Source: Clostridia bacterium (lineage in GTDB: Bacteria; Bacillota; Clostridia; Oscillospirales; CAG-272). Taken from it: a stretch of DNA of 64,000 nt. The notes under the pieces are model-generated. The model made no database searches. It was not told where the DNA came from and saw only the letters and a list, made by a program, of their open reading frames with translations. A program made the translations under genes and the position numbers. Of this stretch, positions 1-64,000 are shown in pieces; the first letter of the stretch is position 1; the number at the start of each line of letters is the position of its first letter. Where the stretch lies: assembly GCA_017508425.1 (NCBI GenBank), contig JAFVYZ010000028.1:62001-126000 (forward strand). The letters are read 5' to 3'.

Positions 1-800
1 CCCACGTTGATGATCAGCTTGGAACCGACAAGCAGGACAAAGATCATATTAAAGTACATGCAAAACTGCATAATGGGACGGTTCCACGCGACAATACGCT
101 CGGCCTTCGTGAAATCGGCGCGAATGTCATCGGACGCAATGCCGAATTTTTCTTTTTCGCGCTCCTCGCGGGAAAAGCCCTTTACCACGCGCATGCCGCG
201 CACGTTTTCCTCGATCGACTCATTGAGGCGATCGTATTTGCGAAACACGCGACGAAACGCAGGCAATGCTTTTTTACCCACCAGCCAAAGCCCAATGGCA
301 AGGATCGGGATGATCACCACAAAGGTCATTGCGAGCGAGCCACCCATGACAAAGGCCATAATGACCGAGAAAATAAGCATCAGGGGGGCACGAATGGCCG
401 TACGGATGATCATCATATACGACATTTGCACGTTTTGAACGTCGGTCGTCATACGTGTCACCAACGAAGAAGACGAGAAACGATCTACGTTTTCAAACGA
501 AAAATCGTTCACGCACGCATACAGATCGTGGCGCAAATTTTTCGCAAAGCCGGCCGCCGCACGAGCACAGCAAAAGCCTGCAAGGCCACCGCACGCCAGG
601 GACGCAAACGCCATGATCACCAGCAAAATACCCTTTTCAATGACATTTTTCAGCGGCAGTCCATCTTGAATGTTGTTGACAAGTGCGGCTGTGATAAAGG
701 GAATGAGTGTCTCGATGATCGACTCGCCCACAATAAAAATGAGCGTGAGGATCGTCGGCTTCTTGTATTCGCGCACACAGCCAAACAATCTTTTGAACAT
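1..800 (-). CDS. ABC exporter, transmembrane part (3' end outside window)
   Basis: Reading the minus strand from an ATG behind a clear AGGAGG site gives about 266 residues without a stop, ending at the window edge. The sequence has hydrophobic segments near residues 14-35, 55-85, 135-180 and 245-266, and the cytosolic loop RGMRVVKGFSREE, typical of the type I ABC exporter membrane domain of LmrA/YfiB/MsbA-like half transporters. The ATP-binding domain would follow outside the window. Substrate cannot be told. The gene is preceded by a strong promoter flanked by two palindromes, which suggests local repressor control such as by a MarR or TetR protein; the regulator is not in the window. The family call is firm, the role in drug or peptide export is inference. 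Confidence 0.85.
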   Translation of the reverse strand, partial: MFKRLFGCVREYKKPTILTLIFIVGESIIETLIPFITAALVNNIQDGLPLKNVIEKGILLVIMAFASLACGGLAGFCCARAAAGFAKNLRHDLYACVNDFSFENVDRFSSSSLVTRMTTDVQNVQMSYMMIIRTAIRAPLMLIFSVIMAFVMGGSLAMTFVVIIPILAIGLWLVGKKALPAFRRVFRKYDRLNESIEENVRGMRVVKGFSREEREKEKFGIASDDIRADFTKAERIVAWNRPIMQFCMYFNMIFVLLVGSKLIINV

Positions 801-832
801 AGTTCCTCCTTTTCGGAAAATTCCCGATAGAT

Positions 833-862
833 CAAAATTAGTTTAGACCTAAACTAATTTTG
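833..862 (-). promoter_or_regulatory. 30-bp palindromic operator
   Basis: Arms CAAAATTAGTTTAG and CTAAACTAATTTTG are perfect 14-base inverted repeats around a 2-base centre. The site lies just after the -10 box of the exporter promoter, where a bound dimer would block transcription. Length and AT-rich form suit a MarR/TetR-type dimer; the protein is unknown. Confidence 0.7.
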
Positions 863-875
863 CTTTAACTTAATT

Positions 876-904
876 ATTTTACCATTGCACCACGGAAAAG
901 TCAA
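876..904 (-). promoter_or_regulatory. sigma-A promoter of the ABC exporter
   Basis: TTGACT, 17 bases, TAAAAT on the minus strand, followed by the palindromic operator and then the ribosome site of the exporter gene. Confidence 0.75.
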
Positions 905-907
905 GGT

Positions 908-929
908 TTATGCTTTAAATAAAGCATAA
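908..929 (-). promoter_or_regulatory. second palindrome upstream of the exporter promoter
   Basis: TTATGCTTTA-AA-TAAAGCATAA, perfect 10-base arms, immediately upstream of the -35 box. It differs from the operator after the -10 box but shares the TTA...TTTA pattern, so it may be a second site for the same or another regulator. It has no T-run and is not a terminator. Confidence 0.5.
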
Positions 930-989
930 TTCATATTACCTTCACAAAAAGGCACGCAGTGCACGGCTTAAAAAAACGCGATGGACGGT

Positions 990-1025
990 GAAAGGGAACG
1001 CCGTGTTTTCACGGCGTTCCCTTTC
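990..1025 (-). terminator. hairpin after the Cys-Ala-tail protein gene
   Basis: Perfect 16-base arms starting GAAAGGGAACGCCGTG around a TTTT loop, directly after the stop codon. On the minus strand a run of seven T follows about 13 bases later; the plus-strand side also has TTTT, so it may work both ways. Confidence 0.6.
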
Positions 1026-1028
1026 TTT

Positions 1029-2057
1029 TCATATTTTCGGCGTGCTTATTTTATAAGTATCCTTTTGGCTACAGCCCGCGCGACCGCCCCCCGCACAGGC
1101 ACAGGCACAAGCACACGCACAACCGCCACCGCTAAAGCCGCCGCCGCGCGAGCGATGCTTGTTTTTTTCCGCCACGTAGGCGGGATTTCTGCGCCCATAG
1201 ACGTGAACATGATGACCGTAACCGGTAAGAAATCCTCTGCCGCGCGCGTAAGACACGTAGCAATCGGCCACGAAGAGCTCGACAAGTGCCAAAAGAATCA
1301 TGACGAATACACAAAATGTGATCACCCCACTCCGATCCTCTGCCAGCTCATCGTACACCCCCGAGTCATCAAAATCCGAATACGTAACCGTGCTCGGGTG
1401 ATCGAAGACCTCCTCGCCGTAGATCACTCGCAGGGGCACGGTGGTGCCGTGCGGCATGCTCCCACTCCACAAAAGCCATCCTTGTGCCGAATCGGGCGCG
1501 TTGCTGCTCACATCAAAATCGTAAACCAGCCAGCGGAAGGTGTATGCCTCGACGTCGATCGCGTTAAACCAGCCGGGTACAAATTCGTAAAAATACTTTC
1601 CTTGCGAATCCTTGCAAAGCATATTCTTCTGATTGATCTTAAAGGAAAACTCGATCACCTCTCCCGGTTCTACGGGCTCATAAAAGGTGACATCGGCATA
1701 AACTGCGTATTCATCCTCGTAGCTTTTCAGCTCCGCAATGTTATGGGAAAGCGACTCCGGGTAGTAGGTCCAGCTTCCGTTGGCAAGACCGATGGATACC
1801 CACGTCAGCGGCTCGGACCCCTCCATCACGCACCAGCGAATGTGATATGTAATATCCAGAGACCCATCTGCGTATGGCTTGATCTCCAGATCATACCGTT
1901 CGATCACATCATCGGGCTGCGGGCGATAAAAAACGATCACGCAAAGAAGCGCCAGCTGTATGACGACCAAAACGCAAAGCAGCACAGTATAAAAAACGGG
2001 AAAGCGGCGGTGCTTCTTTACATATTCCTCACTGAAAAGATCTTTATCCTTTTTCAT
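1029..2057 (-). CDS. DUF2207-like membrane protein with C-terminal Cys-Ala repeat tail
   Basis: This 342-residue protein has a short cytosolic start, a membrane helix near 19-44, an extracytoplasmic beta-rich domain of about 200 residues rich in aromatic and acidic residues (general look of DUF2207), a second helix near 245-270, and a cytosolic tail. The tail reads RSRGGGFSGGG, then CACACACACAGGGRAGCS at about 313-330. All five repeat cysteines are TGT while the alanine codons vary (GCG, GCT, GCC), so the protein pattern, not a DNA microsatellite, appears to be kept. The gene starts inside the stop of the upstream radical SAM gene (ATGA overlap), with GGGGAGGATAT as ribosome site. The tail could be modified by that enzyme or bind metal; both are inference. 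Confidence 0.75.
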   Translation of the reverse strand: MKKDKDLFSEEYVKKHRRFPVFYTVLLCVLVVIQLALLCVIVFYRPQPDDVIERYDLEIKPYADGSLDITYHIRWCVMEGSEPLTWVSIGLANGSWTYYPESLSHNIAELKSYEDEYAVYADVTFYEPVEPGEVIEFSFKINQKNMLCKDSQGKYFYEFVPGWFNAIDVEAYTFRWLVYDFDVSSNAPDSAQGWLLWSGSMPHGTTVPLRVIYGEEVFDHPSTVTYSDFDDSGVYDELAEDRSGVITFCVFVMILLALVELFVADCYVSYARGRGFLTGYGHHVHVYGRRNPAYVAEKNKHRSRGGGFSGGGCACACACACAGGGRAGCSQKDTYKISTPKI

Positions 2058-3424
2058 ATATCCTCCCCCCGAAACGGACAGCTTTTCGCCGCATCATCCG
2101 TCATACCACGCAGTTTTTTTGCCAAGGGATGTGTCCACACGGTATCAAAATCATCGGTTAAAATATTGCCAAGTGCGCCGCCGGTGCCAAGCCAGCTCTG
2201 GCAGGGTATCACCGTGCCGTCAGGTGCGATCGCCATGTTGCTGAGTGCCGCACCGCAGGCGGGCACGCGCATGCCAATGCTTTCAAGTGCTACTGCGTCA
2301 ACAAGCCCCGGAGAGGTAAAGTCTATTTCCATACCGTGCTCGTCGCAAAACGCTTTTGCCTCCCTTAAAATACCGAACAGCTCCTCTTTGGTAAGATCGT
2401 ATTGCGCGTGATCATGGGCAGCACTGCCTGTGCAAATTAAACCACTAACGGTAACAAATCGTACACCAAGCTCAAAAAGAAAACGCAATGTACTGATATA
2501 ATCGGCATTCAGACGGCAAAGCGGCGTATTTACACTCACATCAAGTCCGCCCGCAAGCGCGGTCCGAATACCCGCCACGGTCTCTTGGTGATGCATACCA
2601 CCCACCAGCTTATTATGTATCTCGGCATCTGCGGCATATAGGGTGATCTGCACGCTGTCAAGCTCGGCAGCACAAAGCGCTGCCACCAGCTCCGCATCCA
2701 ATCTTGTGCCGTTGGTATTCAGGCGCGTTACAAACCATTTTGCGTGTGAGATCATCTGTGCAAGATCCGCGCGACCCGTTGGCTCGCCACCCGTAAAGGT
2801 CAGCATCGGCACGCCTGCGCGGCGCAGCTTTTCGATAACGTCACACCACTCCGCCAAGGTCATCTCTTTTGTCTTGCCCAGCTGCTCACCGGCTGCATAA
2901 CAAAACATACACTTTTGATTGCACTGCCAGCGCCCCATCCGGTCCGTCATGGCGCTGACCATAAGATCCATACGGTGCGGCGCTTTCATGTAGGCGGCAT
3001 AGGTGCGCAGGGACATTTTTTCGATCTCAACATCGGCATTCTCGCCGCGCGCGATTGCAAAAAGGATCTGTGTCATATCGAGAAGATCATCGTACAGCGC
3101 GCCACTGCTTACCACGGGATAGGCTTTTGCGGTACGACGCACCGTGCGCGCGGCAATTTCTTTGTATGCCTCATCGGTGATCGGCTTTCCGTCAAAAGCA
3201 TTGACCTCATCAATAAAACGGGAAAGCAAAAGCGCCCACGAGGGTCCGAGCGGCAACAAATAATATCCGTTTAAAATAACGATATACGGCGGATTTTTAA
3301 AAAGCGAAAAGCGCGGGGGAATCAGATGGATGCGCACAACACCCGGTCCATTGGGGTTAAAGGTGCAATGCTTTACGCCCCTTTTTGTTTCGCGCCACGC
3401 GGAAATTTTATTCAAAAGTCCCAT
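2054..3424 (-). CDS. radical SAM protein with SPASM-like C-terminus
   Basis: The 456-residue protein has an N-terminal domain of about 160 residues, then WQCNQKCMFCYA (Cys 168, 172, 175), the CxxxCxxC site for the SAM-cleaving 4Fe-4S cluster, followed by the radical SAM barrel with TFTGGEP and LNTNGTRL. The C-terminus carries PACGAALSNMAIAPDGTVIPC and a last Cys near the end, an incomplete SPASM-type region for an auxiliary cluster. Such enzymes often modify peptides or proteins. The start is the ATG 4-5 bases after GGGAGGA; an in-frame TTG 12 bases upstream would swallow the ribosome site. It overlaps the Cys-Ala-tail gene by 4 bp, so the two are probably coupled in translation. No small precursor peptide gene was seen nearby, which makes the neighbour the best substrate candidate. 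Confidence 0.85.
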   Translation of the reverse strand: MGLLNKISAWRETKRGVKHCTFNPNGPGVVRIHLIPPRFSLFKNPPYIVILNGYYLLPLGPSWALLLSRFIDEVNAFDGKPITDEAYKEIAARTVRRTAKAYPVVSSGALYDDLLDMTQILFAIARGENADVEIEKMSLRTYAAYMKAPHRMDLMVSAMTDRMGRWQCNQKCMFCYAAGEQLGKTKEMTLAEWCDVIEKLRRAGVPMLTFTGGEPTGRADLAQMISHAKWFVTRLNTNGTRLDAELVAALCAAELDSVQITLYAADAEIHNKLVGGMHHQETVAGIRTALAGGLDVSVNTPLCRLNADYISTLRFLFELGVRFVTVSGLICTGSAAHDHAQYDLTKEELFGILREAKAFCDEHGMEIDFTSPGLVDAVALESIGMRVPACGAALSNMAIAPDGTVIPCQSWLGTGGALGNILTDDFDTVWTHPLAKKLRGMTDDAAKSCPFRGEDI

Positions 3425-3476
3425 ACATCCTCCCAAATTTTGCTGATACGTACCTCAAAAACTTCATTTTTTCAAA

Positions 3477-3511
3477 ACAGCCCTGCCATTTGCAAAATAC
3501 GGCAGGGCTGT
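3477..3511 (-). terminator. terminator after argH
   Basis: ACAGCCCTGCC and GGCAGGGCTGT form an 11-base stem followed on the minus strand by TTTTGAAAAAA. It separates argH from the radical SAM gene. Confidence 0.7.
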
Positions 3512-3516
3512 AAACA

Positions 3517-4893
3517 TTATTTCTTTAACTGCTCTTTCACGTAAGCGATTTGCTCCCCAACCGACTTTTTCGAGGGGCCACCCACCGAAATGCGCTTAGC
3601 CACGCAAGTTGAAAGATCGATCGCCTCGTAAAGATCCTGCTCGAAAAGGTCACTGTACGCTTGATACGAGGAAAGCGGCAGTGTTTCTAAAACCGCACCC
3701 GTTTTGATGCATTCGGCCACGATCGCGCCCGAAATGCGGTATGCATCGCGGAAGGGCATGCCCTTTTTCACCAGGTAGTCGGCAAGGTCGGTGGCATTGA
3801 TAAAGCCCTCCTCGGCGGCCTTGCGCATACGGTCGGCACGCACCGTCATGGTGGCGACCATCGGGGCCATCACGTCCAGGCACATCCGCACGGTCTCGGC
3901 GGCATCAAATACGCTCTCCTTATCCTCCTGCATATCCTTGTTATACGCAAGCGGCAGGCCCTTCATGGTCGTAAGCAGGGCCATAAGATCGCCGTAAACG
4001 CGACCCGTTTTGCCCCTGATCAGCTCTGCCATATCGGGGTTCTTCTTTTGCGGCATGATCGAGGAGCCCGTGGTGTAGGAGTCCGAGAGCTCCACAAAGC
4101 GGAATTCCCAGCTCGACCACAAAATGATCTCCTCGGAAAAACGAGAAAGGTGCATCATCAGCACCGAGCACGCGCTCATAAAATCGAGGCAAAAATCACG
4201 ATCCGAAACACCGTCGATGCTATTTCTTGCAATGTCGGCAAAGCCAAGCTCACGAGCCTCAAACCAGCGGTCGGTATCGTAGGTGGTGCCGGCCAAGGCA
4301 CAAGAGCCGATGGGGCTGACGTTCATGCGACGGGCAGCATCCTCAAAGCGCGACCGGTCGCGCAGGAGCATCATGGCATAGGCCAGCAAATGGTGCGAGA
4401 AAACAATGGGTTGCGCGCGTTGCAAATGCGTATATCCGGGCAAAATACACCCATCGTATTTCTCGGCCGCATCGGCCAGCACGTTGGCCAAAGCAACGAT
4501 CTTTTCGGTGATCGCCGCGATCTCATCGCGAAGGTAAAGGCGAAGATCCAGGGCCACCTGATCGTTTCGACTCCTTGCCGTATGCAGCTTTTTCCCCACA
4601 GCGCCAAGGCGTGCGGTCAGCACCTCCTCGACGAACATATGGATATCCTCACAACCCTCATCAAAGGTCAAAGCGCCGCTCTCAAGATCCGCAAGAATTC
4701 CCCGAAGACCGGTGATCAATGCATCGGCCTCATCGGGTGCGATAATGCCCTGCTTGGCCAGCATTGCCGCGTGTGCCATGCTGCCCGTGATATCCTGCTT
4801 GTACATTTTGCAGTCAAAACGCAGCGAAGAATTAAAATCGTCCGCCAATTTTTCGGTCTCGCCTGCGGTTCGACCCGCCCACATTTTTGCCAT
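3517..4893 (-). CDS. argH: argininosuccinate lyase
   Basis: Cleaves argininosuccinate to arginine and fumarate, the last step of arginine synthesis, in the cytosol. The 458-residue length is normal. It begins MAKMWAGRTAGETEKLADDF, has HTARSRNDQVALDLRLY near 110-126, and the fumarase/ASL superfamily signature GSSIMPQKKNPD near residue 275, which includes the mobile loop serine. The start follows TTAAGGAGAGAAGATT. It lies directly after argG, so both last steps of the pathway are together, but a strong hairpin sits between the two genes and could lower argH expression. Confidence 0.97.
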   Translation of the reverse strand: MAKMWAGRTAGETEKLADDFNSSLRFDCKMYKQDITGSMAHAAMLAKQGIIAPDEADALITGLRGILADLESGALTFDEGCEDIHMFVEEVLTARLGAVGKKLHTARSRNDQVALDLRLYLRDEIAAITEKIVALANVLADAAEKYDGCILPGYTHLQRAQPIVFSHHLLAYAMMLLRDRSRFEDAARRMNVSPIGSCALAGTTYDTDRWFEARELGFADIARNSIDGVSDRDFCLDFMSACSVLMMHLSRFSEEIILWSSWEFRFVELSDSYTTGSSIMPQKKNPDMAELIRGKTGRVYGDLMALLTTMKGLPLAYNKDMQEDKESVFDAAETVRMCLDVMAPMVATMTVRADRMRKAAEEGFINATDLADYLVKKGMPFRDAYRISGAIVAECIKTGAVLETLPLSSYQAYSDLFEQDLYEAIDLSTCVAKRISVGGPSKKSVGEQIAYVKEQLKK

Positions 4894-4920
4894 AATCTTC
4901 TCTCCTTAAAAAATACCATA

Positions 4921-4951
4921 GGACTGCCGCACCTTTTTGGTGCGGCAGTCC
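4921..4951 (-). terminator. hairpin between argG and argH
   Basis: GGACTGCCGCACC-TTTTT-GGTGCGGCAGTCC, a 13-base perfect stem; on the minus strand it is followed by TATGGTATTTTTTAAGGAGAG, where the T-run abuts the argH ribosome site. It may be a partial terminator that sets the argG to argH ratio. Confidence 0.6.
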
Positions 4952-4964
4952 GAGCTGCTTTTGA

Positions 4965-6188
4965 TTATTTCAGCTTACCCTGGTCGGCCAAGGCCTGAAC
5001 CTGGATCGGCAAGCCAAACAAATTGATAAAGCCGTTGGCGTCCTGCTGATTGTAATCGCTCTCACCAAAGGTCGCGATCTCCTCGCTGTAAAGCGTGTTG
5101 GGGCTCCATACGCCGGCATTGATCATATTGCCCTTGTAAAGCTTCAAGCGCACCTTGCCGTTTACGCGCTCCTGGGTCTTATCCACAAATGCGGCGAGTG
5201 CCTCACGCAGGGTGGTAAACCACTGGCCGTTGTAAACCAGCTCACCGTAGGTGACAGCCAGCTTTTGCTTCTCGTGCATCGTGTACTTGTCAAGACAAAG
5301 GGTCTCAAGAACGCTATGCGCCTTGTAAAGGATGGCGCCACCGGGAGTCTCATACACACCGCGACACTTCATACCGACAAGACGGTTCTCGACGATGTCA
5401 AGCAAGCCAATGCCGTTCTCGCCGCCCAGCTTGTTCAGGGCAAGAATGATGTTCTTCGCGGACATCTTCTCGCCGTTCAGGGCAACGGGTGCGCCCTTCA
5501 CGAAATCGATCTCTACGTAGGTAGGCTTATCGGGTGCCGTGATGGGCGAAACGCCCATTTCAAGGAAGCCGGGCTTCTCATACTGGGGCTCGTTGCCGGT
5601 ATCCTCAAGGTCAAGGCCCTCGTGAGAGAGGTGCCAAAGGTTTTTATCCTTCGAGTAGTTGGTCTCGCGGTTGATCTTCAGCGGCACGTTGTGCGCCTCA
5701 GCGTACTCGATCTCCTCTTCACGGGACTTGATATCCCACTCACGCCAGGGCGCGATGATGGGCATATCGGGTGCGAAATGCTTAATGGTCAGCTCAAAGC
5801 GGACCTGATCGTTGCCCTTACCGGTGCAGCCGTGTGCAATGGCATCGGCACCCTCCTTGATGGCGATATCCACGAGCGCCTTTGCAATGCAGGGGCGGGC
5901 ATGGCTAGTGCCGAGCAGGTACTCCTCGTAAATGGCACCTGCCTTCACGCAGGGAATGATGTAGTTATCGACGTAATCGTCGGTCAGATCTAATACGTAG
6001 CACTTGGATGCGCCGGTCTTAATGGCCTTTTCCTCAAGGCCCTCCAGCTCGTCCGCCTGGCCGACGTTGCCTGAAACGGCAATGACCTCGCAGTTGTTGT
6101 AATTTTCCTTGAGCCACGGAATGATGATCGACGTGTCAAGACCGCCCGAGTAGGCGAGTACTACTTTTTTAATATCTTTTTTATCCAT
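4965..6188 (-). CDS. argG: argininosuccinate synthase
   Basis: Joins citrulline and aspartate with ATP to argininosuccinate. The protein begins [20 protein letters not shown], the P-loop-like PP-motif of the N-type ATP pyrophosphatases, and has 407 residues, the normal length. The open frame extends 44 codons upstream, but that stretch is lysine-rich and unlike the family, while the chosen ATG follows [31 protein letters not shown] and the C-terminal [16 protein letters not shown] are typical. A perfect-spacing sigma-A promoter lies 52 bp upstream, and a two-box ArgR-type operator is about 320 bp upstream. Confidence 0.97.
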
Positions 6189-6239
6189 TTTTGATTCTCC
6201 TCTTTGTAAGAATTTGGGTAATGAACTCAATATGGCATT

Positions 6240-6268
6240 ATCATAGCACTTCTCTTTCGGTTTGTCAA
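6240..6268 (-). promoter_or_regulatory. sigma-A promoter of argG
   Basis: TTGACA, 17 bases, TATGAT on the minus strand, about 50 bp before the argG start codon. Just upstream (6278-6301) is an AT-rich stretch with two overlapping weak ARG-box-like sequences, whose 10-bp offset is not the usual one. Confidence 0.85.
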
Positions 6269-6505
6269 GCATTTTTTTGAATATTTTTGCATTATTTTTC
6301 AAATTGTAGTCAAAAGGCAAAAAAGAGGAATGCGAGAACTCCGTTTTTGTTGAAAATAAACGAGCCTCTCACCTGTTTAAAAATATGAACACATAATTAT
6401 AAATTAAAATATGCCGCGCGCTCACGGCGCGCCAAGGCGCGCGTGCGATACCGACCGCATTTCGGTGTCAAGTCGCCTCTTCGGGCGGAAAGCAACGCGT
6501 CGAGA

Positions 6506-6540
6506 TGAATATTTTTTCAAGTTTATTCACAAAATATGCA
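6506..6540 (-). promoter_or_regulatory. two ARG boxes (ArgR/AhrC operator)
   Basis: On the plus strand TGAATATTTTTTCA and TCACAAAATATGCA begin exactly 21 bp apart. The first fits the Bacillus ARG-box core TGAATAWWWWTTCA almost perfectly and is followed by AG as in the consensus; the second matches 11 of 14. A 21-bp offset is the normal spacing of paired ARG boxes. The only arginine genes near are argG-argH, 320 bp downstream. Confidence 0.55.
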
Positions 6541-6551
6541 TAAAAGCAAAA

Positions 6552-6594
6552 GCCGCCGTGAGAAAAGCCCTTGGAAAGGCTGCCTCACGGCGGC
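6552..6594 (-). terminator. terminator after the DUF378 gene
   Basis: GCCGCCGTGAG and CTCACGGCGGC form an 11-base stem with an inner AGCC/GGCT helix; TTTTGCTTTT follows on the minus strand. Confidence 0.7.
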
Positions 6595-6603
6595 GAGGAA
6601 ATA

Positions 6604-6819
6604 TTATTGCATTTCCTCGATCGCGTCCTCGGAGCGAAAAATAAGAGAGATGCACCAAATACCGGCCAGCGCGACCACGGTATAAATAATACGGGCAAGG
6701 AGCGTCCCTGCGCCACCGCTGATCCACGCAACCGCATCAAAGCTAAAGAGCCCGATCGCGCCCCAGTTGAGTGCGCCGACCACAACCAGGATCAGGGCAA
6801 TACGATCAATGACAGTCAT
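6604..6819 (-). CDS. DUF378 small membrane protein
   Basis: A 71-residue protein with two hydrophobic helices (about 6-30 and 38-62). The start MTVIDRIALILVVVGALNWGAIGLF is the hallmark of DUF378 (YuzA-like) proteins; GALNWG is the conserved core. No function is known for the family. It is a single gene with its own terminator, and the ribosome site is AAAAGAGGT a few bases before the ATG. Confidence 0.85.
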   Translation of the reverse strand: MTVIDRIALILVVVGALNWGAIGLFSFDAVAWISGGAGTLLARIIYTVVALAGIWCISLIFRSEDAIEEMQ

Positions 6820-6920
6820 TTTTTACCTCTTTTCTGAGAGCCTTGTATTCATTCACAATGCTCTCGGTCATAGTTTTTGCGTTTTTCTTCAAACAAAACA
6901 AGGCAAAAAATACCGATTTA

Positions 6921-6949
6921 TTTACACGCGCCGTTTTTTGTGATATAAT
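6921..6949 (+). promoter_or_regulatory. sigma-A promoter of the cca operon
   Basis: TTTACA, 17 bases, TATAAT, 32 bp before the cca start codon. Confidence 0.85.
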
Positions 6950-6981
6950 AAGGGATAGAAGAAAAAAGGGAGGACTACGCA

Positions 6982-8199
6982 ATGCACGGTATCAAGGAAC
7001 ATTTGCCGGACTACGTGCCGGAATTGCTCGGGGTGCTCGCCGCTCACGGCAAGCGAGGCTATTTGGTCGGCGGCAGCTTGCGCGACCTCTTGCGCGGCGT
7101 CAAGCCCAACGATTTTGATCTCACCACCAACGCGACCCCTGCCGAGATGCTTGAAATTTTCAAGGATTACCGCACGATCGAAACGGGTCTTGCGCACGGC
7201 ACGGTGACCGTCCTTGCAAAGGGGCATCCCGTGGAGATCACCACCCACCGTACCGACGGCATTTATACCGACAGCCGTCACCCCGACAGCGTCACCTTTA
7301 CCGCCGATCTTACCGAGGATCTTGCGCGCCGCGATTTCACAGTAAACGCCATGGCGTGGAGTGAGGAAACCGGCTTGGTGGACCCGTTTGGCGGGCGCTC
7401 CGACCTCGAATGCCGCATCCTGCGCGCCGTGGGCGATCCCGAAACGCGTTTTTCGGAGGATGCCCTGCGTATCCTGCGCTGCTTCCGCTTTGCCGCACAG
7501 CTTGATTTTGACATAGACCCCGCAACCGAGCGAGGAGCCGCCGCCTGCGCCGCTCGCCTTTCGGGCATCGCCGTGGAGCGCATTTTTGCCGAGCTCACAC
7601 GCACCCTCACGGGCGCGGCGGCGCAAAAGGGCCTGCTTGCCCTGGCAAACGCCGGATGCATCCCCGCCGTGTTTTTTGACACCAAGCCCGACCTCACCAA
7701 GCTTTCCTGTCTCAGTGCGTTGCCCGCCGAGCCCCCCTTGCGCCTTGCCGCCCTGCTCTCCCACGAATCCGAAGAAGGCCTCGCAAGCCTTGTCAAGCGC
7801 TGGCACGCACCGAACGCCTTCTTGAACGCGCTTTGCGCGACCGTTCGGGCACTGGGTGACGCGATCCCCGAAACGCCCTATGAGGCCCGTCGGTTTGTGT
7901 GCCGCCACTTCCCGCATTTTGAGGGAGCGTTGCTTCTAAAGGGCGTGCTTGAGGATCAAAGCACCGCCGAGTCACTCGCGCTTACGCGCACCGTCTTTAA
8001 GGACGGCACGGCCGTGGAGATCCGCCGTCTTGCGGTAAACGGACGCGAATTGCAAGAAAAGGTAGGGGTACGGGTTGAAAAAACAGCGACGTTGCTGGCC
8101 CGCCTGCAGGACCTTGTTTGGCAGGATCCCCAAAGCAACCGCCGCGACACATTGCTTACCGCGGCCCATAATATTTGCGAAAAGGAGAACTGGCGATGA
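6982..8199 (+). CDS. cca: CCA tRNA nucleotidyltransferase
   Basis: Adds or repairs the CCA end of tRNAs, or belongs to the sister poly(A) polymerase branch. The N-terminus has YLVGGSLRDLLRGVKPNDFDLTT, with the GGxxRD motif and the two carboxylates (DFD) that bind metal, then RRDFTVNAMAWS and EDALRILRCFRFAAQL of the neck domain. Length is 405 residues. There is no HD domain. It heads a run of four rightward genes with tiny gaps, and its TGA overlaps the next ATG. Confidence 0.93.
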   Translation: MHGIKEHLPDYVPELLGVLAAHGKRGYLVGGSLRDLLRGVKPNDFDLTTNATPAEMLEIFKDYRTIETGLAHGTVTVLAKGHPVEITTHRTDGIYTDSRHPDSVTFTADLTEDLARRDFTVNAMAWSEETGLVDPFGGRSDLECRILRAVGDPETRFSEDALRILRCFRFAAQLDFDIDPATERGAAACAARLSGIAVERIFAELTRTLTGAAAQKGLLALANAGCIPAVFFDTKPDLTKLSCLSALPAEPPLRLAALLSHESEEGLASLVKRWHAPNAFLNALCATVRALGDAIPETPYEARRFVCRHFPHFEGALLLKGVLEDQSTAESLALTRTVFKDGTAVEIRRLAVNGRELQEKVGVRVEKTATLLARLQDLVWQDPQSNRRDTLLTAAHNICEKENWR

Positions 8200-9146
8200 C
8201 GAAAAGCGTTTCCTTTGAAGAGCTGACCTATCTCTCGGCGGACGGAAAAACCACCGTTCACGCCTATCTATGGATCCCTACGCACTGCGAGCCCCGTGCG
8301 ATCGTACAGCTCGCGCACGGTATGTGCGAGTATGTGTCGCGCTATGACGAATGGGCGCGTCGCTTTGCCGCCGAGGGCATTGTTTTTTGCGGCAACGATC
8401 ATTTGGGGCACGGCCACACAGCTGCCGCCCCCGAGGATCTGGGCCATACCGCCGCACGCGGAGGTGCTGATTTTTTAGTCGAGGATCTATACACGCTCAC
8501 CAAAACCGTTAAGGCGCGCTTTGAGGGCCTTCCCCTTTTCCTTTACGGGCACAGCATGGGCTCGTTTGTGGCACGCTTGTATCTCACGCGTTACGGCGAG
8601 GATCTCACGGGTGCTCTCCTCAGCGGCACCGCCGGTCCCGAGGCCCCCACAGGCATTGCGCTGACACTCGCGCACGGTCTTGCCCGAGCCAAGGGTGTGC
8701 GCCACCGCAGTAAATTCATCACCTCCTTGGCCTTTGGCGCATACAACAAACGCTTTGGTGAAGAAAAAGATCCCAACTCTTGGCTCACGCGCGTCAAAGA
8801 AGTGCGCGAACGCTATCAAAAAGATCCCTTTTGCCATTTTGTGTTCACCCTCGGAGGCTACGACACACTCTTCTCCTTGCTCGGTGCCGTTTCAAGCAAG
8901 CACTGGGCCGAAAATGTACCCAAGCACCTGCCTATTTTTCTCTTTTCAGGCGAGATGGACCCCGTCGGAAATTACGGCCGAGGCATTCAAAAAATATACC
9001 GCCGCTTGACCGAAACGGGCTGTAACGTCACTCAAAAGCTCTACCCCGGCGGCCGCCACGAAATGCACAATGAGGAAAACCGCGATGAGGTCTTTGCCGA
9101 CATCATGGACTTTCTTTCAAAAATTCCAATGCCCGTTAAGGAGTAA
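8196..9146 (+). CDS. alpha/beta hydrolase, monoacylglycerol lipase-like (S33)
   Basis: A 316-residue cytosolic serine hydrolase. IVQLAHGMCEY carries the oxyanion-hole HG, FLYGHSMGSFVARL the nucleophile elbow GHSMG, FSGEMDPVG the likely acid and GGRHEMHNE the catalytic histidine. This set and the cap region match the Hydrolase_4 (lysophospholipase/monoglyceride lipase) family; the substrate is open. The ATG lies in the cca stop (ATGA) and follows AAGGAG by 8 bases, so I prefer it to an in-frame ATG seven codons upstream. Confidence 0.85.
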   Translation: MTKSVSFEELTYLSADGKTTVHAYLWIPTHCEPRAIVQLAHGMCEYVSRYDEWARRFAAEGIVFCGNDHLGHGHTAAAPEDLGHTAARGGADFLVEDLYTLTKTVKARFEGLPLFLYGHSMGSFVARLYLTRYGEDLTGALLSGTAGPEAPTGIALTLAHGLARAKGVRHRSKFITSLAFGAYNKRFGEEKDPNSWLTRVKEVRERYQKDPFCHFVFTLGGYDTLFSLLGAVSSKHWAENVPKHLPIFLFSGEMDPVGNYGRGIQKIYRRLTETGCNVTQKLYPGGRHEMHNEENRDEVFADIMDFLSKIPMPVKE

Positions 9147-9149
9147 ATT

Positions 9150-9596
9150 ATGAGCTTTGAAAAAATAAAGGAAACCAAAGGACGTATGCTCGGCATCGAC
9201 TTCGGCGAAGCACGCACGGGTCTTGCCGTATCGGATGCCTCAAGGCTTCTCGCCTCGGGCATCGGAAACATCAAGGGCGGTGGACTTGAGCGCTCGGTCG
9301 AGGAGATCGCCGCGATCGTGGCGCGCGAGCGCATCAGTGCAATCGTCCTCGGGCTCCCCGTCAACATGAACGGCACCGAGGGTCCGCGCGCGGCGCGTAT
9401 CCGCCAATTCGGCGCGCTTCTTGAAGCGCGCATGCCCGATGTACCCCTCGCCTATATGGATGAGCGTATGACCACCATGGCGGCCTCCCGTTTTTTAAAC
9501 GAAACCAACACACGCGGCGGCAAACGCAAGGGCGTGATCGACACCCTATCGGCCGAGATCATTTTGCAAAACGCGCTGGATCGCTTAAAGCGGTAA
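9150..9596 (+). CDS. ruvX: YqgF/RuvX RNase H-fold nuclease
   Basis: RNase H-fold protein of the YqgF family, first called a Holliday junction resolvase and also linked to 16S rRNA 5' end processing. It has GRMLGIDFGEARTGLAVSD, with the first catalytic aspartate, IVLGLPVNMNGTEGPRA, and DERMTTMAASRFL in a 148-residue protein, the normal size. RVKGVID-like KGVIDTLSAEIILQ near the end includes the last aspartate. AAGGAGTAAATT precedes the ATG. Confidence 0.93.
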   Translation: MSFEKIKETKGRMLGIDFGEARTGLAVSDASRLLASGIGNIKGGGLERSVEEIAAIVARERISAIVLGLPVNMNGTEGPRAARIRQFGALLEARMPDVPLAYMDERMTTMAASRFLNETNTRGGKRKGVIDTLSAEIILQNALDRLKR

Positions 9597-9600
9597 CCAC

Positions 9601-10341
9601 ATGATGAAGGAAACAAGAAGCCTGATGATCGGGGGCGTGCGGTACGACTACGTGCTGGAGCGCAAAAAAATGAAAAATCTCACACTGCGCGTGTGGCCCG
9701 ACGGGTCTTTGCACGTTTCAGCCCCCACCCGAACACCTCTTACACGTATCGAATCCTTTCTTACCGCGCACACGGTATTTATCGAAAAAACGCGTCGCCA
9801 ATTGGAAGAAAAGACGCTCAAAAATCCCCCGTTGCGGCTGGCCACAGGCGACATTGTACCGATTTGGGGATTTCCCCACACTGTTTTTGTCACAAAAACA
9901 GCGAAACGGTGCGCAAAAATTGAGAAAGGAATGCTGGTGCTGGGGGTAAAGGACCCCGAAAGCGATGCCGAGCGACTTCGTTGCTTCGGTGACTTTCTTG
10001 ACCGTGAAGCAAAGTCGCGTTTGGTACCGCGCGTAGCGGAGCTGACTCCGCTGTTTGCCCCAAAGCCACCGACGCCCCCCGCGCTCACCTTTCGCACCAT
10101 GAAAACCAAATGGGGGGTATGCCGACCGCGCGAGGGACGCGTGACCCTCAACCGCAATCTTGTGTTTTTGCCCCCAACCTTAGCCGATTACGTGATTTAT
10201 CATGAGCTTGCGCACTTTCACCATGCCGATCACAGCGCCGCCTTTTGGCAGTACCTTGAGGGCCTGATGCCCGATTGCAAAGAAAAAAGGAAGGCTTTAA
10301 ACGCCTTCCCGATTCCCAAATTCAAAGCACCGAAAGCATAA
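9601..10341 (+). CDS. YgjP-like zinc metallopeptidase (DUF45)
   Basis: A 246-residue protein with the N-terminal half-barrel KMKNLTLRVWPDGSLHVSAPT and the C-terminal zincin core: TKWGVCRPREGRVTLNRNLVFLPP then YVIYHELAHFHHADHSAAFW, where HELAH is HExxH. Such proteins (SprT/WLM-like, DUF45) are predicted proteases and often sit with housekeeping genes. Specificity is unknown. It ends the cca operon and is followed by a two-way terminator. Confidence 0.85.
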   Translation: MMKETRSLMIGGVRYDYVLERKKMKNLTLRVWPDGSLHVSAPTRTPLTRIESFLTAHTVFIEKTRRQLEEKTLKNPPLRLATGDIVPIWGFPHTVFVTKTAKRCAKIEKGMLVLGVKDPESDAERLRCFGDFLDREAKSRLVPRVAELTPLFAPKPPTPPALTFRTMKTKWGVCRPREGRVTLNRNLVFLPPTLADYVIYHELAHFHHADHSAAFWQYLEGLMPDCKEKRKALNAFPIPKFKAPKA

Positions 10342-10345
10342 AAAA

Positions 10346-10367
10346 ACGCGCCCCGTTGGGGGCGTGT
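10346..10367. terminator. bidirectional terminator
   Basis: ACGCGCCCC-GTT-GGGGGCGTGT with A-run before and T-run after, between convergent genes. Confidence 0.8.
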
Positions 10368-10374
10368 TTTTCTT

Positions 10375-10728
10375 TTAAATCGACACCATACAAGCCACGA
10401 ATAAGCCGATAAGCAACGCCGCGGCCGAAAGCACAAGCAACAGCAGCACGCGCGAAATACGGCGTACACGCAGCATCTCCGAGCGCGCGGGGCGTATCAG
10501 CAAAAGCGTGGCAGCCACCAAGGCCGCGCCAATCGCCACGGCCGAGAAAATGATCATAAACACGACCAAAAATGCCACGCCGATCGATTCGATGCCCACC
10601 ACGCCGTGAATATGTACGTTAACCAACGCCGCAATGCCAAAATAAGCGGCAAAAACAGCGATCAATATGGCGGCAAGCGCAAAAAACGCACCAATAATAA
10701 ACAATACCTTTTCGCTTGTTTTCATCAT
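10375..10728 (-). CDS. hypothetical small membrane protein
   Basis: Unrecognised protein of 117 residues with three hydrophobic segments, near 8-35, 47-80 and 92-115. The loop before the last segment is basic (RPARSEMLRVRRISR), which suggests it is cytosolic. The gene begins 6 bp after mnmE and has a plausible GAGGT site formed across the mnmE stop, so it is probably the last gene of the rpmH-mnmE series. No motif points to a function. Confidence 0.65.
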   Translation of the reverse strand: MMKTSEKVLFIIGAFFALAAILIAVFAAYFGIAALVNVHIHGVVGIESIGVAFLVVFMIIFSAVAIGAALVAATLLLIRPARSEMLRVRRISRVLLLLVLSAAALLIGLFVACMVSI

Positions 10729-10734
10729 TATACC

Positions 10735-12105
10735 TCATTTCCCCACGCAAAAGCGTGAAAAGATATTCGCTACGATATCCTCACCCACAGCTCTGCCGTC
10801 AACCTCGCCAAAGGCAGATAGCGCGAGCTCCGCCTCTACACAAGAGGCATCGAGAGGAATACCGGCATCGAGCGCCGCGATCGCGGCATCCAGCGCCTCG
10901 GCGGCACGGACAAGGGCGGCAAACTGTCGCGCGTTGGCGACCACGGCATCGTTTCGGATGTCGAGTGTCTCGTCGGTGTAAAGTCGCTCCACGAGGCTTG
11001 AAAGCGGTGAAATATCCCCCGTTTTGGCACTTATTTTGACTACGTGGGCAAAATCGGCCAAGACCTCACTTGGGAAATCACCACCCCGGTCCTCTTTGTT
11101 GAGGACTGCTACCACGGTGCCTTGCACGCGCTTTAGCCGTTCGATGAGTGCGCGTGTTCCCCCATCGGGAGCCTTGCTTCCATCAAGCACCAAAAGAACC
11201 AGCTCCGCCTCATCGATCGCGGCATCGGCACGCGCCACGCCGATTTTTTCCACGGCATCCTCGGTGTCGCGAAGCCCTGCGGTATCCGACAAATGAAGCG
11301 TCACCTGCCCGAGCGCGGCCGTTTCGCTAATAATATCGCGCGTAGTGCCCGCAATATCGGTCACGATCGCCGCATCGCGTCCGACGATCGCATTATAAAG
11401 AGTGGATTTGCCCGCATTGACGGGGCCGCAGATCACGGTCCTCACGCCGTCACTGACGGCTCTGCCCGTGTGCCACGTAGCGGCAAGCGCGGCAGTGCGC
11501 TCCCTTACCTCAAGAAGTGCCGCACGCAGCTCCTGCTCGCTCATACTGTTTAGATCCTCATCGGGGAAATCGACCTTGGCATAAATGTCGGAAAGAATGG
11601 CGGTAAGCCGCTCATACAGTGCCGACGTGGCATCGGCAAGCTTCCCCTCCATACCGCCGCGTGCCAAAAGCATCTGCCCCTTGGTACCGGCCTCAAGCAG
11701 CGCCCCCAGCGCCTCGGCTGAGGCAAGGCCCATTTTGCCATTTAGCATTGCGCGTGCCGTAAACTCCCCTGCCGTCGCAGGACGGGCCCCGGCTGCCAAC
11801 ACCGCGCCGAGCACGGTTTCGGTCAAAAGGACACCCCCGTGGCAGGAGATTTCCGCCACATTCTCACCCGTAAAGGAGTGGGGCGTCGCAAAATACGTCA
11901 CAAGTCCTTCATCGATCACATCACCGTCAGGGCCCACAATATGGCCAAAGCAAGCGCGGCGCGCGTACTCCACGGGGTCCTTCCCGCAAGGCACAAACAC
12001 GCGCTTCAAAATGGCGACACACTCCTCACCCGAGATGCGGATAACGGCAATACCGCCCTTGCCGCGCGGTGTTGAGATCGCGGCAATGGTATCATAAACC
12101 TTCAT
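10735..12105 (-). CDS. mnmE: tRNA modification GTPase MnmE
   Basis: With MnmG it builds the 5-carboxymethylaminomethyl group at the wobble uridine of some tRNAs. The protein starts MKVYDTIAAISTPRGKGGIAVIRISG, the formyl-THF-binding N-domain, and has the G domain inside the helical domain: GPVNAGKSTLYNAIVGRDAAIVTDIAGTTRD (P-loop and switch), DTAGLRDT, and LNKED. The last residues, FCVGK, are the conserved C(I/V)GK end with the catalytic cysteine. Length 456. A GTG three codons upstream is an alternative start; neither has a good ribosome site. Confidence 0.95.
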   Translation of the reverse strand: MKVYDTIAAISTPRGKGGIAVIRISGEECVAILKRVFVPCGKDPVEYARRACFGHIVGPDGDVIDEGLVTYFATPHSFTGENVAEISCHGGVLLTETVLGAVLAAGARPATAGEFTARAMLNGKMGLASAEALGALLEAGTKGQMLLARGGMEGKLADATSALYERLTAILSDIYAKVDFPDEDLNSMSEQELRAALLEVRERTAALAATWHTGRAVSDGVRTVICGPVNAGKSTLYNAIVGRDAAIVTDIAGTTRDIISETAALGQVTLHLSDTAGLRDTEDAVEKIGVARADAAIDEAELVLLVLDGSKAPDGGTRALIERLKRVQGTVVAVLNKEDRGGDFPSEVLADFAHVVKISAKTGDISPLSSLVERLYTDETLDIRNDAVVANARQFAALVRAAEALDAAIAALDAGIPLDASCVEAELALSAFGEVDGRAVGEDIVANIFSRFCVGK

Positions 12106-12119
12106 AAAAATCACAACAC

Positions 12120-12151
12120 GGTGTCGGGTGCCTTACGAAGCGCCCGACACC
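12120..12151 (-). terminator. hairpin between jag and mnmE
   Basis: GGTGTCGGGTGC pairs with GCGCCCGACACC (one G-T). On the minus strand it is followed by TTGTGATTTTT right at the mnmE start, so it may be a partial terminator inside the operon. Confidence 0.5.
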
Positions 12152-12168
12152 GCGCCCTTTACTTTTGA

Positions 12169-12867
12169 TTAAAATTCAGCAAACTCGTCAAACTCGCGAC
12201 GGGGTGCCGCGGTCTCGGTTGCCTCGGTATCAAGGTACATGACGACCTTGCGGTTGTTCTCACTGCCGATCGAGTTGGTCGAAACACCCTCGATGTTTTG
12301 CACCTCAGAGTGAATGATGCGACGCTCGTAAGGATTCATCGGCTCAAGCATAACACTCTTTTTGTAGCGCAGGACCTGCTCAGCCTTGCGTCTTGCAAGC
12401 GCACGAAGGGTCTCCTCGCGCTTTGCGCGATAGTTCTCAACGTCCACGGTGATGCGGCAAAACTCACGCTTCTCACCGGCGATCTTTTTGTTTGCGGCAA
12501 GGTTGGCAAGGTACTGGAGCGAATCCAGCGTATCGCCGTGGTGGCCGATGAGCACGCCTGCGCCCTCGCCCTCCACACGGATCAGCTTGTTCTCATCCTT
12601 CTCGCTGCCGGGCACCAAAGTGACCGTTGCATCAATGCCCATACCGCGAACGACCTCGCGGATCAGCTCGACTGCGGCGTACACACCCTTTGCGCTATAA
12701 GAAGCGCTGATCTTTGCGGCTACGGCGCCAAGACCAAGGAAGCCTTTTTTGGGCTCCTCCAAAACCGTGTAGGTGATCGCATCGGCAGCAGGTGCGCCGA
12801 GCTCCGCTACGGCCTTAACTACCGCATCCTCTACCGTTTTTGCGGTTACAATAATTTCCTTTTTCAT
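12169..12867 (-). CDS. jag: Jag/KhpB RNA-binding protein
   Basis: A 232-residue RNA-binding protein encoded beside yidC in most Firmicutes, linked to cell elongation and division and known as KhpB/EloR. The N-terminal Jag domain has EEPKKGFLGLGAVAAKI (about 38-54), the KH domain has GAGVLIGHHGDTLDSLQYLANLAANK (about 102-128), and the R3H domain has LEPMNPYERRIIHSEVQN, with the R-x3-H pair. It ends in an acidic tail. It lies between yidC and mnmE, the usual order. Confidence 0.95.
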   Translation of the reverse strand: MKKEIIVTAKTVEDAVVKAVAELGAPAADAITYTVLEEPKKGFLGLGAVAAKISASYSAKGVYAAVELIREVVRGMGIDATVTLVPGSEKDENKLIRVEGEGAGVLIGHHGDTLDSLQYLANLAANKKIAGEKREFCRITVDVENYRAKREETLRALARRKAEQVLRYKKSVMLEPMNPYERRIIHSEVQNIEGVSTNSIGSENNRKVVMYLDTEATETAAPRREFDEFAEF

Positions 12868-12877
12868 ATTGATTTCC

Positions 12878-14482
12878 TCACTTATTCTCGTTGTCGTCGT
12901 TTTTGCGGTCCTCTTTGAGGTTCGGCACGTTGCCCTTCTTTTGCTTTGCGGGAGCCTTGGACGCGGCCGGCTTCGGCGGCTCAGGCTTCACGGGCTCCTC
13001 AACCTTGTCGGGCACAGGGGGCGGCAGAGGCTCGTCATCCTCGTCGATATAGTGAAGGGAACGGGGCTTGGATGCACCCTCGGGACGTTCCACGGCGTGA
13101 CGGCTCGGCTTTTTGCCCTTCAGGGCCTTTTCAGCCTCCTTATAATCCTCCTCGGTAAAGGTGGGGATCGGCATGACCCTACTCATAATGAAGGATTTGA
13201 GCGTGGTGATCACACTCTTGAACATCCAGTAAATGCCAACAGCGGCAGGCACGATAAACGCGATATATACGCTCATCAGGGGCATGGTGATGTCCATCAT
13301 ATTGTTGGAGCAACCCATTTGTGCATCCTGCGCGGCAGGCTGATAGGTGAACTTGCGCGTGATCTTCATGCTGAAGAAGTAGAACACGAAGGTCAGGATC
13401 GGCACCAATACCAAAATGCTGGTAAAGGACGGAATGTTACCCATATTGATGCCAAAGAGCGTAAAGTCGGGCATAGCACTACCAACGTTCAGGGCCTCGT
13501 AGCACTCGCCGGCATTCGAGAAATAAGCAAAGTTCTTAAGGCCCTCGAGCTTATTGCCGGCTTGTGCCAGCAGCTCGATCGAGCCCTTACCGTTGCCAAT
13601 GGCAATACCAAGACCGCCCGCCGCCTTTGCGGTGGTGCAGTAGGTCGTAAGAGCCTGGGTGAGCGTAGCCGCCTTGCCAAGCACGTAGCGCAGGGGGTCG
13701 ATTACGATCTGGTAGAGGGCCAGAATCACAGGAAGCTGAATGAGCAGGGGCAGGCAGCCACCCATGGGGTTGAAGCCCTCCTCCTGATACATCTTTTGGA
13801 TCTCCTGCGCCATCTTTTGCTGTGTCGCCTGGTCGGTGCGGCCCTTGTACTTGTTGCGGATGGCCATTTCCTTCGGGCGAAGCTTGGCCTGCTTGATGGA
13901 GTTCTTTTGCTGCTTGATGCCGAAGGGCAGCATAACGATCTCAACCACAACGGCAAACACCAAAAGACCGAGCACGTATTTACCGCCCGTGATCTTGGTG
14001 ATGATCTGCAAGAACTTACCGATCCAAACCAGCAGGGTGTCAATGGGGCCGTTGTCGGTTTCAAGCGAAACCGTTTCTCTCATACGAGTCACGATCTCCT
14101 TGACCTGCTCGGCAGTAAGTGCCGTGCGGAATTCCTCGAATTTTACCTTGGATGCATCATCCTGGGGCTTTACGAGCTCGAGTGCGGCCTTAGCGCCATC
14201 AAGATCGACCGTGCCCTTGTCGGGTGCCTCGGCATTTTTGTCAAAGCCCTCGGCACTCATATTGTAGCCACGCGAGGCGGCCACAAATTTTTCACGCGCC
14301 TCGGGACTCATCGGCACGATGCGTGTGAAATACGTGACGGCATCCACGTCAGCGGCGGTCCACTTGGAGTCGATCGCCTGACCCTTATTGCCACCACACG
14401 AGGTGAGCGAAAGCATTGCCGCCGAGAGCATCAGGAGTGCCAATGCTACGGCCGCAATTCTTACGATTCTTGTCTTTTTCAT
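12878..14482 (-). CDS. yidC: membrane protein insertase YidC
   Basis: Inserts and folds membrane proteins. The start [31 protein letters not shown] is a lipoprotein signal with lipobox LTSC, as in Gram-positive YidC/SpoIIIJ. After an extracytoplasmic stretch of about 170 residues the Oxa1 domain follows: [41 protein letters not shown], and later helices with [14 protein letters not shown]. At 534 residues it is longer than most, with an extra loop (about 270-345) between helices and a lysine/proline-rich cytosolic tail that could contact ribosomes. It starts within the yidD stop (ATGA overlap). Confidence 0.93.
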
Positions 14483-14856
14483 AGATTTTTTTCCTTTCCA
14501 TGGACGGAAGTATCGTCGGACACATTGTCCGCTACTTCACAATTGAACGCATTATTTTCTTCTTGCCTCACGGAGTCGCTGCCGTTCCCACAGCACGCGT
14601 GAGGGTCGGGGATATCACGCGGACCCTTATAACGAAGGCCCTTTTCGGGCACGGGGTCATAGCCCCCCTGACAGTAAGGGTTGCACCGCAGTATCCGCCA
14701 AACGGTTAAGATCATCCCCACAAAAAAGCCGCGCTTTTGAAACGCCTCTAAGGCATACGCCGAGCAAGTGGGCGTAAAGCGGCAGCAAGCACCGCCCTTT
14801 AAGGGGGATAAAAATTTCCTGTAAAAGCGTATAAGACCGATACAAAGGTACTTCAT
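14479..14856 (-). CDS. yidD: YidD membrane protein insertion factor
   Basis: Small amphipathic protein that helps Yid[37 protein letters not shown] and [17 protein letters not shown] are the family core (residues about 7-70). The 125-residue length is longer than usual because of an acidic tail of about 50 residues after [11 protein letters not shown]. It overlaps rnpA upstream and yidC downstream by 4 bp each, a tightly coupled operon. Confidence 0.93.
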
Positions 14857-15239
14857 ACCGTACCGTCTCCCAGCATACCGAGTGCGCGAAACGCACGAAG
14901 CATGTCCTTTGCGACGTCACCCGTCTTTTTTCCTTTGATCTCATCGCGCGCGACGAGAATCACGAGATAGCCGCACTTGATGCCTCGCTCCGCCTTCACG
15001 GCGCGGTAGGCCTCACGCAAAAGACGCTTGGCGCGGTTGCGGAGAACCGCCCCGCCAAGGCGCTTACCCACCGAAAGCCCCACGCGGTTGAGATATTTCT
15101 TTTCGGGGTTGGCGAGCATCAGTCTTTTGGCGGCGTAATCACGCAGGATGTAAACAGCCACGGTCTTCGTCACAAAGCGTTCCCCTTTTTGAAACGCTTT
15201 GTTGTAAAGATGATGTTCCTTAATGGCGTAATTCTTCAT
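14853..15239 (-). CDS. rnpA: ribonuclease P protein component
   Basis: Protein subunit of RNase P, which trims tRNA 5' ends together with its catalytic RNA. The signature is [29 protein letters not shown] at about residues 51-79, with the RNR basic helix. It has 128 residues, a normal size. The gene lies after rpmH as in nearly all bacteria, with a terminator-like hairpin in between. Confidence 0.95.
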
Positions 15240-15314
15240 GGCAAAAGCCCCTTTTCACACTTCCGTTACGATAAAATGAACCATTGATTTAAAAAAAGAA
15301 TACAAACGAAAAAT

Positions 15315-15348
15315 ACCGATGTCCATGACAGCTGCCAGAGACATCGGT
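15315..15348 (-). terminator. hairpin after rpmH
   Basis: ACCGATGTC and GACATCGGT form a 9-base stem with ATTTTT following on the minus strand. It could cap most rpmH transcripts and let a fraction continue into rnpA, as is common at this locus. Confidence 0.65.
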
Positions 15349-15370
15349 GGTTTTCTATGTGGCGCGGGAC

Positions 15371-15505
15371 TCAGTAAGTCAGTCTCTTTCTGCCTTTTGC
15401 ACGTCTTCTCTTCAGAACGTTTCTGCCGTCGGCAGTTCTCATTCTCTTTCTGAAACCGTGCTCTTTCTTTCTTTGACGTTTTTTGGGTTGGTAAGTTCTG
15501 AGCAT
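15371..15505 (-). CDS. rpmH: 50S ribosomal protein L34
   Basis: A 44-residue, very basic ribosomal protein. Translation gives [20 protein letters not shown], then [20 protein letters not shown] and RLTY, a full match to the L34 pattern (R-T-Y-Q-P start, GF-x-R-M-x-T-x-xGR core). TAAGGAGGTGC lies 9 bases before the ATG. It is followed by rnpA, yidD, yidC, jag and mnmE. In most relatives dnaA stands divergently upstream; here it does not, and ymdB takes that place. Confidence 0.96.
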
Positions 15506-15596
15506 CGTTTAGCACCTCCTTAAACTTAGAATCGGAAGCGTGTTTCGGGTGATACCTTGTATCCTGAACCGGAACGCTTTTTACAGTGACCTATTT

Positions 15597-15625
15597 ATTA
15601 TATATGTACTTTCCTGATTTGTCAA
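15597..15625 (-). promoter_or_regulatory. sigma-A promoter of rpmH
   Basis: TTGACA, 17 bases, TATAAT, an exact consensus, about 90 bp upstream of rpmH. Confidence 0.9.
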
Positions 15626-15694
15626 TAGTTTTTTTCGTTTTTGGCAAATTTTTTTCTTTCCCTGTAAATATATTGCCCCAAAGCACCGCGGCTC

Positions 15695-15723
15695 TTGCAT
15701 TTTTGGGGCCGCTGTGATATACT
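15695..15723 (+). promoter_or_regulatory. sigma-A promoter of ymdB
   Basis: TTGCAT, 17 bases, TATACT, about 42 bp before the ymdB ATG. The rpmH promoter fires the other way 70 bp to the left; no DnaA box was seen between them. Confidence 0.75.
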
Positions 15724-15764
15724 GATAAACGCGCCCTTCTCGGTGCGCATAGAAAAGAGGAATT

Positions 15765-16538
15765 ATGAAAATTTTGGCTTTGGGTGACGTGGTCGGCGAG
15801 CGCACGTTGCCGTTTTTAAAGGAAAAATTATGGAGCAAACGCCGTGAGCTGGGTGCAGACCTTGTCATCGCCAACGGGGAAAACGTGTGCGACATCCACG
15901 GCCTCTCACCGCGGTGTGCCGAGGTGCTGCTGTCCGCAGGCGTTGATTTTATCACCTCGGGCAATCACATTTTTGACCGCCGCGATGCACACGATTTTTT
16001 AAACGATGCCCCTTCGGTCATCCGACCCTGCAATTACCCGGCCGCCTGCCCCGGCGAGGGCTCGCGCATCATCACCTCCGCCGAGGGTTGGAGGGTGCTT
16101 GTGGTAAACGTCGCAGGCTCGGTCTTTATGGAGGCCTTGGGGGACCCCTTCCGCGCCGTGGAATTTGAGCTGGACCGTCACCGCCGCGGCTACGATCTCG
16201 CAGTTTTGGACATTCACGCCGAGGCTACCTCGGAAAAGCTCGCCCTCGCGCGCTATTTTGACGGCCGCTTTGCCGCTATTTTCGGCACACACACGCACGT
16301 TCAAACCGCCGATGAGCAAATTTTGCCGAACGGCACAGGCTACATCACCGACGTCGGTATGACCGGCCCCACCGAGAGCATTCTCGGCGTGACTCCCGAA
16401 AACGTGATCGAAAAAATACGCACGCACATGCCCCGCCGCTTCACGGTAGCCGAGGGGCCGATCACCGCAAACGGTGTGCTTTTCGACATCGATCCCGTCA
16501 CGGCCAAAACCAAGGCCGTTCGACGCATTATATTCTAA
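15765..16538 (+). CDS. ymdB: YmdB family metallophosphoesterase (TIGR00282)
   Basis: In Bacillus this protein is a 2',3'-cyclic nucleotide phosphodiesterase that affects biofilm and motility choices. Here MKILALGDVVGERT gives the first metal Asp, LVIANGENVCDIHGLS the GEN motif, and DFITSGNHIFDRRDA the GNH motif. DIHAEATSEKLALARYFDGR, FGTHTHVQTAD and GYITDVGMTGP are the remaining signature blocks. The length, 257 residues, is normal. The flavin reductase gene follows 16 bp later and shares the promoter. Confidence 0.95.
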   Translation: MKILALGDVVGERTLPFLKEKLWSKRRELGADLVIANGENVCDIHGLSPRCAEVLLSAGVDFITSGNHIFDRRDAHDFLNDAPSVIRPCNYPAACPGEGSRIITSAEGWRVLVVNVAGSVFMEALGDPFRAVEFELDRHRRGYDLAVLDIHAEATSEKLALARYFDGRFAAIFGTHTHVQTADEQILPNGTGYITDVGMTGPTESILGVTPENVIEKIRTHMPRRFTVAEGPITANGVLFDIDPVTAKTKAVRRIIF

Positions 16539-16554
16539 AAAGGCAGGTAACGGT

Positions 16555-17136
16555 ATGGGAAAAGTAAAATTCCGCGGCGGTGCACTCTTAGCACCCACGC
16601 CTCCCGTTATGGTCAGCTGCGGCACAGAGGAGGCCGCCAACATCATTACGGTCGCTTGGTGCGGCATCACGAACACCGTGCCTCCCAAGGCCTACATTTC
16701 GGTGCGCCCCTCACGCCACTCCTACGGCATCATCAAGGAGCAGGGTGAATTTGTCTTAAATCTCACCCCATCCTCGCTCGTAAGGGCCGCCGACTATTGC
16801 GGCACCTACACGGGCAAAAAGGTGGATAAATTCAAAAAATGCAACCTCACCAAGCTCACGGTGGACGAGGTGAAGGCCCCGCTCATCGCCGAGGTGCCCC
16901 TCTCGCTTTGCTGCCGCGTCACCAACGTGCTGCCGCAAGGATCGCACGATATGTTTTTGGCCGACATAGTTGCGGTTTATGCCGACGAAGAGCTCCTTGA
17001 CGACAAGGGCAAGCTTCACATGGAACGAGCCGGGCTTTGTGCCTACGCCCACGGTGAATATTTCGCACTGGGCAAGCGCATCGGCAGCTTTGGATTCTCG
17101 GCCAAAAAGAAAAAACAGGGCAAGCCCCATAAATAA
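16555..17136 (+). CDS. flavin reductase-like FMN-binding protein
   Basis: A 193-residue protein of the flavin reductase/DIM6-NTAB split-barrel family. It starts MGKVKFRGGALLAPTPPVMVSC, has ANIITVAWCGITNTVPPKAYISVRPSRHSYGII, the FMN-binding core, then EFVLNLTPSSLVRAADYCGTYTGKKVDKF. These proteins bind FMN; some act as NAD(P)H:flavin reductases or in oxygen detoxification. The substrate is unknown. The open frame extends 27 codons upstream into ymdB, but the ATG after GGCAGGTAACGGT fits the family start. Confidence 0.88.
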   Translation: MGKVKFRGGALLAPTPPVMVSCGTEEAANIITVAWCGITNTVPPKAYISVRPSRHSYGIIKEQGEFVLNLTPSSLVRAADYCGTYTGKKVDKFKKCNLTKLTVDEVKAPLIAEVPLSLCCRVTNVLPQGSHDMFLADIVAVYADEELLDDKGKLHMERAGLCAYAHGEYFALGKRIGSFGFSAKKKKQGKPHK

Positions 17137-17142
17137 AGCCTC

Positions 17143-17169
17143 CCCCCGTTTGCCGTCGGCAAACGGGGG
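17143..17169 (+). terminator. terminator after the flavin reductase gene
   Basis: CCCCCGTTTGCC-GTC-GGCAAACGGGGG, a perfect 12-base stem, followed by CTTGAATTTTTT. Confidence 0.7.
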
Positions 17170-17192
17170 CTTGAATTTTTTGGAAAGACATC

Positions 17193-17221
17193 TTGCATTT
17201 TTTTCAAGTATATGATATAAT
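17193..17221 (+). promoter_or_regulatory. sigma-A promoter of citrate synthase gene
   Basis: TTGCAT, 17 bases, TATAAT, 35 bp before the GTG start. Confidence 0.85.
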
Positions 17222-17255
17222 ATATTTCAATATTTTGAAAGTGAGGACCTGTTCC

Positions 17256-18638
17256 GTGCAATTTGACAGCAAAAACATTGCAAGTGAAGCCGAACAAAAC
17301 GAACTGTTGCGCGAATTGGTAGAAGAATCGAAGAGCGAATATCAGATCCCCGCCTCGGCATTTGATAACTATCACATCAAGCGTGGCCTGCGCGAGCCCG
17401 ACGGCTCAGGCGTTATGGCCGGTGTTACGCGTGTTTGTAATGCCCACGGCTACATCATCAACGAGGGCGAGCGTATGCCCGTTAACGGTGAGCTTTATTA
17501 CCGCGGTTACCGTATGACGTCGCTGTGCGACAACTTTATCAAGGAGGATCGCTTTGGTTTCGCTGAGACCTGCTACCTTCTCTTCTTCGGCCACCTGCCG
17601 ACCAAGGAGCAGCTGGAAAAATTCTCGCGCCTCATCAGCAGCTACGAAAATCTCCCGCCCCGCTTTGACGAGGATATTTTGATGAAGGCCCCCTCCCGTT
17701 CCGTTATGAACAAAATGGCCACGGGTGTGCTTTCTCTTTACGCATACGATGAAAACCCCGACGATACCAGCCTGGCCAATATGCTGCGTCAAAGCATGTC
17801 ACTGATCGCGCGCGTGCCGATCATTGCCGCGCACGCCTACGCTGTGAACCGCAACGTCTTTGGTGGACATAGCCTGAATTTGCACAATCCCCACCCCGAG
17901 CTCACCACCGCGCAAAACTTCTTGCGCATGCTCCGTTCGAACAAAACCTACACCGATGAGGAGGCAAAGCTCCTGGATCTTTGCCTTGTCGTTCACGCCG
18001 AGCACGGCGGCGGTAACAACTCCTCGTTTGCTTGCCGCGTACTCTCCTCCTCGGGCACGGATACCTATTCCGCGATCGGTGCCGCGATCGGGTCTCTGAA
18101 GGGCCCCCGTCACGGCGGCGCCAATATCAAGGTGCAGGAGATGTTTGACAACATCAAGCAAAACGTCAAGGATCCGCTCGATGAGGATGAGCTGTCGGCT
18201 TACCTCCTCAAGATCATGAACGGTGAGGCCAATGACGGCAGTGGTCTTGTGTACGGTATGGGCCACGCCATTTACACCAAATCTGACCCCCGTGCGCAAA
18301 TGCTCAAAAAGCAGGCTCGCGACCTAGCCGAGAAGAAGGGCTTTTCCGAGGACTTTGCCCTGCTTGAAGCCATTGAACGCCTGACCCCCGAGCTCTTCCG
18401 CCAGTACAAGGGCCTTTCTAAGGACATGTGCGCAAACGTGGACCTTTACTCCGGTCTTATTTACCGCATGCTCAATATTCCCGAAAGCATGTACACGCCC
18501 CTGTTTGCCATCGCGCGTGTTGCGGGCTGGTGTGCACACCGTATTGAGGAATATACCACCGCCAAGCGCATCATTCGCCCGGCTTACAAGTGCATCACGC
18601 CCTCGAAGATCTACGTGCCGCTCAGCGAAAGAAAATAA
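17256..18638 (+). CDS. gltA: citrate synthase
   Basis: Condenses acetyl-CoA and oxaloacetate to citrate. The chosen GTG follows GTGAGGA and gives 460 residues; an upstream TTG-like extension covers the promoter and is rejected. Landmarks are YRGYRMTSL, the stretch VHAEHGGGNNSSFACRVLSS with the first active-site His, GSLKGPRHGGAN, and GMGHAIYTKSDPRA with the second His. The citrate likely feeds glutamate synthesis in an incomplete TCA cycle, which is usual for Clostridia. It stands alone between terminators. Confidence 0.94.
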   Translation: MQFDSKNIASEAEQNELLRELVEESKSEYQIPASAFDNYHIKRGLREPDGSGVMAGVTRVCNAHGYIINEGERMPVNGELYYRGYRMTSLCDNFIKEDRFGFAETCYLLFFGHLPTKEQLEKFSRLISSYENLPPRFDEDILMKAPSRSVMNKMATGVLSLYAYDENPDDTSLANMLRQSMSLIARVPIIAAHAYAVNRNVFGGHSLNLHNPHPELTTAQNFLRMLRSNKTYTDEEAKLLDLCLVVHAEHGGGNNSSFACRVLSSSGTDTYSAIGAAIGSLKGPRHGGANIKVQEMFDNIKQNVKDPLDEDELSAYLLKIMNGEANDGSGLVYGMGHAIYTKSDPRAQMLKKQARDLAEKKGFSEDFALLEAIERLTPELFRQYKGLSKDMCANVDLYSGLIYRMLNIPESMYTPLFAIARVAGWCAHRIEEYTTAKRIIRPAYKCITPSKIYVPLSERK

Positions 18639-18646
18639 CAAACAAA

Positions 18647-18690
18647 AATAACCGCTTTTCAAGCCCCACGGGGCGAGAAAAGCGGTTATT
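18647..18690. terminator. bidirectional terminator
   Basis: AATAACCGCTTTTC pairs with GAAAAGCGGTTATT, with an inner CCCC-AC-GGGG helix; T-rich on both sides, between convergent genes. Confidence 0.8.
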
Positions 18691-18698
18691 TTCTTTAT

Positions 18699-19661
18699 TC
18701 AAGCACCAAGGAACGCCGCGCCGATAATGCCCGCATCGTTGCCGAGCTCCGCAATAACGACCTTGGTATCGGGGGGGATTTCGCCGCCGTACTTTTCTTT
18801 GTTTACAAGAGGCACGAGCGGCGCGAGCAGTGCCTCGCCCTCACCCGAAATGCCGCCGCCCACACAAATCACCTCGGGACGAAAAATATTTATCATATTG
18901 GTGATACCGCATGCAAGATAAGAAATATAGGTATCTACCACCTCACGGGCAGCCGCATCGCCCGCGCGCATCGCATCAAAGGCGGTTCTGCCATTGACTT
19001 TGCCGCGCTTTTGTGAGAGCTCATCCATCCGGGTTTTGCGCCCCATGTGGCGACATTCTTCCATTTTTTCCTTTGTCATGCGGATAAGAGCTGTTGCCGA
19101 GCTATACGCCTCCCAGCAGCCGCGCCTGCCACACGTGCAGGGCGCGCCGCCTTGCTCGATCACCATGTGCCCGAGCTCACCACCCGCAAAATTGGAGCCC
19201 GAAAGAAGCTTGCCGTCGATGATCACACCGCCGCCAACGCCCGTGCCGAGAGTCACCATCACCGAGCCCTTCGTGCCGCGCGCGGCACCTGCGATCGCCT
19301 CACCCCAAGCCGCCGCGTTCGCATCATTCTCTGCGTGCACGTTTTGGATTCCGGTTTTCGCGCGAAGCAGCTCTACTACGGGAAAATACTCAAAGGAAAA
19401 ATTATTGCAATATCCCACCACGCCCTTGGTCGTATCCACTGCCCCGGGGCAAGCGACGCCGATCGCCTCAACGTCCGAGAGCAAAACGCCTGCGCTTTGA
19501 CAAACACCGCGGCAAAGCTCCACCATTTTGTCTGCAATCTCCTCGGCGGTGCGCTCACGCGCCATGGTGGGGGCACTATCCTTGCTTACGATCTGATATT
19601 TTTCATTTACAAGCCCCACGGCAATGTTCGTGCCGCCAAGGTCAATGCCAATACGGTACAT
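18699..19661 (-). CDS. ROK family sugar kinase (glucokinase type)
   Basis: Phosphorylates a hexose with ATP, most likely glucose. MYRIGIDLGGTNIAVGLV is the phosphate-1 motif, VTLGTGVGGGVIIDGKL the phosphate-2 motif and GELGHMVIEQGGAPCTCGRRGCWEAYSS holds the sugar-binding E-x-GH and the zinc motif CxCGxxGCxE. There is no N-terminal HTH, so it is an enzyme and not a repressor. The ATG at the end of GGGGAGAGCT gives 320 residues; the open frame reaches 20 codons further up without support. Confidence 0.92.
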   Translation of the reverse strand: MYRIGIDLGGTNIAVGLVNEKYQIVSKDSAPTMARERTAEEIADKMVELCRGVCQSAGVLLSDVEAIGVACPGAVDTTKGVVGYCNNFSFEYFPVVELLRAKTGIQNVHAENDANAAAWGEAIAGAARGTKGSVMVTLGTGVGGGVIIDGKLLSGSNFAGGELGHMVIEQGGAPCTCGRRGCWEAYSSATALIRMTKEKMEECRHMGRKTRMDELSQKRGKVNGRTAFDAMRAGDAAAREVVDTYISYLACGITNMINIFRPEVICVGGGISGEGEALLAPLVPLVNKEKYGGEIPPDTKVVIAELGNDAGIIGAAFLGA

Positions 19662-19686
19662 AGCTCTCCCCTTCCATGAATAAATG

Positions 19687-20331
19687 TCACATACCAATGT
19701 TTTTTGCGGAATACTTCTCAAGCTCGAAGCCCTCCGCCTTCACATCCCTCGGCGAAATACCGAGCATCGGGCAAATGGCGGCAAGCACCTTGCCACCCAT
19801 GTAAGCAGCACCCACGGGGGTGTTATAATGCGTCATATCCGAGCAGTATTCGGGGGCGATATTTTTTGTATGTTCGTAAAGATCGTTGATCACAGTATCG
19901 GTTTCCCCAAGCACCGCAAGCGCCGCCGCGTTGAATTTCTCGATCACGGCATTGTGGCGGCGGAAATTCCCCTTATACCCCTCTTCACGCACCGCCGTCG
20001 TCGTGGCAAACACAATTTTCGCGTGCGGAAAAAGCATGCGCAGGCGCTTATCGATACGCCGAATCATATCCATATAGTGTTCGATCGAGGAAAGCGGCCC
20101 GTCGTCGAGGATCTCTCCCACGTCCCAAAGCCCTACGTTCCAATGAACAAGGTCCATATCCCCGGGCCATTTCTGCTCCTTTTTCCATGCGGCCAAATAA
20201 CGCAGCGTATATTGTGAAAAGCGACAGTTTTCGGGGGGATAATAGACCTCCGCGACCTCCGAAAGTGACTCTCTTACGTACTTGTCGTAGCCCATGCGGA
20301 TCGAATCTCCAAGCAGCAAAACCTTTTTCAT
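19687..20331 (-). CDS. SGNH/GDSL hydrolase
   Basis: A 214-residue cytosolic esterase-like protein. MKKVLLLGDSIRMGYDKY carries the block I serine (GDSI), VHWNVGLWDV the block III Asn region, and YCSDMTHYN the block V Asp-x-x-His dyad. Such enzymes remove acyl groups from sugars or other small molecules; the substrate cannot be told. It is followed by the ROK kinase gene 25 bp later, which may hint at carbohydrate use. Confidence 0.82.
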   Translation of the reverse strand: MKKVLLLGDSIRMGYDKYVRESLSEVAEVYYPPENCRFSQYTLRYLAAWKKEQKWPGDMDLVHWNVGLWDVGEILDDGPLSSIEHYMDMIRRIDKRLRMLFPHAKIVFATTTAVREEGYKGNFRRHNAVIEKFNAAALAVLGETDTVINDLYEHTKNIAPEYCSDMTHYNTPVGAAYMGGKVLAAICPMLGISPRDVKAEGFELEKYSAKNIGM

Positions 20332-20363
20332 CCTTATTTCTCCTTCTTAAATATTATTAAAAT

Positions 20364-21314
20364 TTAGTTGTTCATCGAGTACACGTACAGCTCCTTGCCG
20401 TCAAGATCCGCACCTCGCAGCGGCACCTGCCGCACGGATAAGTCGTCATACGTGGTGTAATAATAAACACCCGTATCGGTGTTACAGCAACAGGTGTAGC
20501 GTGTGTATTCATACTCGCCCGTGGTGGTCAGTACACACCCGCGCGGCATCGCGACCGCTCGCAAAATATGAAAGAATTGCGCCACGCTTGCCGCCTCGCT
20601 CCCATCGCACACCGATTTTTCCTTCACGAACACCGCACGCACAAAGCGCGAGGCGCTGCTGAAATCACCGGGGAGCCCGATCGCACCAAAGCCAAGGCCG
20701 TGATTCACAAGAGAGAGCCTGTCTGAGAGCGCATTCGTTGCCGTGCCCTCGTGCAATCCCATATATCGGTTCAAGTTTGCACGGTGAAACGGAAAGGGCG
20801 GCTCGTTGGTGAGCACACCAAAGGGGTTTTCGTACACGCGAAGCCCCCGCTTCGTGCATTCCACCGTAACACTCGCGTTTTTGTCTGACACGATCCAGTG
20901 CAAGGGGGTTGCACAAAGTGACTTACTGAAATTACAATCTACGATCTCGATCCCGTCAAGGCACTTCCCGGCTTCCTCAACGCTCGCGCAAGTGGAAAGC
21001 ACAAAGGGGATCAGTTCAAAGGGCGCAATGTTTTTTCGCCCCGTCACGCACGCACCGTACGCGGCACTTTCGGGGAAATTCAGCGCCGCCACGCTAAGCC
21101 CCATTTCGTTGGTCGCCTCAAAATAAAGCGGATAATTTTCCACCACCGCCGCCGTGCCGATCATGGCATATCGCCGCGAGGGGCCTGCAACAAAACGAAA
21201 TGCGAGGGGGAAATTGCGTGGCGTAACAACCACACACTCCCCGTATCCTCTTTCAAGATCAAGATTGCGGCCAAAATAATGACATCTTGTTTGATAGCTC
21301 ACTGCCGTGCACAC
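20364..21314 (-). CDS. choloylglycine hydrolase-type acylase (Ntn hydrolase)
   Basis: A 316-residue linear-amide C-N hydrolase. The GTG start is followed at once by TGC, so Cys2 becomes the N-terminal nucleophile after Met removal, as in bile salt hydrolase and penicillin V acylase. Other landmarks are YFGRNLDLE with the catalytic Arg/Asp, VVENYPLYFEATNEMGLSVAALNFP, FGVLTNEPPFPFH with the Asn, and GLPGDFSSASRFVRA with the C-terminal Arg. It could deconjugate bile acids or N-acyl compounds; the two activities cannot be separated by eye. GGAG lies only 4 bases from the GTG. Confidence 0.85.
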   Translation of the reverse strand: MCTAVSYQTRCHYFGRNLDLERGYGECVVVTPRNFPLAFRFVAGPSRRYAMIGTAAVVENYPLYFEATNEMGLSVAALNFPESAAYGACVTGRKNIAPFELIPFVLSTCASVEEAGKCLDGIEIVDCNFSKSLCATPLHWIVSDKNASVTVECTKRGLRVYENPFGVLTNEPPFPFHRANLNRYMGLHEGTATNALSDRLSLVNHGLGFGAIGLPGDFSSASRFVRAVFVKEKSVCDGSEAASVAQFFHILRAVAMPRGCVLTTTGEYEYTRYTCCCNTDTGVYYYTTYDDLSVRQVPLRGADLDGKELYVYSMNN

Positions 21315-21330
21315 CGTACTCCATTCTCCT

Positions 21331-21999
21331 TTACCATACGAATGGAATTAGTTTGTGCGTTACCTTTTCCTTATATGCGTCGTACCCATCAAGCTGTGCT
21401 AAGAGTACCCTCTCCTCGTTTGCGATACGAACGACCAGCAAAGCAGGATATAGCGCAAACGGAATAAGCCCGAAGAAAGACCCAAGGATCAGCGGCAGGG
21501 GCAGAAACATCAAAAGAGTGGCAAAATACATCGGATGGCGCACCACGCCGTAAAGGCCCGTGGTGATCACGGTTTGGTTCTCCTGTACCTCAACGGTACG
21601 CGAGAGATAAGCGTTTTCACGCATCACCTCGGCATATATACCGTAGCCGATCAAAAACAGAATGGATGCAAAGACGGTGAGCCAAACAGGCACACTCGAC
21701 CAGCCAAAGCGGAAATCCAGCGCCGAGAGCACAAAGCCCACGGGAAACATCAGGCCCGAAAGTGCCACAACGCTCCTTTGGGCCTTTTGCTTCTCCTTAT
21801 TTTGCAAGCGCTTTTGAAGAAGCCCCGGTGCTTTAATAAACAAAATCAAGCCCAAACACAGCATTGGTAAGAACAAAAGTACCATAAAAAGCCACGCATG
21901 GGGGTAAAAAATCGTGCCGGCGGGCAAGAAAAGCAGGAACACCAAGAGCAGTAGCCCCACTAAAAATTTAGCGAGCGCTTCAAAAAGGAGCTTCACCAT
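21331..21999 (-). CDS. isoprenylcysteine methyltransferase-family membrane protein
   Basis: A 222-residue protein with four or five helices (about 5-28, 32-55, 76-97, 104-125, 165-190). The C-terminal stretch TGLYGVVRHPMYFATLLMFL and NEERVLLAQLDGYDAYKEKV is the ICMT/PEMT-like SAM-binding pattern (RHPxY and E-E...Y). In bacteria these act on unknown substrates. The ATG after GAGGGT is used; it lies 4 bp after the YitT gene, so the two are probably co-transcribed. Confidence 0.82.
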   Translation of the reverse strand: MVKLLFEALAKFLVGLLLLVFLLFLPAGTIFYPHAWLFMVLLFLPMLCLGLILFIKAPGLLQKRLQNKEKQKAQRSVVALSGLMFPVGFVLSALDFRFGWSSVPVWLTVFASILFLIGYGIYAEVMRENAYLSRTVEVQENQTVITTGLYGVVRHPMYFATLLMFLPLPLILGSFFGLIPFALYPALLVVRIANEERVLLAQLDGYDAYKEKVTHKLIPFVW

Positions 22000-22003
22000 A
22001 CCC

Positions 22004-22894
22004 TCAGACCCTTCTCTTAAAGTTACCAAACACCTCATTGACCTTTTCAAAGCTTGCAAAGGTATCAGGGTGTTTTTTTAAAATTCTCATCATATCGCCG
22101 ATCTGGCGCTTGTTGATGATACAAACCAGCATATATTTATCGGTGTCGGAATACATGCCATGCACCTTGATCTCGGTCACGCCGTGGCGAAGCTGCCTCA
22201 TCAGCTCGGCTGCCAATTCGTTTGGTTGTGTGGTCACGATCTCGAATTTGTACCCGTTTTTGATACCGCTAAGACCGTGATCAACGATCATATTGGCAAC
22301 GAAAAGGTTGAGCAACGTACAGATCACGGGCGTGATCCTCATGCCATAGACGAAGAAGGCGATAAACACCACGCTGGCATCCAGAATAAAGGATATGTAG
22401 GCAATGTTGATTTCCGGCTTTGCCTTTTTGATCAAGGCAGAGATGGCGTACGTGCCACCACTCGCGCCAAATCTTTTCAACATGAGCGAAAAGCCAAAGC
22501 CCGAAATAACGCCCGTTGCAATACAGGCAAACACGATATTGAAATCGTCTTGATTGTTTTGCAAAGAATACGGCAACGCACCGATCGCATTGTAAAGATA
22601 CGGTACAAAGGATTGCACCACCATATAAACGCTTAGCAGAGCACCCAGCTTTTTGTTTATCATCGCACTCAGCAACACAAAGATGGGGAGATTAAACGCC
22701 ACCATCAGCACGGACCAGCTGACCTTATCGGCAATCAAATGGTGCGTGATGGTAGCAAGACCCCCGACGCCGCCGGGCGCAAAGCCGTTACTGTTTTGAA
22801 AAAAATGATACGCCGTGCCAACGATCACACCGGCAACCACGGCACAGAGTATGTCAAGTAGTAATTCCTTCTTTTTAGCACCGCTATTCATCAT
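22004..22894 (-). CDS. YitT family membrane protein (DUF161/DUF2179)
   Basis: A 296-residue protein with five membrane helices in the first two thirds, containing GFAPGGVGGLATITHHL and GFGFSLMLKRFGASGGTYAISALI, the family GG motifs, then a cytosolic DUF2179 domain from about 210 (YKFEIVTTQPNELAAELM...MYSDTDKYMLVCIINKRQ). The C-terminal domain resembles ligand-sensing domains. Function is unknown; the family is common in Firmicutes. Confidence 0.9.
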   Translation of the reverse strand: MMNSGAKKKELLLDILCAVVAGVIVGTAYHFFQNSNGFAPGGVGGLATITHHLIADKVSWSVLMVAFNLPIFVLLSAMINKKLGALLSVYMVVQSFVPYLYNAIGALPYSLQNNQDDFNIVFACIATGVISGFGFSLMLKRFGASGGTYAISALIKKAKPEINIAYISFILDASVVFIAFFVYGMRITPVICTLLNLFVANMIVDHGLSGIKNGYKFEIVTTQPNELAAELMRQLRHGVTEIKVHGMYSDTDKYMLVCIINKRQIGDMMRILKKHPDTFASFEKVNEVFGNFKRRV

Positions 22895-22905
22895 AGCTCT
22901 CCTTT

Positions 22906-23160
22906 TTATCCTTCTTGTTCTTTGTCAAATCTTGCCAATGCCGCTTCAAGCTCCGCGCCTTCCTCGGCAGTTGCAATTTCGGACAAGGTTTTATTTTCAT
23001 CATACTCGTAGGCGAGCAAATGATTTTCGTCCTTTTCATTATAAAAAACCGCGTAGTCCTTCCCGAACCTGTCGCTGTGGTAGGTAAACAGCACGCGAAA
23101 CGTGAGGCGCTCCCCCTCGTTTGTGGTAATAAATAAAATGTTGTTGATCTTCTTTTCCAT
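22906..23160 (-). CDS. DUF1292-like protein
   Basis: An 84-residue acidic protein. The pattern NILFITTNEGERLTFRVLFTY...YAVFYNEKDENHLLAYEYDEN followed by a helical, glutamate-rich end is like DUF1292 (YrzB) proteins, small Firmicutes proteins of unknown role. It stands 11 bp before the YitT gene and may be in its operon. Confidence 0.72.
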   Translation of the reverse strand: MEKKINNILFITTNEGERLTFRVLFTYHSDRFGKDYAVFYNEKDENHLLAYEYDENKTLSEIATAEEGAELEAALARFDKEQEG

Positions 23161-23192
23161 ACCGTTACCGTCTTTTTCGTAAAAAGAAGTTA

Positions 23193-23912
23193 TTATGCGA
23201 GCACAGAATTTACCGCCTTGATGACGATCTTTCGCTCCTGCTCGGTGACGGGCGCGTCCAAATCGTCAAAGGAGTTGCCCGTGATATCCTTTCCCGTGAG
23301 GAACCTATACCAGCAAAGCGCCAGCAAATATCTGCCCGCTCCAAGAGATGCGTGATAGGTATCGCGGTGCACCTTTTCAAGCCCCAGCTCCAAAGCCCGC
23401 ATCATGGCTTCACCACAGGGTATGATGCCTGAGGCTTGTATCTTCTCTGCCGCCTTGCTGTAGCAATCGCGAATGGCGGATAGCATTTCACTTGCCGAAG
23501 CATATCCCCGGTGCATCAGCTTTTCACTACCGTCCTCGTACGCCCACGTTTGATGGATCAAAATTTTCGCGTGCGGACAATACCTTTTGACATACTCCGC
23601 CAGCGCCTCGATGTAGGGCGAGTAGGTTTCATAGCTCCCACTAAAAGGGCTCGCCTGCTGCAAAGTGATAAAATCCCAATCATCGCTGATAAGTGCTTGT
23701 CTTATCGAAACCTTAATGCCCGTTTTTTCTCCGTTAAACTCAAAATCGTATGCCGCGTTGTCATCCAGCATATTCAAATAATGCTTGCGCAAGGGGCAGC
23801 CGCCAATATAAAGATTGACAGCCTTCAATTCCGTGCCATCCCCTTTTGCCAAGCGGTGCAAATACCGCTGCGCGTCATGCGAAAAGCTGTTTCCAATGGA
23901 TAAAATTTTCAT
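23193..23912 (-). CDS. DUF4886 SGNH-like hydrolase
   Basis: A 239-residue protein starting MKILSIGNSFSHDAQRYLHRLA, where GNS replaces GDS as in DUF4886. ITLQQASPFSGSYETYSPYIEALAEYVKRYCP and HRDTYHASLGAGRYLLAL, with the Asp-x-x-His pair near 190, complete the fold. Substrate unknown, probably an esterified carbohydrate. Another DUF4886 member is encoded near 47.4 kb. The AGAGG ribosome site is 6 bases from the ATG. Confidence 0.85.
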   Translation of the reverse strand: MKILSIGNSFSHDAQRYLHRLAKGDGTELKAVNLYIGGCPLRKHYLNMLDDNAAYDFEFNGEKTGIKVSIRQALISDDWDFITLQQASPFSGSYETYSPYIEALAEYVKRYCPHAKILIHQTWAYEDGSEKLMHRGYASASEMLSAIRDCYSKAAEKIQASGIIPCGEAMMRALELGLEKVHRDTYHASLGAGRYLLALCWYRFLTGKDITGNSFDDLDAPVTEQERKIVIKAVNSVLA

Positions 23913-23962
23913 AACAAACCTCTTCTATATTTTTATTTTATAAGACAAACGACACTCTCAAC

Positions 23963-23984
23963 GTGGGTGGGGACTCCAAAAGGT
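23963..23984. repeat. 22-bp box, copy 1
   Basis: Starts GTGGG and ends GGACTCCAAAAGGT. It differs at one base (T for C at position 6) from the copy 1326 bp to the right. It lies 42 bp past the stop of the unknown gene at 24026-25087, the same side as the second copy has to its own gene. Confidence 0.75.
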
Positions 23985-24025
23985 CTCAAAATGGTCGAAA
24001 ACGGGGGTTGTAATACCTTAAAGTC

Positions 24026-25087
24026 TCATTTTGAGTCGTAAATTTTGTCGAAAAGCATTGAAATGCTATCATAGTCAATGCCATGTTTTCTCGTCCAACG
24101 GTTAACGGGATAAGCCGCATATCCTCTGTCACTCAGCGGCAAGAGCATATCTCTTTCGCAAATGTGTCCGGCGGTAACACCAAAAGAGTCGTCTGTATGC
24201 AAAATATTGAGATAGCCAAGCATATCGATAAACGCCTCGATCTGCTCCATTGTCATTGCTAATAGTCCGGATTGCTTCAATTCTCGACGTAGCTTTCCCG
24301 ATGTCGTGTTTTGAGGTGAATTTTCTATGACCTCAATAATTCTTTTGAAATGCTCGTAATCCGAAATTGAATGGTTGGGGCGTGGAAGTGTTTTGTATTC
24401 TTCTAAAAATATAATTGCCGTGTTAAGATCAAAATTGAATGGAATTAACGCTTTAAAATAGAATTGCTCCATGGCAACGTTGATGTACCAAAATTGCATC
24501 TTAGGTTCTGTGCTGATAGTGTGTTGATAGCCGCATATCTCGCAACGATTTTCGTTGTATCTGTCCTCAAATTCACCGTCCTTGCCGACTACCGAGCCGA
24601 CATATTTTTTCTTAAATTCGTGAGGGGGCAAATTTTTAATATAGTAGTAGCAAGCAAGTGCTGTTCTGTATTCGGGTGCATTATGTGCGACACCGTAGAG
24701 AAAATCTTTTGCCAATTCTTTAACCGAAAGCGTTGCAATTAATTCTTTTGCATAGTGTATCGCCTCATCGTGCGGATAAACAGTTTCGCATAGCTTCATC
24801 GTACCCTCGCTGACGGCAGGAAGGTATTCGAGAACAGGCGTAGTCCAAAAGTCGCGAAAATCCTTGCGAGCAAAACGCTTTAAGAGCTTGAGTGCGGTAA
24901 TCTTATTGCAAGGCGCAGTGGGCGAAGCTTGATACGCCTTGATCTCCTCAATATAAGCAGCATTGATTTCGCCCGATTGCGAGCCGTTTGTTTGCCATGC
25001 CGCAAGCGGCAGAGTAAAATTTTCATCACCGACAGCATTTGCAATGGTTTCAGATATTGCTTCTACAATGTTCTTTTCTTCTTTCAC
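24026..25087 (-). CDS. unknown protein, accessory module 1
   Basis: No family recognised. The 353-residue protein is soluble and mostly helical, with no signal or membrane segment. It has one CEIC pair (CEICGYQHT, near residue 183), a possible half metal site, and a C-terminal half with short helices (SGKLRRELKQSGLLAMTMEQIEAFIDMLG). The start is GTG behind AAAGGAGCAGC. Codon use is clearly more AT-rich than in the flanking housekeeping genes, a sign of transfer. A 79-bp stretch before the start resembles that of the next unknown gene, and a 22-bp box follows the stop, so this is one unit of a two-unit island. A defence or other accessory role is possible but nothing in the sequence shows it. 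Confidence 0.7.
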   Translation of the reverse strand: MKEEKNIVEAISETIANAVGDENFTLPLAAWQTNGSQSGEINAAYIEEIKAYQASPTAPCNKITALKLLKRFARKDFRDFWTTPVLEYLPAVSEGTMKLCETVYPHDEAIHYAKELIATLSVKELAKDFLYGVAHNAPEYRTALACYYYIKNLPPHEFKKKYVGSVVGKDGEFEDRYNENRCEICGYQHTISTEPKMQFWYINVAMEQFYFKALIPFNFDLNTAIIFLEEYKTLPRPNHSISDYEHFKRIIEVIENSPQNTTSGKLRRELKQSGLLAMTMEQIEAFIDMLGYLNILHTDDSFGVTAGHICERDMLLPLSDRGYAAYPVNRWTRKHGIDYDSISMLFDKIYDSK

Positions 25088-25165
25088 GGTGCTGCTCCTT
25101 TCGTCTTGTTTACCAAACAGCTGTAAAATTGTATTTTCAAGTATTGCTCAAAATCACTTTTGTCC
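25088..25165 (-). repeat. conserved upstream block of module 1
   Basis: This stretch resembles 26095-26171. Shared parts, read toward the gene, are GGACAAAAGTGATTTT (identical), AGCAA, then ATTTTACAGC-GTTT-GTAA-CAA-ACGAAAGG, which contains the ribosome site. No canonical promoter is evident in either copy. Confidence 0.7.
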
Positions 25166-25288
25166 GTTTAATGATTTGACGACGTTGCCGTCATGAATTG
25201 ATGCTATCGCATAATGATTTCTCGCTTTGTTCCATGAATTGAGTTGCAACCTCAATGCGCCGCAGGCGAACTTAGTTGTCGAGCCGAT
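25166..25288. repeat. hairpin array B with ATGAWTTGA spacer
   Basis: Short hairpins alternate with a recurring AT-rich word. Hairpins: GACG-TTGC-CGTC (25181-25192), ATGC-TATC-GCAT (25201-25212), ATTGAG-TTGCAAC-CTCAAT (25238-25256), CGCC-GCA-GGCG (25258-25268). The word ATGATTTGA/ATGAATTGA occurs at 25171, 25193 and 25234, with a partial copy at 25214. Stems differ while the word stays, the same architecture as array A near 26.3 kb. Confidence 0.6.
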
Positions 25289-25310
25289 GTGGGCGGGGAC
25301 TCCAAAAGGT
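25289..25310. repeat. 22-bp box, copy 2
   Basis: GTGGGCGGGGACTCC then AAAAGGT; 21 of 22 bases agree with copy 1. It follows the stop of the gene at 25366-26094 by 55 bp, so each of the two unknown genes ends with this box. Confidence 0.75.
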
Positions 25311-25365
25311 ATATTTTATCTATTTTTGTCCTTTAAAACTGCGACTTGGCTATTTGATTGTTTTG

Positions 25366-26094
25366 TCAATCGCGGATAACCTTCCCATATTTTTTAATTA
25401 TAACTTCACTTATCTTATCTTCAAGCATAGCGGCGTGATCGTAATCTCGCCTCTCGTTCCATTCCTGCTTATCGTATCTTGACGCCAGTCCGCGATACTC
25501 CGCCCTTATCACTTCTTTTTGCGCTTCGGTCAGATAGCGAAGCGGAGTTTTGCGTATGGTGTCCACATCGCAGCCGAGCTCCTCGCCTCTTGCGCGCATT
25601 TCGGCATAGTAAGCGTCAAGCAGGGGCTTTTCGTCTGCGGGAGCGGTAAGGTCCAGGCTTTTGAGCGTTTCGTTGAGGCAACGTGTCATATAATCCAATG
25701 GGTCTTGCGAGAAAATGCACTCTACCGTGAAGCGGTCTGTGCGGCGGAGGATTTTTCTCGTGTCTCCATTTTTAATTTCTGGCGGGCAATAGGCAAATCT
25801 GCCGCTGTCCATAGCAAAATCACCGCGCTGACCATAGGGCATTTCTTCGTGCGTGCTTTCGTCTTTCAGAAGTGAGAGGAAAAACTCCTTCGCTTCTGGG
25901 CTGATCGCCACCTGATCGACACCGATAACGGAGGTCATTTTAACAAAATGGTCATATTCTAATGGGAATGTCATATGCTTTTTTCCCGCTACGGTGAAGG
26001 AGTGATAGTCGGGAAGATTTTGCTTCACGGAATCAAAAACGAGTATATCCTCGCCGTTTTCATCTTTGTCAAGATAAATTTTAATGTATATCAT
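25366..26094 (-). CDS. unknown protein, accessory module 2
   Basis: No family recognised. The 242-residue soluble protein starts MIYIKIYLDKDENGEDILVFDSV (beta-rich), has a middle part GQRGDFAMDSGRFAYCPPEIKNG, and a charged helical end (AEYRGLASRYDKQEWNERRDYDHAAMLEDKISE). AACGAAAGGGCTTAATT precedes the ATG. The gene shares its upstream block and its downstream 22-bp box with module 1, but the proteins show no obvious similarity to each other, as expected for cassettes with different cargo. Confidence 0.7.
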   Translation of the reverse strand: MIYIKIYLDKDENGEDILVFDSVKQNLPDYHSFTVAGKKHMTFPLEYDHFVKMTSVIGVDQVAISPEAKEFFLSLLKDESTHEEMPYGQRGDFAMDSGRFAYCPPEIKNGDTRKILRRTDRFTVECIFSQDPLDYMTRCLNETLKSLDLTAPADEKPLLDAYYAEMRARGEELGCDVDTIRKTPLRYLTEAQKEVIRAEYRGLASRYDKQEWNERRDYDHAAMLEDKISEVIIKKYGKVIRD

Positions 26095-26171
26095 AATTAA
26101 GCCCTTTCGTTTTGCTTACTAAACTGCTGTAAAATGAACTTTCGGGTTTTGCTTGAAAATCACTTTTGTCC
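26095..26171 (-). repeat. conserved upstream block of module 2
   Basis: Counterpart of the block at 25088-25165, ending at the identical 16-mer that reads GGACAAAAGTGATTTT on the minus strand. Array A begins 24 bp further upstream. Confidence 0.7.
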
Positions 26172-26194
26172 CTTATTTGGTTCGCTTCGCTCAC

Positions 26195-26423
26195 GCGATA
26201 TGCACCTTCGGTGCGCGATATACTTGTTATACAAGCGCGATATTATTCTGCTACGCAGAATAGCGATATGTTCGTGAAACGAAATATGTTTCGTTTCACG
26301 AACGTGGAGGAAAGCACGCGAGTATAAATCCTCACGCCGCGCAGTTCGCGGCATATCGCTTGCCGTAAGGCAAATATCGCAAGCTGTGCTTATATCGCAA
26401 ATCCCGTGAGGGATTTATATCGC
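26195..26423. repeat. hairpin array A with nested GCGATAT / ATATCGC pairs
   Basis: Four GCGATAT (26195, 26215, 26237, 26263) stand left of a centre and four ATATCGC (26353, 26374, 26392, 26417) right of it. Between successive copies lie hairpins with unlike stems: GCACC/GGTGC, CTTGT/ACAAG, TATTCTGC/GCAGAATA on the left; TTGCC/GGCAA, AAGC/GCTT, AAATCCC/GGGATTT on the right. The centre has a perfect 15-base hairpin (26270-26303, arm GTTCGTGAAACGAAA, loop TATG), a bulged stem GTGGAGGA/TCCTCAC and GCCGCG/CGCGGC. The outer words can pair in nested order, giving a trunk with paired side arms. No open reading frame of interest lies in it. It may act as folded RNA or as folded single-stranded DNA; it is immediately downstream of rlmD. 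Confidence 0.8.
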
Positions 26424-26455
26424 TTTAGTTTGTCTGCTTTGTCAGACAAACTAAA
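26424..26455 (-). terminator. hairpin overlapping the rlmD stop
   Basis: TTTAGTTTGTCTG pairs with CAGACAAACTAAA over a 6-base loop. The stem includes the last codons and the stop of rlmD. No long T-run follows, so termination is uncertain; it may equally be the last arm of array A. Confidence 0.5.
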
Positions 26456-27801
26456 CTTTCCACATGTCCCGTACGCGGGAAAAGATCCACCGGCGTAACG
26501 GTGCCGATCTTGTAGCCGAGCTCCTTTAAAATCGCGCAGTCGCGCGCGAGGGTATCGGGGCCGCAGGAAACATAGACAATGCGCGGCACCTCACGCCTCG
26601 CGAGGAACTCAAGCAAGGCACGGTCGCATCCCTTACGGGGTGGGTCAAGAACAACGACGTCGGGGTAAAGCGTGCCGCGCTCCTGCTCTGCCGCGGCAAG
26701 CAGCCCCTCGGTATTGGCGGCATCACCGCAGTAAAACTGCGCATTTTTTACCCCGTTTAAGGATTTATTGACGTTGGCACATGTAATGGCATCGGGGACG
26801 ATCTCAATGCCGATCAGCTCCCCTGCGCGCTCCGCCATCGAAAGCCCGATACTGCCTGCGCCGCAATATAGATCCAGCAAAAGCCCCTTGCCGTCCAGCC
26901 CCGTTCGCTCGGCGGCAAGGCCGTAAAGGAGCTCGGCGGCATCGTGATTGACCTGATAAAAGGAGGCGGGCATGATGCGAAGCCTTTTGCCGCACAGAAC
27001 ATCCTCAATGTACGGATTTCCGTATAACGTGTGATACTTTTCGCCCAAAACCACGTTGGTGCGCTTGGTGTTTTCACTCAGCACCACCGACGTCACCTGA
27101 GGGAATTTTTCGATCAGCTTCCCCACAAATTCAAGAGCATGGGGCAATTCTCTGCCATTCAGAACGGGGCAAACCATCAGCTCGCCCGTGTTTTTGCCCT
27201 CGCGCAGGTAAAGATGGCGCAAAAGCCCCTTTCCACTTTCCTCATCGTAGGCGGCCACGCCCTTTTGTGTGTAAAATTCGCAGAAAAAGCGCAGGATCTC
27301 GCCAAACACGGGCGGTTGGAGTGCACACTCGCTTGCCGCCACCACGCGGTGCGTTTTTTGTGCGTAAAAGCCACCGTAAAGCCCGTTTTTTCCCTCCGTT
27401 ATGGGGTATTCTGCCTTATTGCGGTACCCCTTCGTTTGCCCCGTCGTCTGCACGGGCTCCACCACGACGTCAGCAAGCCTTGCTTTTCTAAAGCATTGGC
27501 GCACATACTCCTGCTTGAGCTCAAGCTCGCGTCGATAGGTAAGATGGCGGTACACGCACCCACCGCAGGAAAGCGGCGCACCACAAAAGCCTTCCTCCCG
27601 ATCGGGCGAGGGCGTGACCGTTTGCAAAAGGCGACCTACGGCAAAGGTCTTATTGACTTTAATGATCTCAACCGTCACACGATCGCCGGCGACCGCGCCC
27701 GCGACAAACACGGCGCACCCGTCTGGGGCGCGGCCAACGCCGCGCCCCAGATTATTCAGATCGTGAATATCGAGCGTCAGCTGCTGATTTTTTTGAAGCA
27801 T
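26425..27801 (-). CDS. rlmD: 23S rRNA (uracil-5-)-methyltransferase RlmD/RumA family
   Basis: Methylates a uracil in 23S rRNA (or, in some relatives, tRNA) with SAM. The N-terminal TRAM domain has LNNLGRGVGRAPDGCAVFVAGAVAGDRV; the 4Fe-4S site CGAPLSCGGCVYRHL is near residue 73; the SAM site is LLLDLYCGAGSIGLSMAERAGELIGIE; VVLDPPRKGCDRALL and IVYVSCGPDTLARD hold the catalytic Asp-Pro-Pro and Cys. Length 458 is normal. The last residues CLTKQTN are coded inside a palindrome that abuts array A, so the 3' end may have been shaped by insertion of the island. Confidence 0.93.
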   Translation of the reverse strand: MLQKNQQLTLDIHDLNNLGRGVGRAPDGCAVFVAGAVAGDRVTVEIIKVNKTFAVGRLLQTVTPSPDREEGFCGAPLSCGGCVYRHLTYRRELELKQEYVRQCFRKARLADVVVEPVQTTGQTKGYRNKAEYPITEGKNGLYGGFYAQKTHRVVAASECALQPPVFGEILRFFCEFYTQKGVAAYDEESGKGLLRHLYLREGKNTGELMVCPVLNGRELPHALEFVGKLIEKFPQVTSVVLSENTKRTNVVLGEKYHTLYGNPYIEDVLCGKRLRIMPASFYQVNHDAAELLYGLAAERTGLDGKGLLLDLYCGAGSIGLSMAERAGELIGIEIVPDAITCANVNKSLNGVKNAQFYCGDAANTEGLLAAAEQERGTLYPDVVVLDPPRKGCDRALLEFLARREVPRIVYVSCGPDTLARDCAILKELGYKIGTVTPVDLFPRTGHVESLVCLTKQTN

Positions 27802-27831
27802 TTTTACACCCGTTCCCTATCCTTTTGGCTT

Positions 27832-28497
27832 TTAGATATAAAACTCCTCGCCCGTTTCAAGGCAAAGGCAAGCAAGCGCGCCGCCGTCCTTTGCGCCGCA
27901 ATCGATGCGAATGAGGTTGCCCTCTCGCTCGATCTTACCGCTTGTCGTGGGTACGTGCCCCACGATCACCACGCGATCGTCGTAATATTTTTCACTTTCG
28001 GGCACAGCAAAGAAGTCCTCGGGCTCGTACTCGTCAAGCTCCTTGTCGGCATCGAAACCGCAAATGCCTGCGTGCACCAGCACAAAAGCCTTGCCACCCG
28101 CCTCAACCTCCTCGTAAAGCGAGAAGTCCGAGAGGTAATCAAGCAGCCCCTCGCGCATATCCTCATTGAGCGCGCGGAAGCCCTCTAAAGTCGCGGCACC
28201 GCCGTCGGCGGCCCACGCCGTCATCTCTGCGGCAAAGTCAGCCTCGGGCATGCTGCCGCTTTTCAGCATTTTGTCAAAACCCGAAAGCATACGAAGTGCC
28301 AAAAAATCATGCTCGCCCGCCACGGGGTACACGTTCTCGGCCATACTGAGCTCGGTGAGGAGTGCCACGGCATCGCTACCGTAGTCGGCTGTGTCACCGA
28401 GTACATACAAAATATCCTTCTTGGAAAAACGGATCTTGTCAAGCAATGCCTTGTATTTATCCAGCTCACCGTGCAAATTAGCGACTACGTAAGTCAT
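27832..28497 (-). CDS. degenerate PPP-type metallophosphoesterase
   Basis: A 221-residue protein with the calcineurin-like order of motifs, but two metal ligands are changed. MTYVVANLHGELDKY has NLH in place of DxH, LGDTADYGSDA is GDxxDRG with Tyr for Arg, and VAGEHDFLA has GEHD in place of GNHD. LVHAGICGFDAD and IVGHVPTTSGK are intact. It may have altered metal use or be a binding protein. Genes on both sides (Nif3, rlmD) follow within 30 bp in the same direction, so it is expressed with them. Confidence 0.75.
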   Translation of the reverse strand: MTYVVANLHGELDKYKALLDKIRFSKKDILYVLGDTADYGSDAVALLTELSMAENVYPVAGEHDFLALRMLSGFDKMLKSGSMPEADFAAEMTAWAADGGAATLEGFRALNEDMREGLLDYLSDFSLYEEVEAGGKAFVLVHAGICGFDADKELDEYEPEDFFAVPESEKYYDDRVVIVGHVPTTSGKIEREGNLIRIDCGAKDGGALACLCLETGEEFYI

Positions 28498-28511
28498 AAC
28501 GGTCTCCTTTT

Positions 28512-29279
28512 TTAAAATGTTTGTAAGGTTTTGGTGGGGTACATTTCCACTGCAGCGTTGGGAATCGCCTCACGCACCAATGCGGCAAGATACGCACATA
28601 CGGGGAATTCCGTTGCGTAATGCCCGGCCTCGATCGCGAGAAGCCCCTCCTCGGGGGCATCCAGCATACGGTGATAGCCAATGCGGCCCGAAAGGAACAA
28701 GTCCGCACCCGCCGCCTTAGCGGCACCGAGGAAATCCGCACCCTCGCCACCGCACACGGCAATTTTTTGCACCCGTCCCTGCCCTGCGAGCACCACTGCG
28801 GGTGCACCCAGCACCACCTTGACATGACGCGCAAAGTCTGCCGCATCAACGGGCGCCTTCAGCATACCGATCCTGCCGCAGGGTACCTCGCCCTCGGGGG
28901 CAAAGGGTACCACATCCGAAAGCCCTAGCGCCGCGGCCAAAATATCGTTTACGCCGCCGCTTGCGGCATCCAGGCGCGTGTGGAAGGAGACCGCCGCCAC
29001 ACCGTTCACAGCCAGCTTTAAAAGCTTCGAGGGCACCGTCCCTACAGGCACCAGTGCCTTAATGCCGCGAAACAAGAGCGGATGGTGCGTCAAAAGCAGG
29101 TCAAATCCACCCTCTACGGCATACTCGACCGCATCACTCGTGGCATCCAATGCGACCAGCACGCGCCGCACCTCGCGTGTGGGCTCGGGCAGGCAGCAAA
29201 GCCCGTCATTATCCCATTCGGCCGAGAGCGCGCGGGGCAGCTTATCCTCTAAAAAACAATATAATTCCTGTACCGTCAT
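28512..29279 (-). CDS. Nif3-like dinuclear metal protein (DUF34)
   Basis: A 255-residue member of the NIF3/YqfO family, some of which are GTP cyclohydrolase I type 2-like. LLTHHPLLF has the two metal histidines, VSFHTRLDAASGGVND the next His/Asp, and EAGHYATEFPV the C-terminal His and Glu. The usual GD before YH near residue 210 is SGRIGYH here. The ATG after AAAAGGAGAAAAAAGTG is used; the longer frame runs into the upstream terminator. Confidence 0.88.
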   Translation of the reverse strand: MTVQELYCFLEDKLPRALSAEWDNDGLCCLPEPTREVRRVLVALDATSDAVEYAVEGGFDLLLTHHPLLFRGIKALVPVGTVPSKLLKLAVNGVAAVSFHTRLDAASGGVNDILAAALGLSDVVPFAPEGEVPCGRIGMLKAPVDAADFARHVKVVLGAPAVVLAGQGRVQKIAVCGGEGADFLGAAKAAGADLFLSGRIGYHRMLDAPEEGLLAIEAGHYATEFPVCAYLAALVREAIPNAAVEMYPTKTLQTF

Positions 29280-29303
29280 CACTTTTTTCTCCTTTTTGTT
29301 GAA

Positions 29304-29334
29304 AAGGGCGCGCTCGCGTGGCGAGCGCGCCCTT
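29304..29334 (-). terminator. terminator after the DUF1858 gene
   Basis: AAGGGCGCGCTCGC and GCGAGCGCGCCCTT, perfect 14-base arms, TTTTCAACAAAAA after it on the minus strand. Very stable. Confidence 0.75.
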
Positions 29335-29357
29335 GCCGTAGAGCTCAAAGCAAGCTC

Positions 29358-29558
29358 TTATTGTGCCGACAAAAACTCATTCAGCTTTTTCACCAGCGCA
29401 TCGGCATCCGTACCGTGCACCATGCAAGCATCTCCGATGCTCTCCCCGCGTGCGGAGGGGCAGCCAAGACAATGCATGCCGATCTCGAAAAAGAATTGTG
29501 CCGTAGCGGGGTTGAAATCAAGAACCTCGCCGATGATGCTTTCCTTCGTAACGATCAT
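29358..29558 (-). CDS. DUF1858 / TIGR03980-type disulfide protein
   Basis: A 66-residue protein: MIVTKESIIGEVLDFNPATAQFFFEIGMHCLGCPSARGESIGDAC. The HCLGCPSA motif and later Cys are the mark of the small proteins linked to the hybrid-cluster protein, with a likely redox-active CxxC pair. A promoter with both consensus hexamers lies just upstream and AAAGGAGG precedes the ATG; the longer frame would include that promoter, so the short start is right. Confidence 0.9.
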   Translation of the reverse strand: MIVTKESIIGEVLDFNPATAQFFFEIGMHCLGCPSARGESIGDACMVHGTDADALVKKLNEFLSAQ

Positions 29559-29588
29559 TGCGAAAACCTCCTTTTTATTGCTGATTTT

Positions 29589-29617
29589 ATTATATCCCTT
29601 TTTCGGGAGTTTGTCAA
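29589..29617 (-). promoter_or_regulatory. sigma-A promoter of the DUF1858 gene
   Basis: TTGACA, 17 bases, TATAAT: exact consensus on the minus strand, 30 bp before the ATG. Confidence 0.9.
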
Positions 29618-29694
29618 CGGAAAACGCAATTTTATTCATGGTAAAATCCGCAAAAATAAGGGCCTTAATTAGACATTTCGAAAAAATTGTACAC

Positions 29695-29723
29695 TTGTAT
29701 TTTTAAAACTTTTATGTTATACT
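29695..29723 (+). promoter_or_regulatory. sigma-A promoter of plsY
   Basis: TTGTAT, 17 bases, TATACT, 40 bp before the ATG. Confidence 0.75.
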
Positions 29724-29762
29724 AATACTATCAATTACTTTTCTTTGCAAGAGGTATGTGTT

Positions 29763-30482
29763 ATGGCCTGGAAAATCATTATTACCATACTGATCAGTTA
29801 CCTTGTCGGCAACATCAACCCCTCCTACATTTTCGGACTTATTAAGGGTGTTGACATCCGCCGCCAGGGCTCGGGTAACGCAGGGGCCTCCAATGCCACG
29901 GTTTTGTTCGGCAAATGGATCGGCATTTTCAGTGCCCTTTTTGACATTGCCAAATCCTATCTCGTGATGCTCATCTTCCCCCTTATCTTCAAGGACGTCC
30001 CCTTTATTGCCGAGTGTGCGGGCGTGGCCGCCATCATCGGTCACATCTTCCCCGTGTTGATGAATTTCAAGGGCGGCAAGGGCCTTGCCTCTCTTGGCGG
30101 CTTGCTGCTGGCTATGGATGCACGCCTGTTTCTCATCCTGCTCGCCGCCGAGATCGTGCTGCTGCTCTTGGTGAACTTCATTTGCATCGTGCCCATTACG
30201 GCATCGATCCTCATCCCGATCCTTTACGGTGTCTTGGGCTCCGACGGCCTCGGTTGGCTTTGGAACGCCGACGGCGGCTGGTGGGGAGCAGCCATCATTT
30301 CGATCGCCTCGCTGGTGATGCTGTGGCGGCACCGTGAAAACGTAGTCCGCATTGCCAAAGGCAAAGAAATGCACTTCAGCTACATTTGGATGAATGCCGA
30401 GGATCGCAAAAAGGAGCTTATCCGCATCGGAAAATACCAAGAAAAAGAGGAGCTTTCCGAAAAGCTGGAACTGAACGTATAA
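29763..30482 (+). CDS. plsY: acyl-phosphate glycerol-3-phosphate acyltransferase
   Basis: First acylation in phospholipid synthesis, from acyl-phosphate. The multi-pass protein has the family motifs YLVGNINPSYIFG (motif 1), RRQGSGNAGASNA (motif 2) and GHIFPVLMNFKGGKGLA (motif 3), and about seven hydrophobic segments. At 239 residues it has a charged C-terminal extension of about 35 residues beyond the usual end. The ATG after AGAGG is preferred to one six codons upstream. Confidence 0.93.
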   Translation: MAWKIIITILISYLVGNINPSYIFGLIKGVDIRRQGSGNAGASNATVLFGKWIGIFSALFDIAKSYLVMLIFPLIFKDVPFIAECAGVAAIIGHIFPVLMNFKGGKGLASLGGLLLAMDARLFLILLAAEIVLLLLVNFICIVPITASILIPILYGVLGSDGLGWLWNADGGWWGAAIISIASLVMLWRHRENVVRIAKGKEMHFSYIWMNAEDRKKELIRIGKYQEKEELSEKLELNV

Positions 30483-30487
30483 AAAAG

Positions 30488-30543
30488 AACGCCGTGTTTA
30501 AAAGCGAATGCTCTGATAGAGCATCACGCACAAGCACGGCGTT
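30488..30543 (+). terminator. branched terminator after plsY
   Basis: AACGCCGTG/CACGGCGTT outer stem enclosing ATGCTCT-GAT-AGAGCAT, followed by TTTT. The outer stem has the same GAACGCCGTG core as the hairpin at 990-1025. Confidence 0.7.
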
Positions 30544-30714
30544 TTTTGCGCCTGTGCACCGACGCCTTCGGCAAACAGAGCCAAACAAAACAAAAACGAT
30601 TTTTTGACACTACTCGTTTACAAAAACGCCGTTTTTTTACAAAATAAAATCGCGTTCGGGAGTTTTTTTCTTTTTTTGCAACCGAGAGTTGCATATTTTT
30701 CCGTCAAAAGTTGC

Positions 30715-30743
30715 TTGATTTTATAAAACTGTTTTGCTATAAT
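30715..30743 (+). promoter_or_regulatory. sigma-A promoter of the HTH-mutase gene
   Basis: TTGATT, 17 bases, TATAAT, 30 bp before the ATG. The rest of the 290-bp gap holds the plsY terminator and T-rich sequence without other signals. Confidence 0.8.
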
Positions 30744-30773
30744 GAACTTATCACGATTACAAAAGAGGTATTT

Positions 30774-32381
30774 ATGACGATTGGAGAAAAAATCGCGAAA
30801 CTGCGCGCGGGGGCAAACCTGTCCCAAGAGCAGCTGGCCGAGGCTCTCTCGGTTTCAAGACAATCCATTTCAAAATGGGAGATGGATCAAGCCACTCCGC
30901 AATGTGAAAAAATCGTACAGTTGGCCGAATACTTTAACGTCACCACCGACGAGCTTCTCCACGAGGGGGTGTCCGTCAAGCCCAAAAATGCCGCACACCG
31001 CGGCGGATATTTTGACACCGACGGCTTTCGCGGCGAGGCGGGCGTAGGCTTGACCTCTATGGATGCCTATAAGGTCGGTCGCATTCTCGGTTGGTACTAT
31101 ACCGGCAAGCAAAGCCGCCCGGGCTGCAAGGCCCGCATCGTCGTCGGCAAGGATACCCGACGCTCCAGCTACATGATCGAATATTCGATCGTGGCCGGCA
31201 TCACCGCCTCGGGGGCCGATGCGTATATGCTGCACGTGACCACCACACCAAGCGTATCGTACGTGACCCGATGTGATGAGTTTGACTGCGGCATTATGAT
31301 CACCGCCTCGCACAACCCTTACTACGACAACGGCATCAAGATCGTCAACCGCTTTGGAGAAAAGCTGGATGACGAGACCACCGCTTTGATCGAAGCCTAC
31401 CTCGACGGCAACTTGGCCGCCCTTGGCATTTCAAGCAGCGATCTGCCCTTTGCCACAAGACAAAAGATCGGCTGCATCGTGGATTACGCATCGGGGCGAA
31501 ACCGCTATATGGCCTATCTCATTTCCCTGGCCTCACATTCCTACAAAAATTTGAAGGTCGGTCTTGACTGCGCCAACGGTGCCTCCTGGGCGATCGCACG
31601 CTCGGTGTTCAGTGCCCTCGGTGCCCAAACCTTTGTCATCGGAGCCGAGCCCAACGGCCTGAACGTCAATGAGGGATGCGGCTCTACGCACATCGAGGCC
31701 CTGTGCCACCTCGTCAAAGAAAACCATTTGGACATCGGATTTGCCTTTGACGGCGATGCTGACCGCTGCATTGCGGTTGACGAAAACGGCAACATTGTTG
31801 ACGGCGACAAGATTTTGTTTGTGCTTGCCCGTCGCCTCTTGTCGCGCGGCATGCTTAAGGGAAACACCGTGGTCGCCACTGTGATGTCCAACAGCGGTCT
31901 TGCAGAGTCGCTTGAGCACGAGGGCATCCGATGTGTACAAACGGCTGTCGGAGATCGCTTTGTGTACGAGCGCATGCAGGAAAACAACTATGCGCTCGGA
32001 GGCGAAAGCTCCGGTCACATTATTTTGAAGAAATACGCCACAACGGGCGACGGGCTCCTGACCGCCATTATGCTGACGGAGGAGGTCTGCGACAACAAAA
32101 CGCCGCTGTCACGCCTGAGCGCGCCCGTGACGCTTTATCCGCAGCTTCTCAAAAACGTCCGCGTAAAGGACAAAGACGCGGCCATTGAGGACCCGGCCGT
32201 TTTAAAGGAGGTCGAGCGCGTCGAACGGCTCATCGGCGGAAAGGGGCGCGTGCTCCTGCGTCGTAGCGGTACCGAGCCCGTCATTCGCATTATGACCGAG
32301 GCCGGCACCGAAGAAAAATGCCGCGCGTATGCCGATATGATCGCAACCGTGTTGAACGCGCGCGGACACAGTGTGGAATAA
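30774..32381 (+). CDS. glmM: XRE-type HTH fused to phosphoglucosamine mutase
   Basis: Residues 1-65 are a full XRE helix-turn-helix domain: MTIGEKIAKLRAGANLSQEQ, then LAEALSVSRQSISKWE and PQCEKIVQLAEYFNVTTDELL. From about 78 a complete mutase follows: FDTDGFRGEAG, GIMITASHNPYYDNGIK with the phosphoserine, FAFDGDADRCIAVDE for the metal, GGESSGHII for sugar contact, and LLRRSGTEPVIRIM for phosphate. Mutase landmarks are those of GlmM, which turns GlcN-6-P into GlcN-1-P for the cell wall. The join HEGVSVKPKNAAHRGG is in one frame with no repeat or stop. The ATG after AAAAGAGG fits. The fusion suggests either DNA binding coupled to sugar-phosphate level or another regulatory use. Confidence 0.88.
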   Translation: MTIGEKIAKLRAGANLSQEQLAEALSVSRQSISKWEMDQATPQCEKIVQLAEYFNVTTDELLHEGVSVKPKNAAHRGGYFDTDGFRGEAGVGLTSMDAYKVGRILGWYYTGKQSRPGCKARIVVGKDTRRSSYMIEYSIVAGITASGADAYMLHVTTTPSVSYVTRCDEFDCGIMITASHNPYYDNGIKIVNRFGEKLDDETTALIEAYLDGNLAALGISSSDLPFATRQKIGCIVDYASGRNRYMAYLISLASHSYKNLKVGLDCANGASWAIARSVFSALGAQTFVIGAEPNGLNVNEGCGSTHIEALCHLVKENHLDIGFAFDGDADRCIAVDENGNIVDGDKILFVLARRLLSRGMLKGNTVVATVMSNSGLAESLEHEGIRCVQTAVGDRFVYERMQENNYALGGESSGHIILKKYATTGDGLLTAIMLTEEVCDNKTPLSRLSAPVTLYPQLLKNVRVKDKDAAIEDPAVLKEVERVERLIGGKGRVLLRRSGTEPVIRIMTEAGTEEKCRAYADMIATVLNARGHSVE

Positions 32382-32384
32382 CCA

Positions 32385-32416
32385 AAAAGGAACAGGCGCT
32401 TTCGCCTGTTCCTTTT
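32385..32416. terminator. bidirectional terminator
   Basis: AAAAGGAACAGGCG-CTTT-CGCCTGTTCCTTTT, 14-base arms with A and T ends, between convergent genes. Confidence 0.85.
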
Positions 32417-32454
32417 CTATTTGACGCATCCGTAAAGACTTACGGGCAGGCCCA

Positions 32455-33240
32455 TTACCCAAGCATAACGTCAAGAAGCATCATTGCAGCAAACCCAAGA
32501 ATGATGCCTGCGGTCGCAAAATACGAGGACGTTTCTCGTTCTTTTTGACATTCGGGCACCAATTCGTGCACGACAACCAGGATCATAGTCCCTGCAGCAA
32601 AGGAGAGTGCGTAGGGCAAAAAGGCCTCCACGTACACCACAAGCCACGCCCCGAGGAGCCCCGCAACAGGCTCCACCATCCCCGACGCCTGGCCCAGAAA
32701 AAAGCTTTTCCTGCGCGAGCATCCATCGCGGCGCAGCGGCACCGACACCGCCGCCCCTTCGGGGAAATTTTGGAGCCCGATCCCCACGGCAATGCTGATG
32801 GCTCCCATCAACATCTCGGCGTCAAACCCGGTGCCCAGGGCGCCGAACGCCACGCCCACCGCAAGCCCCTCGGGGATGTTGTGCAACGTGATCGAGAGCA
32901 TCAGCATTCGGGTGCGCCCCTGCACTCCGCTCCCATCTGTGCGAGATGACAATCGCCCCACCACCTTATCACACACCCCAACGAAAAGAGCCCCCAATAA
33001 AAAGCCGAGCGTTGCCACAAGATACGGCGGCAAGCGCGAGGATACCTGTGCCCGTTCGATCGCCGGCTGCAAAAGTGACCAAAAGCTGGCCGCGATCATC
33101 ACCCCCGCAGCAAAGCCGAGCATCATATCCAGCACTCGCCTTGAGGGAGATTTGAAAAAAACGACCGTTGCAGCACCAAGGGCCGTGACAAGCCACGTAC
33201 CAAGGGTGGCGACGATCGCCATACCAATCAAAGAATTCAT
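32455..33240 (-). CDS. ZIP family metal transporter
   Basis: A 261-residue membrane protein with about eight helices. SITLHNIPEGLAVGVAFGAL and GIGLQNFPEGAAVSVPL are the two ZIP metal-site helices (HNxPEG and NxPEG), and VVVHELVPE is the third conserved helix. It is of the ZupT/GufA group and likely carries zinc or another divalent metal. The ATG after GGAGGTGTAAA is used, not the upstream frame. The stretch between helices 3 and 4 is only moderately charged. Confidence 0.9.
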   Translation of the reverse strand: MNSLIGMAIVATLGTWLVTALGAATVVFFKSPSRRVLDMMLGFAAGVMIAASFWSLLQPAIERAQVSSRLPPYLVATLGFLLGALFVGVCDKVVGRLSSRTDGSGVQGRTRMLMLSITLHNIPEGLAVGVAFGALGTGFDAEMLMGAISIAVGIGLQNFPEGAAVSVPLRRDGCSRRKSFFLGQASGMVEPVAGLLGAWLVVYVEAFLPYALSFAAGTMILVVVHELVPECQKERETSSYFATAGIILGFAAMMLLDVMLG

Positions 33241-33302
33241 TTTACACCTCCAATATCCAGTATATTTTTTCGATATCGGTTGTGTCTCTCTTTGCAATAA
33301 AA

Positions 33303-33327
33303 AAGCACGCGGCAAAGCCGCGTGCTT
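33303..33327 (-). terminator. terminator after gapA
   Basis: AAGCACGCGGC-AAA-GCCGCGTGCTT followed by TTTT on the minus strand. Confidence 0.8.
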
Positions 33328-33344
33328 CATTTTTGATCATTAAA

Positions 33345-34373
33345 TTAGATCTCGGCGAAATACTTAATGGTGCGAACCATCTGGCTGGTGTAGCTGTTCT
33401 CGTTGTCGTACCAAGCAACAACCTGAACCTGGTAGGTCTCGTCGTCGATCTTCGAAACCATGGTCTGGGTTGCATCGAACAGAGAGCCGTAACGCATGCC
33501 GATGATATCGGAGGAAACGATCTCCTCGGTATTGTAGCCGTAGGACTCGGTGGAAGCCGCCTTCATGGCAGCGTTGATGCCGTCCTTGGTTACGTCCTTG
33601 CCCTTAACAACGGCAACCAGGATGGTGGTGGAGCCGGTGCAGGTGGGAACGCGCTGTGCGGAGCCGATGAGCTTGCCATTGAGCTCAGGGATAACAAGGC
33701 CGATGGCCTTTGCAGCACCCGTGGAGTTGGGAACAATGTTCTGTGCGCCGGCGCGTGCACGACGAAGGTCGCCCTTGCGCTGGGGACCGTCAAGGATCAT
33801 CTGGTCACCGGTGTAAGCGTGAACGGTGGTCATGATGCCCGACTGGATGGGTGCGTAGTCGTTAAGAGCCTTTGCCATGGGAGCCAGGCAGTTGGTGGTG
33901 CAGGAAGCAGCCGAGATCACCTGGTCGTCGGCGGTCAAGGTGTTGTGGTTTACGTTGTAAACGATGGTCTTGAGGTCGTTGCCTGCGGGAGCAGAGATAA
34001 CAACCTTCTTTGCACCTGCCTGGATGTGAGCCATGGACTTCTCCTTCGAGGTGTAGAAGCCGGTGCACTCAAGCACAACGTCAACGTCGAGCTTGCCCCA
34101 GGGGCAGTCAGCGGCGTTCTTCTCAGCGTAGATCATAATCTCCTTGCCGTCAACGATGATCGAGTTCTCAGTAGCCTCAACCGTGTGAGCATTCTCACCG
34201 ATTCTACCGCAGTAAGACCCCTGTGCGGTGTCATACTTGAGAAGGTGAGCGAGCATTGCGGGGCTGGTAAGGTCGTTGATAGCGACTACTTCGTAGCCTT
34301 CTGCGCCGAACATCTGACGGAACGCAAGACGGCCGATACGGCCAAAGCCGTTGATAGCAACTTTTACAGACAT
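33345..34373 (-). CDS. gapA: glyceraldehyde-3-phosphate dehydrogenase
   Basis: Glycolytic enzyme, NAD-dependent by the usual pattern. [21 protein letters not shown] is the Rossmann start, [12 protein letters not shown] holds the catalytic Cys, HAYTGDQ the catalytic His region, and [13 protein letters not shown] the C-terminal end. It has 342 residues. Codon choice is very uniform (few rare codons), in line with high expression. It has its own promoter and terminator. Confidence 0.97.
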
Positions 34374-34433
34374 TGTAAAAATCCTCCGTTTTATAGTTTT
34401 AATTTTTGGATAATCCATTTGGAACCACTGTAC

Positions 34434-34462
34434 ATTTTACCCTATTTTTACCAAATTGACAA
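34434..34462 (-). promoter_or_regulatory. sigma-A promoter of gapA
   Basis: TTGTCA, 17 bases, TAAAAT on the minus strand, about 60 bp before the ATG. Confidence 0.8.
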
Positions 34463-34563
34463 GGGCTTTGTGAAAAATTCATCATTTTTTTGCAAATTGT
34501 ACATTTTACAGACTTCTAAAGTAGGCAATTTGTGAATTTAATCACAACGGATATACGCTTGCG

Positions 34564-36234
34564 TTATTTTTCAAAAGCCGCACGAAGAAGCCCGTGCTTT
34601 TCGCCCGCCTCGGCCTCGGTGCTGCCGACCACGCAATAATAGTATTTGCACTTCGGCTCGGTGCCGCTGGGGCGCACCGCCACAAAGCTGCCGTCGGATA
34701 AAAGATAGCGAAGGACGTTGGATTGGGGGAACCCTTGGCGGCTCATCTCTTCACCAAGATAATCCTCAACCGCCACTACCGAAAGGTCACCGACCTTGCG
34801 GGGCGGATTTTTTCTGAGGTTTTCAAGCAGCGCGGCAATCTTTGACACACCCGCTGCCCCCTTATGCACCACGTTTGTTTGTGCATCGAGATAATAGCCG
34901 TGCTCACGGTACAGATCCTCGAGCACGTCAAGGAGCGTTTTGCCAAGCCCCTTGTAGTATGCCGCCGCCTCGGCAAGCATCAGCGACGCCTGCACGCCGT
35001 CCTTGTCTCTTGCAAAATCGGAAATCAGGCACCCATAGCTTTCCTCGTAGCCAAAGACGTAGGTAGCGCCGCCCTTGGTTTCATAGGTATGGATCTTATC
35101 TCCGATAAATTTAAAGCCCGTGAGCGTTTTTTCCACCCGCACGCCATATTTTTCGCAAATGCGGTCGCCAAGCGTTGAGGTCACAATGGTGTTGCACATC
35201 ACGGCATCGGCGGGAAGCGTGCCCTGCTCCTTGCGCGTAGAGAAAATATATTCAAGCAAAATAGCGCCTGATTGGTTGCCGGTCAGGAGCGTGTAGCCCT
35301 TGCCATCCTTGACGGCAACGCCAAGGCGATCGCAGTCGGGGTCGGTGGTAATGGCAATATCTGCCCCCGTTTTTTGGGCATAGTCAAGTGAGAGATCATA
35401 CGCTGCGGGAACCTCGGGGTTCGGGTTCTTCGTTTGGCTGAACTCGGGGTCGGGATCGCATTGCTCAAGCACGGGTATGACGTTGTAGCCGCAGCGACCG
35501 AGCACCTCGCGCACGGGCAGATTTCCCGTACCGTGCTGGGGGGAATATACCACCGCGAGGTCTTTAGCGCATACGTCGGGGCGCAAGCGAATGCCCATGA
35601 CCGCCTCATAATATGCCTCGTCCAGCTCCTTCGGGAGCACCGAAATGAGGTCGCCCGCCTCGTCGGGAGAAAGCGCCTTTACGGAAAGCGGATCGTCGAT
35701 CTCGCTGATCATATCAATGAGAATGTCCGTGAGGTGGGGCATAAGCTGACAGCCGTTTTCGTCATACACCTTATAGCCGTTATATTCCTTCGGATTGTGT
35801 GAGGCGGTGATCATAATGCCACCCACCGCTTTCTTCACGCGCACCGCGAAGGAAAGCTCGGGGGTCGGACGCAATGCATTGAATACGAAGGCGCGAATGC
35901 CTTCATGGGCCAAAACCCCTGCCGCATCCATGCAAAACTCACGGCTCATGCGGCGATTGTCGTGTGCAATGACCACACCTCGCGTAGCGGCGGCATCTCC
36001 AAACACCTTCTTTAAGTATCTGGCAAATCCAAGCGTTGCCTTGCGCACAGTGTAGCAATTCAGGCGATTTGTGCCCGCACCGATGAGATCGCGCATACCC
36101 GCCGTGCCAAAGGCAAGGTTGCGATAAAAGCGATCATAGATCTCGTTTTCATCACCCTTGATGCCCTCAAGCTCCTCTCTGGTTTTGGGATCTGCTTGCT
36201 CTAACCACTTTTGATAAAGCTCCGTTGTGTTCAT
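34564..36234 (-). CDS. phospho-sugar mutase (phosphoglucomutase, PgcA-like)
   Basis: Interconverts glucose-1-P and glucose-6-P, or mannose phosphates. The 556-residue protein has the four-domain order: FGTAGMRDLIGAGTNRLN, GIMITASHNPKEYNGYKVYD with the phosphoserine, TTDPDCDRLGVAV (metal loop), GYEESYGCLISDFARDKDG (sugar specificity) and VRPSGTEPKCKYYY (phosphate). The length and the GEEMSRQGFPQSNVLRYLL region are those of PgcA/YbbT-type Firmicutes enzymes. It would supply UDP-glucose for envelope glycans and lipids. Confidence 0.92.
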   Translation of the reverse strand: MNTTELYQKWLEQADPKTREELEGIKGDENEIYDRFYRNLAFGTAGMRDLIGAGTNRLNCYTVRKATLGFARYLKKVFGDAAATRGVVIAHDNRRMSREFCMDAAGVLAHEGIRAFVFNALRPTPELSFAVRVKKAVGGIMITASHNPKEYNGYKVYDENGCQLMPHLTDILIDMISEIDDPLSVKALSPDEAGDLISVLPKELDEAYYEAVMGIRLRPDVCAKDLAVVYSPQHGTGNLPVREVLGRCGYNVIPVLEQCDPDPEFSQTKNPNPEVPAAYDLSLDYAQKTGADIAITTDPDCDRLGVAVKDGKGYTLLTGNQSGAILLEYIFSTRKEQGTLPADAVMCNTIVTSTLGDRICEKYGVRVEKTLTGFKFIGDKIHTYETKGGATYVFGYEESYGCLISDFARDKDGVQASLMLAEAAAYYKGLGKTLLDVLEDLYREHGYYLDAQTNVVHKGAAGVSKIAALLENLRKNPPRKVGDLSVVAVEDYLGEEMSRQGFPQSNVLRYLLSDGSFVAVRPSGTEPKCKYYYCVVGSTEAEAGEKHGLLRAAFEK

Positions 36235-36265
36235 ATTTGTTCCCCTTTCGTAGAGTTCTGTTATT

Positions 36266-36294
36266 ATTTTAACACATCGCTGTCAAAAAAGCAA
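36266..36294 (-). promoter_or_regulatory. sigma-A promoter of the phospho-sugar mutase gene
   Basis: TTGCTT, 17 bases, TAAAAT on the minus strand, about 30 bp before the ATG. Confidence 0.65.
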
Positions 36295-36336
36295 ATGAAT
36301 TTTGAATTTTTTCTTACCTTTGTCGTCAACACGCCC

Positions 36337-36365
36337 TTGACAAGCGGTTTATTTTTAATTATAAT
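36337..36365 (+). promoter_or_regulatory. sigma-A promoter of proS
   Basis: TTGACA, 17 bases, TATAAT, exact consensus, 55 bp before the ATG. The leader is too short for a T-box. Confidence 0.9.
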
Positions 36366-36419
36366 GTAACATATATCAAGATATGCGTGCTTTGTGGGAA
36401 AGCACGGAAAGGATCCGAA

Positions 36420-37859
36420 ATGGCAAAAGAGAAAAAACTGGTTGAGCAGATCACCGCGATGGACGAGGATTTTGCAAAATGGTACACCGACGTTGTAAAA
36501 AAGGCAGAGCTGATGGATTATTCGAGCGTCAAGGGCTGTATGATCCTGCGCCCCTACGGCTATGCCATTTGGGAGAATATTCAAAAGGATCTTGACGCAC
36601 GCTTCAAGAAAACGGGACACGAGAACGTCTATATGCCGATGTTCATCCCCGAAAGCCTTCTGACGAAGGAAAAGGACCACGTGGAGGGCTTCGCGCCCGA
36701 ATGCGCTTGGGTAACCTATGGCGGCGACACCAAGCTGACCGAGCGCCTGGCCGTGCGCCCGACCTCCGAAACCTTGTTTTGCGAGCATTTTAAGACCGTC
36801 ATTCAATCCTACAGAGATCTGCCGAAGCTCTACAATCAGTGGTGCTCGGTGGTGCGCTGGGAAAAGACCACGCGCCCGTTCCTTCGCACGTCCGAGTTCC
36901 TGTGGCAGGAGGGTCACACCATGCACGAGACCGCCGAGGAGGCCAAGGCCGAGACCCTGCAGATGCTCGGCATCTACCGTGATTTTTACCTCGAGTCGCT
37001 CGCCATTCCCGCCATCACGGGTCAAAAGACCGACAAGGAAAAGTTTGCAGGCGCGGAAGCCACCTATACTATTGAGCCGATGATGCACAACGGCGTCGCG
37101 CTCCAGGGCGGCACCTCGCACTACTTCGGCGACGGCTTCGCCAAGGCGTTCGACATCACCTACGCCGCACGCGACAACACCGTAAAATATCCCCACCAGA
37201 CCTCTTGGGGCGTTTCGACCCGTATGATCGGCGCGATCATTATGACGCACGGCGACGACAACGGCCTCATTCTCCCCCCCGCGATCGCCCCCATTCAGGT
37301 GGCCATCATTCCCGTAGCGCAGCACAAGGAGGGCGTGCTTGAAAAGGCAAACGAGATCAAAGAGCGCCTTGCCAAGACGATGCGCGTAAAGCTCGACGAC
37401 AGCGACCAGTCCACGGGCTGGAAGTTCAGCCAGTACGAGATGAAGGGTGTGCCCGTTCGTCTTGAAATTGGTCCCAAGGATATTGAGAACAACTCCTGCG
37501 TGCTCGTCAGCCGCGTCACGCGCGAAAAGAAGTTTGTATCGCTTGACAACGTTGAGGCAGAGGTTGCCGCGATGCTCGAGCAGGTCCACGGCGAGCTTGT
37601 GGCACGCGCCACCAAGAACCTCGCGGAGAAAACCCACGTGGCAACCACCCTTGAGGAGTTTCTCGACGTGGCCGAAAACAAGCCCGGCTTTATCAAGGCC
37701 ATGTGGTGCGGCGATGCCTCTTGTGAGGACGCGATCAAGGACAAAACAGGGGGCGTCAAATCCCGTTGCATCCCCTTCACCGAGGAAAAGCTCTCCGACA
37801 AATGCGTGTGCTGCGGCAAGCCGGCCAAGCATATGGTCGTTTGGGGCCGACAGTACTAA
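36420..37859 (+). CDS. proS: prolyl-tRNA synthetase, type 3 (short, archaeal-like)
   Basis: Charges tRNA-Pro. The protein has 479 residues and lacks the editing insertion of the long bacterial type. Class II motifs are seen: motif 1 around [45 protein letters not shown], motif 2 [26 protein letters not shown], and motif 3 [24 protein letters not shown]. The C-terminal zinc-like domain has [17 protein letters not shown]...[18 protein letters not shown]. Start ATG follows GGAAAGGATCCGAA. Confidence 0.96.
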
Positions 37860-37927
37860 TTAAGGGGACGCTTCATTCGCGCCGACCAAAAACACACACT
37901 TAATATGTTTTGAGTGCGAACAAAAAC

Positions 37928-37958
37928 AACCGCCCGTGGCAATTTGCCACGGGCGGTT
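37928..37958. terminator. bidirectional terminator
   Basis: AACCGCCCGTGGC-AATTT-GCCACGGGCGGTT with flanking A and T runs, between convergent genes. Confidence 0.85.
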
Positions 37959-37969
37959 TTCATTTTGGC

Positions 37970-40900
37970 TTAATTCTCTTGCAATTCAACCGTCAAATCA
38001 CCAAGCCCCAAGGGCACCAGCTGGAAGCTGTTGGTGGTAAACTCGGTATCGTATTCGGTGCACTCGCTGTTCTCAAAATCGTAGTGCCACGTGGTTCTGC
38101 TGCACCCCGTGGGGTCAAAATCAAGCATATGTGAGGGGCCGAACATGTTACGGAAGGTGCCGATCAAGCGGATCTTGATCTCATTTTCCGCACCCGTTTT
38201 CAGCTTATCCTTCGGCAAGATCAGCGCATAGGGGTCGCGATCGATGTATCCCACGCGCTCGCCGTTGAGGAACACCGCCGACGTGCACCCGTTAAACGTG
38301 CCCACATGAAGCGTGACGTTTTTGCCCTGTAGCATATTCTCATCAAGCGAAAGGCCGGCGGTATATTCCACAGCGCCCGGATAAAAGAGATAGCCACGGG
38401 AGGCAATATCGGCACTCGGCGTCGGCTCACCCGTTCGAGGTGCCATGAAGAACTGCTTACCAAAACGAATGATGCCTGCCGTAGTGGGATACTCACACGC
38501 ACCCTCCACAAGGAAGTCGCCGAGCAAATGCACGCGCTCAAGATCAACACCCACGGGGGCGCGGAAAAGCTCGAACAGGTGCTTCATATCGTCGGACGGG
38601 GGCAGGGCGATCTGGGGCTTGGTATAGCGCGAAATTTCGATCACGTTCTCGCCCGTTTTCGCAACATCCGGGAGCTCTACCACACGGAAGGCAGGGGAAT
38701 AATACGACGCCTCGGTTTTGGTGTCAACAGGCGTGCCGTTGTAGCTGACCCGACACTCCTCAGCGTCCTCAAGCACCAGCTTCAAGCCCTTGGGGGCAAA
38801 GGTAGTAGTAAATCGGAAGCGCAGGGTGATATTGCCCTCATATTCCGCGCGCTTGAGCTTTTCCACCACGCGCTCGATCGGCATTTCCTTGGGGTAAAAC
38901 TCGTTCATTTCCTCGGTTTTGTAAGAGCAAATCTCGAGGGTCATGACATTGTCGCCCTTGACCTCACAGCGGGAGGCCGCGAGCGGCACCAAGGTGGTGG
39001 GCTTTGCCACCGCGCGCGCGGTGGGCAGAACCTCATCAGTCGGCTCGGTGAACACAAGCGTTGCGCCACCAATGGGGTTGGTAAACGGGATCACGGTCTT
39101 GCCGTTCTCGCCATAGGTAGCAAGCGGCAAAATCTTGCCCCGTTCGGCATCAAAGCAATACGCGCGATGTGCGCCGGGGAGCACAAGCTCGCCCTTCTTT
39201 TCTCTGCGGCAATTGCCGTTGTGCACAAAGAAATAGTGCGCCTCACCATCCTCGCGATGATTGATGACGGTCTCGGACAGATCGGTATCACAACGGTACT
39301 CAAACTGCTGTTGAGCGCACACCTTCAGCGCACGGATCAGCTCCTCGTTGGTTGCAAAGCGCTCGACATTTGGCAGTGCCGCGATCCTCTCGGCAAGTAT
39401 GGCATCTTCCCTACCGTCAAGGCGCGTAGGGAATGCGCCCTTCACATAAAGTCGGCCGCCGCTTCTTGCAAAATCCTCGATCATCGCGAGGGCCTTGGTC
39501 GAGAGCACCTCGTTGTCGGCCAGCACCAGCGTACCGTAAGACATCCGGCCCACCGTAAAGCGGCCGTTTTTCTGAGCCGTGCCCATCACGTTCAGGGTTG
39601 AGAGATCGGCAAAATGGAACGGGATCTGCGCGCCGTAGAGCTGCACGACCAGGCGGTAATAGGCTTCGTCATAATCGCGCACCGTTTGGCGTCCATTTTC
39701 ATTATTCGGGTCAACAAGGCCGCTAAAAAGACCATACGCCGTTTCAAGCGGGTGAAGGATCGCGATATCATTCGCGCACTCGCCCGTGCTGATAAAGCTC
39801 GAGACCCTCGCCACGTAATCCTTGACGTTTCTGAAATTCTCCCAAAACGGCTGATAGCGGTTAAAGGTTTGGGGATAGAAGCGCTTGCGGAAGCCGCGGG
39901 GGGAGTAAAAGAGCGCGTGCATGCATTGGTGATTGATGCCGTTGGCGGCAAAGAAATCAAACAAGTGCATCTGATCACGGAAATTAAATCCGGGGGACGT
40001 GACGCCGTACATCTCACACAGCTTCAGCTTTTTACCTGCCTGCTCAGCGGCGGAGCTGCATTGGATCGCCGACATATGGAGCGAGCGCTCGATATAGCGG
40101 CGGCGCTCCTTTTCGTATGCCAGCTGAGGCTTATCGTACCAGTCACACGCCGAGCGGAGCATATCAACGCCGGGCACGTCAAAATACTTAAAGAAGGACA
40201 TACACCCCGCCGCCTGTGCGATCTGCATCACAAGCTGCTCCTCACCCATCAGATGTCCGGCAAAGGATAGACCGTGCGCGTGGCACCAGTCGCGCACCTT
40301 AGTGTAGTAGTTCCCCTCCATGGTATCGCGCAAGTAGGTAAAATAGTCGTAACGGACCTTCTTGTAATCGCCCACCTCAAAGTAAAGCGAGGAAATATGA
40401 TCCTTGATGCTGTATCCGTATTTCACGGCAAATTTCTCATCAAGATCGGGCGACCAGGTGAGGTAACGGTTATCAAAGCGCGGCTCGTCAAGCCAAACCG
40501 CAATAACCGTCTTTCCAAAATCATCGGTAAATCCCGCCCACATCTCCTCATAGGCAGTATGGATATAATAATCGACAGATCGCGAATCGAGCATATTCAC
40601 GGTCGCGGGAGCAACCACGTCGGTAAATGCCGTGTCCCCATAGGTAGAAAGCACACGCTCCTCACCTGTGAGCTTTGCCACCTTCACGGGTACGATGCGG
40701 TGAAGTGCATATTCACGGGGGAGTGCCGGGTATGCCGAGGGCATAAAGCCCGCTTGCAGCACGATCTTAAGGCCGCATTTCTTCGCCGCCTCAACAGCCA
40801 CGCGCACGCTGTGCTTAAAGCCCTCGCCGGGGTAATCGGAAATAAGGCCGTTATAGGTGCGGAAAATGACCGAATAAAGCCCTTTCTCGCGAAATTCAAA

Positions 40901-41002
40901 AATTTGCTTTTCGATTTCGCCGTCCTCGAGCTTATCGTTGACCATATAAAGATCCATCCCGCGGAACCGATCCGCCGGATTTACAAAAGGATACTCCTTC
41001 AT
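37970..41002 (-). CDS. large glycoside-hydrolase-like protein (GH106-like?)
   Basis: A 1010-residue protein without signal peptide or membrane segment, thus cytosolic. The first half looks like a TIM barrel: GMDLYMVNDKLEDGEIEKQI, FGKTVIAVWLDEPRFDNRYLTWS with a possible acid Glu, KVRYDYFTYLRDTMEGNYYTKVRDWCHAHGLSFAGHLMGEEQL, and MHALFYSPRGFRKRFYP. A middle part (about 420-600) resembles a glutamine-amidotransferase-like or beta/alpha domain. The end has two beta-sandwich regions, the last with VFLNGERVGYIDRDPYALILP and GENEIKIRLIGTFRNMFGPSH-like text, as in sugar-binding domains. The layout recalls GH106 alpha-L-rhamnosidases, but I cannot confirm the family. It overlaps the esterase gene by ATGA, so they act together on an acetylated oligosaccharide that has been imported. 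Confidence 0.6.
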   Translation of the reverse strand: MKEYPFVNPADRFRGMDLYMVNDKLEDGEIEKQIFEFREKGLYSVIFRTYNGLISDYPGEGFKHSVRVAVEAAKKCGLKIVLQAGFMPSAYPALPREYALHRIVPVKVAKLTGEERVLSTYGDTAFTDVVAPATVNMLDSRSVDYYIHTAYEEMWAGFTDDFGKTVIAVWLDEPRFDNRYLTWSPDLDEKFAVKYGYSIKDHISSLYFEVGDYKKVRYDYFTYLRDTMEGNYYTKVRDWCHAHGLSFAGHLMGEEQLVMQIAQAAGCMSFFKYFDVPGVDMLRSACDWYDKPQLAYEKERRRYIERSLHMSAIQCSSAAEQAGKKLKLCEMYGVTSPGFNFRDQMHLFDFFAANGINHQCMHALFYSPRGFRKRFYPQTFNRYQPFWENFRNVKDYVARVSSFISTGECANDIAILHPLETAYGLFSGLVDPNNENGRQTVRDYDEAYYRLVVQLYGAQIPFHFADLSTLNVMGTAQKNGRFTVGRMSYGTLVLADNEVLSTKALAMIEDFARSGGRLYVKGAFPTRLDGREDAILAERIAALPNVERFATNEELIRALKVCAQQQFEYRCDTDLSETVINHREDGEAHYFFVHNGNCRREKKGELVLPGAHRAYCFDAERGKILPLATYGENGKTVIPFTNPIGGATLVFTEPTDEVLPTARAVAKPTTLVPLAASRCEVKGDNVMTLEICSYKTEEMNEFYPKEMPIERVVEKLKRAEYEGNITLRFRFTTTFAPKGLKLVLEDAEECRVSYNGTPVDTKTEASYYSPAFRVVELPDVAKTGENVIEISRYTKPQIALPPSDDMKHLFELFRAPVGVDLERVHLLGDFLVEGACEYPTTAGIIRFGKQFFMAPRTGEPTPSADIASRGYLFYPGAVEYTAGLSLDENMLQGKNVTLHVGTFNGCTSAVFLNGERVGYIDRDPYALILPKDKLKTGAENEIKIRLIGTFRNMFGPSHMLDFDPTGCSRTTWHYDFENSECTEYDTEFTTNSFQLVPLGLGDLTVELQEN

Positions 41003-42111
41003 GTTGCTTTCTCTCCTTCCTTCAGCGACCGTACATTTTCGGGCTCAAGCAAGGGTTCCTTGCCCTCCCATAGTACGCGGCAAAGATTTTTTGTAGCGTG
41101 TGCGGCAATCACCGAAAAGCCCTTTTCGTTGATATGCTGATTTTGAAATCCAAAAAAGCTATCTCGGCAATTTTGATATTCGGCAGTGGGGGGTGACACA
41201 AACCAATCGCTGTCGTTATGGCCCTTAAAAGGCAGATAAGACCCCACACGGGTAAGCATAAAGGCATCGTCGTGTGCTTTTACAAAGCGCTCCTGCGCCA
41301 GCATGATCTCGATAACCTCGGGCTTGCCGAAAAAGCCAACACGAATGCAAAAGAACCGCGTAAAGCCGCATTTTTTCAGCTCCTGCCATAAAATATCAAG
41401 CGCAATTTCGTACTCCACGGCACTGCTACGGGCGGCATCTCCCTCACCCTGCAGCCAAAAGAAGCAACGCTCCGACAGCTCATCGTCAGAAAAGCGGTGT
41501 GTCGCATCGGCAAAAAAATCCGCACATTTTTCAAAGAAATAATCCGCCGCCCCCTTCATACGATACACAGGCGAGATGGTTTCCTGATACTGCGTGCCGT
41601 TTTGACGGTTGTATGCCGCCATGCGCCTTGTATACTCAAGTGCCATATCATCGGTAAAATAATGCGACACACGCACAGCTCCCTTGGCAATATGCGCATA
41701 AGCACAAGCACCGCCCGCGCGCTCATATTCCTCCACCAAAAGGGGGGCCAGGGTGGCACCGGGCTGTGCCGTTGCCTCAGAAAAAACAGCAAAGGGCTGC
41801 TCGGTCTTTTTCTCATCTGACAAAATTGAGCACATAGCGGGGCAAAAATACGTATTATGACGGAAATCAGCAAGGATGCTGTTTCCCGCACCGTCACACA
41901 TATCACTCGCGTAGGCACGGGCAATGTCCTTGTAGGAAAACTCGCCCGCAGGATACCCTCCCGGCACAAACTCCCCGCGCGCCGCGCCGAGGCGGCGCGG
42001 CTTGTGCTTATATTCGTAGGAGCGGCTGATCTTTGGGGTGTGCTTCGGCATATATACTGCCGCACCCATCATATTGGATTGCCCCGCAAACACAAAAAGC
42101 TCTCGTTTCAT
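40999..42111 (-). CDS. SASA-type carbohydrate acetylesterase
   Basis: A 370-residue SGNH protein of the sialate O-acetylesterase-related group (DUF303). MKRELFVFAGQSNMMGAAVYMP has the FxGQSNM block with the serine, RCFFWLQGEGDAARSSAVEYE the WxQGExD block, and FGFQNQHINEKGFSVIAAHA the final Asp/His region. No signal peptide, so it acts inside on imported sugars. Its stop overlaps the start of the large glycoside-hydrolase-like gene, and it follows the isomerase gene by 4 bp. Confidence 0.82.
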   Translation of the reverse strand: MKRELFVFAGQSNMMGAAVYMPKHTPKISRSYEYKHKPRRLGAARGEFVPGGYPAGEFSYKDIARAYASDMCDGAGNSILADFRHNTYFCPAMCSILSDEKKTEQPFAVFSEATAQPGATLAPLLVEEYERAGGACAYAHIAKGAVRVSHYFTDDMALEYTRRMAAYNRQNGTQYQETISPVYRMKGAADYFFEKCADFFADATHRFSDDELSERCFFWLQGEGDAARSSAVEYEIALDILWQELKKCGFTRFFCIRVGFFGKPEVIEIMLAQERFVKAHDDAFMLTRVGSYLPFKGHNDSDWFVSPPTAEYQNCRDSFFGFQNQHINEKGFSVIAAHATKNLCRVLWEGKEPLLEPENVRSLKEGEKAT

Positions 42112-42115
42112 ACGT

Positions 42116-43561
42116 TTACCTCACGATGACAGCTTCGATCCCCAGCACGTCTGCAATTTTTTTGATCGTCATGGCGTGATGGCCAACGCCCAGAGCGAAG
42201 TGGTGCGTCGGGCCCTCCATGACCCATTTCTTAATAAAGGTCTTGGTATCGGGCAAGAAAAATCCGCGCGTGTTGGTATTGCCCGTCGGCGGGATCGGAC
42301 CCTTTTTCGATTCGCCCTCACCGATGACAAACTTGCATTTACCGTTTGCGTCGGTGGTAATGCCGAGCATGGTAATGGGACCTTCCTTGATCTTAAACTC
42401 AACCGAAGCACCGCGCCCGGGCTTGCCGTGGTACTTTTTCAGACTGCGAAGCACGGGCTTGCCTTCTGCAATGCGCAGGTGATGCGGACCGTCGTGCCCG
42501 ACAAGAATAAAGTCGCCTGCAAAATCAAACGGGTGGAGCTCGGCAAAGCTGCCGCCGATATCGAGCTTGTCCATAATAAACATCGCAATGCAGGTCTTCA
42601 GATCGTACTCGCCGCACATCGAAAAGCCCTGTGCCGCAAGAATGGAGTTGCCGACAATAAGCGTCGAAGCCGTTTTTCTCGCCTCGCTCCCCTCCATACC
42701 CTCATAATAGTATGCAAGACCGTTTAAGCGATGCTTTTCGATGAAGCGGTCAAGGGCGCACGCAGTGGTCGCCGCATCGGTAAGATCGGCGTCGGTGAGC
42801 TTTTCGGTTACGGGATCGGATTTCGGGTCGGGCGTGTCAAATTCGCGCAGGATAAGTGCGCGCTTCGCTTCGATCTGTGCCTCCGTCACGTCACGGCGGA
42901 GAGCCGTCAGCTCATCGAGCTCCAGGAGCGGCACGTGAAGCCCAAAGGCGGCCGAAATGGCGGTGGGGTCCGCGTGCATATCGTACATCGACTCGAGCAC
43001 GTGACCCATCAGGCCGATGCGTGCACCGCGCAGGGCGTGCAGAACCTTGGCGATCTCGCACCACTCGCGGATCTCAGCATCTGCCTGCTCGTCACCGTGA
43101 AGCGTACCGATCACCGTATCGGTAATGGGTGCACCCAGGCGAATCGCAACGCCCGTAAATTCGGGCACGGAGCAGATGTTATCGTTTTGCAGCTGCAGGA
43201 AGGTCGATGCCTTGGTGTAATCAAGCGCCTCGCGCGGCTGGAGCGCGAGGAGCACCATCGGTGCGATCTTCTCGCGAATGATGGGGGCCACCACCGAGGA
43301 GGTCGCGTAGGTCACCATATTGCAAAAAATAACATCGGGTGCGGCGCCCTTGAGGCCTGCGACGATCTCGTAGGCACGCTCGCTACTGTCCACCATGCCG
43401 AAGTCCACCACCTCAACACCGTTTGCTTTGATTTTTTGAACCATTTCGGCGTGGTAGCCGAGCAGGCTGTCAAGAAGCCCGTCAAACTGCCCCCAATATG
43501 TGGCGTGTCCGACGCAAAATGTTGCCACGCGCGCCGTTCTTTCGTATGTACGTTCGATCAT
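42116..43561 (-). CDS. L-arabinose/L-fucose isomerase family protein
   Basis: A 481-residue sugar isomerase-fold protein. Landmarks are ATFCVGHATYWGQFDGLLDSLLGYH at the N-terminus, APDVIFCNMVTYATSSVVAPI, ARIGLMGHVLESMYDMHADPT, NGLAYYYEGMEGSEARK, FSMCGEYDLKTCIAMFIMD and HHFALGVGHHAMTIKKIADVLGIE. The two His in GVGHHA and Glu/Asp residues resemble the metal site of these isomerases. The exact aldose is unclear; with a GH106-like partner, rhamnose, fucose or arabinose are all possible. A divergent AraC gene probably controls it. Confidence 0.8.
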   Translation of the reverse strand: MIERTYERTARVATFCVGHATYWGQFDGLLDSLLGYHAEMVQKIKANGVEVVDFGMVDSSERAYEIVAGLKGAAPDVIFCNMVTYATSSVVAPIIREKIAPMVLLALQPREALDYTKASTFLQLQNDNICSVPEFTGVAIRLGAPITDTVIGTLHGDEQADAEIREWCEIAKVLHALRGARIGLMGHVLESMYDMHADPTAISAAFGLHVPLLELDELTALRRDVTEAQIEAKRALILREFDTPDPKSDPVTEKLTDADLTDAATTACALDRFIEKHRLNGLAYYYEGMEGSEARKTASTLIVGNSILAAQGFSMCGEYDLKTCIAMFIMDKLDIGGSFAELHPFDFAGDFILVGHDGPHHLRIAEGKPVLRSLKKYHGKPGRGASVEFKIKEGPITMLGITTDANGKCKFVIGEGESKKGPIPPTGNTNTRGFFLPDTKTFIKKWVMEGPTHHFALGVGHHAMTIKKIADVLGIEAVIVR

Positions 43562-43591
43562 AAATAATTCCTCCTAAAATATATTTTCCTC

Positions 43592-43620
43592 TTGATTATA
43601 ACAAAATCCCGTGCTATAAT
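43592..43620. promoter_or_regulatory. face-to-face promoters between isomerase and AraC genes
   Basis: Plus strand: TTGATT, 17 bases, TATAAT for the regulator. Minus strand: weak TCGATT, 17 bases, TATAAT (43595-43623) for the isomerase operon, so each -10 box overlaps the other -35 box. The near palindrome TTGATTATA...TATAATCGA makes the two directions symmetric, and polymerase can occupy only one at a time. Confidence 0.65.
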
Positions 43621-43672
43621 CGATATACAAAATAAAACACAATTTGTAAAAAATAAACCTTTAGGAGCATTT

Positions 43673-44500
43673 ATGACAATTGAAAGCATGCAGCCCTTCG
43701 TGCGCTACGCACACAGCATCGTGCAGTTTATCCCCGACCGCGTCATCGCGCCCGACCACCGCATTTTTTACTGCACCGCAGGGTGCGCCGAAATTTCGGT
43801 AAAAAATGAAACACACACCCTCTCACGCGGTGATCTGCTGTACATTTCCGCAGGTGTGCCCTACCGCGGTGCTCATACGCAGGGCGACTTTGCGGCGTTT
43901 GCCCTCAATTTTGATTTCGGGCAATCTATGGCGCATATCTTCACCGCCGTGCCGCCGATATACGAGGATAAGCTTACCGCGTTTCTGCCCGTCGAGAAAG
44001 AAGCGCCGCCCCTCGAATTTCGCGCACCCGTGCTCGTAAAGGGATTTGGCGAGGGCGAGCGGTATATACGCGATATTGAGCACGAATATCGCCACAAGAA
44101 GCTTTACGCAGAAAAGCGCACCTCCCTTTTGCTCTCCTCCCTGCTCATTCTCGCCCTGCGCCGCACGGCGGCATCGGAGGCGCCCGGCTTTTCAAGCCTT
44201 GCCACTAAGGTCGCGGCGTATCTGCGCGAGCATTACCGCGAGCCCTGTACGAACAAGGAGCTCGGCGAGATCTTCTCCTATCACCCGAACTATCTCAACC
44301 GCTTAATGGTTGCCTACACGGGGCTCTCTTTGCACAAATATCTCACGCGCACGCGAATTGACCGCGCCATAGACCTGTTATCGACCACCGCAATGAGTGT
44401 TGGCGAGGTCGGCGCGCAGGTCGGCTTCCCCGACCCTTCTCACTTTTCAAAGGCTTTTGAAAAGGTCACCGGGCACTCCCCCAGTGCCTTCCGCGCGTAA
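43673..44500 (+). CDS. AraC family transcription regulator
   Basis: A 275-residue regulator: cupin-like N-terminal sensing domain (about 15-95, with GDLLYISAGVPYRGAHTQGDF) and a C-terminal double HTH from about 180: YLREHYREPCTNKELGEIFSYHPNYLNRLMVAYTGLSLHKYLTRTRIDRAIDLL, then MSVGEVGAQVGFPDPSHFSKAFEKVTGHSPSAFR, the AraC signature. The ATG behind TTAGGAGC is used. It stands divergent to the isomerase-esterase-hydrolase operon and likely senses the sugar. Confidence 0.92.
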   Translation: MTIESMQPFVRYAHSIVQFIPDRVIAPDHRIFYCTAGCAEISVKNETHTLSRGDLLYISAGVPYRGAHTQGDFAAFALNFDFGQSMAHIFTAVPPIYEDKLTAFLPVEKEAPPLEFRAPVLVKGFGEGERYIRDIEHEYRHKKLYAEKRTSLLLSSLLILALRRTAASEAPGFSSLATKVAAYLREHYREPCTNKELGEIFSYHPNYLNRLMVAYTGLSLHKYLTRTRIDRAIDLLSTTAMSVGEVGAQVGFPDPSHFSKAFEKVTGHSPSAFRA

Positions 44501-44515
44501 AGAAACAAAAAAGAC

Positions 44516-44544
44516 TTTACAAAACGCCAAAAACTTGTTATACT
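44516..44544 (+). promoter_or_regulatory. sigma-A promoter of the SDR gene
   Basis: TTTACA, 17 bases, TATACT, 46 bp before the ATG. Confidence 0.8.
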
Positions 44545-44589
44545 ATTGGTAGCATTATACCTTATTTTTAAAAGAAAAGAGGATTTATT

Positions 44590-45390
44590 ATGAGCTTTTT
44601 AAAGGGAAAAACCGCAATTATTACGGGCGGCGGCTACGCCACACTTTCTGACGGCAGATGCGGCTCGATCGGCTACGGCATCGCCACGGCGTACGCCAAG
44701 GAGGGCGCAAACCTCGTCATTACCGGGCGCAACGTCTCCAAGCTTGAAAAGGCCAAGGAGGAGCTTGAGCGCCTTTACGGCATCAAGGTTCTGGCCCTTG
44801 CCGCAGACATTTCCGACGGGCAGGACAACGAAGCCGTTGCCAAGGGCGTGGTCGAGGCCGCCATCAAGGAATTCGGCCGCATTGACGTGCTGATCAACAA
44901 CGCGCAGGCATCGGCATCGGGCGTGACCATTCAGGACCACACCACCGAGCAGTTTAACCTCGCCATGTTCTCGGGCCTTTACGCCACCTTCTACTATATG
45001 AAGGCGTGCTACCCTTACCTCAAGGAAACCAAGGGCAGTGTCATTAACTTCGCATCGGGCGCGGGACTTTTCGGCAACTACGGTCAGTGCTCCTACGCCG
45101 CCGCCAAGGAGGGCATTCGCGGCTTGTCGCGCGTTGCCGCTACCGAATGGGCCAAGGACGGCATCAACACCAACGTGGTTTGCCCGCTGGCCTGGACCGC
45201 ACAGCTTGAGGGCTTTGAAAAGGCATACCCCGAGGCATTCAAGGCCAACGTCAAAATGCCTCCCGCAGGTCACTTTGGCGATCCCGAGCTTGAGATCGGT
45301 CGCGTATGCGTTCAGCTTGCCAACCCCGACTTCAAGTATATGAACGGCGAGACCCTGACGCTGGAGGGCGGTATGGGTCTGAGACCCTAA
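44590..45390 (+). CDS. short-chain dehydrogenase/reductase
   Basis: A 266-residue classical SDR. The cofactor motif is stretched: TAIITGGGYATLSDGRCGSIGYGIATAYAKEG, with about eight extra residues compared with TGxxxGIG. LITGRN at the end of beta2 suggests NADP. INNAQASASG replaces NNAG, VINFASGAG gives the Ser, and YAAAKEG the catalytic Tyr and Lys. The C-terminal MNGETLTLEGGMGLRP is usual. Substrate unknown; the place beside sugar genes suggests a sugar or polyol, which is inference. Confidence 0.88.
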   Translation: MSFLKGKTAIITGGGYATLSDGRCGSIGYGIATAYAKEGANLVITGRNVSKLEKAKEELERLYGIKVLALAADISDGQDNEAVAKGVVEAAIKEFGRIDVLINNAQASASGVTIQDHTTEQFNLAMFSGLYATFYYMKACYPYLKETKGSVINFASGAGLFGNYGQCSYAAAKEGIRGLSRVAATEWAKDGINTNVVCPLAWTAQLEGFEKAYPEAFKANVKMPPAGHFGDPELEIGRVCVQLANPDFKYMNGETLTLEGGMGLRP

Positions 45391-45468
45391 AAAGCGAGTG
45401 GAAGGCGTTTGCCTGTCTCACCCTTTTCGGGAGCACCCCGACAACTTTCAAAACAAAAGTATCCCTTT

Positions 45469-45496
45469 GGGCAAGCACGCTGTGGCGTGCTTGCCC
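45469..45496 (+). terminator. terminator after the SDR gene
   Basis: GGGCAAGCACGC-TGTG-GCGTGCTTGCCC and TTTTTAT. Confidence 0.85.
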
Positions 45497-45523
45497 TTTT
45501 TATTTGATTTTTCCCGAATACCT

Positions 45524-45552
45524 GTATATTCCGGGAAAATCGGGCAAAAATA
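45524..45552 (+). promoter_or_regulatory. sigma-F-like (forespore) promoter
   Basis: GTATA, 14 bases, GGCAAAAATA. The -10 fits the Bacillus sigma-F pattern GGnnAnAHTR fully and the -35 fits GYWTA; the usual spacer is about 15. It is 31 bp before the peptidase ATG, and spoIIQ is a known sigma-F target. Confidence 0.5.
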
Positions 45553-45582
45553 GTGTCAGCACAAAGAAAAGGAGAAAAAATC

Positions 45583-46311
45583 ATGCAAAAAAATAAATTT
45601 TTACAAGCCCTGCGTGAGGACAAGGGCGCACGCTCCATTGCCCTGACCGTTCTTGTGATGCTGTTGGTCCTCACCGCCATTATCGTGACCACCGTCATTG
45701 CCAACCGTGCCCCCACCGAGGAGCCACTGCCACCCGAGGACACACAGGTCGGCATCAAGGATCCCGACGACAAGGGGGACGAAACGCCCGATAAACAAGA
45801 CCCCCCTTCGGAAGAAAAGCCCAATGACAAGCCCACCGATGCCCTGCCCACCGAATTCATCCTGCCCGTTGCGGGAGTTCTTCGCTCGGTACACGACGCG
45901 GACCTTCAGGTCTTCTCGCCCACGATGGGCGACTACCGCGTGCATCTCGGCATCGACATCGGCACCGTAGAGGGTGCCACCGTATCGGCGATGGCCGACG
46001 GGACGGTCGCGCAAATTTGGGATGACGTGCGTATGGGCCGGTGCCTCGCCATCAAGCACGGAGGCGATGCCTATACCATTTACAAAAACCTCAAGGCCGA
46101 GCAGCCCGAAGGGATCACGGTCGGCACCACGGTCAAGGCCGGAGATGTGATCGGCACGGTGGGTGACAGTGCAATGGTCGAGCTTGCCGAGGAGCCCCAC
46201 CTGCACCTTGAAATGACGGTAAAAGGCATTCAGGTAGATCCGACGGAATACCTCAGTGAGGATGCGATGGCAACCTTAAAGGAGGATACCAACTACGAGG
46301 ACGCATCGTGA
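45583..46311 (+). CDS. M23 peptidase-fold membrane protein, SpoIIQ-like
   Basis: A 242-residue protein with one N-terminal membrane anchor (about 20-40), an acidic, Pro-rich linker and an M23/LytM domain from about 88: DYRVHLGIDIGTVEGATVSAMADGTVAQIWDD, GRCLAIKHGGDAYTIYKNL, GDVIGTVGDSAMVELAEEPHLHLEM. HxxxD and HLH zinc ligands are present, as in clostridial SpoIIQ and unlike the Bacillus one. SpoIIQ spans the gap between forespore and mother cell. A general anchored murein peptidase is the alternative, but a sigma-F-like promoter supports the sporulation reading. RBS AAAGGAG. Confidence 0.8.
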   Translation: MQKNKFLQALREDKGARSIALTVLVMLLVLTAIIVTTVIANRAPTEEPLPPEDTQVGIKDPDDKGDETPDKQDPPSEEKPNDKPTDALPTEFILPVAGVLRSVHDADLQVFSPTMGDYRVHLGIDIGTVEGATVSAMADGTVAQIWDDVRMGRCLAIKHGGDAYTIYKNLKAEQPEGITVGTTVKAGDVIGTVGDSAMVELAEEPHLHLEMTVKGIQVDPTEYLSEDAMATLKEDTNYEDAS

Positions 46312-46317
46312 TAAAAA

Positions 46318-46349
46318 AACAGGGCACTGCCGATCGGCAGTGCCCTGTT
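46318..46349. terminator. bidirectional terminator
   Basis: A 32-bp perfect palindrome, arm AACAGGGCACTGCCGA, with A-run before and T-run after. Confidence 0.85.
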
Positions 46350-46352
46350 TTT

Positions 46353-47051
46353 TTACGGTGCGGAAAACCGAAAGCCCGCGGCGTAAAGAGCCTCGTTGTC
46401 ATCCCCAACGACAACGCTGTGCCACGCGGAGGTGCTGCCCTGAAAGATCACAGTCTCAAGTCCGTGACATTCCGCAAAGGCCCCGGCCGAAATACGCGAA
46501 AGGGCGGTGTGCAGCTTCAGCTCCCCCGCGGCGCGGCCTGAGGGACAGTACACGAGGGTCTTGCCGTCGGCAGAATACAGCACGCCATCGTATTCACTGT
46601 AAAATTCACTCCCCGCTGCAACGCGCACGTAGCAAAGGCGAGCACACCCTGAAAAGGATGCCGCACTCACGCTCCTCACGGTCGCGGGGATCTCGATGGC
46701 CCCAACAATGCTCCCTGTGAGGGCATAGGGTAAGATCTCGGTCACAACATCTCCCGAGGGGCTTTTGGGAGGCACCAAAATGCAGGACGAGGTACACGTA
46801 CCGAGCCCTGAAAGAGCACAGGTACCGTCGCCGTTGCTGCGAAATTTCAAGCCCTCGCTATACGTGGGTGAAACGACCACGCTGCCGCCAAGCGGTGTGC
46901 TTTCCTCGCGCGGTGTCTCCACAACCAAGTCCTCCCCACTCGAGCCGTCGCCGGCCCCCTCCTCAGTCTTGGCCTCGGCGGCCAGCATCACCGAGGAGCA
47001 AATAATGGCACAAAGCAGCACCAAGCACCCCAGTATTTTAAACGTCTTCAT
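46353..47051 (-). CDS. secreted BspA-like leucine-rich repeat protein
   Basis: A 232-residue secreted protein: signal peptide MKTFKILGCLVLLCAIICSS up to about residue 27, an acidic linker, then LRR_5-like units such as ILPYALTGSIVGAIEIPATVRSVSAASFSGCARLCYVRV and ELKLHTALSRISAGAFAECHGLETVIFQGS. These short units occur in surface proteins of gut Firmicutes. Ligand unknown. No sortase motif at the end. Confidence 0.78.
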   Translation of the reverse strand: MKTFKILGCLVLLCAIICSSVMLAAEAKTEEGAGDGSSGEDLVVETPREESTPLGGSVVVSPTYSEGLKFRSNGDGTCALSGLGTCTSSCILVPPKSPSGDVVTEILPYALTGSIVGAIEIPATVRSVSAASFSGCARLCYVRVAAGSEFYSEYDGVLYSADGKTLVYCPSGRAAGELKLHTALSRISAGAFAECHGLETVIFQGSTSAWHSVVVGDDNEALYAAGFRFSAP

Positions 47052-47091
47052 TCTTTCTTTCCTCCTTGATTTTCATTGGTGACGTACCCCG

Positions 47092-47120
47092 ATAGTACCA
47101 CAGGGATATTCCCCCGTCAA
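47092..47120 (-). promoter_or_regulatory. sigma-A promoter of the BspA-like gene
   Basis: TTGACG, 17 bases, TACTAT on the minus strand. The 310-bp gap here carries this promoter and the rightward one at 47294; nothing else recognisable lies between. Confidence 0.6.
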
Positions 47121-47293
47121 TCCCTTTTCGGTCGCACAAAACGACGGCAAAGGCAAGAAAAAGCCGCGCTTTTCGCATCGAATGTCAAGCGGAGTCAACC
47201 GACACCGAAGCATGATGAAAAATGCGATGAAAAAAAGGCCCGTTTCCCACAAGGCCGAGTCATCGAAGGTCAACGCTTATAAGACCTCTGCCC

Positions 47294-47322
47294 TTGACAA
47301 AACAAGGGGAATATGCTATGAT
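47294..47322 (+). promoter_or_regulatory. sigma-A promoter of the DUF4886-dusB-murI genes
   Basis: TTGACA, 17 bases, TATGAT, 44 bp before the first ATG. Confidence 0.85.
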
Positions 47323-47365
47323 GAAGATGCAAAACATCCCCCCTTCCAAGAAACGCGAGGTAATT

Positions 47366-48010
47366 ATGAAGCTTCTTTTCATCGGCAACAGCCACACTTA
47401 TTTTAACGATGTCGCGGGTACCGTGCTCCGCCTTCTTGCGGCCACGGGCGAAAAATCCCATGTCACTATGCTCGCGCGCGGTGGTAAGGCCTTCTCCTTT
47501 CACACATCCGACCCCGGCGTTTCTTTTAACCTACGCTACGGCGGCTACGATTGCGTCATTGCCCAAGATCGCGGCTCCTCCTTTGATGCCGAGGCCTTTG
47601 AGGCAGGTGCTACCGCACTGAAAAAAATGGCCGAGGCATCAAATGCCCGATTTATGCTCTTTATGCCCTGGCCCTTGCGGGATAACCGTGCCGTACAGCA
47701 CGATATGACCGAGGGGTACCTTTCGTTTTGCCGTCGGGAGCGCTGCCGCTTCGCTCCGGCCGGCGAGGTGTTTAACCGTTTGCTTTCCACCCTCTCGCTC
47801 GACGATCTGTATCGCGAGGATGGGTGCCACGCCACCCCGCTTGGCGGCTATGCCGCCGCCGTGACGATCTTTTATACCGTCACCGACCGCAAGCGCACCA
47901 TAGACCCCACCAAGATCGACGATCCCGGCATTGCCGACGGCATCTCGCCCGAGCTTTGCCGCAAAATACATACCGAGGCGTGCTATATTTCGCGCCTGTA
48001 CAACGGCTGA
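47366..48010 (+). CDS. DUF4886-like SGNH protein
   Basis: A 214-residue protein starting MKLLFIGNSHTYFNDVAGTVLRLL, a GNS block I, with DCVIAQDRGSSFDAEAFEAGATALKKMAE and REDGCHATPLGGYAAAVTIFY, the latter with the final Asp/His. It is related to the 23.2-kb protein but shorter. Substrate unknown. Its TGA shares a base with the dusB ATG (TGATG), so translation is probably coupled. RBS CGAGG. Confidence 0.82.
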   Translation: MKLLFIGNSHTYFNDVAGTVLRLLAATGEKSHVTMLARGGKAFSFHTSDPGVSFNLRYGGYDCVIAQDRGSSFDAEAFEAGATALKKMAEASNARFMLFMPWPLRDNRAVQHDMTEGYLSFCRRERCRFAPAGEVFNRLLSTLSLDDLYREDGCHATPLGGYAAAVTIFYTVTDRKRTIDPTKIDDPGIADGISPELCRKIHTEACYISRLYNG

Positions 48011-49029
48011 TGGCCCCGGTAAGGATCGGGGATCTCACCCTCAGGCACGGTTTGATGCTTGCACCGATGGCCGGCGTCACCGACGCCTCCTTCCGTGCGC
48101 TTTGCCGCCGCTTCGGGGCGGAATATACCGTATCGGAGATGATCTCCGCAAAAGCACTTTGCTACGAACAAAAAGGGCGCGAGAGCGCACCCGCGCGCAC
48201 GGCGGCACTGGCCGCGATCGGGCACGCGGAGTGGCCTTGCGCCATACAGCTTTTTGGCAGTGACCCTGAATTTATGGCACAGGCTGCCACCCTCATTGAA
48301 GGCGGCAGCTACCGCGGCGCCCTCCCGGGCCCGATGCCGGTCGCCATTGACATCAACATGGGGTGCCCCGTTCAAAAGGTGGTCTCAAACGGTGAAGGGA
48401 GTGCCCTGATGAAGGAGCCCTTGCTCGCCGAGAAAATCGTTGCCGCCATAAAAAAGACCGTATCGCTCCCCGTGACCGTCAAGATCCGCGCCGGGTGGGA
48501 TGAAAATTCACGCAACGCCGTGGAATTTGCCAAGCGCATGGAGGCGGCCGGCGCCGATCTCATTACGGTGCACGGACGCACAAGACAGCAATTTTATGCG
48601 CCCAAAAGTGACAACAAGATCATTGCCGACGTGAAGGCGGCCGTGAAGATCCCGGTGATCGGCAACGGCGACCTGTTCACCGCCGAGGACGTACGGCATA
48701 TACTGGAAGAGACGGGCTGCGACGGCGTGATGATCGCGCGCGGCGCTCTCGGCAATCCCTTTTTATTTACCGAGATCACAGCCATGCTCGAGGGGCGCAA
48801 CGCTCCCCCCCAAACCGTTGCCGAGCGTGTGGACGTGGCTCTCGCACACGCACGCGCTATGATCGAAAAGAAGGGCGAACGCATTGGCGTCGCCGAGGCG
48901 CGAAAGCACATGGCCTGGTACTGCAAGGGCCTGCGCGGTGCCGCGTGCGTGCGCGACGGTGTGATGCGTGCTGAAACATTTGAAGAAATAAAGCGTCTGC
49001 TCACCACACTCAAGGGCACAAGCGAATAA
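48010..49029 (+). CDS. dusB: tRNA-dihydrouridine synthase, DusB type
   Basis: FMN enzyme that reduces uridines in the tRNA D-loop. LMLAPMAGVTDASFRALCRRFGAEYTVSEMISA is the FMN-binding start, IDINMGCPVQKVVSNGEGSALMK contains the catalytic Cys, and VTVKIRAGW, ITVHGRTRQQFY, VIGNGDLFTAEDV and GVMIARGALGNPFLF complete the barrel. 339 residues. The frame is open 62 codons upstream, but that part overlaps the preceding gene and is not Dus-like. Confidence 0.95.
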   Translation: MAPVRIGDLTLRHGLMLAPMAGVTDASFRALCRRFGAEYTVSEMISAKALCYEQKGRESAPARTAALAAIGHAEWPCAIQLFGSDPEFMAQAATLIEGGSYRGALPGPMPVAIDINMGCPVQKVVSNGEGSALMKEPLLAEKIVAAIKKTVSLPVTVKIRAGWDENSRNAVEFAKRMEAAGADLITVHGRTRQQFYAPKSDNKIIADVKAAVKIPVIGNGDLFTAEDVRHILEETGCDGVMIARGALGNPFLFTEITAMLEGRNAPPQTVAERVDVALAHARAMIEKKGERIGVAEARKHMAWYCKGLRGAACVRDGVMRAETFEEIKRLLTTLKGTSE

Positions 49030-49047
49030 CCACAAGGAGGAAGTGCT

Positions 49048-49599
49048 TTGATCGCCATTCTCACCACCAACCCGATCCTTGCCCGTATGCTGACGTTGGA
49101 GGCGGCACGCGCCGAGGTGCCCGTCACCGCCCCCGATGAGGCGCGCGTGTGGCTCCTTGATCTCGACCGTCCCCCTCGACCCCTCCCTCAGGGGCGCAAT
49201 GCCTACGTAATCGGCTTTACGGCCGAGGAGGCCTCCCCCGCCGGGGCGGACTTTGTGCTATCATTGCCCTACCCCAGTGCCTCACTGCAACGCATTTTAA
49301 AATCTTATTTTGCCCCGCAAAGCGATCTCGCACTACGCCATTTACCGGGCGTGGCCCTGGTTGGTGAGCGACGTGTGCATTTGAGCCCCGCCGAGGAAAA
49401 GCTCTTTGCCCTGCTCCTTGAAAACCGTGGGCAAACGGTCCCGACCGATACGCTCTTGGCGGCACTGCCGACCCATGAAGCGAGGACCAACGTGCTTCAG
49501 GTCCATATGTATCGCTTGCGTCGCAAGCTCTCCGTGGGCGGCGGCTCTCCCGTTCGTTCCGTGCGCGGCATCGGCTATCGCCTCGCGGAATCATTTTGA
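49048..49599 (+). CDS. winged-helix DNA-binding protein with pseudo-receiver
   Basis: A 183-residue protein from a TTG start behind AAGGAGGAAGTGC. The C-terminal part from about 100 is an OmpR/PhoB-type winged helix: LSPAEEKLFALLLENRGQTVPTDTLLAAL and NVLQVHMYRLRRKLSVGGGSPVRSVRGIGYRL. The first 90 residues are laid out like a receiver (MIAILTTNPILARMLTLEAAR, VWLLDLDRP, YVIGFTAEEA), but the acidic pocket is missing, so it is probably not phosphorylated. No histidine kinase gene is near. Target genes unknown; murI overlaps downstream. Confidence 0.8.
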   Translation: MIAILTTNPILARMLTLEAARAEVPVTAPDEARVWLLDLDRPPRPLPQGRNAYVIGFTAEEASPAGADFVLSLPYPSASLQRILKSYFAPQSDLALRHLPGVALVGERRVHLSPAEEKLFALLLENRGQTVPTDTLLAALPTHEARTNVLQVHMYRLRRKLSVGGGSPVRSVRGIGYRLAESF

Positions 49600-50369
49600 A
49601 ATCTACTCTCACCGCCCCCATCGCCGTATTTGATTCCGGTGTTGGGGGCATTGGTGTCCTTCGAGAGGTAAAAAAGATATTACCGCACGAAAATCTCCTT
49701 TACTTCGGTGACAATGCGAACGCCCCCTACGGCGAGCGACCGAGCGCCGAGATCCTGTCGCTTGTGCTCATGCACGCAGAAAGACTGCTTTCCTCAGCCA
49801 AGGCTCTGGTGCTTGCCTGCAACACCGCCACGGCGGTGGCGGTTGAAGCGTTGCGCGATCGCTATCCCACCATACCTATCATCGGCATTGAGCCGGCGAT
49901 CAAGCCCGCCCTTACCGTCACTGCGCACCCACGCATTCTGATACTCGCCACAAGCACGACACTGCGCGAGAAAAAGCTGCAAGCACTCCTTTCAAGACAC
50001 GCGGGCGACGCTACCTTTTATAAATGTGCCGCCCCTCGCCTCGTGCAGTTGATCGAGGCAGGACTTGCCGACAGCAGCGATACAGAGCACTATCTCACAG
50101 CCCTCCTTGCCCCGTTTGAGGACGAAAGTCGCCCCGATGCCGTGGTGCTCGGTTGCACGCACTTTCCCCTCGCCAAAGACGCGATTTCGCGCGTTCTTGG
50201 TGCGGATATGCCGCTTTTTGACGGCGCGGCAGGCACGGCGCGCGAGCTTGCCCGCCGGCTTGCCGAAGGAAAGCTTTTAAGCCCGTCAAGCGCCGAGGGG
50301 CGCATCACGCTCACCACAAGCGCCCCCCGTATGCTACCGCTCTATCAAAAGCTACTCGATCATAACTAA
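49596..50369 (+). CDS. murI: glutamate racemase
   Basis: Makes D-glutamate for peptidoglycan. IAVFDSGVGGIGVLREVKKILPHENLLYFGDNANAPYGERP has the first Asp/Ser, LVLACNTATAVAVEALR the first catalytic Cys, IPIIGIEPAIKPA, and AVVLGCTHFPLAKDAI the second Cys. 257 residues. The start is TTG inside the stop of the upstream gene; no better start exists close by. Confidence 0.95.
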   Translation: MKSTLTAPIAVFDSGVGGIGVLREVKKILPHENLLYFGDNANAPYGERPSAEILSLVLMHAERLLSSAKALVLACNTATAVAVEALRDRYPTIPIIGIEPAIKPALTVTAHPRILILATSTTLREKKLQALLSRHAGDATFYKCAAPRLVQLIEAGLADSSDTEHYLTALLAPFEDESRPDAVVLGCTHFPLAKDAISRVLGADMPLFDGAAGTARELARRLAEGKLLSPSSAEGRITLTTSAPRMLPLYQKLLDHN

Positions 50370-50404
50370 ACAAAGCCGCCCGTTTTTAACGGGCGGCTTT
50401 GTTT
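50370..50404. terminator. bidirectional terminator
   Basis: AACAAAGCCGCCCG and CGGGCGGCTTTGTT around a T/A loop, between convergent genes. Confidence 0.85.
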
Positions 50405-51101
50405 ATTCTTCGTCTAACACGATCACGGCGGTCGCGTTGTCCCTGTGGCAAAGCGTGTAGGTCAGCTTCTTGCCTCGCTTGCTTCGCTCAAACAAAAACA
50501 CACACGCCTGCGCGTTTTTCATCACGATCCTGCGCACTGCCGTTTGCCTGAGGTCAAAATCCGAGATCACACCGTCACTCCCCAAGGCGGCAGTTGTCAT
50601 AAACGCCACATCGATGTTAAGCTCGCTTGCGTACTGCTCCGCAATAGACCCCACAAGGCACATATCCTGCGCATAATACTCCCCTCCGATGAGAACGGTC
50701 GGAATATGGAGTGCCGATGCATTTTGCAGCGCCTTTACCGAATTTGTGACCATTAAAATGTTTTTGCGCTTTGCAAGATACGGAATGATGTAAAGACAGG
50801 TTGAGGAGCTATCGAGAAACACCGTCATACCGTCCTTCAAAAACACCTCACACCGTGTGCAAAGCTCCTTTTTCTCGGCTTCATCCACCAAAAGTCTGGC
50901 ATCGATGGGCAGCTCCCGTGAATCGGTCTTCAGCACCGCACCCCCGCGGTATCGCTTCAAATACCCCTCGCGCTCAAGCTCGGCAAGGTCGCGCCGCACC
51001 GTCATTTCCGACACAAAAAGTGTGCGGGAAAGCTCCCTCACCGAGGCTCTGCCCTTTTCGTATAATATCCCGAGGATCTCCTGCCTTCTCGTATTTTCCA
51101 T
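50403..51101 (-). CDS. DeoR family repressor
   Basis: A 232-residue regulator. The N-terminal HTH is MENTRRQEILGILYEKGRASVRELSRTLFVSEMTVRRDLAELEREGYLKRYRGGAVL, then the sugar-phosphate-sensing DeoRC domain (LFLDSSSTCLYIIPYL, VTNSVKALQ, DVAFMTTAALGSDGVISDFDL). The end is cut short compared with usual members (about 250). The ATG after CAGGGGTGCGTT is used. It is divergent to the aldolase/dehydrogenase pair, and CTTTCGTTT motifs in the promoter region fit DeoR-type operators. Confidence 0.9.
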   Translation of the reverse strand: MENTRRQEILGILYEKGRASVRELSRTLFVSEMTVRRDLAELEREGYLKRYRGGAVLKTDSRELPIDARLLVDEAEKKELCTRCEVFLKDGMTVFLDSSSTCLYIIPYLAKRKNILMVTNSVKALQNASALHIPTVLIGGEYYAQDMCLVGSIAEQYASELNIDVAFMTTAALGSDGVISDFDLRQTAVRRIVMKNAQACVFLFERSKRGKKLTYTLCHRDNATAVIVLDEE

Positions 51102-51152
51102 AACGCACCCCTGTTCGCTTATTTTTTCATTTTCAAACATTTCGAACATATA

Positions 51153-51181
51153 TTGCTTTCGTTTTGTTCTATTGATATAAT
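51153..51181 (+). promoter_or_regulatory. sigma-A promoter of the aldolase operon
   Basis: TTGCTT, 17 bases, TATAAT. The -35 overlaps CTTTCGTTT (51156-51164). Confidence 0.7.
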
Positions 51182-51220
51182 TATAGCAACACATTCCCCT
51201 ACTGTCAATACAAACGAAAG
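51156..51220. promoter_or_regulatory. inverted CTTTCGTTT operator half-sites
   Basis: CTTTCGTTT at 51156-51164 and AAACGAAAG at 51212-51220 are inverted copies 47 bp apart that bracket both promoters. TTTCGTTT-like words are common in DeoR-family operators (for example AgaR-type). Binding to both could loop the DNA. Confidence 0.5.
51180..51208 (-). promoter_or_regulatory. sigma-A promoter of the DeoR gene
   Basis: TTGACA, 17 bases, TATAAT on the minus strand. Its -10 shares the palindrome TATAATTATA with the rightward promoter, so the two compete. Confidence 0.8.
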
Positions 51221-51231
51221 GAATACTTAAC

Positions 51232-52101
51232 ATGTTAGTTTCAATGAAAGAAATGCTCCGTGACGCAAAGGAAAAGCACTACGCCATCCCCGCCTTTGAC
51301 GTGAGCAATTACGAGATGATGCGCGCTGTGCTTGACGTATGCGAGGAGGAGCGTTCCCCCGCGCTTTTGATGGGTCTTGAGGTCGATTTTGCAGGCAAGG
51401 GTCGTGAGCTGCTTGCGGCAATGATCCGTGCCGCCTCCGAGCTCTACACTATCCCCGTATGCTTCCACCTCGATCATGCAACCGGCCTTGATGCTGTAAA
51501 GGCTGCCATTGCCACGGGCTTCAGCTCCGTGATGTTTGACGGCTCGGAGCTGCCCTTTGAGGAAAACGCAAGACGCACCGCCGAGGTGGTGGCATACGCG
51601 CACGAACGCGGTGTCACGGTCGAAGCGGAGCTGGGGCACGTTGGCAACGCCATGGTCGGAAACGAAAAGGCAACCGTCTTTAATGAAAACGCCGAGGACA
51701 CCCTCACCGTTCCCGACGAGGTGGTACGCTTTGTGGCACAAACCGACGTGGATGCGCTTGCCGTTGCCATCGGCACCAGCCACGGTGTTTACAGAAGCAC
51801 GCCGACACTCCGCATTGACCGCCTTGACGAGATCACCGCTGTGTGCGATCGCCCGCTTGTACTCCACGGCGGCAGCGGCACGCCCGATGACCAGATGAAG
51901 GCGGCAATAGAGCACGGCGTCACCAAAATTAACATTTATTCCGACGTGGTGGGCGCGATGAACGCGGGGCTCAAGGAAAAGCTGAACACCATCACCAACC
52001 CCTCTACCTGGCCCGTGTTCGTCTTCGAGAGTGCACGCGAAAAAATGAGAGCCGTGGTGCGCGAAAAGATCAGAGCCTTCGGCAGCAACGGGAGGGTTTA
52101 A
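51232..52101 (+). CDS. class II fructose/tagatose-bisphosphate aldolase
   Basis: A 289-residue zinc aldolase. VCFHLDHATGLDAVKAAIATGFSSVMFDGSELPFEEN holds HLDHA with the zinc His and the catalytic Asp, EAELGHVGN follows, LAVAIGTSHGVY gives another zinc His, and LVLHGGSGTPDDQM plus KINIYSDV bind the phosphates. It may cleave a ketose-1,6-bisphosphate made from the sugar handled by the next gene. It is 2 bp from that gene and opposite a DeoR gene. Confidence 0.9.
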   Translation: MLVSMKEMLRDAKEKHYAIPAFDVSNYEMMRAVLDVCEEERSPALLMGLEVDFAGKGRELLAAMIRAASELYTIPVCFHLDHATGLDAVKAAIATGFSSVMFDGSELPFEENARRTAEVVAYAHERGVTVEAELGHVGNAMVGNEKATVFNENAEDTLTVPDEVVRFVAQTDVDALAVAIGTSHGVYRSTPTLRIDRLDEITAVCDRPLVLHGGSGTPDDQMKAAIEHGVTKINIYSDVVGAMNAGLKEKLNTITNPSTWPVFVFESAREKMRAVVREKIRAFGSNGRV

Positions 52102-52103
52102 AA

Positions 52104-53342
52104 ATGAAAACAAGAGCAGTCAGACTGTACGGCGAAAACGATCTGCGCCTTGAGGAGTTTGACCTGCCCGAGATCCACACGGGCGAGATCCTCATCAAGA
52201 TCATCTGCGACAGCGTTTGCATGTCCACCTACAAAACGGCAAAGCAGGGGGCGGCGCATTTGCGCGTGCCAAATGACGTCGCCGACAATCCCATTATCAT
52301 CGGGCACGAGTTCTGTGCCGAGATCGCCTCGGTCGGCGAAAAATGGAAGGATCGCTATGCCGTGGGCGAAAAGGTCGTTATGCCACCCGTCCTTAGCTAC
52401 CTTGGCGGCTTTGAAACCATTGGCTACACCTTCCCCCACATCGGCGGCGCTTCGACCTACTCGATCGTAGCTGAGCACATGATCGAAAACGGATTTCTCA
52501 TCAAGATCGCAACCGACGCCTTTTTCAAGGGATCGCTCATTGAGCCCTATTCCTGCGTGCTGCGCGGCTACAAGGCAAATTACCACCTCGACGGAGAAGG
52601 CATGCCCCACATGAACATCAAAAAGGGGGGCAAGGTGGCGATCCTTGCGGGCTGCGGTCCGATGGGGCTTGGCGCCATTGACTGTGCCCTGCACGGCGCG
52701 GTCAAGCCCGCGCTTGTTGTCGTGACCGATCTTAATGAGGATCGCCTTGCCCGCGCGAGGGAGATCTTCTCCCCCGAAAAAGCGGCAAAGGACGGGATCG
52801 AGCTGATATTCACGACCGCCGCCGACAAGGAAGCCCTTCTTGCCCACACGAAGGGCACGGGCTTTGACGACGTGTTCGTTTACGCCCCCGTTGCCGCCGT
52901 GGTAGAGCTTGGCGATAGCATCCTCGGCTTTGACGGGTGCCTTAATTTCTTCGCAGGTCCGCTCGATAAAAAATTCGAGGCGCGCATGAATTTCTACAAC
53001 GTGCACTACGAGCAGCACCACGTAGCCGGCACCAGCGGCAGTACGGTGGAGGATATGAGAGATATTATATCTTTGATCGAAGCGGCAAGGATCACGCCCG
53101 CCGCAATGATCACGCACATCGGCGGCATCGATGCTGTCATCGACACCACAAAAAACCTGCCCACCCTCACGGGCGGCAAAAAGCTCATCTACACGCACAT
53201 CGATCTGCCCCTTACCGCCATCGACGATTTCGAGGAGCTCGGCAAGACCGACGCGCGCTTTGCCGCACTTGCCCGCATCACCGATCAAGCCGGTGGACTT
53301 TGGTCCCCTGAGGCGGAAAAATATTTGCTTGAAAACTTTTAA
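52104..53342 (+). CDS. zinc-binding alcohol dehydrogenase, sorbose-1-P reductase-like
   Basis: A 412-residue MDR-family protein. IIGHEFCAEIASVGEKWKDRYAVGEKVVMPP has the GHE motif; ILAGCGPMGLGAIDCALHGA is the NAD(P) Rossmann motif; VVTDLNEDRLARA binds the adenosine. The usual four-Cys structural zinc loop is not seen. Long members with EPYSCVLRGYKANYH resemble L-sorbose-1-phosphate reductase (SorE); I give this as a likely but unproven match. With the aldolase and DeoR protein it would form a ketose or polyol phosphate route. No transport genes are adjacent. Confidence 0.8.
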   Translation: MKTRAVRLYGENDLRLEEFDLPEIHTGEILIKIICDSVCMSTYKTAKQGAAHLRVPNDVADNPIIIGHEFCAEIASVGEKWKDRYAVGEKVVMPPVLSYLGGFETIGYTFPHIGGASTYSIVAEHMIENGFLIKIATDAFFKGSLIEPYSCVLRGYKANYHLDGEGMPHMNIKKGGKVAILAGCGPMGLGAIDCALHGAVKPALVVVTDLNEDRLARAREIFSPEKAAKDGIELIFTTAADKEALLAHTKGTGFDDVFVYAPVAAVVELGDSILGFDGCLNFFAGPLDKKFEARMNFYNVHYEQHHVAGTSGSTVEDMRDIISLIEAARITPAAMITHIGGIDAVIDTTKNLPTLTGGKKLIYTHIDLPLTAIDDFEELGKTDARFAALARITDQAGGLWSPEAEKYLLENF

Positions 53343-53343
53343 T

Positions 53344-53371
53344 AAAAAGCCGCGCAAACGCGCGGCTTTTT
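53344..53371 (+). terminator. terminator after the dehydrogenase gene
   Basis: AAAAAGCCGCGC-AAAC-GCGCGGCTTTTT. Confidence 0.85.
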
Positions 53372-53530
53372 ATTTGCTTTACATCAAAATTTTCGGCACA
53401 CTGACATGCTCGCGTATCACAAAAAGGACGCAACGTCAAAAGGCCGAATTCCCGTGTCCACTTGTCATAATTGCCCTCGCCCCCGCGTAAACTGTAACGG
53501 AAACGAATTTATGGCAAGGAGGCATAGTTT

Positions 53531-54010
53531 ATGTTTATCTACTCAATGCGCGCCGGGACGATCCGCTTTTTTGGCGTGGTGTGTTTGGCGCTGGCGGCGC
53601 TGGTGGCACTCGTTGCCTTTGTCCCCCAGCTACAGCCCGTATCGGCCGAGGTCGGTGAAAGCACCGAAACGGTGCGTTACGAAAAGGTCAAAACCAACGA
53701 GGATCGCATCACCTTTCTGCGCGAATTCGGCTGGGAGGTGGTAGGGGAGCCCGTCGAGGACACCACCGTTACGATCCCGGCTGAATTTGACAAGGTGTTC
53801 GGCGCTTACAATGAGCTGCAACGAAGACAGGGGCTTGATCTTTCACCCTATGCCTCGCGCACCGTGGAGCGTTATACCTACGCGGTAACGAACTACGAGG
53901 GATATGACGGAACGGTTTTGGCCAATCTTTTGATCTGGCGCGGCCGCGTGATCGGCGGCGACATTTGCTCGGCGGAAGCCGGCGGATTTATTCACGGATT
54001 CAGGAAATAA
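53531..54010 (+). CDS. DUF4830 protein, membrane-anchored
   Basis: A 159-residue protein with one helix (about 12-35) and a small outside domain: NEDRITFLREFGWEVVGEPVEDTTVTIPAEFDKVFGAYNELQRRQGLDLSPYASRTVERYTY and ANLLIWRGRVIGGDICSAEAGGFIHGF, the typical DUF4830 pattern. It occurs in spore formers; the role is unknown. Upstream, ATA-16 bases-CGTAAACT is a faint sigma-E-like match, too weak to rely on. GGCAAGGAGGCATAGTTT precedes the ATG. Confidence 0.8.
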   Translation: MFIYSMRAGTIRFFGVVCLALAALVALVAFVPQLQPVSAEVGESTETVRYEKVKTNEDRITFLREFGWEVVGEPVEDTTVTIPAEFDKVFGAYNELQRRQGLDLSPYASRTVERYTYAVTNYEGYDGTVLANLLIWRGRVIGGDICSAEAGGFIHGFRK

Positions 54011-54017
54011 TGCATAT

Positions 54018-54058
54018 CCCCCGCGCACTGCAAATCGGCAGCGTTGCGGGGGTTTTTT
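54018..54058 (+). terminator. terminator after the DUF4830 gene
   Basis: CCCCCGC and GCGGGGG with inner CTGC/GCAG pairing, then six T. Confidence 0.8.
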
Positions 54059-54245
54059 GAGGGAAAATCTCCATAAAATCGCACAAAACAACACCCGTTT
54101 ACGGGCGAATAGCAACCTGCCCAAAACAATTTGACTTTTACCACTTAAAACAACAAAAATATTCATGTTGGCACCGTCGCACGGTCATTTCGCCCAAAAG
54201 ATGCAAAAAAGCCGCGATTTTCTTCATATTTTTTACAAAAACCTC

Positions 54246-54274
54246 TTCCAATTTCTAAAAAAACATGTTATAAT
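54246..54274 (+). promoter_or_regulatory. probable promoter of the repeat-bearing membrane protein
   Basis: A perfect TATAAT with a weak TTCCAA 17 bases upstream, 106 bp before the ATG. The 370-bp gap also holds the DUF4830 terminator and two small stems (CCCG-TTTA-CGGG; ACCGT-CGC-ACGGT). Confidence 0.55.
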
Positions 54275-54293
54275 AAATTAACTAAATTGAAAG

Positions 54294-54340
54294 AAAAACT
54301 GCTAACGGTTCGTGATATTGGTGCAAATGATGCAGTTTTT
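54294..54340 (+). terminator. terminator-like hairpin in the 5' leader
   Basis: AAAAACTGC pairs with GCAGTTTTT across a 29-base loop, giving a stem that ends in five T, between the promoter and the start codon. It may be an attenuator; the stem is AT-rich and not strong. Confidence 0.35.
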
Positions 54341-54380
54341 GACTTCAAAAAGGTTAATTTTACTTTAGGAGGATCACCTA

Positions 54381-56213
54381 ATGAAAAAGCTACTTGTATG
54401 TTTCCTGACCCTTTGCATGGTGCTGACGATGATTGCAACGCTCAGTGTCACCGCATCAGCAGCTGACCCTCTTGCAACGGTTACCGTAGGAACGCAAATC
54501 TTTACCTACGACACCTTTGAAGCCGCTGTCAAAAAGGCTCAAGAAAATGAGGGCTCCACGCTCCGCCTTTTGCGCTATACCCCCGACATTGACGGCCTTG
54601 AGATCGGCGGCACCTACACGCTCGACCTCGGCGGCGCTTACCTTCACGTCAAGAACCCCCTCATCATTTCCACCGGTACGGTAACGATCACCAACTCGGC
54701 CGGTGCCGATGACCAGGGCTTCATCATGACCAGCAAGAACACGGCTCTGAAATCCGTACTCATTTTGCGCGGCGGCAACCTTCACATCGTTGCAGGCGAC
54801 ATCCGCTCCAATGACACCTACGCCATTCAAAACCTTGGCACCGGCAAGATCTATCTGTCGGGCACTCCGCACATCAAGGGCGGCATCTACGCCGCTTATG
54901 CAGGCACTGTAGTCGGCAACAACGGCGCTGCTGAAAACGCCGTCCCCTACACCGGCAAGACCATTTCCGTACACTGCGGTTGGACCCTCACGGAGGACAC
55001 CCCCGTTGTTGTAGGTGCCAAAGAGGGCCAATTCACAATCTCCAACAATAACAGCAGCAAATTCATTCCCCATTTTGAGGACGGTACACTCGGCGTTGCG
55101 AAAATCGCTTACGGCAGCTGGGTCGTGGTCGGCGTGCTCTTTGCCGTAGCCGCCGCGCTCCTCGTCTTTACTCTTTTGAAGACGCGTGCGTACAAGGCAA
55201 GAATGAAGAATTACGCCATTCTCCCCGTGCTTCCCGTTATCGGCTTCATCACCGTAAAGCAGTTCATCTTCCTTTGCGTTGCAGCATTTGTGTTTATCGC
55301 TTCGATCATCATTTGCTGTGTCACGCTCTTGAAGCAAAAGAAGGCCGAGGCCGCTGCAAAGGCTGCCAAAAACGGTGCCAAGAAGGCTGCGGCTCCCGTC
55401 GCGAAAGAGGCTCCCGTTGTTGAAGAGGCTCCCATTGCCGAAGAGACTCCCGTTGCCGAAGAGGCTCCCGTTGCCGAAGAGGCTCCCGTTGCCGAAGAGG
55501 CACCCGTTGCCGAAGAGGCTCCCGTTGCCGAAGAGGCACCCGTTGCCGAAGAGGCTCCCGTTGCCGAAGAGGCTCCCGTTGTTGAAGAGGCTCCCGTTGT
55601 CGAAGAGGCTCCCGTTGCCGAAGAGGCACCCGTTGCCGAAGAGGCTCCTGCTGCTGAGGAAGCTCCTGCTGCACCGGTTGCTCCCGTTGTTGAAGACAAT
55701 AACGGCACCGACAGCCTTGTCATCGCCGAGACCGATGCCACCGGTAACGTCGTGTACTCCACCTACAAGAAGTCCTTCACTGCCCGCATGATCCAGGCAC
55801 CCGCTGATGTGCAGGAGCGTTATGAGACCCTCAAGAACGCCCTTCTTTCCTACAAGAAGGTAAACGCACGCATCAGCTGGAGCTACGAATCCTTCAAGTC
55901 GGGTCGTACGCAGCTTGCGAAATTCGCCATTCGAGGCAAGACCCTTTGCCTGTTCCTTGCCATCGACCCTGCAAAGCTTGAGGATTCTAAGTACAATGTG
56001 ACCGACGTTGGCTCCGCCAAGAAATATGAGACGGTTCCCTGCCGTCTGCGCTTGACCTCCAAGCGCAGCGTCAAGTGGGGCCTTGAGCTCATCGAAATGC
56101 TCGCCGAGAAGGCCGAGCTTGCCAAGAACCCCAAGTTTGAGGCACAAAAATACCTTGCCAGCTACCAGTCCAACGAGGAGCTGATCGCACAAGGCTTGAT
56201 CAAAAAAGTATAA
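54381..56213 (+). CDS. large membrane protein with (APVAEE)n region and unknown C-terminal domain
   Basis: A 610-residue protein. Signal peptide [20 protein letters not shown] up to about ASA-A at 28; a beta-helix-like outside part (about 30-245); two helices near 250-270 and 288-315; a Lys/Ala stretch; fourteen six-residue repeats (APVAEE and variants) at about 344-427; and a C-terminal domain of about 150 residues with [38 protein letters not shown] and [22 protein letters not shown] remember the last domain as widespread in Firmicutes proteins of unknown role, but cannot name it. Topology puts the repeats and last domain in the cytosol. GGAGGATCACCT precedes the ATG. Confidence 0.75.
55410..55661 (+). 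repeat. 14 tandem 18-bp units coding APVAEE
   Basis: The unit GCTCCCGTTGCCGAAGAG is repeated 14 times with few changes (GCT/GCA, GCC/GTT). The near identity of units points to recent expansion by slippage, so copy number may vary between strains. Confidence 0.9.
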
Positions 56214-56221
56214 TTGAATCC

Positions 56222-56253
56222 AAAAACGGCCCTGCAGCTGCAGGGCCGTTTTT
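56222..56253. terminator. bidirectional terminator
   Basis: A perfect 32-bp palindrome with arm AAAAACGGCCCTGCAG, between convergent genes. Confidence 0.85.
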
Positions 56254-56700
56254 TTACAAATACCGCTTGAGCACTTCGATATTGTGCTGCTCAAACAAAA
56301 TAATGTCCTTAGCAAGTCGCACCGCGTCGCTGTCCTTGGTTTCATAATTGTTCACAAGCTTGGTCATATCGGTAATCCCCATATTGGAGCCGCCGATCAT
56401 AATTTCGGCAATGTGGCCCGCATCCGAGGAGATCATCGTATTGACCGCCATGCCGACCTTGGCCGACATACGAACCATAAGATTTTCCTCCCTCGGCTCA
56501 ACACCCTGATGCTTTAACGCCTTCGCCGCCTCGGCGGCATACCTTTCATACCCATCCAGCTGCACCGTCATCGCACTGCGCAGGGCATCGTTCTTGACCT
56601 TGGGAAGCAGGCTGATGATCGAGTCCGCCCCCATTTTAGCCCCTTTGTAAATGGCACCGAGAAAGCTCTCCTCAGTGATCATTTCCTTGGTTGATTGCAT
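56254..56700 (-). CDS. helical protein, ferritin-like fold possible
   Basis: A 148-residue, all-helical soluble protein with MQSTKEMITEESFLGAIYKG, VQLDGYERYAAEAAKALKHQG, SSDAGHIAEIMIGGSNMGI and ILFEQHNIEVLKRYL. The spacing of four long helices suggests a ferritin-like bundle, but canonical ExxH metal pairs are not present. I recall similar clostridial proteins of unknown role. The ATG after AAGGTGG is used, not the GTG four codons upstream. Confidence 0.65.
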   Translation of the reverse strand: MQSTKEMITEESFLGAIYKGAKMGADSIISLLPKVKNDALRSAMTVQLDGYERYAAEAAKALKHQGVEPREENLMVRMSAKVGMAVNTMISSDAGHIAEIMIGGSNMGITDMTKLVNNYETKDSDAVRLAKDIILFEQHNIEVLKRYL

Positions 56701-56720
56701 AGATCCCACCACCTTTCAAA

Positions 56721-56758
56721 AAACACGGGATACGCTTATTGTGCGCGATCCCGTGTTT
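56721..56758 (-). terminator. terminator after the DnaC-like gene
   Basis: AAACACGGGAT and ATCCCGTGTTT with T-runs, downstream of the rex-dnaD-dnaC run. Confidence 0.75.
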
Positions 56759-56793
56759 TTTATACCAAGTGGCTTCCCGTTTTTAAAAAATGA

Positions 56794-57762
56794 TCAAAGC
56801 TTTTTGCGATAGCGAATGTCCTGCCCGGCAAAAATAAAGGGCTTGAACTCACAAAGAATACGGCTGGCAATTCGGTCGGAATAACGCGCCTTCAATTCCT
56901 TGCCTGTCAGATTGGTGTTGATGATCGTGGGCTTTTTGAGATTGATGCGGTTATTGAGTACCATATAAAGGCAAGACATGGTAAACTGGTTGCTGACCTC
57001 CGTGCCAAGATCGTCAAGGATCAACAAATCGCAATCCACATAGCGCGTCGGCTCTGCGGCCGCACGCTCGGTGCCGCTCCCAAAGCGAGCAAACTCAAAA
57101 TCCGAAAACATCCCAATAGCACCGGTGTAATACACGTCGTAGCCGCGCTCGATGACGCGGCGCGCGACCGCGGTGGATAAATGCGTCTTACCAAGCCCCG
57201 TTGCACCGAAAAGCAGTAAATTTTCAGCCTCGGGCGAAAATTCCTCGGCATATTTTTTGAGGTAATCGAAATTGTACTGCATTCTCGAGCGATCGCCGCT
57301 GGCGGCTCCATAAAAGGAGAGGTCAAACGTCTCAAACGACTGGGTGCGCATCAGCTCACCCAAGCCCGACGTTTCATAAGCCGCAAGGATCAGCTCACGG
57401 CGCATACAATCGCACATTTTGGTATCGATAAAGCCCGAGTCCTTGCATTTTTGGCATTCGTAAGGGGGCAAGGTATAATCGGCGGGATACCCGAGCGCGG
57501 TCAGGAGCCCCGCGCGCTTTTCCTGCAATACAAGATTTTTGGCCTTCGCCACAGCCAGCTTTTCCTTGTAGTCAGCACCCGTGCCGATCACAGCCATCGC
57601 GATCTCAGCACCCGTCAGCGACAGCTCACGGTCAATGGCGGCAAGCTCGGAAGATTTGGCGTGCACCTCCTCCATGCGGCGACCGGCCTCTTCGTACGCG
57701 CGCAAATATTTGGTACGATATTCTTCGCGCACACGCTTATAGTTTTCCTTATTATATCCCAT
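56794..57762 (-). CDS. DnaC/DnaI-like AAA+ helicase loader
   Basis: Loads the replicative helicase. The 322-residue protein has a long coiled N-terminus (about 1-95), a zinc site YECQKCKDSGFIDTKMCDC (CxxC...CxC), then the AAA+ domain: LLLFGATGLGKTHLSTAVA (Walker A), CDLLILDDLGTE (Walker B) and SRILCEFKPFIFAGQDIR (sensor area). The zinc site and N-terminus fit DnaI-type chromosomal loaders, not the shorter IstB of insertion sequences. It follows the DnaD-like gene by 1 bp. Confidence 0.9.
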   Translation of the reverse strand: MGYNKENYKRVREEYRTKYLRAYEEAGRRMEEVHAKSSELAAIDRELSLTGAEIAMAVIGTGADYKEKLAVAKAKNLVLQEKRAGLLTALGYPADYTLPPYECQKCKDSGFIDTKMCDCMRRELILAAYETSGLGELMRTQSFETFDLSFYGAASGDRSRMQYNFDYLKKYAEEFSPEAENLLLFGATGLGKTHLSTAVARRVIERGYDVYYTGAIGMFSDFEFARFGSGTERAAAEPTRYVDCDLLILDDLGTEVSNQFTMSCLYMVLNNRINLKKPTIINTNLTGKELKARYSDRIASRILCEFKPFIFAGQDIRYRKKL

Positions 57763-57763
57763 A

Positions 57764-58708
57764 TTACAGTTCTCCGTAGGTTTTTTTCAACATCGCATTC
57801 AGCACCTCGTCGGCATCAAAGCTGCTGCCGCCAAGCTTCGCTTTTTTGTATTCCTCCATGGCACGCATCACATCCTCAGCGGTCTTGTATCCTTCGGCAA
57901 ACCACCGCTCAAGAATGGTGTTGGCATAGGAGATCGAAGGCTTATCAATAGCATTGACCGTCGCCTCATACGCAAGGCGCAGCACCTCGATGTCGTACTT
58001 CATCACGCACACCCATCTTTCGATCATAGCCTTCTCCTTGGTGGTAAAGGCACGCGACGACATCCCGAACATCGCGCGGATCTTCCCCGTCACGCTTGCC
58101 ATGGTTTCAATGCGCTGCAAGCGCTCCTCCAGGGCCGCGGCGTCGGTCACACCGTCATCGTAAAGCGAGAGCGCCGTTTTCTCGGCATATCGGAGCGATT
58201 TTTTCTCCATACGCACGCAATGCGACAAAAGCAGTAAAATGTAGTCGCCCTCAAGACCAAGATAATCGATCAGGCCTGCAATAATATTGACCTCAGCGGT
58301 ATTAAAGATCTTGCCAAAGGTTTGCTGACAAGCCCCGATGAGTGCGGCAAAATCCTTGCTCCCCCCGGCGATCTCAGCCAGCTCCTCGGTCGTGTAGGTG
58401 GGCAGCCCCTTGTCGGGCAAAGGCTTGGCGGCCTTAACGGACACACGCACACTCGGCGCATCCTTAGCCACACCCGATGCAAGGACCCCGGCACCCCGCC
58501 AAAAGGACAGTGAGGCCTCCACGGCCGATTCGGGAAGAGAGAGTGCCTGCGCGACCGAGGACACACCGTTCACTGCATCCTGGCACAGGGCGGGATTTGC
58601 CGCAAACGCACAAAGCACGCGCCAATCCGCAGCCGTAGCATTGGCACCGGCCGCCACCGCAGACGCCGGCAATACCAGCACGCGGCTTCCGTAAACAAAA
58701 TCAAGCAT
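57764..58708 (-). CDS. DnaD/DnaB-like replication initiation protein
   Basis: Primosomal protein that helps open DNA and recruit the helicase. The 314-residue protein has an N-terminal winged-helix-like part (SVAQALSLPESAVEASLSFWRGAGVL) and two DnaB_2-type helical domains, one near 115-195 and one near 215-295 with YANTILERWFAEGYKT, the YxxxIxxxW motif. It overlaps rex by 8 bp and precedes the loader gene. Together with the DnaA-box cluster beyond rex, the context is replication initiation. Confidence 0.87.
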   Translation of the reverse strand: MLDFVYGSRVLVLPASAVAAGANATAADWRVLCAFAANPALCQDAVNGVSSVAQALSLPESAVEASLSFWRGAGVLASGVAKDAPSVRVSVKAAKPLPDKGLPTYTTEELAEIAGGSKDFAALIGACQQTFGKIFNTAEVNIIAGLIDYLGLEGDYILLLLSHCVRMEKKSLRYAEKTALSLYDDGVTDAAALEERLQRIETMASVTGKIRAMFGMSSRAFTTKEKAMIERWVCVMKYDIEVLRLAYEATVNAIDKPSISYANTILERWFAEGYKTAEDVMRAMEEYKKAKLGGSSFDADEVLNAMLKKTYGEL

Positions 58709-59390
58709 CTGTGCCCTCCCTCTCCTCGGAAAGCTCCTTCAGGCGAAGCTCGTAGCACAGCGTCATCAAAGAGTCACCGATATGTACGTTTTCCACGACC
58801 GCGCCCGTGGCCGAGGCGTCGATCTCGCTGCCGGTAAAGTTCCAAATTCCGGGAATATTCAAGGCCACCAGTCGCTCGGAGATCTCGGGCACGCAGCTTT
58901 TGGGAAGCGTGAGCACCGCCACATCCACGGTATGATTCTCACAAAAGGTCTCGAGCTCGGACATATCATACACCTTGGCATCACCAAACGTGCGACCGAT
59001 CACCGCGGGATCCACGTCGAAAAGGCCCAAAATATTGACGCCGCGTTTTTCAAACATCGGGCTGCGCACCAAGGCCTTGCCCAGATTGCCCGCACCGATC
59101 ACCACGGCATTAAAGCCCTCGCCAACACCGAGGATCTCACAAATTTTAGCATAAAGATAATTGACGTTATATCCGTACCCCTGCTGACCGAAGCCGCCAA
59201 AGCAGTTGAGATCCTGGCGGATCTGCGAGGCTGTCACGTTCATCAGCTCCGACAGCTCACCCGAGCTGATACGCAAGCGTCCGTTACGAATCAGCTCACG
59301 CAGGTAGCGAAAATATCTCGGCAATCTTTTAATAACCGCCGGGCTTACGTCACCCACGCTGCGCTTGCTTCTTTTGTTCTCTTTTTCCAT
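58701..59390 (-). CDS. rex: redox-sensing transcriptional repressor Rex
   Basis: Senses the NADH/NAD ratio and represses fermentation and redox genes. The HTH domain is VIKRLPRYFRYLRELIRNGRLRISSGELSELMNVTASQIRQDLNCFGGFGQQGYGYNV, followed by the Rossmann domain VVIGAGNLGKALV, NILGLFDVDP and the domain-swapped C-terminal helix. 229 residues. GAGGAATGAGAT precedes the ATG, and the palindrome CGTTCAA-AA-TTGAACG (59410-59425) is in the leader; it is not the classical Rex site. Confidence 0.95.
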   Translation of the reverse strand: MEKENKRSKRSVGDVSPAVIKRLPRYFRYLRELIRNGRLRISSGELSELMNVTASQIRQDLNCFGGFGQQGYGYNVNYLYAKICEILGVGEGFNAVVIGAGNLGKALVRSPMFEKRGVNILGLFDVDPAVIGRTFGDAKVYDMSELETFCENHTVDVAVLTLPKSCVPEISERLVALNIPGIWNFTGSEIDASATGAVVENVHIGDSLMTLCYELRLKELSEEREGTDA

Positions 59391-59479
59391 ATCTCATTCC
59401 TCATTTCAACGTTCAAAATTGAACGGAATTTGCTCCTCAAATCCCCCTCAAAAACGCAATTTTGACAGGGCGATTTTAG

Positions 59480-59667
59480 TTTTCCACAGGATGGCACACC
59501 GAAAAGTTATCCACATTTCCCACATACTTTTCCACAAAAAATGTCATTTTTCAATGTGGACAAAGGGCTTTGGCGGTTTTCAAGGGCAAAATTTCACTGC
59601 ATTTGACCGTATATTTTCTCACATTCGCCAACTTTTCCACAGACCTGTGGAAAAGTGCTGTGGAAAA
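59480..59667. other. DnaA-box cluster (candidate oriC or DnaA control site)
   Basis: Boxes fitting TTWTNCACA: plus strand at 59480 (TTTTCCACA), 59507 (TTATCCACA), 59528 (TTTTCCACA), 59633 (TTTTCCACA); minus strand at 59646 and 59659 (TGTGGAAAA). Two near matches lie at 59516 (TTTCCCACA) and 59555 (TGTGGACAA). The last three exact boxes form an inverted pair plus one. The stretch between is AT-rich. No gene fits the 300-bp gap between rex and tsaD. Confidence 0.75.
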
Positions 59668-59693
59668 CGCACCCATAAAAAAGGGCGCAAAAT

Positions 59694-60704
59694 TCAATAT
59701 TGATCGACCGCGGAGGCGTTCAGCGACACGTCGGCAAAGCGACCCTTTCGGTATTCAAAATACCCGGCCGCCGCCACCATGGCTCCATTGTCACCGCAAA
59801 GCGAAACGGGCGGCACGACGAGTGTCACACCGTGCAAACGGCAAAGGTCCGCAAGGCGTCGGCGCAAATGCGAATTGGCGGCCACACCGCCTGCCAGCAC
59901 CAGGGTCTTGTGACCCGTTTGCAGGAGGGCCTGCTCACTCTTGCGAGCAATACCCTCCACCACACTTGCGGTAAAGGATGACGCGAGATCGGCACGGGGC
60001 ACCTCAACACCCTGTTGACGGGTGCTGTTGACAAAATTGAGTGCCGCGGTCTTCAAGCCGCTAAAGGAGAAATCAAGCGTATCGGCGCCCAGCGCGGGCG
60101 AGGGCAATTTGACCGCACCGACCTGCCCCTCATACGCAAGGCGATCCAACGCCGCACCGCCGGGATAGGGCAAGCCGATCACACGCCCGATCTTATCAAA
60201 CGCCTCTCCTGCCGCGTCGTCGCGCGTCGCACCGATTTCGCGAAAATCGGTATAGTCGGTCACGTCAAACAGCGACGTGTGTCCACCCGACACCACAAGC
60301 GCGAGAAACGGGGGCTTTAAGGGCGTTTCAGTCAAATACCCCGCCGCCACGTGAGCCTTGATGTGATTGACCGCCACCAAGGGCAGGCCGTTGGCATAAG
60401 CCAACGATTTGGCAAAATTTACGCCCACAAGCAGCGCGCCGATCAGGCCCGGGTGGGCCGTTACCGCCACGGCACCAAGATCCGAAAGCGCGACCCCTGC
60501 CGTATCCAGCGCCTCGGCAGTCACGTTCGTGATCGCCTCAATATGTGCGCGGCTGGCGATCTCGGGCACCACACCGCCGTACAAGCGATGCGTTTCGATC
60601 TGAGATGCCACAATATTCGATCGTATCAAAAGCGAGTCCCCCTCGGCTTGCAGGACTGCCGCCGAGGTTTCATCGCACGAGGTTTCAATTCCCAAAATAT
60701 ACAT
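59694..60704 (-). CDS. tsaD: tRNA threonylcarbamoyladenosine transferase TsaD
   Basis: Places the threonylcarbamoyl group on A37 of tRNAs reading ANN codons, with TsaB and TsaE. MYILGIETSCDETSAAVLQ starts the ASKHA fold, VPEIASRAHIEAI contains the metal His pair region, VNHIKAHVAAG has the second, LALVVSGGHTSLF binds phosphate, GVAANSHLRRRL and CGDNGAMVAAAGY complete the site. 336 residues. tsaB and tsaE are not beside it in this window. Confidence 0.96.
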   Translation of the reverse strand: MYILGIETSCDETSAAVLQAEGDSLLIRSNIVASQIETHRLYGGVVPEIASRAHIEAITNVTAEALDTAGVALSDLGAVAVTAHPGLIGALLVGVNFAKSLAYANGLPLVAVNHIKAHVAAGYLTETPLKPPFLALVVSGGHTSLFDVTDYTDFREIGATRDDAAGEAFDKIGRVIGLPYPGGAALDRLAYEGQVGAVKLPSPALGADTLDFSFSGLKTAALNFVNSTRQQGVEVPRADLASSFTASVVEGIARKSEQALLQTGHKTLVLAGGVAANSHLRRRLADLCRLHGVTLVVPPVSLCGDNGAMVAAAGYFEYRKGRFADVSLNASAVDQY

Positions 60705-60714
60705 ATCGTCACCT

Positions 60715-61149
60715 TTATAAGCTGCAAAGCATCACAAGCGCGTGCTCGCGCGGATTGCTGTAAAAATAATTGCGTTTCCCAACCACCGCAAAGCCGTGCT
60801 TTTGATAAAGCGCAATAGCGGCGGTATTACTCTCGCGCACCTCCAGCGTGAGGGTCCAAAGCCCCTTCTTACGTGCCTGCTCCATCAGCGCCGTCAACAG
60901 CTTGTCCGCAAGACCGCAGCGGCGAAAATCGGGGTGCGTCGCCACATTGGTGATCTGCCCCTCGTCAAGAACGGTCAGCACCCCAATGTAGGCCACAGGC
61001 ACACCCTCCTCGTCAAGACAAGCAAGACCAAAGGCCGTGTCACCCAGCAAAAGCTCAAGCGCTTGCTCGCTCCAGGGCTCCCCAAAGGAAAGTGCTTCGA
61101 TCGCGGCGATGGCGTGAAGATGCTCACGCCCGACCGTCACCACGCTCAT
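60715..61149 (-). CDS. rimI: ribosomal protein S18 alanine N-acetyltransferase family
   Basis: A 144-residue GNAT protein. ITNVATHPDFRRCGLADKLLTALMEQARKKG has the acetyl-CoA motif V-x-P-x-x-R-x-x-G-x-A, and LTLEVRESNTAAIALYQKHGFAVVGKRNYFY the RimI-type end. Normally next to tsaB-tsaD, which fits. It starts inside the stop of the phosphatase gene (ATGA). Confidence 0.9.
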   Translation of the reverse strand: MSVVTVGREHLHAIAAIEALSFGEPWSEQALELLLGDTAFGLACLDEEGVPVAYIGVLTVLDEGQITNVATHPDFRRCGLADKLLTALMEQARKKGLWTLTLEVRESNTAAIALYQKHGFAVVGKRNYFYSNPREHALVMLCSL

Positions 61150-61649
61150 ACGTTGCCCTCCGCAAAAAAACGCATGGCCAAAGCATAGGACAACACCGAA
61201 AGGCAGGCGCGGTAGGTCGCCATATCCCCGGCAAAGGGGTCCTCTACGTCCAAGGGCAACGCCTCGATCTTCGCGGCGTGCTCGGGAAAGCGCAGGATCA
61301 GCTCCATCGCGTGACGGGCGGTAATGCCCACCACCACATCGGCCTCACGCACCATTTCTTCGGTCACGGGACGGGCTCGATGCGCCTCATAAAAAGCGGC
61401 ATCCACCGAGGCCTCGGCCAAAGCCTCTTTGGCATACGAGGAGATCGGCGCGCCCTCAGCGGCAAAAAGACAGGCCGAGGCGGCAATGCGCGACGGTATC
61501 CCCTCGCGCGTTTTGACGGTGTGGTTAAAAAGCGCCTCAGCCATCGGGGACCGACAGGTGTTGCCCGTGCACACAAAAAGCACGCGCAGGGGCACCGAAT
61601 CCTTGACATCTGGTGTTTGATATTCCAAAAGCTCAGCACCGTTTGACAT
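61146..61649 (-). CDS. low-molecular-weight protein phosphatase, YwlE-like
   Basis: A 167-residue phosphatase. VLFVCTGNTCRSPMAEALF has the Cx5R loop; the Thr after Cys (CTGNTCRS) is the feature of YwlE-type protein-arginine phosphatases, where tyrosine phosphatases have a bulkier residue such as Ile. DVEDPFAGD carries the catalytic Asp. It may counter McsB-like arginine kinases, none of which is in the window. The ATG following AGGAGGAGCCT is used. Extra N-terminal residues MSNGAELLEYQTP are unusual. Confidence 0.88.
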   Translation of the reverse strand: MSNGAELLEYQTPDVKDSVPLRVLFVCTGNTCRSPMAEALFNHTVKTREGIPSRIAASACLFAAEGAPISSYAKEALAEASVDAAFYEAHRARPVTEEMVREADVVVGITARHAMELILRFPEHAAKIEALPLDVEDPFAGDMATYRACLSVLSYALAMRFFAEGNV

Positions 61650-61662
61650 AGGCTCCTCCTTT

Positions 61663-62286
61663 TTATTTTTCCACAAAATGCTCGGCCAAAGCGCTCGGCA
61701 CCGCCACCGTGCGGCGCGAGAAGATCTCGTAAAAATACGCATTCTCCCCTTGCACAAAATACTCAAAGCAATAATGAATGCCGGGGAGCTCGGCCGACTG
61801 CAGCTTTATACCGCGCGAAAAATCACGTGCGCCCTCGGGCTTTTCCGTGCCCTCGCCCTCAAACCAAAGCGAAAGGATCTCGGCGATCACCGCATCATCC
61901 TTCCCGGCCGAAAAGCGATAGATCTCCACGCTCTGCGCCCCCTCCTCGCAAACGAGCAGGGCGGTGGGGGTCAAGCACTTCGGATCGGGGGCCTCCCCCG
62001 CGCACCATACACCGCGCTCGCTGTCACCGAGATAAAGCGTGGGATCAAGACCCGGGATTTCGTAATACGTACGCGTATAATCGGACCCCTTGGCCTCGTA
62101 GATGCCCTTTACCGCCGCAACCGACGCCGGCTCAAAGGCGAGATCCAAGGCCGTATAATGGATCCCCGTTTCGGTATCGGTACAGCCGTACCCATCCTCA
62201 TCCAGCACGAATTTGACCGCGTCACGATCCGTACAAGCCGTCAAAAGCAGCAAGAGCACAAACAAAATCGGTAAAAATCTTTTCAT
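61663..62286 (-). CDS. hypothetical lipoprotein
   Basis: A 207-residue protein with a lipoprotein signal MKRFLPILFVLLLLLTACTD (lipobox LTAC). The mature part is acidic and beta-rich, with DAVKFVLDEDGYGCTDTETGIHYTALDLAFEPASV, and GIHYCFEYFVQGENAYFYEIFSRRTVAVP near the end. No family recognised. It sits 3 bp from the dCMP deaminase gene and 13 bp from the phosphatase gene, in the same operon. Confidence 0.75.
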   Translation of the reverse strand: MKRFLPILFVLLLLLTACTDRDAVKFVLDEDGYGCTDTETGIHYTALDLAFEPASVAAVKGIYEAKGSDYTRTYYEIPGLDPTLYLGDSERGVWCAGEAPDPKCLTPTALLVCEEGAQSVEIYRFSAGKDDAVIAEILSLWFEGEGTEKPEGARDFSRGIKLQSAELPGIHYCFEYFVQGENAYFYEIFSRRTVAVPSALAEHFVEK

Positions 62287-62289
62287 CGA

Positions 62290-62778
62290 TCAATACCCAA
62301 GCTTGCCCGAAAGCGAATCGTCATCCTCGATCCAATCGGCCACACGAATGGTGCGATACTCGGTATCGGTATCGCGCACGACCACCGTTGAAATGCCGGC
62401 ATTGAGGATCATGCGCTTGCACATCATACAGCAGTTGCATCCGGCATAAAGCGACCCATCCTCGGGCGAGATGCAGGCCATGTACAGCGTTGCGCCAAGC
62501 ATTTGCTCACGGGGGGCGGCAATGATGGCGTTTTGCTCGGCGTGGACCGAGCGGCAAAGCTCATAACGCTCTCCGCGCGGAATGCCCATTTTCTCGCGTT
62601 GGCAAACGCCGAGGTCACTGCAATTTTTGCGGCCACGGGGCGCACCGTTGTAGCCCGTGGAAACGATGACGTCGTTTTTCACGATGATGGCACCGAACTT
62701 GCGGCGCAGGCACGTGGCACGCTCAGCCACGGTCTTGGCAATATCCAAATAATAATTGGTTTTTGAAACGCGATCCAT
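62290..62778 (-). CDS. dCMP/cytidine deaminase family protein
   Basis: A 162-residue zinc deaminase, best fit dCMP deaminase, which feeds dUMP for thymidylate. KFGAIIVKNDVIVSTGYNGAPRGRKNCSD, SVHAEQNAIIAAPR (HAE, zinc and general base) and GCNCCMMCKRMILNAGI (Cx2C zinc ligands; the usual Pro before the first Cys is Asn/Cys here). The ATG after AAGGAGC is used rather than an upstream frame. Confidence 0.9.
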   Translation of the reverse strand: MDRVSKTNYYLDIAKTVAERATCLRRKFGAIIVKNDVIVSTGYNGAPRGRKNCSDLGVCQREKMGIPRGERYELCRSVHAEQNAIIAAPREQMLGATLYMACISPEDGSLYAGCNCCMMCKRMILNAGISTVVVRDTDTEYRTIRVADWIEDDDSLSGKLGY

Positions 62779-62840
62779 AAAAAGCTCCTTCGTATGTGCT
62801 CGCGCGTTCGCGCGATTTAAGAAATACTTATACATAATAT

Positions 62841-62869
62841 AGTATAACATATTAAAAAAAGAAAATCAA
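62841..62869 (-). promoter_or_regulatory. sigma-A promoter of the dCMP deaminase-to-tsaD operon
   Basis: TTGATT, 17 bases, TATACT on the minus strand, about 63 bp upstream of the first gene. Confidence 0.75.
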
Positions 62870-62900
62870 GCATGCCTTTTGAGAAAATTGATTCAAAAAA

Positions 62901-62932
62901 AGGGTGCCCGCGGCGTTGGCCTCGGGCACCCT
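62901..62932 (-). terminator. terminator after the HD-domain gene
   Basis: AGGGTGCCCG and CGGGCACCCT with T-run on the minus strand. Confidence 0.8.
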
Positions 62933-62939
62933 GATGCAA

Positions 62940-63419
62940 TTATTTTTTCTTTTTATCGCGGTATTTTTTCATCGTTTCCTCGGTGGCGACCCTCTTGTCG
63001 GCCAGCGTCACGTACCACGCCTCACGGCAACGCGGCACACACCAAAAGGTGAGGGGAAACATATGCGTATAGATGATTTGCTCCTCTTTTTTGGTGAGGT
63101 CAAAGTCGCGACTCGCATTTTCCAGTGCAAAGCGGTGATGCTTAAACCCGTGCCAACGGAATCCCTTGTTCGGGTCGTGCCAATCGTAAAGGTAATAATC
63201 GTGCAAAAGCGCCCCGCGCACCAAGGCACGCAGATCGCACTTGGTCCGTTTTCGCTTGGCCGCCATGGTATAGGCAAGACGCGCCACCTTCAGGCAGTGC
63301 TGATACACGGTAATATCCGAATGCGAGATGTACCTCTTCATTTCCTCGTACCGTCCCGAGGTCACGACCTCGCGGCATACCTCGTCAAAAAGCGTATAGT
63401 CCACGGGCTTATTTTTCAT
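62940..63419 (-). CDS. HD-domain phosphohydrolase-like protein
   Basis: A 159-residue protein with DITVYQHCLKVARLAYTMAAKRK (first His), RGALLHDYYLYDWHD (HD pair) and GFRWHGFKHHRFALENA (further His). The last part is basic (KKYRDKKKK). Such small HD proteins may hydrolyse nucleotides or phosphoesters; substrate unknown. Its start overlaps the upstream membrane protein gene by 11 bp. Confidence 0.82.
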   Translation of the reverse strand: MKNKPVDYTLFDEVCREVVTSGRYEEMKRYISHSDITVYQHCLKVARLAYTMAAKRKRTKCDLRALVRGALLHDYYLYDWHDPNKGFRWHGFKHHRFALENASRDFDLTKKEEQIIYTHMFPLTFWCVPRCREAWYVTLADKRVATEETMKKYRDKKKK

Positions 63420-64000
63420 TTTTTCCACCCCATTTGCGGTTGATCTCACTACGATAGCCCTGCATATCACTCATATAAAAATTGATCATACGGTAGAAAT
63501 TAAAGGGCCGCTTTTTGCCAACCTCCCGACGGAAATGCTCCTTGGCGTTGCCCTTGAGCTGATCGAGATTGATGTGCGTACGCATGGCCGAGGCATAACG
63601 GCGCAGGTGCTGCATAATATGGAGAGAATGCGCGAGATCCACCAAAAAAATGCCGGCATACATACCCACAAAAAGGATCAAAAGCGGCAGCTCGATCACA
63701 CGCGAGGCAATGCTGTGCATAAAAGGGTAAATAAGGAAGTAATACACCGCGCAAACCAAGCCCCAAATGAGCGAAAATTTCGGGCAAATGACACCCTGAA
63801 AGTTCATCCATTCCCCCGAATAGTCCCAAAGCTTAACACGGAAATATTTCACAGCCACAAGGCCACCTACCAGCTCGATCAGGGTCATGATCGCCATGGC
63901 AATGAGCAAAATGGCCGCCACGCGCACGTACTCATTGGGCAGGGAGCGGAATTTCATCCCCGAAAGGCAGTAAAGGATCACGCCGCCCGTGCCGTAGATC
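63409..64000 (-). CDS. CmpB/DUF1113-type membrane protein (5' end outside window)
   Basis: The frame is open to the window edge, and codons before the first internal ATG read IYGTGGVILYCLSGMKF, so the start is outside. At least 197 residues are seen with about four helices. KLWDYSGEWMNFQGVICPKFSLIWGLVCAVYYFL matches the putative ABC transporter type IV (CmpB, PF06541-like) pattern W-D-Y-S...N...G.IC..FSL.WG. The last 60 residues are basic and cytosolic. Partner ATPase and role are unknown. Confidence 0.75.
   Translation of the reverse strand, partial: IYGTGGVILYCLSGMKFRSLPNEYVRVAAILLIAMAIMTLIELVGGLVAVKYFRVKLWDYSGEWMNFQGVICPKFSLIWGLVCAVYYFLIYPFMHSIASRVIELPLLILFVGMYAGIFLVDLAHSLHIMQHLRRYASAMRTHINLDQLKGNAKEHFRREVGKKRPFNFYRMINFYMSDMQGYRSEINRKWGGKNEK

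Follow-up and report, generated by a model that had tools for sequence, protein, structure and literature searches.

Radical SAM/SPASM enzymes paired with membrane proteins that carry a Cys-Ala repeat tail: a candidate tail-modifying gene pair of Clostridia

Introduction

The window analysed here is a stretch of 64,000 nucleotides from a Clostridia bacterium (assembly GCA_017508425.1, contig JAFVYZ010000028.1). It carries a gene for a radical SAM enzyme and, overlapping it, a gene for a membrane protein that ends in GGGCACACACACAGGGRAGCSQKD, the fuller C-terminus being ...RSRGGGFSGGGCACACACACAGGGRAGCSQKDTYKISTPKI. The locus raises the question of whether the enzyme acts on this tail and, if it does, which bonds it would make there and whether the product would remain in the membrane. 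No description of the two-gene cassette was found in the open-licence literature, judged mostly on titles and the openings of abstracts.

Results

Gene organisation

The features of the locus are listed in Table 1. The original prediction had placed both genes on the minus strand with an ATGA overlap, and their positions, strand and overlap are borne out by the sequence. The enzyme starts at ATG 3424, with GGGAGG ahead of the start, and stops at TGA 2056–2054; the membrane protein starts at ATG 2057–2055, and the two genes therefore overlap by ATGA. Searches of the source assembly gave a single match each for the membrane protein, the tail and the enzyme. Upstream of the enzyme, on the same strand, are two genes that we take from their sequences to be argH-like and argG-like, and beyond the tail gene lies what is presumably an ABC-transporter-like gene. 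A perfect hairpin of 16 pairs with a 4-base loop directly follows the stop codon of the tail gene (window 990–1025). As its T run is on the plus-strand side, the terminator scan flagged it for that strand alone.

Table 1. Position of the features of the enzyme and membrane protein genes in the window
Feature	Position	Strand	Remarks
Radical SAM/SPASM(Twitch) enzyme gene, proposed modifying enzyme	2054..3424	-	456 aa
N-terminal RRE-like domain, aa 18-125, four strands then three helices	3050..3373	-	model secondary structure
CxxxCxxC of the radical SAM cluster (C168, C172, C175)	2900..2923	-	invariant, 34/34 enzymes aligned
Twitch/SPASM-like region, C390/C408/C449	2078..2257	-	three Cys invariant 34/34; Pfam SPASM
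ATGA overlap of enzyme gene and membrane protein gene	2054..2057	-	read from sequence
Tail-bearing membrane protein gene, proposed substrate	1029..2057	-	342 aa; homologues found
Predicted membrane helix 1, aa 21-43	1929..1997	-	model helix 21-43; hydropathy peak aa 25-43
Beta-sandwich ectodomain, DUF2207-like, aa 49-217	1407..1913	-	
Predicted membrane helix 2, within aa 237-272	1242..1349	-	model; hydropathy peak aa 245-263
(Cys-Ala)5 repeat, proposed modified core	1092..1121	-	exact in 119/120 homologues (best 120 of 1152); pLDDT under 50
GGGRAGCSQKD segment after the repeat, with lone Cys	1059..1091	-	near-invariant in subfamily

The Cys-Ala tail

The repeat and the conserved segment that follows it together span 1059–1121 (minus strand). 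The string (CA)5GGGRAGC is exact in 119 of the 120 best homologues (of 1152), and the single miss has SGGRAGC; the homologue searches gather candidates by shared words, by which proteins with the tail are favoured. Over the same 120 sequences, the columns of GGGRAGCSQK have entropies of 0 to 0.12 bits and the D has 0.29 bits, with 0.54 and 1.33 bits in the next two columns. The entropy is about 3 bits or more from 11–12 residues upstream and from 14 residues downstream of the repeat, with 3.4 to 3.7 bits beyond those two columns. Behind the conserved part, 5 to 27 variable residues follow. The GGGRAGCSQKD segment is likely a recognition element.

The original prediction had drawn attention to the codons of the repeat, with every Cys encoded by TGT and Ala by various codons. 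This describes the window copy correctly, all six Cys of the tail being TGT, but is no feature of the family: in 22 distinct tails, including their outlying units, Cys is encoded 99 times by TGC and 60 times by TGT, and each of the four Ala codons occurs. As both Cys codons occur across these tails, the uniform TGT of the window reflects the codon choice of one copy. Since the codons for the conserved Cys and Ala vary, it is the protein sequence, rather than a DNA repeat, that is preserved. Judged from these alignments, the tail is a real feature and is under selection.

A second subfamily keeps the core, as defined by pattern, in 118 of its 120 best members (of 2979), the misses being the near variants CACACACTCAGGGRAGC and CACACACSGGGRAGC; GGGRAGC is found in 116 and SSGRAGC in 2 of the same 120. 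Its core consists of 3 to 5 contiguous CA units, often behind outlying units of the SSCAHSS type, in which the residue after Cys may also be Val, Phe or Gly. More distant relatives have tails such as GCACVSCACACVSCACACACAGGGGAGC, and SSCACACACACASSGGCT at the extreme C-terminus. The variants share about four consecutive Cys-Ala units together with a Gly/Ser turn and a single Gly-Cys. The suggestion in the original prediction that similar tails exist in other Clostridia is confirmed at the sequence level, both by the homologues and by loci in named genomes.

Two variants depart from the usual arrangement. One genome (G295, L010/L016) has two tandem tail proteins ahead of one enzyme, one with six CA units and the other with Tyr replacing one tail Cys (CACACAYACACA). 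In two distant members (L050, L054), the tail is longer, has CVS spacers and is hydrophobic enough for a plain hydropathy scan to call it a membrane helix.

Structure of the membrane protein

The AlphaFold2 model of the membrane protein (pLDDT 88.3) has an ectodomain between two predicted membrane helices, and the tail is predicted to lie on the cytosolic side. The DUF2207 family (PF09972) has no match in the window protein in Pfam; sub-threshold matches were obtained for two relatives, with 16.1 and 14.8 bits against a cut-off of 24.4, the former being the best among the relatives scanned. We take DUF2207 proteins to have a similar layout, with an extracellular beta domain, a membrane helix and a low-complexity C-terminus. 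No open-licence literature linking DUF2207 with radical SAM enzymes was found. In NCBIfam, neither the window protein nor any of eight relatives (three of them partial) matches a family at E 0.1, TIGR04222 included. At seven loci (L011, L012, L027, L029, L030, L031, L032), a zinc-ribbon-like segment, YYPxCxGCGAPRPEGxxxCEYCGRSFIKSEE, is located between the membrane helix and the tail, and the predicted cytosolic part of these proteins therefore has two separate Cys sites.

Structure of the enzyme

The enzyme had been described in the original prediction as a radical SAM protein of the CxxxCxxC type with SPASM-like cysteines. Pfam supports both parts, with Radical_SAM (PF04055) at E 2.6e-20 (73.7 bits, cut-off 29.5) and SPASM (PF13186) at E 2.0e-8 (34.8 bits, cut-off 21.5). 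The second part needs a qualification, as the seven-Cys SPASM motif is absent and the C-terminal domain of the window enzyme has three cysteines that are conserved family-wide, in a Twitch-like arrangement. The phylum-level relatives whose loci were read have more Cys in this domain. C390, C408 and C449 are likely the ligands of one auxiliary Fe-S cluster. With three cysteines of the window enzyme as ligands, an open site would remain on this cluster; the predicted free site could bind a substrate Cys. Throughout the 34 enzymes aligned, only six Cys are invariant, all of them at cluster-type positions. C20, C303 and C360 are invariant inside the subfamily of the window enzyme (65/65), and family-wide C303 is found in 22 and C360 in 25 of the 34.

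The AlphaFold2 model of the enzyme has a pLDDT of 87.8 and a pTM of 0.89, and the nearest folds found by Foldseek are SuiB, SkfB and CteB. The alignment with SuiB runs from aa 18–20 to 456 and that with SkfB from aa 31 to 452, while CteB aligns only over aa 141/147–456. The nearest solved sequence is that of SkfB, a sactisynthase (E 1.2e-20). Going by the model, the N-terminal domain (aa 18–125) is a predicted RRE and likely the docking part of the enzyme; its secondary structure fits a winged-helix RRE, and the PqqD profile in Pfam has no match. Among the NCBIfam matches listed for the enzyme (25 of 63), no equivalog reaches its cut-off, the best by E-value being TIGR02668 with 85.5 bits against 325.25; the same holds for the matches listed for two relatives, L055 and L050 (25 of 74 each). 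TIGR04403 scores 45.2 bits on the window enzyme, far under its cut-off of 300 bits.

Co-occurrence of enzyme and tail

Tail and enzyme profiles were searched independently in evenly drawn genome samples at the level of the class (n = 291), the family (n = 196) and the phylum (n = 329); the source genome is in each sample and was counted once. The enzyme threshold was E 1e-60 for class and family and E 1e-40 for the phylum, where a broader tail profile (A5) was used. In the class sample, tail and enzyme are each present in 5 of the 291 genomes, and these are the identical five. Each was found in 14 of the 196 genomes of the family sample, with 12 genomes common to both. In the phylum sample, the tail (profile A5) was found in 2 and the enzyme in 12 of the 329 genomes. 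Over the three samples, the enzyme occurs in 29 genomes and tail-profile matches in 19.

When the loci were read, a CA-tail gene was found to adjoin the enzyme on the same strand in 26 of the 29 enzyme genomes, including ten phylum-level genomes and one family-level genome (G369) with tails that the profiles had missed. Contig ends intervene in the remaining three. In G497, about 430 bases follow the enzyme before the contig ends; G250 has its tail protein at the edge of a different contig; in G289, the adjoining DUF2207-like gene runs off its contig in a Gly-rich stretch, and a CA tail is found at the end of another contig. Conversely, 17 of the 19 genomes with a tail match also have the enzyme. 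In the remaining two (G508, G520), the tail gene is truncated by a contig end on its 5' side, where the enzyme would lie. For tails resembling the profiles, the proposal that enzyme family and tail belong together, with a full-length membrane protein as the target, thus held up in the co-occurrence test, and tails commonly present without the enzyme were not encountered. Five loci found by means of the enzyme in named genomes (Clostridia and Oscillospiraceae metagenome assemblies), two of which belong to genomes also sampled (G010, G360), all have an adjoining tail gene. The gene pair occurs side by side in various Clostridia and in other bacteria of their phylum.

Among 30 pairs, the enzyme gene comes first in 25 and the tail gene in 5. 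The distribution is patchy, with the membrane protein present in 1 of 20 other genomes of the same genus. Pairwise identities of the enzymes and of the membrane proteins without their tails correlate at 0.93, a value reached by none of 1000 label permutations; this demonstrates common inheritance and is by itself no proof of interaction. When 19 neighbourhoods, each 5 to 17 kb long, were compared with one another, no conserved third gene emerged. In the f105 genomes (L055, L056, L057), a third gene for a secreted-looking protein, similar by eye among the three, lies downstream of the tail gene and the enzyme; we take it to be DUF4097-like. Viral contigs gave no match to the enzyme, and in plasmids only a PqqE matched.

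Discussion

Proposed chemistry and alternatives

Enzyme and membrane protein genes might be neighbours without a functional link. Correlated divergence can stem from common inheritance alone; for the rest, general caution is what speaks for this reading. The pairing persists despite the patchy distribution and across reversed gene orders, and we regard an unlinked neighbourhood as exceedingly improbable. The enzyme very probably acts on the CA tail. What it does there is less certain. The kind of enzyme, the Cys-rich target and the lack of family-wide Cys outside the clusters indicate thioether formation, and the most likely reading, to which we give about an even chance, is that the enzyme installs Cys-to-Ala thioethers of the sactionine type in the tail, on the predicted cytosolic side. 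The enzyme would dock on the GGGRAGC[ST]xKD element, the deoxyadenosyl radical would abstract the alpha-hydrogen of successive alanines and the sulfur of a neighbouring Cys would close each ring along the repeat. SkfB accepts Ala as an acceptor with loss of the alpha-hydrogen only, and Ala is not among the natural acceptors given in the same excerpts (PMC8326336). An alanine sactionine has been reported for ruminococcin C1, and in the enteropeptins a six-membered thiomorpholine is formed between Cys and a neighbouring residue (excerpts of PMC12395415). The substrate Cys is bound on an auxiliary cluster in CteB, and an open site on the auxiliary cluster is described for SkfB and MoaA (PMC6231123, in the part available).

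Other roles of the tail and other outcomes of the radical chemistry have to be weighed against these thioethers. The tail could be an unmodified strip of metal or Fe-S ligands, with the enzyme acting elsewhere or on a product carried by the tail. CxCxC strips bind soft metals, the outlying units of one subfamily (CAHSS) contain His, and the zinc-ribbon-like CxxC...CxxC is located in the same predicted cytosolic part. Metal ligation alone explains neither the invariant Ala nor the tight pairing with such an enzyme, and we consider an unmodified strip unlikely. Alternatively, the Cys sulfur may be joined to the beta-carbon of Ala, the site choice being that of ranthipeptides, which would give lanthionine-type bridges by radical chemistry. 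CteB, the same kind of enzyme, is a near fold and the beta-methyl is the only side chain of Ala; against this, the nearest solved sequence is that of SkfB, which takes only the alpha-hydrogen from an Ala acceptor, and beta-linkage seems to us rather unlikely. If the enzyme instead epimerised the alanines, an alternating L-Cys/D-Ala tail would result. The alpha-hydrogen is taken by sactisynthases and epimerases alike, and what becomes of the radical sets the two apart; a critical Cys is used by the radical SAM epimerases (PMC8326336, excerpts). Yet the six invariant Cys of the 34 enzymes are all of cluster type, which weighs against an epimerase, although C20, C303 and C360 are also invariant in the subfamily of the window enzyme; epimerisation would also leave the invariant Cys of the substrate unexplained, and its probability is low.

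The tail might also be a precursor that, once modified, is cleaved from the protein and set free as a small peptide or cofactor, in which case the membrane protein would serve as an unusual leader. Release of the product is a feature of the known radical SAM peptide pathways, and some distant members end directly after GGCT. With no conserved third gene in the neighbourhoods, cutting or export by dedicated partners is unlikely, and the variable residues that follow the conserved part in the best homologues also speak against release, which we judge to be very unlikely. The same two observations, the lack of a conserved third gene and the freely varying sequence after the tail, make it likely that the product remains in the membrane, as a protein capped with sulfur rings. 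As to its role in the cell, the original prediction had suggested a modified anchor, a metal site or a signal; a rigid cap, a metal or redox site, or an assembly tag are likewise guesses.

If Cys-to-Ala thioethers are indeed formed, radical SAM thioether chemistry would extend beyond antimicrobial and signalling peptides and would also serve to finish a resident membrane protein. The cassette is compact, with two genes that lend themselves to coexpression, one donor (Cys) and one acceptor (Ala), and would be a clean object for studies of site order, ring size and docking. The natural substitution of Tyr for a tail Cys in G295 can be exploited in such tests.

Comparison with known systems

The kind of enzyme is known, and the window enzyme resembles SkfB, SuiB and CteB. 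SkfB (PDB 6efn) acts on a small exported peptide, in which it makes one thioether, whereas the window enzyme would act on a repeat carried by a membrane protein of 342 aa and scores far under the TIGR04403 cut-off. SuiB and CteB (PDB 5v1q/5v1s/5v1t and 5wgg/5why), among the best Foldseek matches, are likewise radical SAM peptide enzymes with a SPASM domain, and the likeness to SuiB extends over the N-terminal domain of the window enzyme. Their SPASM domains hold two auxiliary clusters (PMC6231123, in the part available), as compared with the three conserved Cys of the window enzyme, and their substrates are small peptides, unlike the 342-aa candidate. Sactipeptide systems have a small leader-bearing precursor that is cut off and exported; the candidate substrate here is a 342-aa protein predicted to have two membrane helices, and the 19 neighbourhoods share no conserved third gene. 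Enteropeptin and ruminococcin C, as covered in the excerpts, are precedents for short-range Cys/Ala chemistry, with a thiomorpholine and an Ala acceptor, respectively. Both are released antimicrobial peptides, unlike the predicted resident membrane protein here, and the acceptor of enteropeptin precedes the Cys, whereas the isolated units here read Ser-Ser-Cys-Ala.

The nearest published parallel is that of the TIGR04222 membrane proteins, which adjoin MNIO (DUF692) enzymes and are proposed as substrates of an unknown modification (excerpts of PMC12452194). The plan is common to both: a membrane protein, a low-complexity C-terminal tail with Cys and an adjoining metalloenzyme that modifies peptides. 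The pairs differ in their protein families, in the class of the enzyme, in the predicted side of the tail and in the looseness of the association. According to the same excerpts, TIGR04222 tails are Ser/Gly-rich, contain Cys and are predicted to be periplasmic, and a third of the genomes with TIGR04222 genes lack MNIO genes, a loose association (PMC12452194). Tentatively, and with somewhat more doubt than assent, we propose that the window pair gives a membrane protein a permanent ladder of Cys-Ala thioether rings on its cytosolic side. It would then correspond, in an anaerobe, to the MNIO/TIGR04222 pairs, which use oxygen; sactionine-type chemistry would for the first time be found to make part of a resident membrane protein, with a structural or metal-handling function. 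Should this be true, it would suggest that different bacteria came to one design, in which a membrane protein has its Cys-rich tail modified, via unrelated enzymes, one of which uses oxygen and the other does not.
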